NCBI GenBank assembly: GCA_001552775.1
Contig: KQ959260.1
Location: 1,170 to 37,022 of the forward strand
Source of the DNA: Bacteroidales bacterium KA00251
GTDB lineage: Bacteria; Bacteroidota; Bacteroidia; Bacteroidales; Porphyromonadaceae
Direction of reading: 5' to 3'
DNA length: 35,853 bases
Of this stretch, positions 1 through 35,853 are shown in pieces (positions within the stretch are counted from its first letter, which is position 1; the number at the start of each line of letters is the position of its first letter). The notes under the pieces were generated by a model. The model was given only the letters and a program-made list of their open reading frames with translations. It had not been told where the DNA came from and made no database searches. The position numbers were made by a program, and so were the translations under genes.

Positions 1-70
1 CCAAAAAGTTCCTGTACTTCATTTCAAAAGTACCTAGTTTTTGAATCAAAGCGTCCTAGCTTTGCAATTT
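1..70. repeat. Degenerate 22-bp-period repeat, cut by the window edge
   Basis: Three units have CC dinucleotides at 11, 33 and 55, an exact 22-bp period. Their shared shape is AAAA-GT-N-CC-T, then a T-rich tract, then an A-rich tract. The first unit begins AAAAAGTTCC, the same ten bases that open units of the cleaner array at 21598-21714. The array probably continues leftwards out of the window. It lies about 90 bp upstream of the SulP promoter box. Homology to the second array is inferred from period and shape; the units are too diverged for certainty. Confidence 0.5.
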
Positions 71-134
71 ATCGAAAGGGAAAGCGTATGGGGATAGATA
101 AAACTGATAGTCAAGGAGAATACAGGACAACCGC

Positions 135-165
135 TTTTCTCTTGCTACCCTTATTCGTATCTTTG
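135..165 (+). promoter_or_regulatory. Putative Bacteroidetes promoter for the SulP gene
   Basis: TATCTTTG at 158-165 matches the Bacteroidetes -7 consensus TAnnTTTG exactly. A TTTT at 135-138, 19 bp upstream, is an imperfect match to the -33 TTTG box. The start codon is at 189, giving a leader of roughly 20 nt. Confidence 0.6.
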
Positions 166-188
166 TAAAAAAGGGAAAAACTAATCAA

Positions 189-1901
189 ATGAACCTAAAA
201 AAAGACACCTTTGTACCACAGTTTTTTAAAGACATCAGAAACTACTCCAAGACTCTTTTCTTACGTGACCTCACGGCAGGTATTATTGTAGGGATTGTAG
301 CCTTGCCACTAGCCATAGCCTTTGGAATAGCTAGTGGGGTATCACCAACAGAAGGACTCATTACGGCTATCGTTGGCGGATTCCTAGTCTCCTTACTTGG
401 CGGGAGCAAAGTGCAGATTGGAGGTCCCACAGGTGCCTTTATTGTAATCGTATTCGGGATTATTCAACGTCATGGAATAGATGGTCTAGCACTCGCCACC
501 ATCATGGCTGGAGTAATTCTATTATTACTCGGATTTCTCCGACTTGGTACGGTGATCAACTTTGTTCCCTATCCTATTATTGTAGGTTTTACAGCAGGTA
601 TTGCCGTCACCATTTTTACAACACAGATCAAAGATCTTTTGGGGCTTCAGCTACCCTATATGCCTGGTGACTTTTTGGGCAAATGGAAAGTCTATTTTGC
701 ACATCTTGACACCTTCAATTGGATTTCTCTACTTTTCGCTCTACTAGCGATTGCTATCATCCTCATTGCCCCTCGTATTCATAAAAAACTGCCAGGCTCT
801 TTAGTGGCTTTAGTTCTTCTTACTATAGCAAGCTACACGCTATCTCAGTGCGGACTTCTTCGCCCAGAAAACATCGGAGACAACTACAGCATTGGCTCTG
901 TAAAACTTCAACTTGTTGCCCCAATTATCTCACTTGAGCGAATTCAAGCCTTAATTCCATCTGCCTTTACTATCGCCATGCTAGGAGCAATTGAGAGCCT
1001 CTTGTCTGCCTCTGTCGCTGATGGAGTGATTGGGACTAAGCACAACTCCAATTCAGAGCTAATTGGTCAAGGAGTAGCTAATCTAGTAGTACCCTTTCTT
1101 GGAGGGATACCAGTAACGGGGGCGATTGCTCGCACAATGACCAATATTAATAATGGAGGAAAGACACCTATGGCAGGGATTATTCATGCGGTGGTACTTT
1201 TGCTTATCCTACTTTTCTTGTCTCCACTAACTGCCCATATTCCGATGGCAGCCTTGGCTGGAGTGCTTGTAGTGGTCTCGTATAATATGAGTGGATGGCG
1301 ATCCTTTATAGCAATCTTTTCAGGTCCTAAGGGCGACAGTTTGGTGCTTGTTGTTACCTTCCTACTTACGACACTTCTTGACCTTACCATAGCAATAGGT
1401 ATCGGGATGGTCCTCGCCATTCTTATCCTTCTAAAAAGGGTGCTGAGCGTGTCTAAGATTACTCTTATAGATGACGGACAGCAGAGCATAGACACCCCTC
1501 GTGAACCTGAACTAGACCTTCCTAGTTGCATAGAAGTCTATGAAATCAATGGTCCCTTTTTCTTTGGAATTGCAAACCGCTTCGAAGATATTATGAGCGA
1601 AAGACATAAAAACCTTCGAGTAAGAATTGTACGAATGAGGCGTGTACCATTTGTGGATACGACCGCTATATACAACCTCAAAACCATGATACACCTGCAC
1701 AATCGAGAACATACTCAAATTATCCTCAGTGGCGTGCAACCCGAAGTATACAAGACTTTACGGCAAGCTGGGGTCATTGAACTCCTTGGAGAAGAGAATG
1801 TAACCTCCAATATAGCAGAGGCCCGACAAAGAGCTTTTGCTTTCATTGAGGGAAACCATCCCGAGGACTTTGAGCAATTGCGTAAAAGTTACTGTCTGTA
1901 A
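189..1901 (+). CDS. SulP/SLC26 family anion transporter with STAS domain
   Basis: This is an inner-membrane transporter of the SulP (SLC26) family, whose members carry sulfate, bicarbonate or other anions; the substrate cannot be told from sequence. Residues 20-420 contain many hydrophobic segments, beginning with the family-typical block LTAGIIVGIVALPLAIAFGI. A cytoplasmic STAS domain follows at about residues 445-560, with the VPFVDTTA stretch (D490) where STAS domains carry their conserved Asp-Ser/Thr motif. The length of 570 residues is normal. The gene stands alone, with its own promoter box upstream, and converges on hutU with a shared terminator between them. The family call is secure and the substrate is open. 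Confidence 0.93.
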   Translation: MNLKKDTFVPQFFKDIRNYSKTLFLRDLTAGIIVGIVALPLAIAFGIASGVSPTEGLITAIVGGFLVSLLGGSKVQIGGPTGAFIVIVFGIIQRHGIDGLALATIMAGVILLLLGFLRLGTVINFVPYPIIVGFTAGIAVTIFTTQIKDLLGLQLPYMPGDFLGKWKVYFAHLDTFNWISLLFALLAIAIILIAPRIHKKLPGSLVALVLLTIASYTLSQCGLLRPENIGDNYSIGSVKLQLVAPIISLERIQALIPSAFTIAMLGAIESLLSASVADGVIGTKHNSNSELIGQGVANLVVPFLGGIPVTGAIARTMTNINNGGKTPMAGIIHAVVLLLILLFLSPLTAHIPMAALAGVLVVVSYNMSGWRSFIAIFSGPKGDSLVLVVTFLLTTLLDLTIAIGIGMVLAILILLKRVLSVSKITLIDDGQQSIDTPREPELDLPSCIEVYEINGPFFFGIANRFEDIMSERHKNLRVRIVRMRRVPFVDTTAIYNLKTMIHLHNREHTQIILSGVQPEVYKTLRQAGVIELLGEENVTSNIAEARQRAFAFIEGNHPEDFEQLRKSYCL

Positions 1902-1925
1902 CGCGTAATTCCAGCACCATAAATA

Positions 1926-1957
1926 AAAAAGGAGCAACCTAAAAGTTGCTCCTTTTT
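1926..1957. terminator. Bidirectional terminator between SulP gene and hutU
   Basis: A perfect 13-bp stem, AAAAAGGAGCAAC against GTTGCTCCTTTTT, surrounds a 6-nt loop. It has a T-run on one strand and an A-run on the other, so it can stop transcription from both sides. It sits 24 nt after the SulP stop and 29 nt after the hutU stop. Confidence 0.92.
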
Positions 1958-1986
1958 CTTATTTCACCTTTTTGCAAAGGCTCCTA

Positions 1987-3984
1987 CTACTTTACCAAGT
2001 TATCAATAATATCATCATCCACAAGGTAAGGTAATGTGATATGATAGTCACCTTTATGACTTTCATTGAAGCTTGCACTCGTTTCCATCGCATGTTCATT
2101 TCTTGCCCATGCACGACGAGCCACTCCATTCATTACGTCCCACAGCATAGCGGATTTCAAGATATTGTCGACCCTTTCACTTCCGTCCAATACCATTCCA
2201 AAGCCTCCATTGATAGCCTTTCCAATACCCGTACCACCACCATTATGAAGGGCACAAAGGCTCATTCCACGAGCAGCGTTGCCAGCAAAGCATTGTACTG
2301 CCATATCGGCCATTACATTACTTCCGTCTTTGATATTAGAGGTTTCTCTAAAAGGAGAGTCTGTACCAGAAGTGTCGTGGTGGTCACGTCCTAACATGAT
2401 AGGTCCAACTTCACCATTGCGAACCATCTCATTGAAGCGAAGAGCTATTTTGAGACGACCTTCAGCATCTTGGTAAAGAATGCGAGCTTGCGTACCTACA
2501 ACGAGTTTATTCTTCTCTGCATCACGGATCCATATGTAGTTATCTCGGTCTTGTTCACGACGATCGGGATTGATGCATTCCATTGCGGCCATGTCGGTCT
2601 TGTGTAGATCTTCAGGCTTGTTGGAAAGGCAAACCCAGCGGAAGGGACCATAACCATAGTCAAACAGCTCAGGACCCATAATATCTTCTACATAGCTAGG
2701 CCAAATAAATCCATCCTTATCATCTACTCCATTGCGAGAGATTTCCTTCACCCCGGCATCAAAAATAGCTTTCATAAAGCTATTGCCATAGTCAAAGAAG
2801 TATGTGCCTTTTGAGACAAGTTCTTTCACGGCCATAAAGTGACGATGAAGTCCTTTGTCTACCTCTTGGTGGAAGCGTTGACGATCTTCTTTCAGGAGAG
2901 CTGTTCTTTCATCAAAAGAGAGACTTGCAGGGCAATATCCTCCTTCATAAACAGCATGGCAACTTGTTTGGTCGCTGAGAAGATCAATGTGGATATTATG
3001 TTTTATGCAATATTCAAGAAGGTCAACGACATTTCCGTGATAGGCAATTGAGCAAGCTTCCCCCTTCTTTTGAGCTTCTTGTGCTCTATCCATACATTCT
3101 TGCAAGCTATCGCTTACATGCTTAACCCAGCCTTGATCAAGTCTCGTCTTGATACGAGAGTAGTCAACCTCGGCAATTACGCTTACCGCTCCAGCAATGT
3201 CCGCAGCCTTAGGCTGTGCACCACTCATGCCACCAAGTCCACTAGAAACGAACAACTTGCCACTGAGATTTTTTCCTGTTGGGATATGGAGCACCTTTCG
3301 TCCAGCATTGAGAAGGGTATTAAATGTACCATGTACTATGCCTTGAGGACCTATATACATCCATCCTCCTGCTGTCATTTGACCATAATTGGCTACCCCC
3401 ATTTGAGCAGCTACTTCCCAATCTTCTATGTTGTCGTATAGGCCGACCATCATAGAGTTGGTAAGGATAACGCGAGGAGCATCGGGTCTGCTCTTAAAGA
3501 GTCCTAAGGGGTGACCACTTAGTAGCACTAAAGTCTGGTCTTCTTCTAGCTCTTCAAGGTACTTGATAATAAGTCTATATTGGAGCCAATTTTGGCATAC
3601 TTGACCCGTTTCTCCATAGGTGACTAGCTCGTAGGGATAAAGAGCGACATCAAAGGAGAGGTTGTTGTGAATCATCACTTGAAAAGCCTTACCAGCAAGG
3701 CATTTCCCCTTATAGTCCTCAATTGTTGTAGCCTTAAGGTCTCCCTCTGGTCTAAAGCGATAGGCATATATCTTTCCGCGTGTCTTAAGTTCTTCAAGGA
3801 ACTCAGGAGCGAGTTTGGCATGAAGTTCTTTAGGCACGTAGCGAAGAGCATTGCGCAAAGCCACTTTTGTTTGCTCTTTCGTTAGGCTGTAACCTCTATC
3901 TGGAGCACGACGAATACCTTCTTGGAAGGAAGGATATTCAGGCAAAGTAGCATCTAGTGTAAAAGTAGTCTTTTGAGTACTCAT
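1987..3984 (-). CDS. hutU: Urocanate hydratase (long form)
   Basis: Urocanate hydratase converts urocanate to imidazolonepropionate, the second step of histidine degradation, in the cytoplasm with tightly bound NAD+. Visible family motifs are ETGQVCQNW near residue 125, YGQMTAGGW at 200-208, the NAD-binding GLGGMSGAQPKAA at 249-261 and a Gly-rich NGGGTGIGK block near 590. At 665 residues it is about 100 longer than the usual 550-560-residue bacterial enzyme, and I take it as the longer form seen in Bacteroidetes. It is the last gene of a minus-strand operon, 27 nt after the 5-formyl-THF cyclo-ligase stop. No other hut genes lie in the window, which is unusual since hut genes are commonly clustered. 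Confidence 0.95.
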   Translation of the reverse strand: MSTQKTTFTLDATLPEYPSFQEGIRRAPDRGYSLTKEQTKVALRNALRYVPKELHAKLAPEFLEELKTRGKIYAYRFRPEGDLKATTIEDYKGKCLAGKAFQVMIHNNLSFDVALYPYELVTYGETGQVCQNWLQYRLIIKYLEELEEDQTLVLLSGHPLGLFKSRPDAPRVILTNSMMVGLYDNIEDWEVAAQMGVANYGQMTAGGWMYIGPQGIVHGTFNTLLNAGRKVLHIPTGKNLSGKLFVSSGLGGMSGAQPKAADIAGAVSVIAEVDYSRIKTRLDQGWVKHVSDSLQECMDRAQEAQKKGEACSIAYHGNVVDLLEYCIKHNIHIDLLSDQTSCHAVYEGGYCPASLSFDERTALLKEDRQRFHQEVDKGLHRHFMAVKELVSKGTYFFDYGNSFMKAIFDAGVKEISRNGVDDKDGFIWPSYVEDIMGPELFDYGYGPFRWVCLSNKPEDLHKTDMAAMECINPDRREQDRDNYIWIRDAEKNKLVVGTQARILYQDAEGRLKIALRFNEMVRNGEVGPIMLGRDHHDTSGTDSPFRETSNIKDGSNVMADMAVQCFAGNAARGMSLCALHNGGGTGIGKAINGGFGMVLDGSERVDNILKSAMLWDVMNGVARRAWARNEHAMETSASFNESHKGDYHITLPYLVDDDIIDNLVK

Positions 3985-4011
3985 ATTCTTATCATGATTA
4001 GTTTAAGGTCT

Positions 4012-4554
4012 CTAGTCGGTAAGGACTCTATTCATCGGGAAATCCCACTCTTCGTGAGGAATTTCGGGGAAGAGTCTATAAGCAAAGGTCACGCCCACAA
4101 GGTAAGCATTAGTATAAGGTAAAAAGCGATCGTAATATGCTTTCCCTCGTCCTAGCCTTATTCCTTCTGGTGAAAATGCCATTCCAGGCACGATGATTAA
4201 GTCTAATGTATGGGGATCAACAGCTTTACCTGCACTATCTTCAGGTTCTTCTATACCATAGCTTCCCACAGATAGTCCTTCTTCTCCCTTGTAGTAGAAA
4301 AAAGCTATATCCTGTCCATCCACTCTCGGGAGGTAAAGTTCTTTTTCTTTAGCAAACTCCTCAAGCAAACCTTGCAGACTAGGCTCATCGGGTAAAGCAT
4401 GGTAGAGTGCGACCCTACGAGCATCTACAAACTGAGAAAGTTCTTGAATCTTTTTACAAATTACCATTGAAGCTTTGGCATGGTAATCAGGACTAAGGTA
4501 CTGCTTATTTAAGTTTCTTACCTCTTGTCTTAGCTCTGTTTTTGTCCTCTTCAT
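4012..4554 (-). CDS. 5-formyltetrahydrofolate cyclo-ligase
   Basis: This cytoplasmic enzyme converts 5-formyl-THF to 5,10-methenyl-THF using ATP. The C-terminal signature MAFSPEGIRLGRGKAYYDRF matches the family's conserved G-R-G-x-x-Y-Y-D-R block, and an N-terminal Lys/Arg-rich helix is normal for these ~180-residue proteins. I chose the ATG at 4554 (180 aa), because the reading frame only extends further upstream through a GTG at 4593, and the residues after that GTG do not resemble the family N-terminus. The gene follows the S41 protease closely and precedes hutU by 27 nt, so the genes are probably cotranscribed. The order deaminase–protease–cyclo-ligase is one I know from other Bacteroidales. 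Confidence 0.9.
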   Translation of the reverse strand: MKRTKTELRQEVRNLNKQYLSPDYHAKASMVICKKIQELSQFVDARRVALYHALPDEPSLQGLLEEFAKEKELYLPRVDGQDIAFFYYKGEEGLSVGSYGIEEPEDSAGKAVDPHTLDLIIVPGMAFSPEGIRLGRGKAYYDRFLPYTNAYLVGVTFAYRLFPEIPHEEWDFPMNRVLTD

Positions 4555-4599
4555 ATTTCCATACAGCCCAAATTGATTTTTGATGAGAGCCACTAGCTT

Positions 4600-6201
4600 T
4601 TATTTTCTAAGCAACGGAGTAGAAAACGCCTTCAGAGCAGCAGAAATGGTATTATCCTCAGAAAAGTAGATCTCATAAAAGCCTGTCTCGCCCATGATAA
4701 ACTGAGCAATCTGAGCAGAGAGTAACTTGTCCAATAGAGGTGCACAATCCCACAGCATAGCTGTCCTTTTGCCGATCCCCCGATCCGAGGCAAAGTTAGC
4801 AAAATCTTCTACGATAGTGTAATTGGCTCTTAGAAATTGCCACAAGCTATGCGGCGAAGAATAGCCAGAAAGCACTTTCCTATTTTTATCGCTAAAACGA
4901 AAGGCAAATTCTGGAACAAGCCCAGACTCTACCAAGCGCATGTAGTAGGAGTTTGTAGCCATACTATCCGCAGGTACAAAAAAGTCGGGCATAATACCAC
5001 TTTCACCGTATACTACTCGTCCGGCATCGGTCACGTATTTAGGAGCAGTCTCGTAAAAGCTACTATCTAGATGATAAATTTCTCCAGCGTCTATTCTATT
5101 CACGAGATCACGACGATAGCCTTCTTGATCGCCCATTGTATAGCGTTTTTGGATACTTCTTCCGCTTGGCATATAGTAGCGAGCTACAGTAAGTCTCACT
5201 TGAGAGCTATCAGGCAAGTAAAAGGGTTGCTGCACTAATCCTTTGCCAAAAGTACGACGCCCTACTACCGTTGCTCGATCATGATCCTGCAAGGTACCAG
5301 CAAAAATCTCACTTGAGCTTGCGGAAAGTTCATTAACCATAATCACAAGAGGAATATCTTGCAAAAGACCATAACCATCGGCATAATATTCTTCTTTAGG
5401 AAAAGCACGCCCTTCGCTATAGACTATCACGCTTCCTCTAGGAAGGAACTCGTTGGCAACCTGCACCGCACTTTGCATATATCCGCCCACATTATCTCTC
5501 AGGTCAATGATCAATTTTTTCATTCCCTGCTCCTTGAGCTTGGCATAGGCTGAAATAAACTCTTGGTGGGTGTTACGTGCCCATCCATTTATCTTAATGA
5601 GTCCTACTCCACCGCCGATCATGTAAGCTACATTGATGCTATATATTGGGACATCATCTCTAGTAATCCCCACATTCATCAGCTTGTGGTTGCGAAGTAT
5701 ACCCACATTTACGACTGTACCTTTTCCTCCTCGCAGTTTTTTTTGAACTTCCTCGGAGGTAAGAGAATCCGTTAGTAAAGAGACCTTATTGGCAGAAAGG
5801 ATCCGGTCTCCAGGTCTTATTCCCGCACGATCGGCCCCGCCTCCCTTAATTACATCTACCACAACAGGAGTATCAATAATTGTATTGAAAGTAATACCAA
5901 CCCCATAGAAGTGACCTTCTAATCGCTGAGTTTCGGCAAGACTCTCGTCTCGATCGATAAACTCAGAATGGGGGTCCAAGCGGTGCAAAAGATCAGGTAT
6001 CAAAGACTCCGTGATTGAGGACATATCCACACTATCTACATAGTGCTTTTGTACTAAATCAATGACTTCATTTAGAGAAGCATCATAAGCATTAAGCCTC
6101 GTACGGCGGTGAGAAAACCAACCAATAACCACTCCAAGCAGTAAAGCTACTACAATGGAGAGTATAAGAATCGGCGTGGAACGCCATTTTTTCAGGGTCA
6201 T
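4600..6201 (-). CDS. S41 family C-terminal processing (tail-specific) protease
   Basis: This is a membrane-anchored serine protease facing the periplasm. An N-terminal transmembrane anchor spans about residues 10-29. A PDZ domain lies at about 90-170. The catalytic region follows, with the Ser in SASSSEIF (S295) and the Lys in TFGKGLVQ (K320). The Ser-Lys spacing of 25 residues is the same as in E. coli Prc, so the dyad is intact. A C-terminal extension of about 190 residues follows the catalytic core, with no clear domain that I can name. The stop lies 45 nt before the chosen cyclo-ligase start. Physiological substrates are unknown. Confidence 0.93.
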   Translation of the reverse strand: MTLKKWRSTPILILSIVVALLLGVVIGWFSHRRTRLNAYDASLNEVIDLVQKHYVDSVDMSSITESLIPDLLHRLDPHSEFIDRDESLAETQRLEGHFYGVGITFNTIIDTPVVVDVIKGGGADRAGIRPGDRILSANKVSLLTDSLTSEEVQKKLRGGKGTVVNVGILRNHKLMNVGITRDDVPIYSINVAYMIGGGVGLIKINGWARNTHQEFISAYAKLKEQGMKKLIIDLRDNVGGYMQSAVQVANEFLPRGSVIVYSEGRAFPKEEYYADGYGLLQDIPLVIMVNELSASSSEIFAGTLQDHDRATVVGRRTFGKGLVQQPFYLPDSSQVRLTVARYYMPSGRSIQKRYTMGDQEGYRRDLVNRIDAGEIYHLDSSFYETAPKYVTDAGRVVYGESGIMPDFFVPADSMATNSYYMRLVESGLVPEFAFRFSDKNRKVLSGYSSPHSLWQFLRANYTIVEDFANFASDRGIGKRTAMLWDCAPLLDKLLSAQIAQFIMGETGFYEIYFSEDNTISAALKAFSTPLLRK

Positions 6202-6262
6202 TATTTGGGAATCCCGTAAAGGGTTATGTATAGTTTGTCTTTAAGGATATGCTGTATAACTA

Positions 6263-6279
6263 AACGTTTAGGAAACGTT
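6263..6279. promoter_or_regulatory. Perfect 7+7 dyad in the deaminase–protease gap
   Basis: AACGTTT and AAACGTT flank a 3-nt centre (AGG), within the 89-nt gap upstream of the S41 protease start. It could be an operator or a small mRNA hairpin. No promoter box is seen beside it. Confidence 0.35.
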
Positions 6280-6290
6280 GATAATAAATA

Positions 6291-6725
6291 CTATTCTTCT
6301 AAGGGGACACAAACCACCTCAATTCCTGCACGTTCAAGGAGATCCACGCCATCACGTAGCCTATATTCATCTTCGTATACCACTCGGACAATTTTGCTCT
6401 GAATAATCAGCTTGGCACACTCCAAGCATGGAGATGCCGTAATATAAATAGTCGCACCCGTACTATCGTTGGTACTAGCAGCCACCTTAGTAATGGCATT
6501 AGCCTCAGCATGGAGGACGTAAGGCTTAGTCATGCCTTCGCTATCTTCACAGTGGTTTTCAAATCCTGAAGGAGTACCATTGTATCCATCAGAGATAATC
6601 ATTTTGTTTTTCACGATCAGAGCACCCACTTGACGTCTTTGACAGTAGGAATTTTCCGCCCAAATCTTCGCCATGCGAAGGTAACGTTTGTCCAATTCGT
6701 GTTGTTTATCTTTTTTTCCTTCCAT
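6291..6725 (-). CDS. Deoxycytidylate (dCMP) deaminase, ComEB-like
   Basis: A zinc-dependent cytoplasmic deaminase that converts dCMP to dUMP for thymidylate synthesis. The zinc and catalytic signatures are both present: HAEANAI at 72-78 (His ligand and catalytic Glu) and PCLEC at 99-103 (two Cys ligands). The NGTPSGFENHC stretch near residue 50 is typical of dCMP deaminases rather than cytidine or guanine deaminases. The 144-residue length is normal. It is the first gene of the minus-strand operon running to hutU and has a well-formed promoter about 145-175 bp upstream. Confidence 0.93.
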   Translation of the reverse strand: MEGKKDKQHELDKRYLRMAKIWAENSYCQRRQVGALIVKNKMIISDGYNGTPSGFENHCEDSEGMTKPYVLHAEANAITKVAASTNDSTGATIYITASPCLECAKLIIQSKIVRVVYEDEYRLRDGVDLLERAGIEVVCVPLEE

Positions 6726-6869
6726 TTCTTCCTATCACTCCATACTGAAAAAAATAGGCCTTTCTTTATTTCAGCTCATGAAGGGTCTGGACGTAAAAGA
6801 TAGGGTAGCTATCGCATGGCATTACATACCTTTTCTTCATTCAAATTTGTCAGCTCCCCAAAGCCTTTA

Positions 6870-6901
6870 CAAAAATACGACAATAAAGCATATCTAGCAA
6901 A
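6870..6901 (-). promoter_or_regulatory. Bacteroidetes promoter for the deaminase–protease–cyclo-ligase–hutU operon
   Basis: Read on the minus strand, TTTG at 6901-6898 is followed by a 20-bp spacer and TATTTTTG at 6877-6870. Both boxes match the Bacteroidetes consensus (TTTG, about 20 bp, TAnnTTTG). Confidence 0.75.
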
Positions 6902-7008
6902 CCAAAAGGAAGATAGCCCCTCAAAAAGCTCCTCATGCAAGCAAAGAAAGGGGAAAGGCAATTAAATCATTTCTCTTCAATGAAGAAAACCAAGGAGAAA
7001 ATGTATGC

Positions 7009-7077
7009 AAAAAAAACATCAGGAATTTTCATAACATGTTTCTACACACTTAAGTGAAAATACCTGATGCTTTTTTT
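7009..7077 (-). terminator. Long-stem terminator after the DUF1573 gene
   Basis: CATCAGG and ATTTTC on the left pair with GAAAAT and CCTGATG on the right, with one A mismatch between the segments and a 25-nt loop. On the minus strand the hairpin is followed by an eight-base U-run (7016-7009). A matching T-run on the plus strand could make it bidirectional. Confidence 0.8.
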
Positions 7078-7125
7078 GAAAAGCATCTAAGCCTTATGGG
7101 GAAAATAATCAATCCTTTTCTCTTC

Positions 7126-8235
7126 TTACAAAGAAAGTCTAATTTTCACTCTTCTGTAAGGTGCTCGCGGATCGTTGAGAATCAAATCAACATTCTCATC
7201 GAAGCTCTCATTAAGGCGTTGCATAAGTACAGTATCTATCCGATACTCCACACGTAGCATCTTTCCCTTTTCAGCTTTTTTCTGCGGGATACGGAATGCA
7301 ATAGCTGCATTCGGACAGTATACATCAAGCAACTCAAGACTTCCCTCTCCCTGATTGTTTATTTCGAAATAGCCCACTACAGGATCACTTCCTATTACCT
7401 TACCAAGGTCATAATAGGTGGTAAGATCTGCTCGTGGATAAGCTTTACTTTTGACCTTTGAGAAGTCTGGCACAACTGGAAGCTTGATAGTTACCTCTTT
7501 GTAAAGCGTTTTTTGTCCGTCTTCTTTCAACATTAGCTCTAGCTTACTTAAATAGACAGAAGGCTTCACTTTATTGGGGTCAAAGGAGGTAGTTATCATC
7601 ACGTTGGCAGGCTGCTTTCCCTCAAGAGTAACCTCCTTTTGCGAAAGAGATACAAGCTTTTCATCACCACGCAATGCAACCTGTACGGTTTTATTTGAAG
7701 TGTTGAACACAGAAAAGCGAACCACTTGAGACCGCTCACTAGAAACTGCTGGAAAGGCAAGGAAATTGCTACTTATCTGTAAGCTACCCAATGTGTCCAC
7801 ATACTGAGATCCCTCAACCCCTCCCCGAGTGGTCACATTTCCAGTAATCTGCAACTTAAAAGGTTGTACAGCAACATTGGTGTACACTTGGATATTTTTC
7901 ACAAAAGCTCCAGGACGCCCCATCGGATCGTAAACCACATTAATGAACCCCTTTCCGCCGGCTTCAACAGCAGTTCTTGTATAGTTAGTAGTGGTGCACC
8001 CACAATCTGTAGTTACGCGTGTAATTACGAGAGGGGAATTTCCTTCATTTGTAAATACGAATTGATGATAGACCTCGCCTCCCTCCTCTGTAATTATTCC
8101 AAAGTTGTGAGAAGCATTGACAAACTTGACGTTAGGAGCCACGTTTTTTTCCGTTTGTGCACGGAGGATAGAAGAAAAAGCCATAACGATAAACAAAGTT
8201 GCTACCGTTATGGCTTTATTTGTTAGGATGTTCAT
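7126..8235 (-). CDS. Secreted DUF1573 protein (369 aa)
   Basis: Residues 1-26 form a signal peptide with a hydrophobic core. The domain from about 35 to 130 is DUF1573: an F/V-x-F-G-x-I start, TNEGNSPLVITRV, the paired cysteines in TDCGCT, and a Y-D-P-x-G-R-P-G segment. These are immunoglobulin-like secreted domains common in Bacteroidetes; no biochemical role is established that I can name. The C-terminal two thirds contains further beta-rich sequence, possibly a second diverged copy. It lies 36 nt after a shorter paralogue and is probably cotranscribed with it. Confidence 0.87.
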   Translation of the reverse strand: MNILTNKAITVATLFIVMAFSSILRAQTEKNVAPNVKFVNASHNFGIITEEGGEVYHQFVFTNEGNSPLVITRVTTDCGCTTTNYTRTAVEAGGKGFINVVYDPMGRPGAFVKNIQVYTNVAVQPFKLQITGNVTTRGGVEGSQYVDTLGSLQISSNFLAFPAVSSERSQVVRFSVFNTSNKTVQVALRGDEKLVSLSQKEVTLEGKQPANVMITTSFDPNKVKPSVYLSKLELMLKEDGQKTLYKEVTIKLPVVPDFSKVKSKAYPRADLTTYYDLGKVIGSDPVVGYFEINNQGEGSLELLDVYCPNAAIAFRIPQKKAEKGKMLRVEYRIDTVLMQRLNESFDENVDLILNDPRAPYRRVKIRLSL

Positions 8236-8271
8236 TCTCAGAATATACCTTTAAAATTTTGGTCTATTGCA

Positions 8272-8679
8272 TCACTTTACCACCCCACGTATTCTCACGG
8301 TCACAGCACCTTCAGAGCCATTGCTATAGATTGCAATTGTCTTTACAAACTGTCCTGGACGTCCAGCAGGGTTGTAGGTAATTTTTATTTTCGTGGATGC
8401 TCCAGGAGCGATTGGTTCCCTTGAAAACTCTGGCTTTGTACAGCCACAAGAAGCACTTACTCGCGTTAGTACGAGGGGTGATTTCCCTGTATTTTTCACC
8501 ACAAAAGTATGACTAACAGGGCCATCCGCTTCTAATATTTCTCCAAAATCAAACTCCACTTCTGTAGTTTCAATTTTAGCTCCACTTTTCGCTTCTTGGG
8601 CAAAACCTTCGCAATAGGCACCAAGGCTCAAGACAAGAGCTATAAGAGGTAAGAAAATTGTACTTACTTTCGTCTTCAT
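8272..8679 (-). CDS. Secreted DUF1573 protein (135 aa)
   Basis: A signal peptide ending near FAQ (residues 1-28) precedes a single DUF1573 domain. It has FDFGEI, VVKNTGKSPLVLTRV, the conserved SASCGCTKPE motif and YNPAGRPGQFVKTI. It is a compact one-domain version of the downstream gene. Close relatedness in the region around the Cys-Gly-Cys motif suggests an old tandem duplication with one copy extended. The function is unknown and export to the periplasm or surface is inferred. Confidence 0.88.
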   Translation of the reverse strand: MKTKVSTIFLPLIALVLSLGAYCEGFAQEAKSGAKIETTEVEFDFGEILEADGPVSHTFVVKNTGKSPLVLTRVSASCGCTKPEFSREPIAPGASTKIKITYNPAGRPGQFVKTIAIYSNGSEGAVTVRIRGVVK

Positions 8680-9052
8680 ATTCTTTATCCTTTCATTATT
8701 ATTTGCGACTTGTTCTTGGGCAGTATAAGTATGAGGTCCAACTTTTCTACGACTATCACAATCTCTCCTTTAGCGAATAAATGGTAGAATTAGTAAGACA
8801 TTTTACCACAAGGACCCCACGCTAGAAGACTACCTCACTTACAAAGATACGGATTTTCTAAGAGATAGCACACGCTGTTGACTTACAAATAAAACTTTCA
8901 TTTTATCGCCTTATAGCGACTAGGCACTCCACCTTTTTGTTTATCTTTGTTCGTACATTTGCATTCCGTACCCTAGAGAAGAGGAGATTCCTTCTTCTTA
9001 GGATGTGAATATATTGCAATCATCAGAAAAAAATAAGACAGGAATATAGACT
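8680..9052. promoter_or_regulatory. Divergent promoter region between DUF1573 genes and phosphoglucomutase
   Basis: On the minus strand TATCTTTG at 8849-8842 is a -7 candidate for the DUF1573 pair. On the plus strand TATCTTTG at 8942-8949 and TACATTTG at 8954-8961 are -7 candidates for the mutase gene. None has a clear -33 TTTG at the usual spacing. No small gene is evident. Confidence 0.5.
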
Positions 9053-10801
9053 ATGGACGCACAACTGTTGGCTCAAGTAAAGGAAATTGCTAGCGTATGG
9101 CTCTCAGATGAGTTTGACTCACAAACGCGACAGGAGGTACAAGACCTGCTCAATGCAAACGACTCTACACCTCTCATCGATGCTTTCTATAAAAATCTTG
9201 AATTTGGTACAGCTGGACTTCGAGGTATAATGGGAGCTGGGACTAATCGCATGAACCGGTACACTGTAGGAATGGCCACACAAGGGCTCTGCAACTATCT
9301 AAAGAATACCTTTCCTGATAAAAAAGAGATAAAGGTGGTGATAGGTCATGACTGTCGTCACAACAGTGAATATTTTAGTCAGGTGGCAGCAGAGGTCTTT
9401 TCTGCAAATGGGATTAAAGTGTACCTTTTCGATGCTCTGCGACCTACTCCTGAGGTTTCTTTTGCAATCCGACATTTAGGTTGCCAAAGTGGGGTAATGA
9501 TTACCGCTAGCCACAATCCTAAAGAGTACAATGGCTACAAGGTCTTTTGGGAAGATGGCGCACAAATTGTAGCTCCTCATGACAGTGGGATCATCAAAGA
9601 AGTAAACAAAATAGACTCGCCTCGACAAGTAAACTTTGAGGGTGAGAAAACTCTTATTGAAGAAATCGGACCTGCAATAGATCGAAGCTTTATCGATGCC
9701 GTAAAGAGTCTTTCTCTTGCTCCAGAACTTATTGCTAAACATGCCGACTACCCCTTAGTTTACACTCCAATCCACGGCACAGGCATGCGTATCGTACCTC
9801 GTGCTCTAGAAGCATTCGGATTTACCAATATCTTTCATGTTCCTCAACAAGATCATGTAAGTGGAGACTTTCCTACGGTTGTTTCCCCTAACCCTGAAGA
9901 GCCAGCTGCAATGAAGATGGCAATGGAAAGAGCGGAGGAGACAGGTAGTCAGCTCGTCCTGGCAAGTGATCCCGATGGAGACAGAATAGGAGTAGTAGCA
10001 CGCGACAAAGAAGGAGTACTCCACCTCATAAATGGCAACCTTATTTGTACCCTACTCATCTACTACAGCATCACACGGCGCAAAGAACTTGGACAGATGA
10101 AAGGGAACGAATTTGTCGTAAAAACAATAGTTACAACAGACCTCATCCGTTCAATAGCAGAAAAAGAGGAAGTATCGCTCTACGAAAGCTACACAGGATT
10201 TAAGTGGATAGCCTCTATCATCCGCGAAAAAGAAGGAAAAGAAAAGTACATAGGAGGAGGTGAAGAGAGCTATGGCTTCCTTTGGGAAGACTTTATTCGA
10301 GATAAAAGCAGTGTTTCAGCATGTTGCCTTTTTTCGGAACTTGCCGTGTGGGCCAAGGATAAAGGACTGACTCTTTTTGACCTCTTGGATGAGATCTACC
10401 TCAAGTATGGCTATTATGCCGAAAAAGGACTCAACCTAGTAAAAAAAGGAAGAGAAGGAGCCGAAGAAATAAGCAAAATGATGGTCAATTACCGTCAAAA
10501 CCCTCTCAGCGACTTAGCGGGGTCGCCTATTGTTTCCATTAAGGATTTCCAAAGTTTACAAGAGACCGACCTTAAAAGCGGCAAAGTATCTCCTCTTGCG
10601 ATGCCGACCTCTAGCAATGTTCTGCAATTTATCGCAGAAGATGGCTCTAAACTATCTATCCGCCCCAGTGGCACAGAACCTAAAATCAAATACTACATTA
10701 GCATTCGTGAAGAAGTAATCAATAAAGAAGGCCTCTCTGAAGCAAAAAAAGAAGCCAACCTACGTATCGCAAGAGTAATGGACTACCTAGGGCTACGATA
10801 A
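9053..10801 (+). CDS. Phosphoglucomutase/phosphomannomutase (alpha-D-phosphohexomutase family)
   Basis: A cytoplasmic enzyme interconverting hexose 1- and 6-phosphates, feeding glycan and glycogen pathways. All four active-site loops are visible. TASHNPKEYNGYK carries the phosphoserine (S153). The metal loop DPDGDR is at 306-311, the sugar-binding GEES at 403-406 and the phosphate-binding RPSGTEPK starts at 537. The length of 582 residues and the GTAGLRGIMGAGTNRMN start fit the long PGM2-like subgroup rather than the 450-residue ManB/GlmM group. The exact substrate preference (glucose, mannose or ribose phosphate) is not readable from sequence. It may be the first gene of a unit with the next reading frame, 47 nt downstream. 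Confidence 0.93.
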   Translation: MDAQLLAQVKEIASVWLSDEFDSQTRQEVQDLLNANDSTPLIDAFYKNLEFGTAGLRGIMGAGTNRMNRYTVGMATQGLCNYLKNTFPDKKEIKVVIGHDCRHNSEYFSQVAAEVFSANGIKVYLFDALRPTPEVSFAIRHLGCQSGVMITASHNPKEYNGYKVFWEDGAQIVAPHDSGIIKEVNKIDSPRQVNFEGEKTLIEEIGPAIDRSFIDAVKSLSLAPELIAKHADYPLVYTPIHGTGMRIVPRALEAFGFTNIFHVPQQDHVSGDFPTVVSPNPEEPAAMKMAMERAEETGSQLVLASDPDGDRIGVVARDKEGVLHLINGNLICTLLIYYSITRRKELGQMKGNEFVVKTIVTTDLIRSIAEKEEVSLYESYTGFKWIASIIREKEGKEKYIGGGEESYGFLWEDFIRDKSSVSACCLFSELAVWAKDKGLTLFDLLDEIYLKYGYYAEKGLNLVKKGREGAEEISKMMVNYRQNPLSDLAGSPIVSIKDFQSLQETDLKSGKVSPLAMPTSSNVLQFIAEDGSKLSIRPSGTEPKIKYYISIREEVINKEGLSEAKKEANLRIARVMDYLGLR

Positions 10802-10848
10802 ATTAGAGCCCTTACTTAGTTCACGTTTCGCTTTTGTACGTACAAGCT

Positions 10849-11715
10849 ATGAATGTGCAGTTGGCCAATGAAGTAGCAGCGTCTTCTCAATGCCTTTCGG
10901 GAAAAGATAGAGGCAAAAGAAAGAAAAAGAGGAGCTACGTTGCTCGACTTAGAAGAAGATTTTTAAGATTACATCCAAGGGAGCGACTCTACGCTCTCTT
11001 AACTCTTGCATTTATTTTACTTATAGGTATTGGAATCGTATGGGTGCTCGTGGCTATCACTACACGATGTAGCCACGAGCGAACAGACGACACTTCGTCC
11101 ATTATAGGGTACGTAAATCCCACTCAGGTGGATCTTGAATACCCCTTTGTAGACTCCTACTGTAAGGCTTTTGACGACCTCAATGATCTCCATCTGCAAG
11201 CTGCAAAAAAGTATGGGGTCGACCCCGAAAAGGTAGACTTGGAAACAGAACATGGACTGCAAGGAATGCTTTTAGTAGAAAGCGACAGCCTAATTATGGT
11301 CAATAAGCTTTACCACTCCGTGCCCTACTTAGTACAAGAGGCCTATTACCTACTTCACGACATCTCTTTAGATTTCGCCAGGCGGCTTAAGTTCATGGAT
11401 ATACCTCGTCATAGGCTAATTGTAACAAGTCTTACTCGTACCGAAGAGCAACGGGCTGCACTCCAAAAGGTAAATTCAAATGCCTCTAAAAATTCAGCCC
11501 ACTGCTACGGTACCACATTTGATATTTCTTGGAGTCGCTTTGACCCTATAGAGGGGAAAGAGGTATCTGATGCTATACTTAAGAAACATCTTGCAGCCAT
11601 CATAAAACAGTACCAGCAAGCAGGAAGATGCTACGTAAAGCATGAAAGACGACAAGCTTGCTTTCACATTACCGTGATTGGACACCCCCTCCCACAGGAT
11701 AGCAAAAAGAAATAA
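10849..11715 (+). CDS. Membrane-anchored DUF5715 / peptidase M15-like protein
   Basis: The N-terminus is rich in Lys and Arg, followed by one transmembrane segment (about residues 48-70), so the bulk should lie in the periplasm. The C-terminal half carries SLTRTEEQ, then SAHCYGTTFD (H218, D225) and CFHIT (H273). This His-x(6)-Asp plus distal His arrangement matches the zinc ligands of M15 (VanY/DacA-like) D-Ala-D-Ala carboxypeptidases, and I take the protein to belong to DUF5715 with an M15-like fold. I chose the ATG at 10849 (288 aa) over an in-frame TTG five codons upstream. A role in peptidoglycan trimming is inference. Confidence 0.72.
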   Translation: MNVQLANEVAASSQCLSGKDRGKRKKKRSYVARLRRRFLRLHPRERLYALLTLAFILLIGIGIVWVLVAITTRCSHERTDDTSSIIGYVNPTQVDLEYPFVDSYCKAFDDLNDLHLQAAKKYGVDPEKVDLETEHGLQGMLLVESDSLIMVNKLYHSVPYLVQEAYYLLHDISLDFARRLKFMDIPRHRLIVTSLTRTEEQRAALQKVNSNASKNSAHCYGTTFDISWSRFDPIEGKEVSDAILKKHLAAIIKQYQQAGRCYVKHERRQACFHITVIGHPLPQDSKKK

Positions 11716-11762
11716 CAGCACCTCCTCCTGCAGCTGGTAGGCTTTATTAATCTTATTAGCTG

Positions 11763-11770
11763 TACCTTTG
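11763..11770 (+). promoter_or_regulatory. -7 box nine nucleotides before the regulator start codon
   Basis: TACCTTTG matches TAnnTTTG exactly and ends 9 nt before the ATG at 11780. If used, the transcript would have almost no leader. No clear -33 box is seen at the usual spacing. Confidence 0.55.
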
Positions 11771-11779
11771 TAAACAACT

Positions 11780-13081
11780 ATGACACTTGATCTCCAAACT
11801 GTAAAACAGAGGTTCGGCATTGTTGGAACGAACCCCAAAATAAACGAAGCTATCCGAGTGGCTCTTCAGGTTGCCCCGACAGAGGTATCTGTATTGATCA
11901 CAGGAGAAAGTGGAGTAGGCAAAGAGTTTTTCCCTAAAATCATCCACAACTACTCCCCTCGAAAAAGCAACAAGTATATCGCTGTAAACTGTGGCTCTAT
12001 ACCTGAAGGCACTATTGACAGCGAGCTTTTTGGGCATCGCAAAGGATCGTTTACTGGAGCAGTAAACGACCGAAAGGGATATTTTGAAGAGGCGGACAAA
12101 GGAACCATATTCCTGGACGAAATTGGGGAGTTGCCCTTAGCTACACAAGCTAGGCTACTTCGTGTACTTGAAGGAGGAGATTTTCTTCCTGTAGGGTCGA
12201 GTGTACCCCATAAAACAGATGTTCGCATCGTAGCAGCCACGAATGTAAACCTTATAGAAGCTGTAAAACAGGGGCGCTTTAGGGAGGATCTCTACTATAG
12301 ACTTTCAACGGTTCCCATCAAAGTCCCCCCCCTCAGAGACCGCAACGAGGATATCCTTTTGTTATTTCGTCTTTTCGCAAGCAAAAGTGCGAGTGAAAAC
12401 AACATTCCACCCGTGGAGTTAGACGAAGAAGCTCGTGAGCTTTTTTTGAAATATCGCTGGCCTGGCAACGTACGAGAACTAAAAAACGTCACAGAGCGGA
12501 TAAGCCTTCTTGAAGAAGATCGCCTGATAACAAAAGCGGTTGCCGAAAAATATCTTCAAGAAGAGGGTATGAGAGATCTTCATCCTGTACTGGTGAATCC
12601 TTCACAGAGTGCCTATTCTTCGCAGCAGTTTGCCAACGAACGCGAAATCCTCTACAAGGTACTTTTTGACCTCAATAGAAGTGTGCACGATCTAAAATCT
12701 CAGTTTGACGAACTGAAACAAACCGTTCTGCCTTCGCAAGAGCCCCTTGCTCCTACTGTACACCACTTTGTATCACCCTCCTCTACAAAAATCGCTACTC
12801 CAGAGAGTGTAGAGGAAGTATGGACACAGCCCATAGACTCCAATCATTCAGAAGCGACCAAAGAGATCCACCTCGTGGAGGAGACCAATTCCCTAACTGA
12901 GGACGAGAAGAAAAAAAGAGCGCTGGAGCTACTTGAAGGGAAAACACTTCGCGAGATTGAAGAGATGGTAACTCTTCACGCCCTTGATAGAAATAATGGA
13001 CATAAAGGGAAAACAGCAGAAGAGCTAGGAATTGCTGACCGAACTCTTTATCGTCGCCTAAAAGAATATGGAATAGAATGA
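11780..13081 (+). CDS. Sigma-54-type AAA+ transcriptional activator with Fis-type HTH
   Basis: The protein starts almost directly with the sigma-54 activator AAA+ domain (about residues 12-250). It has Walker A GESGVGKE (42-49), the sigma-54 contact loop GSFTGA (89-94), Walker B TIFLDEIGEL (109-118) and the FREDLYYRLSTVPI block with the arginine finger. There is no N-terminal receiver or sensor domain. A charged linker (about 270-385) leads to a C-terminal Fis-like helix-turn-helix ending TLYRRLKEYGIE. The contact loop reads S in place of the canonical GAFTGA alanine, a variant I have seen in relatives. The stop overlaps the lptE start by 4 nt (ATGA), so the genes are translationally linked. 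The target promoters are unknown. Confidence 0.92.
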   Translation: MTLDLQTVKQRFGIVGTNPKINEAIRVALQVAPTEVSVLITGESGVGKEFFPKIIHNYSPRKSNKYIAVNCGSIPEGTIDSELFGHRKGSFTGAVNDRKGYFEEADKGTIFLDEIGELPLATQARLLRVLEGGDFLPVGSSVPHKTDVRIVAATNVNLIEAVKQGRFREDLYYRLSTVPIKVPPLRDRNEDILLLFRLFASKSASENNIPPVELDEEARELFLKYRWPGNVRELKNVTERISLLEEDRLITKAVAEKYLQEEGMRDLHPVLVNPSQSAYSSQQFANEREILYKVLFDLNRSVHDLKSQFDELKQTVLPSQEPLAPTVHHFVSPSSTKIATPESVEEVWTQPIDSNHSEATKEIHLVEETNSLTEDEKKKRALELLEGKTLREIEEMVTLHALDRNNGHKGKTAEELGIADRTLYRRLKEYGIE

Positions 13082-13599
13082 AATCAAAGCTTCACGGTGT
13101 CCTATTTGCCTTTGCCTTAGCATTGCTTTCCAGCTTCTCTTCTTGCAAAATTTCATACAAGTTTTCTGGAGCGTCTATCGACTATGCTACGACAAAGACC
13201 TTCTCTATTGAGGACTTTGACAATCAAGCCGCACTCGTATACCCTCCTGCTGCTCAACAATTCACAGAGGCTCTTCGTAGAAAATATGTACGTGAGACAC
13301 GCTTGCGAGAAGTCACAACAGGAGGAGACTTTGATTTATCAGGATCCATCGTGGGTTACGATCTCGCTCCTGTAGCGGTGCAAGAAGATGCTTTTGCCTC
13401 TATGACAAGATTTACGCTTACCATAAGAGTAAATTTTGAAAATCATGCCAATTCCAAAAAGAATTTCACACGCACCTTTTCCGCCTTTGCCGATTTTGAT
13501 AGTAGCAGTCTATTCCCCGATGTGCAAGATGGCCTTCTCAAAGAACTGACCGACGAAATTGTAAAGCAGATTTTCAACGCTACAGCAGAAGATTGGTAA
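13078..13599 (+). CDS. lptE: LptE-family LPS-assembly lipoprotein
   Basis: A 173-residue lipoprotein with a signal peptide ending in the lipobox SFSSC, lipidation expected at Cys23. The following KISYKFSGASIDYATTKT and a repeated basic/aromatic beta pattern fit the Bacteroidetes LptE group, whose partner LptD forms the outer-membrane LPS translocon. Sequence conservation in LptE is low, so the call leans on length, lipobox and its place between the sigma-54-type regulator and secG, an order I recognise from other Bacteroidales. It overlaps the upstream gene by 4 nt. Confidence 0.82.
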   Translation: MKSKLHGVLFAFALALLSSFSSCKISYKFSGASIDYATTKTFSIEDFDNQAALVYPPAAQQFTEALRRKYVRETRLREVTTGGDFDLSGSIVGYDLAPVAVQEDAFASMTRFTLTIRVNFENHANSKKNFTRTFSAFADFDSSSLFPDVQDGLLKELTDEIVKQIFNATAEDW

Positions 13600-13610
13600 T
13601 ACCCATAATC

Positions 13611-14306
13611 ATGACGAAAGAAGAGCTATACCAATACCTCCAAAACCCAAACTCTTTGACAAAGGAAAACCTGGCTACCCTTGAACATTTAGTCAATGCA
13701 TATCCTTATGCAGGAGGTCTTGCTTTCCTCTATCTTTTTGGTCTTCATCACACCCAAGACATTCGCTTTCCTTCCGAGCTCCGACGCCTTGCGGTAAGGC
13801 TCCCTAGTCGTAGTCTTCTTTATGCTATAGCCGAACAAGATACTCCCTATTGCCCCATAGTGCTTTCCAAAGAGCACGACAACGAGGGATTTTCCCTAGT
13901 AGAGCAATTTTTAGAAGAGCAATGCTTCCCTAATGAGCAGACACTCCCTTCTAGCAAAGAAATTGCCATTTCGGAAGACTACTTTGCAACAATTGGAATC
14001 AGTGGCGATGAAACCTCAATCCACACTTCCGAAAAAGCAAGCACTTTTACCCTATCTCCAAGCAAAGACGGGGTACTTTCTTCGGTAGAAACTGGACATA
14101 AACCAATAGATAAAGAGGAGTGGAGCGACACTCTTTTCACCGAAACATTAGGCAGAATCTATGCAAAACAAAAACGTTTTGATAAGGCTTTAGCCGTATT
14201 TGAGGCCATAGAAGCAAAGAATTCAGAAAAAAGTGCTTTCTTTGCAGAGCAGATTGAGTATTTACAATTACTAATTGAGAACAAACAAGAAGAGCAATCA
14301 CAATAA
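13611..14306 (+). CDS. Conserved hypothetical protein with TPR-like C-terminus
   Basis: I used the ATG at 13611 (232 codons with the stop); the frame opens 18 nt earlier at a TTG that overlaps lptE. The N-terminal half has a helical segment, LENLAT-like, followed by NAYPYAGGLAFLYLFGL. The C-terminus has a TPR-like helix pair, LGRIYAKQKRFDKALAVFEA, then a Glu/Gln-rich tail. There is no signal peptide or membrane anchor. I recognise the position, between lptE and secG, but no function. It follows lptE by 11 nt and precedes secG by 6 nt. Confidence 0.78.
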   Translation: MTKEELYQYLQNPNSLTKENLATLEHLVNAYPYAGGLAFLYLFGLHHTQDIRFPSELRRLAVRLPSRSLLYAIAEQDTPYCPIVLSKEHDNEGFSLVEQFLEEQCFPNEQTLPSSKEIAISEDYFATIGISGDETSIHTSEKASTFTLSPSKDGVLSSVETGHKPIDKEEWSDTLFTETLGRIYAKQKRFDKALAVFEAIEAKNSEKSAFFAEQIEYLQLLIENKQEEQSQ

Positions 14307-14312
14307 AGAACA

Positions 14313-14708
14313 ATGTTTATATTTCTTACTATTATCATCCTTATAGCCGCAGTACTGCTGGTTGCTATTGTAGTCATTCAAAATTCTAAGGGCGGTGGAT
14401 TAGCATCTGGCTTCGCCACGGGGAATAGTATGATGGGCGTCAGAAAGACAACCGACTTCCTTGAAAAAACCACTTGGTGGCTTACTGGTATTATCGTTGT
14501 ACTCAGTATTGCATCTGCAGCATTTATTCCTAGTCCAAAAGGCGAAAAAGCGAGTCGCTTTGAGCAAAGTGTGAAGGATAATATAAAACTGGAAGAAAAA
14601 GCTCTTCCAAACTTGGGCGGTGACGACAAAGCTACGCCTATGCCCCAAGAAGGAAACACAACATCTTCAGGCGAGGAAAAGCCAGCCGAAGAGCCTGTCA
14701 CAGAATAA
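14313..14708 (+). CDS. secG: Preprotein translocase subunit SecG
   Basis: SecG is the small accessory subunit of the SecYEG channel in the inner membrane. The protein shows the expected two transmembrane segments (about residues 1-21 and 53-70). The conserved VVIQNSKGGGLASGF lies just after the first, and FLEKTTWWL sits before the second. The C-terminal 60 residues form an acidic, Pro/Glu-rich tail (GGDDKATPMPQEG and onward), longer than in E. coli but seen in Bacteroidetes SecG. It is the last gene of the regulator–lptE–hypothetical–secG unit. Confidence 0.93.
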   Translation: MFIFLTIIILIAAVLLVAIVVIQNSKGGGLASGFATGNSMMGVRKTTDFLEKTTWWLTGIIVVLSIASAAFIPSPKGEKASRFEQSVKDNIKLEEKALPNLGGDDKATPMPQEGNTTSSGEEKPAEEPVTE

Positions 14709-14730
14709 ATAGCCTAATAGAGCTAGTCGT

Positions 14731-14767
14731 AAAGACCTACTACTTTACAGTGGTGGGTCTTTTTTTT
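14731..14767 (+). terminator. Rho-independent terminator after secG
   Basis: AAAGACCTACTAC pairs with GTGGTGGGTCTTT across a short loop, with one mismatch, followed by an eight-base T-run. It closes the regulator–lptE–hypothetical–secG operon. Confidence 0.88.
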
Positions 14768-14858
14768 GTGCAAGGAAGAGTCCAACTCGTTCACCTCTTC
14801 TTTTCTAGTCGTTCCTTCGCAAGGATTTACAAGATAAAGGTCACAACACTTTTTTCTC

Positions 14859-14866
14859 TACCTTTG
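14859..14866 (+). promoter_or_regulatory. -7 box for the S9 peptidase gene
   Basis: TACCTTTG matches TAnnTTTG and lies 47 nt before the start codon, downstream of the secG terminator. No good -33 box is seen. Confidence 0.6.
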
Positions 14867-14913
14867 CAAAGAAGCATGATCCTTCTTGCAGATAACCACT
14901 CAACATATCCAAT

Positions 14914-17427
14914 ATGAGACCGATATTTTCTATTTTTCTCCTAATACTCTCCTCTGTGAGCTGTCTTTTCTCTCAGCAAGTGACCTCTCTAGAGTGTGTT
15001 GAGACGTGGGAGATCCCTTTTACCTTGGTTACAGATAGTCTTAACGTAAAAAAGGAGAAACTACAAATTTCAGCACTCCTTAAGCAACCCTTTGCACTTT
15101 CTCCCAATACCCCTACAATATCTACTCTACAGGCTGGTAAAGGGGGCATATTCTCTCTAAAAGAAACCAAATACAAAGGTCAAGGCTTCTTGTCTACTTA
15201 TCGCTTTGTTGTATACACGCCCCACTATACCAAGATAACTATTCAGGCAAAGGGTACAGCGAGATTATCTTTATACCACGAAGACCGTCTTCTTGGGAGC
15301 AGTCTTGAGCCAACTATGCAAGACTCTTTACCTCTTATTTCTGTACCACTCGACCTCCATGCTGGAGTGTCCACTTTTTACTTACGCACCTTGCAACTCA
15401 AAGACGACTCCATTGCACCTCAGATCTCTGTGCTGGTAAAGCAAAAAGAAAAATCCTCTTCTTGCGCGCTCAGTTTTAATCCAAAAACTCCGCAACTACT
15501 TTCACCTCAATTCATGAATAGTGGTAAATTTCTCTCTTCCGTGGCTCTCTCTCCTTCGGGCAAGTACATCCTAGCGGTTTACTACAATATCGAAGACAAA
15601 CAGACTAGCTATTTCGGAAGACTATACAACAACAAAGGGGAAGTGCTCCGCGAAACAAAAGAACTAGCCTTCTATAAATGGACTCCTTCAGAAGATCGCT
15701 TCTACTACGTAAGGAATGAGGGAAAGAGAAGGGCTCTATTTACAAGCGATCCTTTGGGCCAAAATGAGCAAATGCTTGTAGCCTGTCTTCCCGAAAAAGG
15801 TCAACCCTTCTTAAAAGGAAATCTTATCCTGATATACCAAACCGATGAAGGAGATAAAAAAGATCCCAAGGTGCAGTTTGTTCGAGATCCTGATGATCGC
15901 CAAAAATATTGGAGGGATAATCGCTCACTCTACCTTATTCACAAAGGTACAGGAGCACTCTCTCCTCTTACCTTTGGGAAACAAAACATACACCTTTCTG
16001 ATGTTTCTAGCGAGGGGAAGCTTTTGCTTATTAGAAGCTATACAAATTGGCACAAGACTCCTTATTACTTTAACGACCTTTACCTATTTGATCCTTCAAC
16101 AGCCCAAACGGATACCCTGATAAAGGGGGATGTAGATATACGAATGGCTCTCTTTACTCCACAAAAGGAAGAAATCGCCATTCTCGGATCGCCCAATAGT
16201 TTAGGAAGGATAGGCAACACACTTAATGGAAAAAATCTAGTGGGCAACGGCTATGAAGGTGAGCTATTCCTCTTCAATATAAAAAGCCATCAAGCAAAAT
16301 CTCTTTCCAAAGAGTTCAAACCATCTATTTCTTCTGTAATTGGCGATGAAAAAGGTACACTATACTTTGCCTGTGAAGAGGGGTCCAGAGTAGGCCTTTA
16401 CCAATGGACGAAGCGTTGTGGCATCCGCAAAATCCCTACATCAGAAAGCTACATCAAAGACTTTTCTTTGGCAAAGGGAACTGGAGATATTGCCTATATA
16501 GGGCAAAGTGAAACCAATGCAGATCGTCTCAAAAAGATAACTGCAAGAGGAGAAACTGTGCTGTGGGATCTTGATGCAGAAAAGATGAAAGGAATTCTTC
16601 GCCCCGTGGTAAAAGATTTTCCTTTTACCTACAGAGATGGCACTTCTATTGATGCTTGGTATTATTTACCCCCTCACTTTGACCCCTCTAAGCAGTATCC
16701 GCTACTTGTGTATTACTATGGTGGCACTGCTCCTACTCAACGTTATATGGAGGGACGCTGGTCGTTACCTATGTACGCGGCACAAGGCTACATCGTACTA
16801 ACGCTCAACCCTAGTGGCACGACAGGCTATGGACAAGAGTTCGCAGCAAGACACATCAATGCTTGGGGCGAACCTACAGCCACTGAAATTATAGCCTGTA
16901 TTGAAACCTTTATAAAAGAACACTCTTTTGTAAACAAGAAAAAGATTGGTTGCTTTGGAGCTAGCTATGGAGGCTTTATGACACAATATCTCGTTTCTAA
17001 AACCAACCTTTTCGCCGCAGCTGTTAGTCATGCTGGAATTAGTAGCATTAGTAACTACTGGGGGAGCGGATATTGGGGAATCGGATACAGCACAGTAGCC
17101 TCTTATGGTAGCTATCCATGGAATAGAAAAGACATCTATGTAGAGCAGAGTCCCCTATTCAGAGCCGATAAGATCAATACTCCCCTGCTATTGCTTCATG
17201 GCGATAGCGACACCAATGTACCCACTTCAGAAAGTGTAAATCTATACAATGCTCTTAAACTACTGGGCAAAGATGTTGCCTTTATCAAGTTCACTAAAGA
17301 AGATCATAGTATACAAGAGATAGAGAGGAAACTCCGTTGGACTGAGAGTATCATGGCTTGGTTTGCAAAATACCTACAAGACGACTCCTCTTGGTGGGAA
17401 ACTCTTTACGGCAAAGAAGAGCAATAA
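14914..17427 (+). CDS. Secreted S9 (prolyl oligopeptidase/DPP IV family) peptidase
   Basis: A signal peptide (about residues 1-20) directs the protein to the periplasm or surface. Residues 150-560 form a beta-propeller-like region with WD40-type strands (LSPSGKYILAV). The C-terminal alpha/beta hydrolase carries the full triad: Ser684 in GASYGGFM, Asp766 in HGDSDTNVP and His798 in KEDHSIQ. At 837 residues it is longer than DPP IV (about 720-760). In Porphyromonas this size class includes oligopeptidases acting on N-terminally blocked peptides, which is possible here but not provable. No type IX secretion C-terminal domain is seen. Peptide supply for amino-acid fermentation is the likely role. 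Confidence 0.92.
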   Translation: MRPIFSIFLLILSSVSCLFSQQVTSLECVETWEIPFTLVTDSLNVKKEKLQISALLKQPFALSPNTPTISTLQAGKGGIFSLKETKYKGQGFLSTYRFVVYTPHYTKITIQAKGTARLSLYHEDRLLGSSLEPTMQDSLPLISVPLDLHAGVSTFYLRTLQLKDDSIAPQISVLVKQKEKSSSCALSFNPKTPQLLSPQFMNSGKFLSSVALSPSGKYILAVYYNIEDKQTSYFGRLYNNKGEVLRETKELAFYKWTPSEDRFYYVRNEGKRRALFTSDPLGQNEQMLVACLPEKGQPFLKGNLILIYQTDEGDKKDPKVQFVRDPDDRQKYWRDNRSLYLIHKGTGALSPLTFGKQNIHLSDVSSEGKLLLIRSYTNWHKTPYYFNDLYLFDPSTAQTDTLIKGDVDIRMALFTPQKEEIAILGSPNSLGRIGNTLNGKNLVGNGYEGELFLFNIKSHQAKSLSKEFKPSISSVIGDEKGTLYFACEEGSRVGLYQWTKRCGIRKIPTSESYIKDFSLAKGTGDIAYIGQSETNADRLKKITARGETVLWDLDAEKMKGILRPVVKDFPFTYRDGTSIDAWYYLPPHFDPSKQYPLLVYYYGGTAPTQRYMEGRWSLPMYAAQGYIVLTLNPSGTTGYGQEFAARHINAWGEPTATEIIACIETFIKEHSFVNKKKIGCFGASYGGFMTQYLVSKTNLFAAAVSHAGISSISNYWGSGYWGIGYSTVASYGSYPWNRKDIYVEQSPLFRADKINTPLLLLHGDSDTNVPTSESVNLYNALKLLGKDVAFIKFTKEDHSIQEIERKLRWTESIMAWFAKYLQDDSSWWETLYGKEEQ

Positions 17428-17439
17428 AGAATTCTTATT

Positions 17440-18069
17440 ATGCCAGCCCTTTTTTTAGAAACTATACGACTAGAAAGCGGTATTCCACAGAATCTCGTCC
17501 GACACGTAGAGAGGATGAAGCGAACCGCTACCGACAAACAGTTTGAAGTGCCTACTTTACCAGACTTGGAAGACCTTTGTCCCACGGAGCTACGCCACGG
17601 AAGTACCGTAAAATGTAGAATCATCTACCGCGATTCTATAGAGAGTATCTCTTTCGATGCCTACACGCCACGTACAATTCTCACACTTGCCTTAGCTAAG
17701 CTTCCGGAAGACTTTGATTACTCCTACAAGTATCTTCGCCGTCACATTCTAGACGAGCTCCGTCTTGCCAGTGGTTGCGACGAAGTGCTACTGTATAACA
17801 GCGAGGGGCTTCTCTGCGATTCCTCTTTTAGCAACCTTATCTTTGAGCGAGAGGATGGTGTATGGATCACCCCAGATAGGCCTCTTCTTAATGGCACTAT
17901 GCGACAAACTCTCCTCAAGGAAGACAAAGGATCAAACGCCCCAATGATTAAAGAGGGTAGCATACGCATAGAAGATTTACCTCTTTTCAGAAGAGTAGCT
18001 TTTATCAATGCTATGCTCCCTTTTGAGAAAGCCATTGTTTGCCCCCTCTCGCACCTAAAGAGAAAATAA
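17440..18069 (+). CDS. Class IV PLP-dependent aminotransferase-like protein
   Basis: A 209-residue fold-type IV PLP protein. The probable PLP lysine is K97 in DYSYKYLRR, followed by the class IV block NSEGLLCDSSFSNLIF (120-135) and the cofactor-phosphate stretch LLNGTMRQTLL. It is shorter than branched-chain aminotransferases (about 300-340 aa) and nearer aminodeoxychorismate lyases or D-amino-acid aminotransferases. In many Bacteroidetes such short versions pair with a chorismate enzyme, but no such neighbour is present here. It starts 12 nt after the S9 peptidase, so it is likely cotranscribed. The substrate is unassigned. Confidence 0.82.
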   Translation: MPALFLETIRLESGIPQNLVRHVERMKRTATDKQFEVPTLPDLEDLCPTELRHGSTVKCRIIYRDSIESISFDAYTPRTILTLALAKLPEDFDYSYKYLRRHILDELRLASGCDEVLLYNSEGLLCDSSFSNLIFEREDGVWITPDRPLLNGTMRQTLLKEDKGSNAPMIKEGSIRIEDLPLFRRVAFINAMLPFEKAIVCPLSHLKRK

Positions 18070-18086
18070 AAAAGGGTAGAAATCAC

Positions 18087-18094
18087 TATCTTTG
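18087..18094 (+). promoter_or_regulatory. -7 box for the arginine decarboxylase gene
   Basis: TATCTTTG matches TAnnTTTG and lies 73 nt before the start codon. No clear -33 box. Confidence 0.6.
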
Positions 18095-18167
18095 CAGAAA
18101 ATGATACTTTTACAAACCTCTTTTTTAAAGGGGTAAACCTCATCTATAAAAACAAAAAGGAACTACA

Positions 18168-18716
18168 ATGAACAACCTTTACGGAAATCTCATCCCAAAT
18201 ACCTTTTTCCTGACCAAAGGAAGTGGAGAATCAGATCTTGAACTGCATGCTGGGAGCTACCATATGGCGCTGTACGATGCAGGCATATCCGATTACAATA
18301 TTATGACCTATTCATCGGTTCTCCCCGCAACAGCTCGACTCGTTTCAATCGATGAAGTAGATATGCCCCCCTTTGGCTCCGAACTGAAGACCATCATGTC
18401 CGTTTCCCATGGGATACAAGATGAGTTTGTTTCGGCAGGAATTGTTTATGCCTGGATGTATAAAGACGAAAACTTTGATGAAAAGGTAGGTGGACTAGTC
18501 TGCGAAGTAAATGGGCGCTATCGAATAGAAGAGCTTGAGTCGCGTCTCATACGAGTGATCAACGACTTGCATATCAAGACCTATAGCCAGTACTACCTCG
18601 GCGAGCTCAACTTCATCACAGAAGGCATTACGATTACCAAAAGATACGGTACTGCCTTAGCTTCGCTCTGTTTTGTAGATTTTGCGTTACCCTCTTCTCC
18701 TATGCCTGAGGAGTAA
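18168..18716 (+). CDS. Pyruvoyl-dependent arginine decarboxylase (proenzyme)
   Basis: The enzyme decarboxylates arginine to agmatine using a covalently bound pyruvoyl group made by self-cleavage. The cleavage site is visible as NIMTYSSVLP: cutting between Ser49 and Ser50 would give a 49-residue beta chain and an alpha chain whose N-terminal Ser50 becomes the pyruvoyl group. The upstream LTKGSGESDLELHAGSYHMA and the length of 182 residues fit the family. It has its own promoter box and a terminator, so it is monocistronic. The downstream agmatine enzymes are not in the window. Roles could be polyamine synthesis or acid tolerance. Confidence 0.93.
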   Translation: MNNLYGNLIPNTFFLTKGSGESDLELHAGSYHMALYDAGISDYNIMTYSSVLPATARLVSIDEVDMPPFGSELKTIMSVSHGIQDEFVSAGIVYAWMYKDENFDEKVGGLVCEVNGRYRIEELESRLIRVINDLHIKTYSQYYLGELNFITEGITITKRYGTALASLCFVDFALPSSPMPEE

Positions 18717-18732
18717 GCAAACTCTGTATATA

Positions 18733-18777
18733 AAAGCCTTTGGATAGGCTAAAACACCTCTCCAAAGGCTTTCTTAT
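18733..18777 (+). terminator. Terminator after arginine decarboxylase
   Basis: A perfect 12-bp stem, AAAGCCTTTGGA against TCCAAAGGCTTT, encloses a 16-nt loop. A short T-rich tail follows (TTCTTATTT). Confidence 0.85.
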
Positions 18778-18866
18778 TTGTTCTAGAAAAGGGCTTTCTC
18801 TTCTTGGGAGTTCCCTCTTCGTGGCAACATGACTTCAAGTCCTATCGCTTTATTTCGAGAGCATAA

Positions 18867-20342
18867 ATGATTATCAATCTCACCACTATCCTTCTAGTAG
18901 GGTCTATCCTTTTACTCGTAGCCATCCTTTTTAGTAAGGTGGGACACCGCTTTGGTATCCCTGCTCTGTTGCTCTTCCTCTTCACGGGAATGATTTTTGG
19001 TTCTGATGGTTTGGGCCTTCACTTTGAAGATGCCCAAATGGCACAGAATATAGGAGTAGTTGCCCTCTCTATTATTTTATTTACGGGTGGTATGGATACA
19101 AAGCTCTCGGTGATCAAGCCTGTGATTGGTCCGGGCGTAGTGCTTTCTACGGTAGGAGTACTCCTTACAACGCTTTTCACTGGAGGGTTCATTTACTTTG
19201 TCTCGGAGAGTGTATATACCTCCGTTGCCTTGTCGGTGCCCTTTTGCATGCTTATGGCAGCTACAATGTCTTCTACCGACTCCGCTTCTGTTTTTGCTCT
19301 TTTACGAAGTCAGCGTGTACACCTTAAGGAAAACCTAAAACCTATGCTTGAACTGGAGAGTGGTAGCAACGACCCGATGGCCTACATGCTTACCATTGTA
19401 CTGATAGGCTACCTCCAGCACTCCTCTATGAATGGGTGGGAGATGGTACTTACTTTCCTATACCAGTTTAGCATTGGGCTCCTTTTAGGCTTTCTTTTTG
19501 CTAAGCTTCTCTGTTGGTTTATCAATGTTGTCAACATTTCGAATAGAACTCTATATCCGATCCTCGTGCTCAGCGGACTTTTTGCCTGCTATGCCGTATG
19601 CGATCTCATCAAGGCCAATGGTTTCTTGGCGACCTACATCTTTGGAATAGTGATTGGCAACCAAAAGATTGTAAACAGAGGGATCATCAATCACTTCTTT
19701 GACGGTGTCACTTGGCTGCTACAGATTATTCTGTTTATCATGCTAGGACTCTTGGTCAATACGAGAGACATGATCAGTTCAGCTGCCTTAGCTATCCTTA
19801 TTGGAGTATTTATGATGCTAGTGGGAAGACCTTTAGCTGTCTTTCTCTCTCTCCTCCCTTTTAGGAAGATTTCTCTGCGTGCAAAAACTTTTATTTCTTG
19901 GGTAGGACTAAGAGGTGCCGCTCCGATTATCTTTGCTACCTATCCCGTAGTTTCAGACGTACCTCAAGCCAATCTCATTTATGGGATCGTTTTCTTTATT
20001 ACACTGATCTCGCTCTCCGCGCAAGGCATGACTATTACTCCTGTGGCAAGAATGCTGGGGCTCGCAGAACCTGCCCCACCTGAGGGTAGCTTTATCGGGG
20101 TAGAGATTCCCGAAGAAATTGGTGCCGACATGGAAGAGAGAAAGGTCACCAAAGAGATGCTAGAAAAGGGTGCACAGATAAAAGACATTCAATTGAAAGA
20201 AAACGAACTTGTAATCCTCGTCCGTCGTAACGACAAATTCATCGTACCGAAGGGGAGCGTCATCCTCCATGAAGAAGATATTTTACTGATCGTTTCTCCC
20301 AATAAAGTAGAAGAGGGAGAAAGCTCTTCCTTGCTGCTTTAA
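18867..20342 (+). CDS. CPA1-type K+(Na+)/H+ antiporter, NhaP2-like, with TrkA-C domain
   Basis: An inner-membrane monovalent cation/proton antiporter. About 12 transmembrane segments fill residues 3-395, and the transport-site ESGSNDPMA holds the adjacent Asn168-Asp169 pair characteristic of CPA1 antiporters. Another conserved stretch is MAATMSSTDSASVFALLR (130-147). A C-terminal cytoplasmic TrkA-C/RCK-C-like domain (about 410-485, DILLIVSPNK near its end) suggests ligand or nucleotide control, as in the NhaP2/CvrA subgroup. K+ specificity is inferred from this domain layout. It is followed by a terminator disrupted by a palindromic insertion. Confidence 0.92.
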   Translation: MIINLTTILLVGSILLLVAILFSKVGHRFGIPALLLFLFTGMIFGSDGLGLHFEDAQMAQNIGVVALSIILFTGGMDTKLSVIKPVIGPGVVLSTVGVLLTTLFTGGFIYFVSESVYTSVALSVPFCMLMAATMSSTDSASVFALLRSQRVHLKENLKPMLELESGSNDPMAYMLTIVLIGYLQHSSMNGWEMVLTFLYQFSIGLLLGFLFAKLLCWFINVVNISNRTLYPILVLSGLFACYAVCDLIKANGFLATYIFGIVIGNQKIVNRGIINHFFDGVTWLLQIILFIMLGLLVNTRDMISSAALAILIGVFMMLVGRPLAVFLSLLPFRKISLRAKTFISWVGLRGAAPIIFATYPVVSDVPQANLIYGIVFFITLISLSAQGMTITPVARMLGLAEPAPPEGSFIGVEIPEEIGADMEERKVTKEMLEKGAQIKDIQLKENELVILVRRNDKFIVPKGSVILHEEDILLIVSPNKVEEGESSSLLL

Positions 20343-20364
20343 GAAATTCATTTTACCCAAAAGC

Positions 20365-20445
20365 AAAACCAATAGGAGACTGTTGCATAAGTCAACAGTC
20401 TCAATAGAGGATATGCGCGCACTTCCTCTATTGGTTTTCTTTTTC
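20365..20445 (+). terminator. Terminator after the antiporter gene, interrupted by a palindromic insertion
   Basis: The outer arms AAAACCAATAG (20365-20375) and CTATTGGTTTT pair, and a T-rich tail follows. Between them lie the palindrome at 20376-20402 and then AATAGAGG (20403-20410), which pairs separately with CCTCTATT (20425-20432). Deleting 20376-20407 would leave a single perfect 14-bp stem, AAAACCAATAGAGG against CCTCTATTGGTTTT, with a 14-nt loop. The ancestral terminator is therefore well supported; how well the present form works is unclear. Confidence 0.85.
20376..20402. repeat. Palindromic mini-insertion, copy 1 (27 bp)
   Basis: Arms GAGACTGTTG and CAACAGTCTC are perfect inverted repeats around the centre CATAAGT. 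AATAG occurs immediately before (20371-20375) and immediately after (20403-20407), a 5-bp direct repeat of the kind left by transposition. A near-identical sequence in the opposite orientation lies at 23920-23947. It may be the shrunken or excised remnant of an insertion sequence; no transposase is in the window. Confidence 0.75.
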
Positions 20446-20478
20446 TACAGAAGTTCCGTCAACGATTTTGACTAAAAT

Positions 20479-21300
20479 TCATTTGAAAAGGATATGCGTG
20501 CTAATCTGTCTTGAACTCGAAAAGTCAAGGTTGAAAAGCATTACACGCACCTTACCTTTTGTCTGACAAGAGGAGTGAGAACTTCTAAGAATTCCTTTAT
20601 GGAGATCCACACGGCTATCAAAGGTGCCTGCTCCTTTATTTTTCAGGTTATTATCATTTTCATAAACCGCAATCGTTCCTTCCAAGATAGCCTCGCTACC
20701 CGCCACTTCTGAAATATGCGAATGGATCAAGTTGCCACTCTCTTCGCGATCACTCCATACCTCTCCTAGGGCTACAGTACGACCGGCATAAGTTGGTCTT
20801 AGGATGTCGCTAATCATTGTAAAGATTCGTTTAGCTATGGGAGTATTGGCATTAGTACCTTTTTCTTTGATGGTGCCTGCAAGTCGAAAATAGGGATCTA
20901 CCTCTACTTGAATGCTTTTTTTAACAATCTCGTATGGGCGAATCAACTCAACGACAGCATCAAAAGCCTTTTTTGAAGCATTTTTAGAACCTTGTACATC
21001 AAGATCTACCTTTGTGACATCACATTGTATCAAAAAGTTCTCCCCCTTCTTTGCCAATACTGAAGTTCTCAGCTGGTAGGTGGCAACAACAGTAACTATT
21101 TGATCGCCTAGCAGGGGAACCTCAGTCTTAGATATACTTTTATCTACTTTCTTAATATATAGTCTATCCCCAGCTTGGAGTTGCATTTTGATATCGTAAG
21201 AGCCCTGTGCAGTAAGCGTAAAAAGAGAAAGGGGCAAAAGGGAAATCAGCATGCCCCAATGTAGCAGTAGTTTTTTTTCAAACAATGAGAGGATTCGCAT
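20479..21300 (-). CDS. Unrecognised secreted protein
   Basis: A 273-residue protein with an N-terminal hydrophobic segment (about 12-31) that should act as a signal peptide ending near LTAQG. No lipobox cysteine is seen. The mature part begins MQLQAGDRLYIKKVDKSIS and is rich in beta-prone and charged segments. This resembles secreted Bacteroidetes proteins of unknown function that start with a similar L-x-x-G-D-x-Y motif (possibly DUF6263-like, a weak guess). It is the only minus-strand gene between 9 kb and the right end of the window. It is divergent from the PCMD lipoprotein gene across the 22-bp repeat array. Confidence 0.7.
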   Translation of the reverse strand: MRILSLFEKKLLLHWGMLISLLPLSLFTLTAQGSYDIKMQLQAGDRLYIKKVDKSISKTEVPLLGDQIVTVVATYQLRTSVLAKKGENFLIQCDVTKVDLDVQGSKNASKKAFDAVVELIRPYEIVKKSIQVEVDPYFRLAGTIKEKGTNANTPIAKRIFTMISDILRPTYAGRTVALGEVWSDREESGNLIHSHISEVAGSEAILEGTIAVYENDNNLKNKGAGTFDSRVDLHKGILRSSHSSCQTKGKVRVMLFNLDFSSSRQISTHILFK

Positions 21301-21597
21301 ATTTGAAGATTGGTTTTAGTTTTCCGATTCTATTCTTTTTCTTTAACCTATCCTTCTATCCTCAAAGTGGCTTCTAAGAGGATTCTCACATACCAGCTTT
21401 GCATAGTATAGCCTCGTCAAGTATCTCTTTTGTTGAATTGCCTGGTGAGACTCTCGGCATATACAAATATACTCTTTTTTATTGAAGTGTACTCTTTCCT
21501 CAATGTACTCAATACGAATACAATATGAGAGTCCTTCTAAAATACCATAATACCAATACCATGAGAAAGGAGTCCGAACCGATCTTTTCCTAAGAAA
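21301..21597. other. AT-rich gap upstream of the unrecognised secreted gene
   Basis: No gene is seen. On the minus strand TATATTTG at 21471-21464 fits TAnnTTTG and may be the -7 box of the 20479-21300 gene, but no -33 box is at the right spacing. An imperfect inverted pair, GACTCTC at 21450-21456 and GAGAGTC at 21527-21533, could form a long-loop hairpin. Confidence 0.4.
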
Positions 21598-21714
21598 AAA
21601 AAGTTCCGAGAGATTTTTGAAAAAGTTCCGAGAGTTTTTGGAAAATGTTCCGAGAGTTTTTGGAAAATGTTCCGAGAGATTTTTAGAAAAAGTTCCGAGA
21701 GATTTTTGGCAAGT
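21598..21714. repeat. Tandem array of five 22/23-bp repeats
   Basis: Units begin with GTTCCGAGAG at 21603, 21625, 21647, 21669 and 21692, spacings of 22, 22, 22 and 23 bp. After the core each unit has a T-tract (usually TTTTTG) and then an A-tract. A decayed sixth unit follows at about 21715. The period is not a multiple of three, so the short open frame running through it is not a real gene. The array ends about 80 bp before the -7 box of the PCMD gene. A second, degenerate array of the same period is at 1-70. Confidence 0.9.
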
Positions 21715-21795
21715 GTTTCAGACGAAACTGACGAGGCGTTCTACTGCACTTTTTCTTTATTCTCTATTTTTTACTCAGATTTTAAGGGAAAGCAT

Positions 21796-21803
21796 TACCT
21801 TTG
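21796..21803 (+). promoter_or_regulatory. -7 box for the PCMD–beta-barrel genes
   Basis: TACCTTTG matches TAnnTTTG, 57 nt before the start codon and just downstream of the 22-bp repeat array. No clear -33 box. Confidence 0.6.
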
Positions 21804-21860
21804 CGCTGTCAAAAGACGAACACCTAGTAACACAGTAATAAGTAAAAACCATCACAAAGT

Positions 21861-22976
21861 ATGAAAGTAACCAACCCAGTTTTTACCAAGATTTTCTTTT
21901 CGTTAGCGATTTTATCGCTTGCTTTTTCCTCCTGTATTAGAAAAGAAGCTGCCAATAAGGAAGCTGATATCCTTAAGGTGGAAGTGGAAGGAGTAAAGCT
22001 GATACGCGATCCTCAGATCACCAACAATGAAGTAACCATGCATGCTCAGGCTGGTGAAAAAGTAACCTCCGTAATCCTCCGTTTTACGCTAAGTAAAGGT
22101 GCCACCATATCTCCAGAGAGTGGTAAACCTCAAGACTTTACAAAACCCGTTATATACACCGTAACTGCGGAAGACAAAAAGACGGAAAAGAAATATGCCA
22201 TTTCCATCCTTCAAGCCCCTAAAAAGGAAGACAAATCTTACACCTTTAGCTTTGAAAACATCCGACTCCAAGAGGGAATATTCCAGGTATTCCAAATCCC
22301 CGCTGAAGTCGGTGTTCTATCCAAAGAATGGGCCACTAGCAACCTTGGCTATGCCCTTTCAGGACAAGCAAAAAAACCTGAAGACTTCCCCGTATCTCAA
22401 TGCAACAATGGCTATAAGGGGAAATGTGCACAACTTACAACAAGAGACACTGGTGAAGCTGGCAAAATGTTTAATGCTCCCATTGCTGCAGGAAGCCTCT
22501 TTTTAGGAGAATTGGATCCAGGTCTCATCGCTGTAACTCCTCTAAAAGCTACCAAGTTTGGTATTCCTTTCCAAGAAGTTCCAACTAAACTTGCAGGATA
22601 CTACAAATATACGGCAGGAGCTAAATACCAAGAAGGATCTAAATTTGTAGAAGGTAAAAAAGATCACTTCGACCTTTATGCTGTACTCTATGAAGTATCC
22701 AAAGAAACTCCCAATCTAGATGGCTCTAACTCGCTCAATAGTAAAAGCATCGTACTGCTCGCTCGACTAGAAAACACCAAAGAAACAGGAGAGTGGACAG
22801 CCTTTGAAATTCCCTTCAAACCTATGAATGGTAAGCAGGTTGATCCTAAAAAACTCAAAGAAGGTGGCTACAACTTATCCATCGTTGCAAGTTCTAGCCT
22901 AGGTGCTGCTAAGTACATGGGCGCTGTAGGTAGTACCCTTCTACTAGACGAGTTGCAATTATTCATCAAAGAATAA
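21861..22976 (+). CDS. PCMD-type lipoprotein (putative carbohydrate-binding)
   Basis: A signal peptide ends in the lipobox LAFSSC, lipidation expected at Cys25. Residues 35-120 form a small beta domain (LRFTLSKGATISPESG then YTVTAEDKKTEKKY), of the kind found in Bacteroidetes surface lipoproteins. From about 125 the protein resembles the PCMD domain: the aromatic start SYTFSFENI, TRDTGEAGKMFNAPIAAGSLFLGEL, a tight GYYKYTAG strand and a C-terminal LLLDELQLF. The family name implies carbohydrate metabolism, but the ligand is unknown. It is followed after 27 nt by a beta-barrel protein, so the pair may work together at the outer membrane. Confidence 0.8.
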   Translation: MKVTNPVFTKIFFSLAILSLAFSSCIRKEAANKEADILKVEVEGVKLIRDPQITNNEVTMHAQAGEKVTSVILRFTLSKGATISPESGKPQDFTKPVIYTVTAEDKKTEKKYAISILQAPKKEDKSYTFSFENIRLQEGIFQVFQIPAEVGVLSKEWATSNLGYALSGQAKKPEDFPVSQCNNGYKGKCAQLTTRDTGEAGKMFNAPIAAGSLFLGELDPGLIAVTPLKATKFGIPFQEVPTKLAGYYKYTAGAKYQEGSKFVEGKKDHFDLYAVLYEVSKETPNLDGSNSLNSKSIVLLARLENTKETGEWTAFEIPFKPMNGKQVDPKKLKEGGYNLSIVASSSLGAAKYMGAVGSTLLLDELQLFIKE

Positions 22977-23003
22977 CAGATTTTCGTCATACCCTCGGTA
23001 AGC

Positions 23004-23768
23004 ATGTTCCGAAAAAGAAAAGTCTACTTCTGTTTAGTGGCCTTGCTACTTTGCTCAAGCTTCGCAAAAGCCAACCCTTTTGACAAACTCCGTCAGAAAG
23101 GCTGGGAAATAGAGGTGAGAGCAGGGGTAAACCTAGGTGGCGTCTCTCCGATACCTTTCCCCGTGGAGATTCGGAAAATTCACAAGCTCAACCCTAAATT
23201 TAATGGTCAGATTGGTCTAATTGCGACCAATTGGCTCAACAAACATTGGGGGCTAGCACTTGGACTTGGTTTTGAACAAAAGGGAATGGAGAGCTTAGCT
23301 AGCGTCAAAGATTATCAGATAGAGATAGCCCAGCAGGGGAATGTACTATCTGGTGCATGGACAGGCAAGGTAAGGAGTAGCTACTCCGCCTCCTACGTTA
23401 CACTACCTATCGTTCTCGTTTACCGTTTCAACTCCTCAATCAAGGTCAATGCGGGCCTTTATGCAGGCTATCGCTTTGAGGGAGACTTTTCTGGCGATGT
23501 CTATGATGGCTACTTTCGCCAAGGCTCTTCCATTGGTGAAAAGATAGATTTCGGAAAAGAGACTAAGACTCCGTATTCGTTCAAAGAATATCTTGCACCT
23601 CTTGAAATTGGCTTTGAGATGGGAGGTAGTGCACAAGTCTTTAAACGATTTCAAATCTTCCTTGACCTCAAGTATGGATTTAACGGCATTTTCAAAGGGA
23701 ATTTTAAAGCATTTCCATTCAAAATGCATCCCGTCTATCTTGGGACAGGGTTTGGCTATCGCTTTTAA
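23004..23768 (+). CDS. Outer-membrane beta-barrel protein (porin/OmpA-like barrel)
   Basis: A signal peptide (about residues 1-23, ending FAKA) is followed by alternating amphipathic strands with many aromatic and Gly residues, such as WGLALGLGFEQKGM, YVTLPIVLVYRFN and VNAGLYAGYRF. The protein ends YLGTGFGYRF, with the terminal Phe typical of outer-membrane barrels. The 254-residue length suits an 8- to 10-strand barrel. No plug or peptidoglycan-binding domain is seen. It is probably cotranscribed with the PCMD lipoprotein and is followed by a terminator. The precise role is unknown. Confidence 0.82.
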   Translation: MFRKRKVYFCLVALLLCSSFAKANPFDKLRQKGWEIEVRAGVNLGGVSPIPFPVEIRKIHKLNPKFNGQIGLIATNWLNKHWGLALGLGFEQKGMESLASVKDYQIEIAQQGNVLSGAWTGKVRSSYSASYVTLPIVLVYRFNSSIKVNAGLYAGYRFEGDFSGDVYDGYFRQGSSIGEKIDFGKETKTPYSFKEYLAPLEIGFEMGGSAQVFKRFQIFLDLKYGFNGIFKGNFKAFPFKMHPVYLGTGFGYRF

Positions 23769-23851
23769 GACCATCTAAGAAGACTAGCTTTAACGAACAA
23801 ACCGACAACCCTTATTAGGGAACTGGCTTTCATCCACAAGAAAATAGTGCT

Positions 23852-23893
23852 GAGCCTTGAAGGGAACTAATCATCCCTTCAGGGCTCTTTTTT
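23852..23893 (+). terminator. Terminator after the beta-barrel gene
   Basis: GAGCCTTGAAGGGA pairs with TCCCTTCAGGGCTC around an 8-nt loop, with one mismatch, and is followed by a six-base T-run. Confidence 0.9.
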
Positions 23894-23919
23894 ATTTATC
23901 TGCTTAAGATACCTCTCTT

Positions 23920-23947
23920 GAGACTGTTGACTTTATGCAATAGTCTC
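23920..23947. repeat. Palindromic mini-insertion, copy 2 (28 bp)
   Basis: GAGACTGTTG and CAATAGTCTC flank the centre ACTTTATG. It matches the reverse complement of copy 1 apart from one inserted T and one C-to-T change. CTCTT occurs directly before (23915-23919) and directly after (23948-23952), again a 5-bp direct repeat and of a different sequence from copy 1's. It lies 27 bp after the terminator T-run, where insertion would be tolerated. Confidence 0.75.
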
Positions 23948-24077
23948 CTCTTCATTGTGGCAAACTTCCTCCATAGATCAAGCAAGTCACTCCGCTCCTC
24001 GCAAGGGGGAATAGCCTCTATATTGACAAATTTGAATAGTACTATACGCACTCGGTGGCATAGTTTGCTATCCGCTG

Positions 24078-24109
24078 TTTGCAATTAGAAGATACTTTTA
24101 TTACCTTTG
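24078..24109 (+). promoter_or_regulatory. Bacteroidetes promoter for the ATPase gene
   Basis: TTTG at 24078-24081, a 20-bp spacer, then TACCTTTG at 24102-24109: both boxes match the consensus exactly. The start codon is 25 nt further on. Confidence 0.8.
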
Positions 24110-24134
24110 CGAAGAGAAAAGGACTAGATAGTAC

Positions 24135-25316
24135 ATGGAGAGTCTCTACAGAACACACGATTATCTTTTGCGGACCAAGGGGAGTACACTTGTAAGAAAC
24201 CTCTTTTATGAGATCGATGAAAAAGAGAAACTCATCGGTATTGTGGGTTCTAGAGGGATTGGGAAAACCACTTTCCTCCTAGATTGGGTAGCACAGAAGT
24301 ACGACTCGCACGAGAAGCGTTGTCTCTACGTCAATCTCAATCAGTTTTTCTTTACCACGACGACCTTGGTGGACTTTGCAGAAACCTTTGTCTCCAATGG
24401 GGGAGAATTACTTTTGCTTGACCAAATCTTCAAGTATCCAGGCTGGCAAAAAGAGCTTCTTGTATGTAGAGAACGCTTCCCTCAACTACAGATAATCTAT
24501 ACCTGCTCCATGGCATTTGGCAATGCCGAAGAAAAAAACTTTCCAGGCAAGTGCTACCTTCTCCGAGGATTCTCCTTGAGAGAGTTTTTAGAAATAAAGA
24601 CAGGGATTACTCTTCCTACGATTTCTTTGGAAGACATCATCAAGCATCATCGGGAGTTTTGTCGTACCGTTCTTGAAAGTATTAATCCTTGCAATTGGAT
24701 GCAAGATTATTTACATCATGGCTACTATCCGCTGTTTCTGGAAAAGAGAAACTACAGCGAAAACCTTCTCAAGAACGTGAATATGATGCTAGAGGTGGAT
24801 ATGATGTACATTCGAAATATCGACCAAAGGCTCCTCCCAAAGTTGAGAAAACTCCTATACCTTATAGCTAAGGAGGCTCCCTCTTCAATTAATGTGTCTC
24901 GCCTTGCAAACAATATAGAAACTAGTCGTAGCACAGTAACGAACTATGTATTGGCAATGCAGGATGCTCATTTGCTTTCGCTTGTAGAACGTCGCACAGT
25001 CTCTGGCAACGTCACCGCGAAAACCCCCAGCAAAGTACTTATAGAGAACAGCAACCTTTGCTATGTACTAACTCCTGAAAGTATTGATTTGTCGGATGTT
25101 CTTCAGACGTTTTTCAGGAATCAAATAGGACCTCAATTCCATCTTACTTCCCCCTCCAAGCGTGGAGTTCACTTTGTGGTCGATGACCAATATGAGTTTC
25201 GCATAGATAAAGACAAAAGCTCGCGATACAATAGTGAGCGATACTATGCAATTCACGAACTCTCTATAGGACGAGACAACCAAATTCCTCTGTGGGTCTT
25301 CGGCTTCCTTTATTAG
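24135..25316 (+). CDS. AAA_14/DUF4143-family P-loop ATPase
   Basis: The N-terminal ATPase domain has Walker A GSRGIGKT (38-45) and Walker B ELLLLDQIFKYPGW starting at 91, with Gln97 where the catalytic Glu normally follows Asp96. A helical middle region and a winged-helix-like segment (about 230-290, with SRSTVTNYVLAMQDAHLL) precede a DUF4143-type C-terminal domain that ends PLWVFGFLY. The length of 393 residues is normal and the end looks complete. Such ATPases are scattered, often multicopy, in Bacteroidetes and their role is unknown. It is monocistronic with its own strong promoter and lies directly right of palindrome copy 2. Confidence 0.87.
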   Translation: MESLYRTHDYLLRTKGSTLVRNLFYEIDEKEKLIGIVGSRGIGKTTFLLDWVAQKYDSHEKRCLYVNLNQFFFTTTTLVDFAETFVSNGGELLLLDQIFKYPGWQKELLVCRERFPQLQIIYTCSMAFGNAEEKNFPGKCYLLRGFSLREFLEIKTGITLPTISLEDIIKHHREFCRTVLESINPCNWMQDYLHHGYYPLFLEKRNYSENLLKNVNMMLEVDMMYIRNIDQRLLPKLRKLLYLIAKEAPSSINVSRLANNIETSRSTVTNYVLAMQDAHLLSLVERRTVSGNVTAKTPSKVLIENSNLCYVLTPESIDLSDVLQTFFRNQIGPQFHLTSPSKRGVHFVVDDQYEFRIDKDKSSRYNSERYYAIHELSIGRDNQIPLWVFGFLY

Positions 25317-25370
25317 AGAGCTTGCTCCCCCCCCTACTGATCAAACTAAAATCCTCGTTTACTCTTTGTT

Positions 25371-25387
25371 CACCTCCCTTTTAGGTG
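25371..25387 (+). promoter_or_regulatory. Small hairpin in the nifJ leader
   Basis: CACCT and AGGTG can pair around a 7-nt loop, 53 nt before the nifJ start. ACTCTTTG at 25361-25368 is a near match to the -7 box (one change). Weak evidence for regulation. Confidence 0.3.
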
Positions 25388-25440
25388 TCCAATAGAAACG
25401 ATATAAGAGAAAAAAAATAAAGAGAGAATAATAGGTAATT

Positions 25441-28400
25441 ATGGCAAACACACTTAAGAAAATGACATGCGATGGCAATACAGCAGCAGCACACATTGCC
25501 TACATGTTTAGTGAAGTGGCAGCAATCTACCCTATCACGCCATCCTCAACGATGGCCGAACTAGTAGACCAATGGGCTGCTGAAGAACGAAAAAACATCT
25601 TCGGTGAAATCGTAAATGTGCAGGAAATGCAGAGCGAAGCCGGTGCAGCCGGTGCTATGCATGGATCCCTTCAAGCAGGAGCACTCACCTCTACTTTTAC
25701 GGCATCACAGGGACTTCTGCTTATGCTCCCCAATATGTACAAGATCTCTGGTGAGCTTTTACCAGGAGTCTTTCACGTATCGGCTCGAGCACTTGCAGCA
25801 CAATCTCTTTCCATCTTCGGAGACCACCAAGACGTAATGAGTGCCCGTATGACGGGGATGGCTCAATTGGTAACAAGTAGCGTGCAAGAAGTAATGGACC
25901 TTGCAGGAGTGGCCCACCTTGCTGCGATTAAGTCGCGAGTGCCTTTCGTTCACTTTTTTGATGGATTCCGTACTTCTCACGAAATTCAAAAGATAGAGGC
26001 TCTCTCAGAAGATGATCTTCGCCCACTCATTGACCAGCAAGCTCTCAGAGAATTCCGTCAGCGTGCTCTAAACCCCAATACTCCTGTTACGAGAGGTACC
26101 GCACAAAATGGCGACGTATACTTCCAAGCCCGCGAAGCCTCCAATCCTTTCTACGATACACTTCCCGATATCGTACAAGGTTATATGGATGAGATTGCAA
26201 AAATCACAGGTCGCCAGCATCACCTCTTTGACTACTATGGAGATGAGAAGGCCGAACAAGTGATCATCGCAATGGGGTCTGTAACTGAAACAATCCGTGA
26301 AGTAGTTGACCATCTACGTACTCAAGGAAAGAAAGTGGGCTTACTTTCTATCCATCTTTATCGTCCTTTCTCCGTTTCTCACTTCCTCAAAGCTCTACCC
26401 GAAACCGTAAAACGTATCGCTGTACTGGATAGAACTAAGGAACCAGGAGCTATGGGCGAGCCCCTTTATCTTGATGTACGCAATGCTTTCTATGGTATTG
26501 ACAATGCACCTGAAATAGTAGGGGGTCGCTATGGACTTAGCTCTAAAGATACTACTCCTGCACACATCCTTGCTGTCTTCCAAAACTTAGAGCTCCCCGA
26601 GCCCAAGAATCACTTTACAATCGGCATAGTGGACGATGTAACCTTCACTTCGTTGCCCCAGCTAGAGGATGTAATCTTTGAAGATGATGGTACTTTTGAA
26701 GCAAAGTTCTTTGGTCTTGGAGCAGATGGTACAGTAGGAGCTAACAAAAACTCAGTAAAAATCATCGGAGACAACACCCCCAAGTATTGTCAAGCCTACT
26801 TTGCCTACGACTCAAAAAAATCAGGAGGTTTTACGGCTTCGCACCTTCGCTTTGGAGATAAACCCATCCGCTCGCCCTACTTGGTAGTTACTCCCAACTT
26901 TGTAGCATGCCACGTACCCGCCTACCTTCATATGTATGATGTACTCAAAGGGCTTAAGAAAAATGGGACATTCCTTCTTAATGCAATTTGGGAAAAGGAT
27001 GATGTGGAAAGACACCTCCCCAATAAGGTAAAGCGTTACCTAGCCAAAAACAACATTCGCTTCTACTGTATCAATGCAACTGCCATTGCACAAGAAATTG
27101 GACTTGGCAACCGTACTAACACCATTTTGCAATCTGCATTCTTTAAGATTGCCAATGTGATTCCTTACGAACTTGCCGTTGAGCAGATGAAAAAGTTCAT
27201 CGTAAAGAGCTATGGTAGAAAAGGGGAAGAGGTAGTAAATAAAAACTTCCAAGCAGTTGATCAAGGGGAAAACGTTATTGAAATAGAAGTAAAGCCAGAA
27301 TGGGCCAATCTCCCTGATGATCCTACTGAAGAGCATCCACGCGACACGGAATTCATAAAAAATGTGGTGCGAGTAATGAATGCGCAGCGTGGAGACGATC
27401 TTCCTGTATCCACCTTCAAGGGTAGAGAAGATGGCACATGGGATACAGGTACCTCCGCTAGTGAAAAGCGTGGTGTAGCAGCATTCGTGCCTGAGTGGAT
27501 ATCTGAAAATTGTATTCAGTGTAACCAATGTGCTTACGTATGCCCTCACGCCACAATTAGACCTTTCCTTCTCAATCAGGGAGAACAGGAAAAAACAGGA
27601 GTTACCACACTTCCTGCTCAAGGAAAAGTATTTAAAGAAGCTGGTCTAGGCTTCCGAATGCAGGTAAATGTGCTTGACTGTCTAGGATGTAGCAATTGCG
27701 TCAATGTATGTCCTGGAAATAAAAACGGCAAGGCTCTCCATATGATTCCTCTTGATGACAAAGCTCGAAAAGAGCAAGAAAATTGGGATAAGATGGAATT
27801 TGAAGTGACCAACAAAGCAGAGCTAGTAGACGTGACTGCCAACGTGAAGAACTCACAGTTTGCCACACCTCTATTCCAATATAGTGGTGCTTGTGCAGGT
27901 TGTGGAGAAACTCCTTACGTGAAACTCATTTCTCAACTCTTTGGAGATCGTCAGATCGTAGCCAATGCTACAGGGTGTTCGTCAATCTACTCTTCAAGTG
28001 CTCCTACGACAGCCTACACAGTCAACGAAAAAGGACAAGGCCCCGCTTGGGCAAACTCTCTTTTCGAAGACAATGCCGAGTTTGGCTTTGGGATGACTCT
28101 CGCTTCACGCACACTACGCAAACGCTTGCAAGAGACCATCGTTTCTATTCTCAACAGTGGAAAGGCTAACGAAGCACTTCAAGCCCCTCTTCAAGAGTGG
28201 CTCGACAACTTCGACAATGGAGCTGAAACAAGACGTCTTAGCGATGTTATCTGCCCCCTCCTAGAGCAAGAAAAAGGCTCAGAATGGGAAGAAGTTCGCG
28301 GATTGAAAAACTATTTTGTAAAGCCCTCTCAATGGATAATTGGTGGTGACGGCTGGGCATACGATATTGGCTATGGAGGTCTTGACCACGTGCTTGCCTC

Positions 28401-28998
28401 AGGAGCGAACGTGAATGTACTCGTACTAGATACTGAAGTTTACTCCAATACCGGTGGACAATCTTCAAAAAGTACACCTAAGGGTGCTGTAGCCAAGTTT
28501 GCATCCAATGGGAAACGCGTCCGCAAAAAGGATTTAGGCTTGATGGCAACCACTTATGGGTACGTGTATGTAGCACAAATCGCAATGGGGTCCAACCAAG
28601 CACAAACTCTCAAAGTGTTGAAAGAAGCTGAAGCATACAACGGTCCTTCTCTAGTGATCGCCTACTCGCCCTGTATCTCTCATGGGATAAAAGGTGGTAT
28701 GGGTATGTCGCAAATGGAAGAAAAGCTAGCTGTAGAGTGTGGCTACTGGCACCTTTGGAGCTACAACCCCGATAATATTGAAGAAGGAAAGAACCCCTTC
28801 AAGCTTGATAGTCGCAAGCCGAAGTGGGAACTATTCAAAGACTTCCTTAAACGCGAAGTCCGCTACTCTTCTCTCTACAAACAGTTCCCCAACGAAGCAG
28901 AAGAACTAGCAGAGGCCTCTTTGACAGCTGCCAAGTACCGCTATCAGTCTTATCTCCGCATGGAAAGTATTGACTGGAGTGCTACAGAAGAAGAATAG
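25441..28998 (+). CDS. nifJ: Pyruvate:ferredoxin (flavodoxin) oxidoreductase
   Basis: The oxygen-sensitive enzyme oxidises pyruvate to acetyl-CoA and CO2 and reduces ferredoxin or flavodoxin; it is central to anaerobic fermentation. All domains are fused in one 1185-residue chain. The N-terminal pyruvate domain shows YPITPSSTMAE and EMQSEAGAAGAMHGSLQAGA. A two-cluster ferredoxin domain has C691, C694, C697, C701 and C747, C750, C753, C757. The thiamine-diphosphate domain has cluster cysteines C818 and C821 (CAGCGE), then GGDGWAYDIGYGG and EVYSNTGGQSSKSTPKGA. All three [4Fe-4S] sites appear intact. It is monocistronic, with a terminator at 29037. Confidence 0.97.
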   Translation: MANTLKKMTCDGNTAAAHIAYMFSEVAAIYPITPSSTMAELVDQWAAEERKNIFGEIVNVQEMQSEAGAAGAMHGSLQAGALTSTFTASQGLLLMLPNMYKISGELLPGVFHVSARALAAQSLSIFGDHQDVMSARMTGMAQLVTSSVQEVMDLAGVAHLAAIKSRVPFVHFFDGFRTSHEIQKIEALSEDDLRPLIDQQALREFRQRALNPNTPVTRGTAQNGDVYFQAREASNPFYDTLPDIVQGYMDEIAKITGRQHHLFDYYGDEKAEQVIIAMGSVTETIREVVDHLRTQGKKVGLLSIHLYRPFSVSHFLKALPETVKRIAVLDRTKEPGAMGEPLYLDVRNAFYGIDNAPEIVGGRYGLSSKDTTPAHILAVFQNLELPEPKNHFTIGIVDDVTFTSLPQLEDVIFEDDGTFEAKFFGLGADGTVGANKNSVKIIGDNTPKYCQAYFAYDSKKSGGFTASHLRFGDKPIRSPYLVVTPNFVACHVPAYLHMYDVLKGLKKNGTFLLNAIWEKDDVERHLPNKVKRYLAKNNIRFYCINATAIAQEIGLGNRTNTILQSAFFKIANVIPYELAVEQMKKFIVKSYGRKGEEVVNKNFQAVDQGENVIEIEVKPEWANLPDDPTEEHPRDTEFIKNVVRVMNAQRGDDLPVSTFKGREDGTWDTGTSASEKRGVAAFVPEWISENCIQCNQCAYVCPHATIRPFLLNQGEQEKTGVTTLPAQGKVFKEAGLGFRMQVNVLDCLGCSNCVNVCPGNKNGKALHMIPLDDKARKEQENWDKMEFEVTNKAELVDVTANVKNSQFATPLFQYSGACAGCGETPYVKLISQLFGDRQIVANATGCSSIYSSSAPTTAYTVNEKGQGPAWANSLFEDNAEFGFGMTLASRTLRKRLQETIVSILNSGKANEALQAPLQEWLDNFDNGAETRRLSDVICPLLEQEKGSEWEEVRGLKNYFVKPSQWIIGGDGWAYDIGYGGLDHVLASGANVNVLVLDTEVYSNTGGQSSKSTPKGAVAKFASNGKRVRKKDLGLMATTYGYVYVAQIAMGSNQAQTLKVLKEAEAYNGPSLVIAYSPCISHGIKGGMGMSQMEEKLAVECGYWHLWSYNPDNIEEGKNPFKLDSRKPKWELFKDFLKREVRYSSLYKQFPNEAEELAEASLTAAKYRYQSYLRMESIDWSATEEE

Positions 28999-29036
28999 CC
29001 AAGTTCCTCTGAAAAGATCACTAAAACACAGGATAC

Positions 29037-29074
29037 TCCCCTCAGCTAGCAAAGCTAAGCTGGGGGGATTTTTT
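29037..29074 (+). terminator. Terminator after nifJ
   Basis: TCCCCTCAGCT pairs with AGCTGGGGGGA, including one T-G wobble, around a 10-nt loop. A six-base T-run follows. Confidence 0.87.
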
Positions 29075-29247
29075 ATTCGTTCGTAAAGCTTGTCGAATAA
29101 TCCTTCGGTCTTAAAATTTGTATCTATACATTATCCTCTCAAGAAGTTTTACTGGCATTTCCAGAGCTTTCTTATGATAAAGGAATACAAGCTTATTAGA
29201 CAATTGATTATTCCTACTAGCTAGACGTTCAACTGAGACTTTTTCAG

Positions 29248-29255
29248 TACTTTTG
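29248..29255 (+). promoter_or_regulatory. -7 box for the AI-2E permease–MATE genes
   Basis: TACTTTTG matches TAnnTTTG, 62 nt before the chosen start codon. No clear -33 box. Confidence 0.45.
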
Positions 29256-29317
29256 CGATAACTCCATGGGATCTGAGCGTATTCACGGCAGTAGAAGGCT
29301 CCTCGTGCTCAACGAAA

Positions 29318-30598
29318 ATGAGCTTTACTTCCAAGCAAACAGACCTCAGCAAAAGCAACTTCACCGATCTAAATGGTATGGAAAAAGAGCGTACTTCCTC
29401 CAACGAACAGTGTGCAAAGTCACCAAACGAAAAGGCAAAAGCAAAAAACAATTTTCCATTAGCAGACATGCTAAAGGGGCTTTCCTTCAACGATACGAAA
29501 AGATTTTACTTTTTGTCGTTACTCTTTTTAATTTTTCTGCTTATTCTTCTCTTCAACAAACAAATCCTCAGCTACGCAAGCTCGTTTCTTGGTGCAATCA
29601 CTCTCTTTGCCGTATTGCGTAGCCCTATGCGTATCCTAACTATCCGCTATAAGTGGAAAAAGTGGTTGGCCTCAGGTTTTCTGACTATTCTTGCCATCAT
29701 TCTTTTCCTTATTCCATTGGGTGGCATTGTATTTATGCTCATTGATCTACTTTCAAATAGTTCATTTGATTTTGCTGAAATATGGGAACAAGCAAGGAAG
29801 TGGAATGGTGTGGTTTTTGAGCGTTTCAACGTCAATCTCCTCTCCATTGACACCGTAAAAGCCATGTCTGCAATAGGACAAAAGGTTCTCACGTGGCTCT
29901 TTTCTAACCTTTCTTCACTAGCGATCAACTCCGTGCTAATGATCTTCCTGCTCTACTATATGCTTTATCAAAGAGACTCTTTTGAGAGAGCCATTAGAGA
30001 GCTACTCCCCTTCACGCAAGAGAATAAAGGAATCCTCGTAAAGGAATCAAAAAAAATCATCGTTACTAACGCGATCAGTGTACCAGTACTCGCTCTTATA
30101 CAAGGTCTTTTTGCCTATTGCGGTTATTTTTTCTTAGGGGTCTCCAATCCTCTATTTTTTGCTATTCTTACAGCTTTCTCTACGATCATACCGATCGTTG
30201 GTACAATGATTGTGTACATGCCAATTGCCCTTTACTTTGCAATTGAGCAAGAGTGGCTCCATGCCCTAATTATGTTTCTTTATGGGCTTATCATCATTGG
30301 AGGAGTAGACAATGTAGCACGTTTTCTCTTACAGAAATGGATTGCCGATATTCATCCACTGATCACGGTCTTTGGGGTTATCTTTGGGATGGCAGTCTTT
30401 GGTTTTTGGGGAGTTATCTTCGGACCTCTTCTTATCTCTCTTCTTATTCTCTTCCTCAATATGTATCGCCACGACTATGTGCATGGTTCTAGAGCAGTCC
30501 CACGAGTTACAAGTCCTGTCAAGGAAAGTGCCTCTAGTGAAGAATTGATAGAAAAGTGGCAAACAATCAAGGAGAAGAGACAAGCAAAGAAACAATAA
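29318..30598 (+). CDS. AI-2E family (PF01594-type) membrane permease
   Basis: An inner-membrane protein with about seven to eight hydrophobic segments between residues 65 and 395 and hydrophilic ends. The paired helices near the start, the long extramembrane loop (about 150-210) and the late PIVGTMIVYMPIALYF and FGPLLISLLILFLNM blocks fit the AI-2E/TqsA/PerM superfamily. Members are proposed to export AI-2 or act as Na+/H+ antiporters, so the family name does not fix the substrate. The start is uncertain: an alternative ATG lies at 29378, and the first 60 residues are polar and poorly conserved. A GTG-start MATE gene follows after 25 nt. Confidence 0.85.
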   Translation: MSFTSKQTDLSKSNFTDLNGMEKERTSSNEQCAKSPNEKAKAKNNFPLADMLKGLSFNDTKRFYFLSLLFLIFLLILLFNKQILSYASSFLGAITLFAVLRSPMRILTIRYKWKKWLASGFLTILAIILFLIPLGGIVFMLIDLLSNSSFDFAEIWEQARKWNGVVFERFNVNLLSIDTVKAMSAIGQKVLTWLFSNLSSLAINSVLMIFLLYYMLYQRDSFERAIRELLPFTQENKGILVKESKKIIVTNAISVPVLALIQGLFAYCGYFFLGVSNPLFFAILTAFSTIIPIVGTMIVYMPIALYFAIEQEWLHALIMFLYGLIIIGGVDNVARFLLQKWIADIHPLITVFGVIFGMAVFGFWGVIFGPLLISLLILFLNMYRHDYVHGSRAVPRVTSPVKESASSEELIEKWQTIKEKRQAKKQ

Positions 30599-30623
30599 TG
30601 CGCTTGGCTAGAGTAGAAAAGCA

Positions 30624-31985
30624 GTGAGTAACCAAGAATCTGCTCGTGCCATTGATCTTACTCAAGGCAACTTCAAGCGGCAACTGATCAAGCTAGCCAC
30701 TCCTATCATAGGCACAAGCTTTATTCAAATAGCTTACACCTTTACCGATATGGCATGGGTGGGGCATATGGGAAGCAAAGAGCTTTCTATTGTGAGCTCT
30801 GCGGGTGTGCTTACTTGGCTTGCAACAACCTTTGGAATGATGACAAAGGTCGGCGCAGAAGCCTTTGTGGCCCAAGCTCTCGGAGCCAAAAACTATGAGC
30901 GTGCAAAGCTTTACGTCCGACACAATTTTACCCTAGCCCTTTGGCTCGCACTTGCACTAATTGCGCTATTTGCTTTTGTGGGGGGGCGATTTCTTTCTCT
31001 TTATGGTCTTGAGGAGACTATTCACAAGGGATCGAAAAGCTACCTATACATTGCCATGGTAGGCTTTATCCCGCTTTTTACCTCCTTTGCTCTAAGTGGC
31101 AGCTACAATGCTTCTGGATACAGTAAGACACCCTTTAAAATAAATGCAATTGGGCTTGTCACCAACATGATTTTAGACCCTATTTTTATCTATGTAATAG
31201 GATGGGGTACAGATGGCTCTGCGGTGGCCACCGTGTTTTCACAACTGCTTGTTTTTCTCTTCTTCCTTCGAGAGATTCGATGGGGGCATGCTTTGCTGGG
31301 AGAGCGTTTTCCGCTCTTGGTAAGGCTCCGCAAAAAAGAAACGTTACAGATCGTAAAACTTGGCTTGCCTATTACGCTACTGAACGCTCTTTTCTCAATC
31401 ATCTCCTTTGTGATGGGAATAATCGCCTCACGTGCAGGATCACACATTGGACTAGTTGTAATTACTTCTGGAGGGCAACTAGAAGCGATTTCTTGGAATA
31501 CTAGCCAAGGACTAAGCACAGCTCTAACCTCTTTTGTCGGGCAAAACTATGCAGCAGGCAAGCTGACACGCCTTAAAAGAGGATTCCGTTTTATACTCTC
31601 TACTTCTATTCTCCTTGGGGTAATCACCACTTGCTTTTATTTTTTCTGCGGTGAATGGTTTTTCTCGCTTATCGTAAATGACCCCATTGCTTATGTTGAG
31701 GGAGGACGTTACTTTCGCATAAGTGCCATTTCTCAAATTTTCATGATGGCAGAGATTACTACACAAGGGCTATTTTATGGTACGGGAAGAAGCTCTGTAC
31801 CTAGCTCCATATCTATCCTTGGGAACCTCCTTCGTATCCCTCTTGCACTCCTCTTATTATCTGCAGGATGGGGGCTTTCAGGTATCTGGTGGGCAATCTC
31901 TTTTACAGCTTTTCTCAAAGGGGGTGTGGCATTATCCTTTATTCCCTGGCTCAAAAAGCGCATTGTAGCAAAAGAGTTTGTCTAA
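30624..31985 (+). CDS. MATE family efflux transporter
   Basis: A 453-residue inner-membrane multidrug/toxin extrusion transporter with about 12 transmembrane segments in two repeat halves. Family signatures are LIKLATPIIGTSFIQIAY near the start, AYTFTDMAWVGHMG in helix 2, and SWNTSQGLSTALTSFVGQNYAAGK in the second half, the usual Gly-Gln-Asn site. The start codon is GTG at 30624, because a stop lies 13 nt upstream and no ATG is available until an internal Met. It probably forms an operon with the AI-2E permease. Export of drugs or metabolites by Na+ or H+ exchange is inferred; the substrate is unknown. Confidence 0.92.
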   Translation: MSNQESARAIDLTQGNFKRQLIKLATPIIGTSFIQIAYTFTDMAWVGHMGSKELSIVSSAGVLTWLATTFGMMTKVGAEAFVAQALGAKNYERAKLYVRHNFTLALWLALALIALFAFVGGRFLSLYGLEETIHKGSKSYLYIAMVGFIPLFTSFALSGSYNASGYSKTPFKINAIGLVTNMILDPIFIYVIGWGTDGSAVATVFSQLLVFLFFLREIRWGHALLGERFPLLVRLRKKETLQIVKLGLPITLLNALFSIISFVMGIIASRAGSHIGLVVITSGGQLEAISWNTSQGLSTALTSFVGQNYAAGKLTRLKRGFRFILSTSILLGVITTCFYFFCGEWFFSLIVNDPIAYVEGGRYFRISAISQIFMMAEITTQGLFYGTGRSSVPSSISILGNLLRIPLALLLLSAGWGLSGIWWAISFTAFLKGGVALSFIPWLKKRIVAKEFV

Positions 31986-32135
31986 CTAGTAGAAGGCTTC
32001 GACGAAGCCTTTGCGCAACTCTCATTTTCTGACTTTAGGCTTTCAATACAACGGTATAACTGGCATTGCAGTTTTCCACTTTACAACTGGGCAATGAGTA
32101 GACAATAAGAAGGCTACACATAAACTATCATTTTG

Positions 32136-32143
32136 TATCTTTG
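32136..32143 (+). promoter_or_regulatory. Upstream -7 candidate for manC
   Basis: TATCTTTG, an exact match to TAnnTTTG, lies 167 nt before the manC start. A second match, TAACTTTG, at 32265-32272 is closer. Neither has a convincing -33 box. Confidence 0.45.
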
Positions 32144-32264
32144 TAGTGGTAGGGACTCTTCTCTGGAAAGTCTCTGTATCCCTTTCCTCTCTTGTGTACC
32201 TTTCCTTTAAGGCACCCTTACGTAACGAGAGAAACTATAGAGCGCCCGTTTCAAGAGAGGGAAC

Positions 32265-32272
32265 TAACTTTG
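32265..32272 (+). promoter_or_regulatory. Proximal -7 candidate for manC
   Basis: TAACTTTG matches TAnnTTTG, 38 nt before the manC start codon. Confidence 0.5.
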
Positions 32273-32310
32273 CGTAAAAATACCATAGCACTAAATCATT
32301 ACCGAGCATT

Positions 32311-33399
32311 ATGATCGACAAAAAAAACTACTGTGTAATTATGAGCGGAGGGGTAGGGAGCCGCTTTTGGCCTGTAAGTCGTACGAAGAAACCCAAGCAG
32401 TTTCTTGACTTCTTTGGCTATGGGAAGACCCTTTTACAAAGCACCTTCGATAGATTTTCCTCCTTTATAGACCCCGATAATATCCTCGTTGTTACCAATC
32501 AAGCTTACGCTGAGGAAACACTACGCCAACTTCCCCTTCTCAAGGAAGAAAATCTGCTCTTGGAACCCGTGAGAAGAAACACGGCACCCTGTATTGCTTA
32601 TGCTTCCTATAAAATAGGTCGCCGTTGTCCTGATGCTTCTATTTTTGTCACTCCCAGCGACCATGTCATTTTAGACGAAAAGCGTTTTACTGAAATCGCA
32701 CAAAGAGCTCTTTCATTTGTCCAGCACAACGATTATCTAATTACACTCGGAATACTAGCAACACGCCCCGAAACAGGCTATGGGTATATACAGTGGAGCG
32801 ACGAAACTATTGACGGCTTTCACAAAGTGAAAGTATTTACAGAAAAACCAAGTCAAGAACTGGCTGAGTTGTTTGTAAAAAGTGGCGATTTCCTATGGAA
32901 TAGCGGTATGTTTGTATGGAATGTACCCACGATCTCCTATGCTCTTCAAACACATCAACCCGAGCTTTATGAGCTACTTAAACCAGCCTCTTCGCTCTAC
33001 GACACGGAAGATGAAAAGGCTTTCATAGAGAAAATCTTTCCTACCTGTCCAAGCATTTCCATTGATTATGGAGTAATGGAAAAAGCAACCAATGTACTAG
33101 TATTGCCAAGCGACTTTGGATGGGCAGACTTGGGAACGTGGAGCTCGGTATACGACTATGCACCTAAAGATAAAGAGGGAGGCAACGTTTCTACACAAAG
33201 TGCCTGCTTCTTTCACGAGTCGAAAGGAAATATTGTTACGATCTCAGATCCTGATAAAGTTGCCGTAGTGCAAGGAGTTGACGACTGCATCATTGCCGAC
33301 TGTGACAACGTACTTCTTATTTGCAAAAAAGATCAAGAAAGTCGCATAAAAAGCTTTATGACGGAAGTTGAACTCAAACACGGGAAAGAGTATATCTAG
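32311..33399 (+). CDS. manC: Mannose-1-phosphate guanylyltransferase
   Basis: A cytoplasmic nucleotidyltransferase making GDP-mannose from mannose 1-phosphate and GTP, for surface glycans. The signature GGVGSRFWPVSRTKKPKQF (13-31) holds the nucleotide-binding Gly-rich loop and the catalytic Arg and Lys. VTPSDHVI and the later FTEKPS and SIDYGVMEKA motifs also match. At 362 residues it lacks the C-terminal phosphomannose isomerase domain of the long bifunctional forms. It may be fed by the phosphohexomutase at 9053 if that enzyme acts on mannose phosphates, which is only inference. Confidence 0.93.
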   Translation: MIDKKNYCVIMSGGVGSRFWPVSRTKKPKQFLDFFGYGKTLLQSTFDRFSSFIDPDNILVVTNQAYAEETLRQLPLLKEENLLLEPVRRNTAPCIAYASYKIGRRCPDASIFVTPSDHVILDEKRFTEIAQRALSFVQHNDYLITLGILATRPETGYGYIQWSDETIDGFHKVKVFTEKPSQELAELFVKSGDFLWNSGMFVWNVPTISYALQTHQPELYELLKPASSLYDTEDEKAFIEKIFPTCPSISIDYGVMEKATNVLVLPSDFGWADLGTWSSVYDYAPKDKEGGNVSTQSACFFHESKGNIVTISDPDKVAVVQGVDDCIIADCDNVLLICKKDQESRIKSFMTEVELKHGKEYI

Positions 33400-33506
33400 C
33401 CCCTTCATTATAGTTTTCCTGCCTATTTTTTCAGTTTAAGGTCTCCAAAGGTTTTCTAAAAGCAAACATTGAGAAATCGGGTGAGGACTCCAAAAGAACA
33501 AAAGAA

Positions 33507-34859
33507 ATGACGGAAAAAGTCCTACACTACATTTGGAAAAATCGGCTATACTCACGACTCCTTTTCTATGAAAGTGTGAGTAGAAAAAGTAGTGTAGAGG
33601 GAGACGTGCTCCAAGTAGGAAAGTACAACATTCACGCAGGGCCCGACTTTTGTGAAGCTAAACTCTGTGTGGGGAAACTAATACTGGCAGGAAATGTGGA
33701 AATACATCGTAAGGCTAGCGAATGGATCACTCACAAGCACCACGAAGATCCAGCTTACGACAATGTAATTCTCCATGTAGTTCTAGAGGCAGATCAAGAC
33801 ATTCCTCATCGCATTACGGGGAAGCCAATCCTCACAGCTGAAATGATTTGCTCTTCACAGACCTTACAAGAAGTGGAAAAAGAACTTGAAAAAGGGAATG
33901 ATTTGTCCTCATTGGATAGCGACTTCGTACCCAACACGCAAAATTCTTCGGTTGCCTTCTCCTTCTCCGAAGCAAACTTAGCTGTAGGAGATACAATACA
34001 GCACACAAAAGACCTCCAACCGCCATACAGCAAGCCCCATATTGCACCTAAGGAGCCGACAATCTCTTTTCAGGAAAGAGCTCCTCAACTTTTCTTGGAA
34101 AGACTCCACGAAAAAGCAGAAGGACTAAAAACAATTTATGAAGAAAATCGAGGAGATCTTAGTGAAACCCTTTATCACTTTCTTCTTCGCCATTTGGGAG
34201 CCCAGGTAAACAATGATGCTTTCGCACAGGTGGCACGCTCTCTTCCTCTTCGCATTGTACGTAAACATACCGATAATACAGAGGCTCTTGAGGCTCTCTA
34301 CCTCGGTCAAGCTGCTCTCCTTGCCCCAAAAGCTGTCGATACCTATATGGAAGCTCTTCAAGAGCGGTATACCTTTCTTGCAACGAAGTATCAACTCACT
34401 CCTCTCAAAGAGGGCTGTGTACGGATGCTCCGTCTACGTCCTCCCGCCTTTCCACACCGTCGCCTTGCCATCCTTTCAGCTTTACGTCAGCACTATCCGC
34501 TTTTGGAGAGTCTATTACTAGAGTGCAATGATAGCAAAGAACTTCAAGAGAAACTTGCCACTCCGCCAAGCACCTATTGGCAGCACCATTACTCCTTCTC
34601 CACGCCTTCAAAGAATGTACTCAAGGGGCTTTCTTTTGAGAGCATAAATGTACTGATCATCAACGTAGTACTTCCTTATCGCTACTTTGTACAACGCCAT
34701 AAAAACGAAGAGAAAAAGAATTTATCCCCAATCTTGGAGCTAGCAAGCCAACTGCCTAGCGAAAACAATCGCTTCACAAGAGCTGCAAAATTAGAAGGTA
34801 TAGTTACACAAAATGCACTCCATTCTCAGGCTCTTTTACAACTATACAAGAACCTATAA
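33507..34859 (+). CDS. DUF2851 family protein
   Basis: A 450-residue soluble protein without signal peptide or membrane segment. The N-terminal quarter carries the family hallmark: LHYIWKNRLYS, the NIHAGPDFCEAKL stretch, GNVEIHRKASEWITHKH and YDNVILHVV. The conserved Asp, Glu-x-His and Lys positions look like a nuclease-type active site, but that is my inference. The middle is charged and low in conservation, and the C-terminal part is helical. Function is unknown; the family is largely Bacteroidetes. It follows manC by 107 nt with no clear promoter between. Confidence 0.87.
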   Translation: MTEKVLHYIWKNRLYSRLLFYESVSRKSSVEGDVLQVGKYNIHAGPDFCEAKLCVGKLILAGNVEIHRKASEWITHKHHEDPAYDNVILHVVLEADQDIPHRITGKPILTAEMICSSQTLQEVEKELEKGNDLSSLDSDFVPNTQNSSVAFSFSEANLAVGDTIQHTKDLQPPYSKPHIAPKEPTISFQERAPQLFLERLHEKAEGLKTIYEENRGDLSETLYHFLLRHLGAQVNNDAFAQVARSLPLRIVRKHTDNTEALEALYLGQAALLAPKAVDTYMEALQERYTFLATKYQLTPLKEGCVRMLRLRPPAFPHRRLAILSALRQHYPLLESLLLECNDSKELQEKLATPPSTYWQHHYSFSTPSKNVLKGLSFESINVLIINVVLPYRYFVQRHKNEEKKNLSPILELASQLPSENNRFTRAAKLEGIVTQNALHSQALLQLYKNL

Positions 34860-35130
34860 AAGGTGCTACTCCCTATAAGAATCTGCCCTGTAAGAGAGAA
34901 AGAAAAAGGAATCTCGTTCAGGATTTCGCCTGAGAACTAAACCGTGTAGTGTGCTCTAAATAAAAGATTCTTATTCAGCCATGTGACATGCACGCAGCAA
35001 CTCAGCCAAAATGATTGTCGTTGCCGAATTATCTAGTGATGCACAAAGAGAATAGAAGGAGAAACAGGTTGCATACGGGACACCGAAGAGGGTGAAATAC
35101 TCCTTACTCATGAAAAATAACGGAAGAAAG
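34860..35130. other. Gap between DUF2851 gene and tRNA-Glu promoter
   Basis: Mostly unstructured. A weak hairpin around 34918-34939 might end the DUF2851 transcript. A short minus-strand frame (46-67 codons) exists but looks like chance. Nothing else supportable. Confidence 0.45.
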
Positions 35131-35161
35131 TTGTTCAAATCAAATTTCTTTTGTATCTTTG
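35131..35161 (+). promoter_or_regulatory. Bacteroidetes promoter for tRNA-Glu (and probably rpsT)
   Basis: TTG at 35131-35133, a 20-bp spacer, then TATCTTTG at 35154-35161. The tRNA starts 74 nt further on. A 7-bp hairpin (TTGTCAG at 35192-35198 with CTGACAA at 35207-35213) lies in the leader between promoter and tRNA. Confidence 0.75.
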
Positions 35162-35235
35162 CCGTCGCATTCACATCTTTAACGCGTCAAGTTGTCAGTC
35201 TCAAATCTGACAAGATTGTGATTGCAGACCTGTAT

Positions 35236-35307
35236 GGCCCTTTCGTCTATCGGTTAGGACGCGAGGTTTTCATCCTCGAAAGAGGGGTTCGATTCCCCTA
35301 GGGGCTA
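35236..35307 (+). tRNA. tRNA-Glu (anticodon TTC)
   Basis: A 72-nt cloverleaf. The acceptor arm GGCCCTT pairs with AGGGGCT (two G-T wobbles). The D-arm is followed by anticodon stem CGAGG/CCTCG around the loop TTTTCAT (anticodon TTC at 35269-35271). The T-arm is AGGGG-TTCGATT-CCCCT and the discriminator is A. CCA is not encoded. The sequence closely follows the E. coli tRNA-Glu plan. Confidence 0.96.
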
Positions 35308-35311
35308 CTCA

Positions 35312-35362
35312 GCGACTTTGTGGCTTGAGTATATACTCCAAAGCGACAGGGTCGTGTTTTTT
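35312..35362 (+). promoter_or_regulatory. Possible attenuator hairpins in the rpsT leader
   Basis: CTTTG (35316-35320) can pair with CAAAG (35339-35343), enclosing the perfect palindrome GAGTATATACTC (35327-35338). CGAC at 35344-35347 pairs with GTCG at 35351-35354, followed by six Ts (35357-35362), giving a terminator-like shape. A second CGAC at 35313-35316 could pair with the same GTCG, which would be mutually exclusive with the terminator stem. Confidence 0.45.
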
Positions 35363-35394
35363 GAAAATAGAATTGTAAGAAACAACTTACTAAG

Positions 35395-35661
35395 ATGATA
35401 AATAAGAAAAACTCTGTAGCAAAAAGAATCAGACAGACAGCTTCTAGACGTCTACACAATCGCTACTATGGTCGTACAACGCGTAGTAGAGTTAAGTTGC
35501 TCCGTGCAATGGAAGATTACGAAGAAGCTTCAAAGGCCTTGCCTAAGGTTGCGTCTATGCTTGACCACTTGACCAAAAGAGGGGTTATCCATAAAAACAA
35601 AGCTTCTAACCTTAAGAGTAAGCTTGCTAAGCACGTCAATTCGCTCCGTGTGCAGGCATAA
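35395..35661 (+). CDS. rpsT: 30S ribosomal protein S20
   Basis: S20 binds 16S rRNA early in small-subunit assembly. The 88-residue basic protein has the family-typical KRIRQTASRRLHNRYYG start, a central helical region and the conserved VIHKNKASNLKSKLAKHVN end. It lies 87 nt after tRNA-Glu with no promoter box of its own visible, so it is probably transcribed from the tRNA promoter through the leader structure. A second tRNA-Glu follows 159 nt downstream. Confidence 0.96.
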   Translation: MINKKNSVAKRIRQTASRRLHNRYYGRTTRSRVKLLRAMEDYEEASKALPKVASMLDHLTKRGVIHKNKASNLKSKLAKHVNSLRVQA

Positions 35662-35708
35662 TTCTTTTTTCGCTTAGAAGGATTTATACTCTTTGGTAAA
35701 GAGAAAAG

Positions 35709-35729
35709 AGTCAGATCATTAATCTGACT
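35709..35729. other. 8-bp hairpin between rpsT and the second tRNA-Glu
   Basis: AGTCAGAT pairs perfectly with ATCTGACT around a 5-nt loop. It is not followed by a T-run, so it is not a standard terminator; it may be an RNA-processing site or a weak terminator. Confidence 0.4.
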
Positions 35730-35820
35730 AGACAGAAAGCAGAAGAAAAAGCTAGCGATTGAGACAAGGAGTTTTGGATAGTAAAGACTGCATCTCTTCT
35801 CCATTTTAGCTCTTTCACTT

Positions 35821-35853
35821 GGCCCTTTCGTCTATCGGTTAGGACGCGAGGTT
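35821..35853 (+). tRNA. tRNA-Glu (TTC), second copy, cut by the window end
   Basis: The first 33 nt, from the acceptor arm to just before the anticodon, are identical to positions 35236-35268 of the upstream tRNA-Glu. The rest lies outside the window, so completeness and anticodon are inferred. Confidence 0.85.

Follow-up and report, generated by a model that had tools for sequence, protein, structure and literature searches.

ISPg4 (IS5) and MITEPgRS/MITE464 of Porphyromonas gingivalis have the left TIR GAGACTGTTGCA in common with the family described here; the TIRs of ISPg4 are GAGACTGTTGCA/CGCAACAGTCTC, and the right TIRs of the ISPg4 and MITEPgRS/MITE464 group are CGCAACAGTCTC and TGCAACGGTCTC (Table 2, PMC4596501). 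The 175-bp MITE of our family differs in having one palindromic end, MITE464 being compared by its TIRs alone. The solo form of this palindrome, 27 bp long, is not mentioned alongside ISPg4 or MITE464 in the available portion of that source, nor was it found in a literature search of partial coverage. Solo TIRs have been described in Paramecium, and the authors speculated that they originate from recombination between short direct repeats in palindromic TIRs, comparable to solo LTRs (PMC3464196). The short IESs of Paramecium have a minimum excised unit of 26 bp and a main peak at 26-28 bp, which is explained by subunits in direct contact without a DNA loop (PMC3464196). These systems differ from ours: Paramecium is a eukaryote, its solo TIRs derive from elements of the Tc1/mariner type and are found among the large IESs, and PiggyMac excises the short IESs and does not insert them.

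Small dispersed repeats (SDR) of cyanobacteria have units of about 20 bp and might be mobile (PMC2884548), and SDR5 was precisely inserted into HIP1 (PMC4390886). REP/REPIN sequences are short dispersed hairpins thought to be mobilised in trans; they differ in being linked to RAYT enzymes, which are compared with IS608, and the REPIN unit is a REP doublet, with 71 bp between the 16-mers of the GI doublet (PMC3116915). The original prediction that no named element is so short holds only in part, since SDRs and REP sequences are of this size class, although of a different type. We know of no IS parent and no 5-bp duplication for the cyanobacterial SDRs, and to our knowledge REP/REPIN elements make no target duplication.

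Two palindromes in the window

The window, which is the whole stretch of 35,853 nucleotides that was analysed, corresponds to C15:1170-37022 of a genome of 1,864,012 bases in 34 contigs (own genome, G000). It had been noted to carry two palindromes with separate 5-bp direct repeats, and direct reading verified all coordinates and both repeats (Table 1). Copy 1 is composed of GAGACTGTTG-CATAAGT-CAACAGTCTC. Copy 2 reads GAGACTGTTG-ACTTTATG-CAATAGTCTC on the + strand, and its reversed form, GAGACTATTG-CATAAAGT-CAACAGTCTC, agrees with the claim that it is nearly the same sequence in opposite orientation; nine of the 10 positions of its arms form Watson-Crick pairs and the remaining one is G-T. Both palindromes are thereby confirmed as genuine insertions with separate 5-bp duplications.

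Table 1. Features at the two palindromes (positions in the window)
Position	Strand	Feature	Basis or remark
20365..20438	+	Terminator-like hairpin interrupted by copy 1	Reading and fold prediction
20371..20375	.	AATAG, left target-site duplication, copy 1	Direct reading
20376..20402	+	Copy 1, solo 27-bp palindrome GAGACTGTTGCATAAGTCAACAGTCTC	Direct reading, genome pattern and consensus searches (L048)
20403..20407	.	AATAG, right target-site duplication, copy 1	Direct reading
23852..23887	+	Terminator-like hairpin of upstream gene, outside the element	32 bp before copy 2
23915..23919	.	CTCTT, left target-site duplication, copy 2	Direct reading
23920..23947	-	Copy 2, solo 28-bp palindrome GAGACTATTGCATAAAGTCAACAGTCTC	Direct reading, genome pattern search (L049)
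23948..23952	.	CTCTT, right target-site duplication, copy 2	Direct reading

Among 135 palindromes of MITEs from four genomes, none has the centre CATAA of the window copies; it was seen at a single MITE end elsewhere (L018, in another genome), a palindromic end whose centre is identical to that of copy 2. A reading of the window copies as chimeras of a far end and an inverted palindrome is weakened by this L018 MITE, which has the same 28-bp palindromic end.

The hairpin interrupted by copy 1 sits between convergent ORFs that end at 20342 (+) and 20479 (-). When the 27 bp and one AATAG are removed, the flanks are predicted to form a single long stem of -25.6 kcal/mol, compared with -7.6 kcal/mol (sd 2.5) in 200 shuffles; the present region is predicted to retain the outer stem, which then encloses two hairpins, at -34.2 kcal/mol. 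Copy 1 and the G025 L189 site suggested terminators as preferred targets, but the fold comparison did not uphold this: the median was -20.2 kcal/mol at insertion points versus -20.1 in other intergenic DNA (p 0.71) for the 35 intergenic sites drawn from 46 elements of genomes G001 and G025 with a duplication of at least 5 bp, the rest lying in ORFs or near stretch ends.

A dispersed family of solos and MITEs

Searching the own genome with an arms-plus-gap pattern gave 47 forward and 45 reverse matches, representing 48 places, while the reversed-pattern control gave 0 and 0; the 27-bp consensus with at most 3 mismatches gave 67 matches (control, 0). Because matches are plentiful and the controls are empty, chance is ruled out, as had been supposed from the two copies. 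The 61 stretches picked around these matches contain 68 palindromes, of which 27 are solo (27-28 bp; L086 among them is probably a MITE, with MITE-like letters followed by a run of N, and L055 lies at a contig end where its class is not judgeable) and 41 are MITE-borne. The MITE consensus is 175 bp long and the palindrome forms one of its ends. The MITE form coincides with assembly gaps, as runs of N occur in 13 of the 35 copies that were aligned.

Across the own genome, G001 and G025, 60 solo hairpins were collected, and 57 solos remained after three with unrelated centres (G025 L192, L227, L231) were removed. In all 57 the centre is 7 or 8 bases long, most commonly 7, and the units are thus 27 or 28 bp in total, in a search that admitted only centres of 5-9 bases and from which longer or shorter leftovers would escape. 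Both forms are non-coding and dispersed in many copies (27 and 175 bp), as MITEs are. Since the window copies, at 27 and 28 bp, fall below the usual MITE range of 50-1000 bp (PMC4596501), we class the solo form as MITE-derived, not as a MITE.

Target-site duplications (TSDs) of at least 5 bp flank 14/27 solos in G000, 4/12 in G001 and 10/21 in G025; for MITEs the numbers are 28/39, 15/17 and 17/24, counting those whose far end was found (4 of 135 MITEs are left out on this ground). Exact adjacent 5-mer duplications occur at 24 of the 56 solos (among 57) that have both flanks, against a mean of 0.64 and a maximum of 6 in 20,000 re-pairings of the flanks. Tabulated over the genome, about half of the solos retain the 5-bp duplication. 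In these, one end is kept, the interior and the other end are gone and the duplication is intact, as in the structure of a solo LTR.

Probable parent element and transposases

In G012, another genome of the genus Porphyromonas, we found a full-length ISPg4-like element of the IS5 family, 1330 bp long and encoding a 371-aa transposase, with the ends GAGACTGTTGCA and GAGACTGTTGAAAAAGTC and the 5-bp TSDs TATTG and AATAG. The consensus arms of the palindrome equal both 10-base ends of this element and also the published left TIR of ISPg4 (PMC4596501). The same duplication length is seen at 2 of 4 IS loci examined, at most MITEs and at about half of the solos. The palindromes very probably derive from the family of MITEs of about 175 bp with ISPg4-type (IS5) ends. 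The 187-bp MITE L027 of G012 ends in TGCAACGGTCTC. Two own-genome loci, L050 and L051, are pieces of 358-386 bp with ISPg4-like ends and no duplication.

It had been stated that the window lacks a transposase and that an enzyme acting in trans is required; consistent with this, own-genome matches to PF01609 and to the ISPg4-like protein (C15:81-83 kb, C21, C26, C29 and C31) all lie outside the window. A protein search found no intact ISPg4-like transposase in G000, G001 or G025, whereas G012 has one. Autonomous elements that combine these ends with a 5-bp duplication were absent from 40 stretches of G001 (753 kb) and 40 of G025 (795 kb); with 20 stretches of G012 and 30 transposase loci included, the search returned two, both in G012 (L104, L109), and of the 30 PF01609 loci returned only those of G012 have such ends at both sides. 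Since other PF01609 transposase matches exist (4 in G000, 6 in G001 and 22 in G025), a different IS could be the mover.

Empty and shared sites in related species

Copies that lack duplications, or relatives that never show an empty site, would speak against insertion; both duplications and empty sites were found. Among G001 and G025 palindromes with a usable orthologous pair, which are a minority, 13 exact polymorphic insertions are absent in the relative, namely 5 solos, whose sites differ by exactly 27+5 bp, and 8 MITEs (one, L244:8616, with only 45 aligned bases on one side). With solos present beside MITEs in this set, there is no clear sign that solos are the older of the two classes. 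The exact tally leaves out three solos (G025 L237:9294, L234:17113, L235:13179) and three MITEs (G025 L236:6598, L200:15920 and the partial L237:11845) that are absent in the relative with further changes nearby, as well as G025 L231:9279 and L241:12766, which have repetitive flanks, and an unrelated shared hairpin (G001 L309/G025 L227). At the two loci of the window no empty site is visible, because their orthologues are too diverged, mostly 66-80% identical over short pieces.

Five sites are shared between relatives, three as solo/solo and two as MITE/MITE; at none of them does a full-length insertion in one species face a solo with the same duplication in the other. In the sole MITE/solo pair (G001 L167, G025 L189) the duplications are offset and the two copies are oppositely oriented.

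Origin of the solo form

The original prediction offered either a transposing tiny palindrome or the footprint of a larger insertion sequence. The two copies alone could not discriminate between them; a larger element does exist, the 175-bp MITE with ISPg4-like termini, and the remnant reading is better supported, although unproven. On balance, we think that a solo is a MITE that shrank by deletion between 10-bp direct repeats. An IS5-family transposase would have inserted the MITE in trans and generated the 5-bp duplication; after insertion, or while a cut MITE was being repaired, a deletion would have fused the repeat CAACAGTCTC at MITE positions 18-27 with its far-end copy at 166-175. Loss of 148 bp would leave exactly GAGACTGTTG-CAAAAGT-CAACAGTCTC between untouched duplications, the counterpart, for a DNA transposon, of a solo LTR. 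The repeat is indeed placed so that its fusion gives the exact solo unit with the duplication intact. Furthermore, the arm variant CAATAG occurs in 0/77 MITE inner arms, 9/77 MITE far ends and 7/55 corresponding solo arms (inner vs solo, p 0.0017; far vs solo, p 1.0; inverted MITEs and two orthologous duplicates removed), as expected if a solo keeps the far-end arm. This test says only that the arm of a solo follows the pattern of terminal arms, and the same would be predicted if solos transposed directly. The rarity of the CATAA centre at MITE ends weighs against collapse, as does the failure to find an intact ISPg4-like transposase in G000, G001 or G025 or an element with these ends in the sampled stretches of G001 and G025.

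We consider it possible, but rather unlikely, that the 27-bp palindrome itself transposes, with GAGACTGTTG and CAACAGTCTC serving as complete terminal repeats 27 bp apart that an IS5-family DDE transposase moves with a 5-bp duplication. The exact 27+5 bp differences, the share of solos among exact polymorphic insertions (5/13) and the failure to catch a conversion at any shared site, which counts against collapse of MITEs, all fit such movement. The two CATAA-centre copies of the window, the only two among the 68 examined own-genome palindromes, lie 3.5 kb apart and resemble local hopping. A domesticated transposase of Paramecium excises segments whose size distribution has its first, and highest, peak at 26-28 bp (PMC3464196). 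At this spacing two bound subunits might contact each other with no need for a DNA loop, which might aid movement of the bare fused pair, but this precedent is excision, not insertion. If the inner arm of a MITE were used as a substitute end, solos should bear inner-arm variants, and they do not. G012 also speaks against direct movement, for it has an intact ISPg4-like transposase and 51 two-ended MITEs, 29 with an unchanged inner arm, and yet no duplication-flanked solo. There the MITE far end is CAACGGTCTC in 44/51, which interrupts the direct repeat, and a lack of duplication-flanked solos in such a genome supports collapse. Only 3 solos, 0 with a duplication, were present among the 55 palindromes examined (of 171; from 20 stretches that cover 400 kb of the 2.9 Mb and were picked for listed palindromes), beside 38 MITEs with a duplication, versus 28 solos and 60 MITEs with duplications in G000, G001 and G025 together (p 1.2e-5, using all solos; the three with unrelated centres have no duplication). 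This scarcity of solos in G012 may have other causes, such as a recent burst or a different history.

Imprecise excision of a whole IS or MITE fits the intact duplications and the presence of both arms; the same product arises when repair of the gap in a cut MITE is abortive, a route that we count under collapse. Such footprints should vary in length, whereas all 57 solos found with centres of 5-9 bases are 27 or 28 bp, and no full IS was seen at any orthologous site among the few testable; we regard this origin as improbable. That the palindromes are ordinary hairpins, serving as terminators or as functional palindromes of a REP-like kind, and that the adjacent repeats arose by chance, might be suggested by the mostly intergenic position of the family and by the terminator-like hairpin before copy 2. 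The excess of duplications (24/56 against 0.64), the exact empty sites, the near-identical sequence at unrelated loci and the lack of hairpin enrichment at insertion points relative to other intergenic DNA leave this origin hardly any probability, and we regard it as already refuted; some copies may have gained a terminator role later.

Significance

These solos constitute a class of 32-bp (27+5) bacterial polymorphisms that are easily overlooked or mistaken for terminators. The five empty sites that are exact in comparisons of closely related species provide a natural system for asking whether ends separated by 27 bp are a possible substrate for a DDE transposase; if direct movement were true, we would know of no shorter unit that is inserted with a target duplication. 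The family illustrates the extent to which a transposable element can be reduced and yet be recognised as an insertion.

Family size and forms

The window sequence, read directly, places both palindromes (copy 1, 20376-20402; copy 2, 23920-23947) and their 5-bp repeats (AATAG and CTCTT, respectively) where the original prediction had put them. In the genome of Bacteroidales bacterium KA00251 (G000; 1.86 Mb, 34 contigs), where the window occupies C15:1170-37022, the pattern of arms and gap was matched 47 times forward and 45 times in reverse, that is, at 48 places, and its reversed control gave no match. The 27-bp consensus GAGACTGTTGCAAAAGTCAACAGTCTC had 67 matches at ≤3 mismatches in G000, compared with none for a control search at the same threshold. 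Therefore, the window copies are members of a large family. Palindrome matches (≤3 mismatches) were found in 8 of 26 genomes of the genus, ranging from 1 to 171 per genome. G001 belongs to the same genus as G000, and a stretch of G001 shows 90% identity across 2660 bases with an uncultured Porphyromonas sp. contig.

The surroundings of G000 copies were fetched and classed by flank. In these stretches, 68 palindromes comprised 27 free-standing ones (solos) and 41 at one end of a longer non-coding element (MITE). The 175-bp MITE consensus, from a 35-row alignment with assembly gaps in 13 rows, consists of the 27-bp palindrome, a 133-bp interior and the far end TTATGCAACAGTCTC. G001 and G025 carry the same MITE, and G012 carries a 187-bp relative with an identical plan. 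The palindrome is inverted in 2 of the 39 G000 MITEs whose far end was located; L074 and L083 (stretches of G000) and L184 (G001) hold MITEs with an in-place inversion of the palindromic end, resembling a flipped hairpin.

Probable parent element and transposases

Terminal inverted repeats (TIRs) of ISPg4 (IS5) and MITEPgRS/MITE464 start with GAGACTGTTGCA, as listed in Table 2 of PMC4596501. A 1330-bp element of G012, encoding a 371-aa DDE_Tnp_1 transposase, starts with GAGACTGTTGCA at one end and reads GAGACTGTTGAAAAAGTC inward from the other; the palindrome's outer 18 bases match this element's end at all but one position. It has 5-bp duplications (TATTG and AATAG) at 2 of 4 loci examined. 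This type of transposase is represented in G000 by fragments only (best 41% over 197 positions) and in G001 by two short fragments, and a protein search found no match in G025; all three genomes hold other PF01609 transposases. Two G000 pieces of 358-386 bp with ISPg4-like ends GAGACTGTTGAAAAAGYC and CGTGCAACAGTCTC have no target duplication, and short transposase fragments lie on the same contig (table).

Target duplications and empty sites

Duplications of at least 5 bp flank 14/27, 4/12 and 10/21 solos and 28/39, 15/17 and 17/24 MITEs in G000, G001 and G025, respectively. An exact adjacent 5-mer was observed at 24 of the 56 family solos having both flanks; re-pairing these flanks in 20,000 trials gave a mean of 0.64 and a maximum of 6. 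Exact duplication is absent in about half of the solos, part of which are near misses (one base changed, or an offset). The duplicated 5-mers are A+T-rich. Of 71 elements in G001 and G025, 63 are located outside ORFs with at least 120 aa, and such ORFs make up 83% of the DNA examined. Two G001 solos (L167:8566 and L169:9659) share an identical change in both arms (CTATTG/CAATAG) with differing duplications, and may be either related copies or products of palindrome correction; the latter solo is also present in G025 (L195:886).

At one locus, identity among G001, G021 and G025 is 90-94%. Comparisons among them revealed exact empty sites, in which a relative is short of precisely the element plus 5 bp, for 5 solos and 8 MITEs (table). 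In two of these solos (L189 and L174), one base of the duplication is altered. In a five-genome alignment of the L189 site, G021, G023 and G024 hold no element, G001 carries a MITE and G025 carries a solo. The MITE and the solo are in opposite orientation with duplications offset by 2 bp, and therefore represent two separate insertions. None of 5 shared sites was mixed. Solos account for 5/13 exact polymorphic sites and 3/5 shared sites, counts too small to say whether the solo class is older than the MITE class.

Features of the window, its contig (C15) and fetched stretches (L-numbers; position after the colon)
Feature	Location	Compared with or remark
22-bp unit, five tandem copies	window 21598-21709	upstream of ORF at 21861
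tRNA-Glu gene	window 35236-35308	
tRNA-Glu start and its repeat	window 35235-35268 and 35820-35853	585 bp downstream
Pieces with ISPg4-like ends	L050 (C15:77300-78500), L051 (C15:80400-81600)	
Transposase fragments	C15:81135, C15:82978	
Solo, empty site	G025 L189:13729	G021
Solo, empty site	G001 L174:9401	G025
Solo, empty site	G025 L228:5142	G001
Solo, empty site	G025 L244:12236	G001
Solo, empty site	G025 L240:9856	G021
MITE, empty site	G001 L167:17864	G021
MITE, empty site	G001 L175:9599	G025
MITE, empty site	G025 L244:8616	G001
MITE, empty sites	G025 L191, L206, L238, L240:8919, L242	G021; 3 also G001
Solo/solo, shared	L169/L195, L179/L195, L246/G021 L325	
MITE/MITE, shared	L178/L200, L187/G023 L163	

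Origin of the solo form

CAACAGTCTC occurs at MITE positions 18-27 and 166-175. Joining of the two copies would remove 148 bp and leave the 27-bp palindrome with its duplication intact. We somewhat favour the view that solos are collapsed MITEs, with the collapse due either to slippage or to abortive repair after cutting of the MITE. In the cleaned set, the variant CAATAG is found in 0/77 inner (interior-side) arms, 9/77 far ends and 7/55 solo arms (0/77, 8/77 and 9/60 before cleaning, with a stricter far-end match), consistent with collapse joining CAACAGTCTC repeats. In G012, the MITE far end is CAACGGTCTC in 44/51 and 3 of 55 palindromes examined are solos, which is also consistent with collapse. 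No duplication-flanked solo is among these 55 (p 1.2e-5 in a comparison with the three other genomes, copies within a genome not being independent). For Paramecium, solo TIRs were proposed to arise when short repeats within palindromic TIRs recombine (PMC3464196). On the other hand, conversion of a MITE to a solo was never caught at the shared sites compared, and solos are among the polymorphic insertions; both count against collapse. Solos could instead arise by direct transposition of two terminal repeats spaced 27 bp, for which Paramecium excision at 26-28 bp provides a physical precedent (PMC3464196). Such movement is not supported by G012, which has both transposase and palindromes, yet lacks duplication-flanked solos among those examined. 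We regard it as rather unlikely. Rechecking the numbers left the odds between collapse and direct movement unchanged.

Porphyromonas MITEs with such TIRs are already described in PMC4596501, and no description of the 27-bp solo form was found in the literature searched, whose coverage was partial.

Copy 1 inside a hairpin

The window also contains tandem copies of a 22-bp unit (consensus AAAAAGTTCCGAGAGATTTTTGG) and a tRNA-Glu gene. The first 33 bases of this gene, together with the one base preceding them, recur downstream (table), and thus a second tRNA-Glu copy may start at the window's end. Orthologues of the two palindrome sites have diverged too far to reveal the empty state. Copy 1 lies between convergent ORFs ending at 20342 and 20479. 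When the 27 bp and one AATAG are removed, its flanks are predicted to pair into one long stem with a T-rich stretch after it (-25.6 kcal/mol versus -7.6, sd 2.5, for 200 shuffles). Copy 1 thus argues for its own empty site: its insertion broke up a terminator-like hairpin. The present region is still predicted to fold (-34.2), into an outer stem and two hairpins, and thus the insertion need not mean that function was lost.
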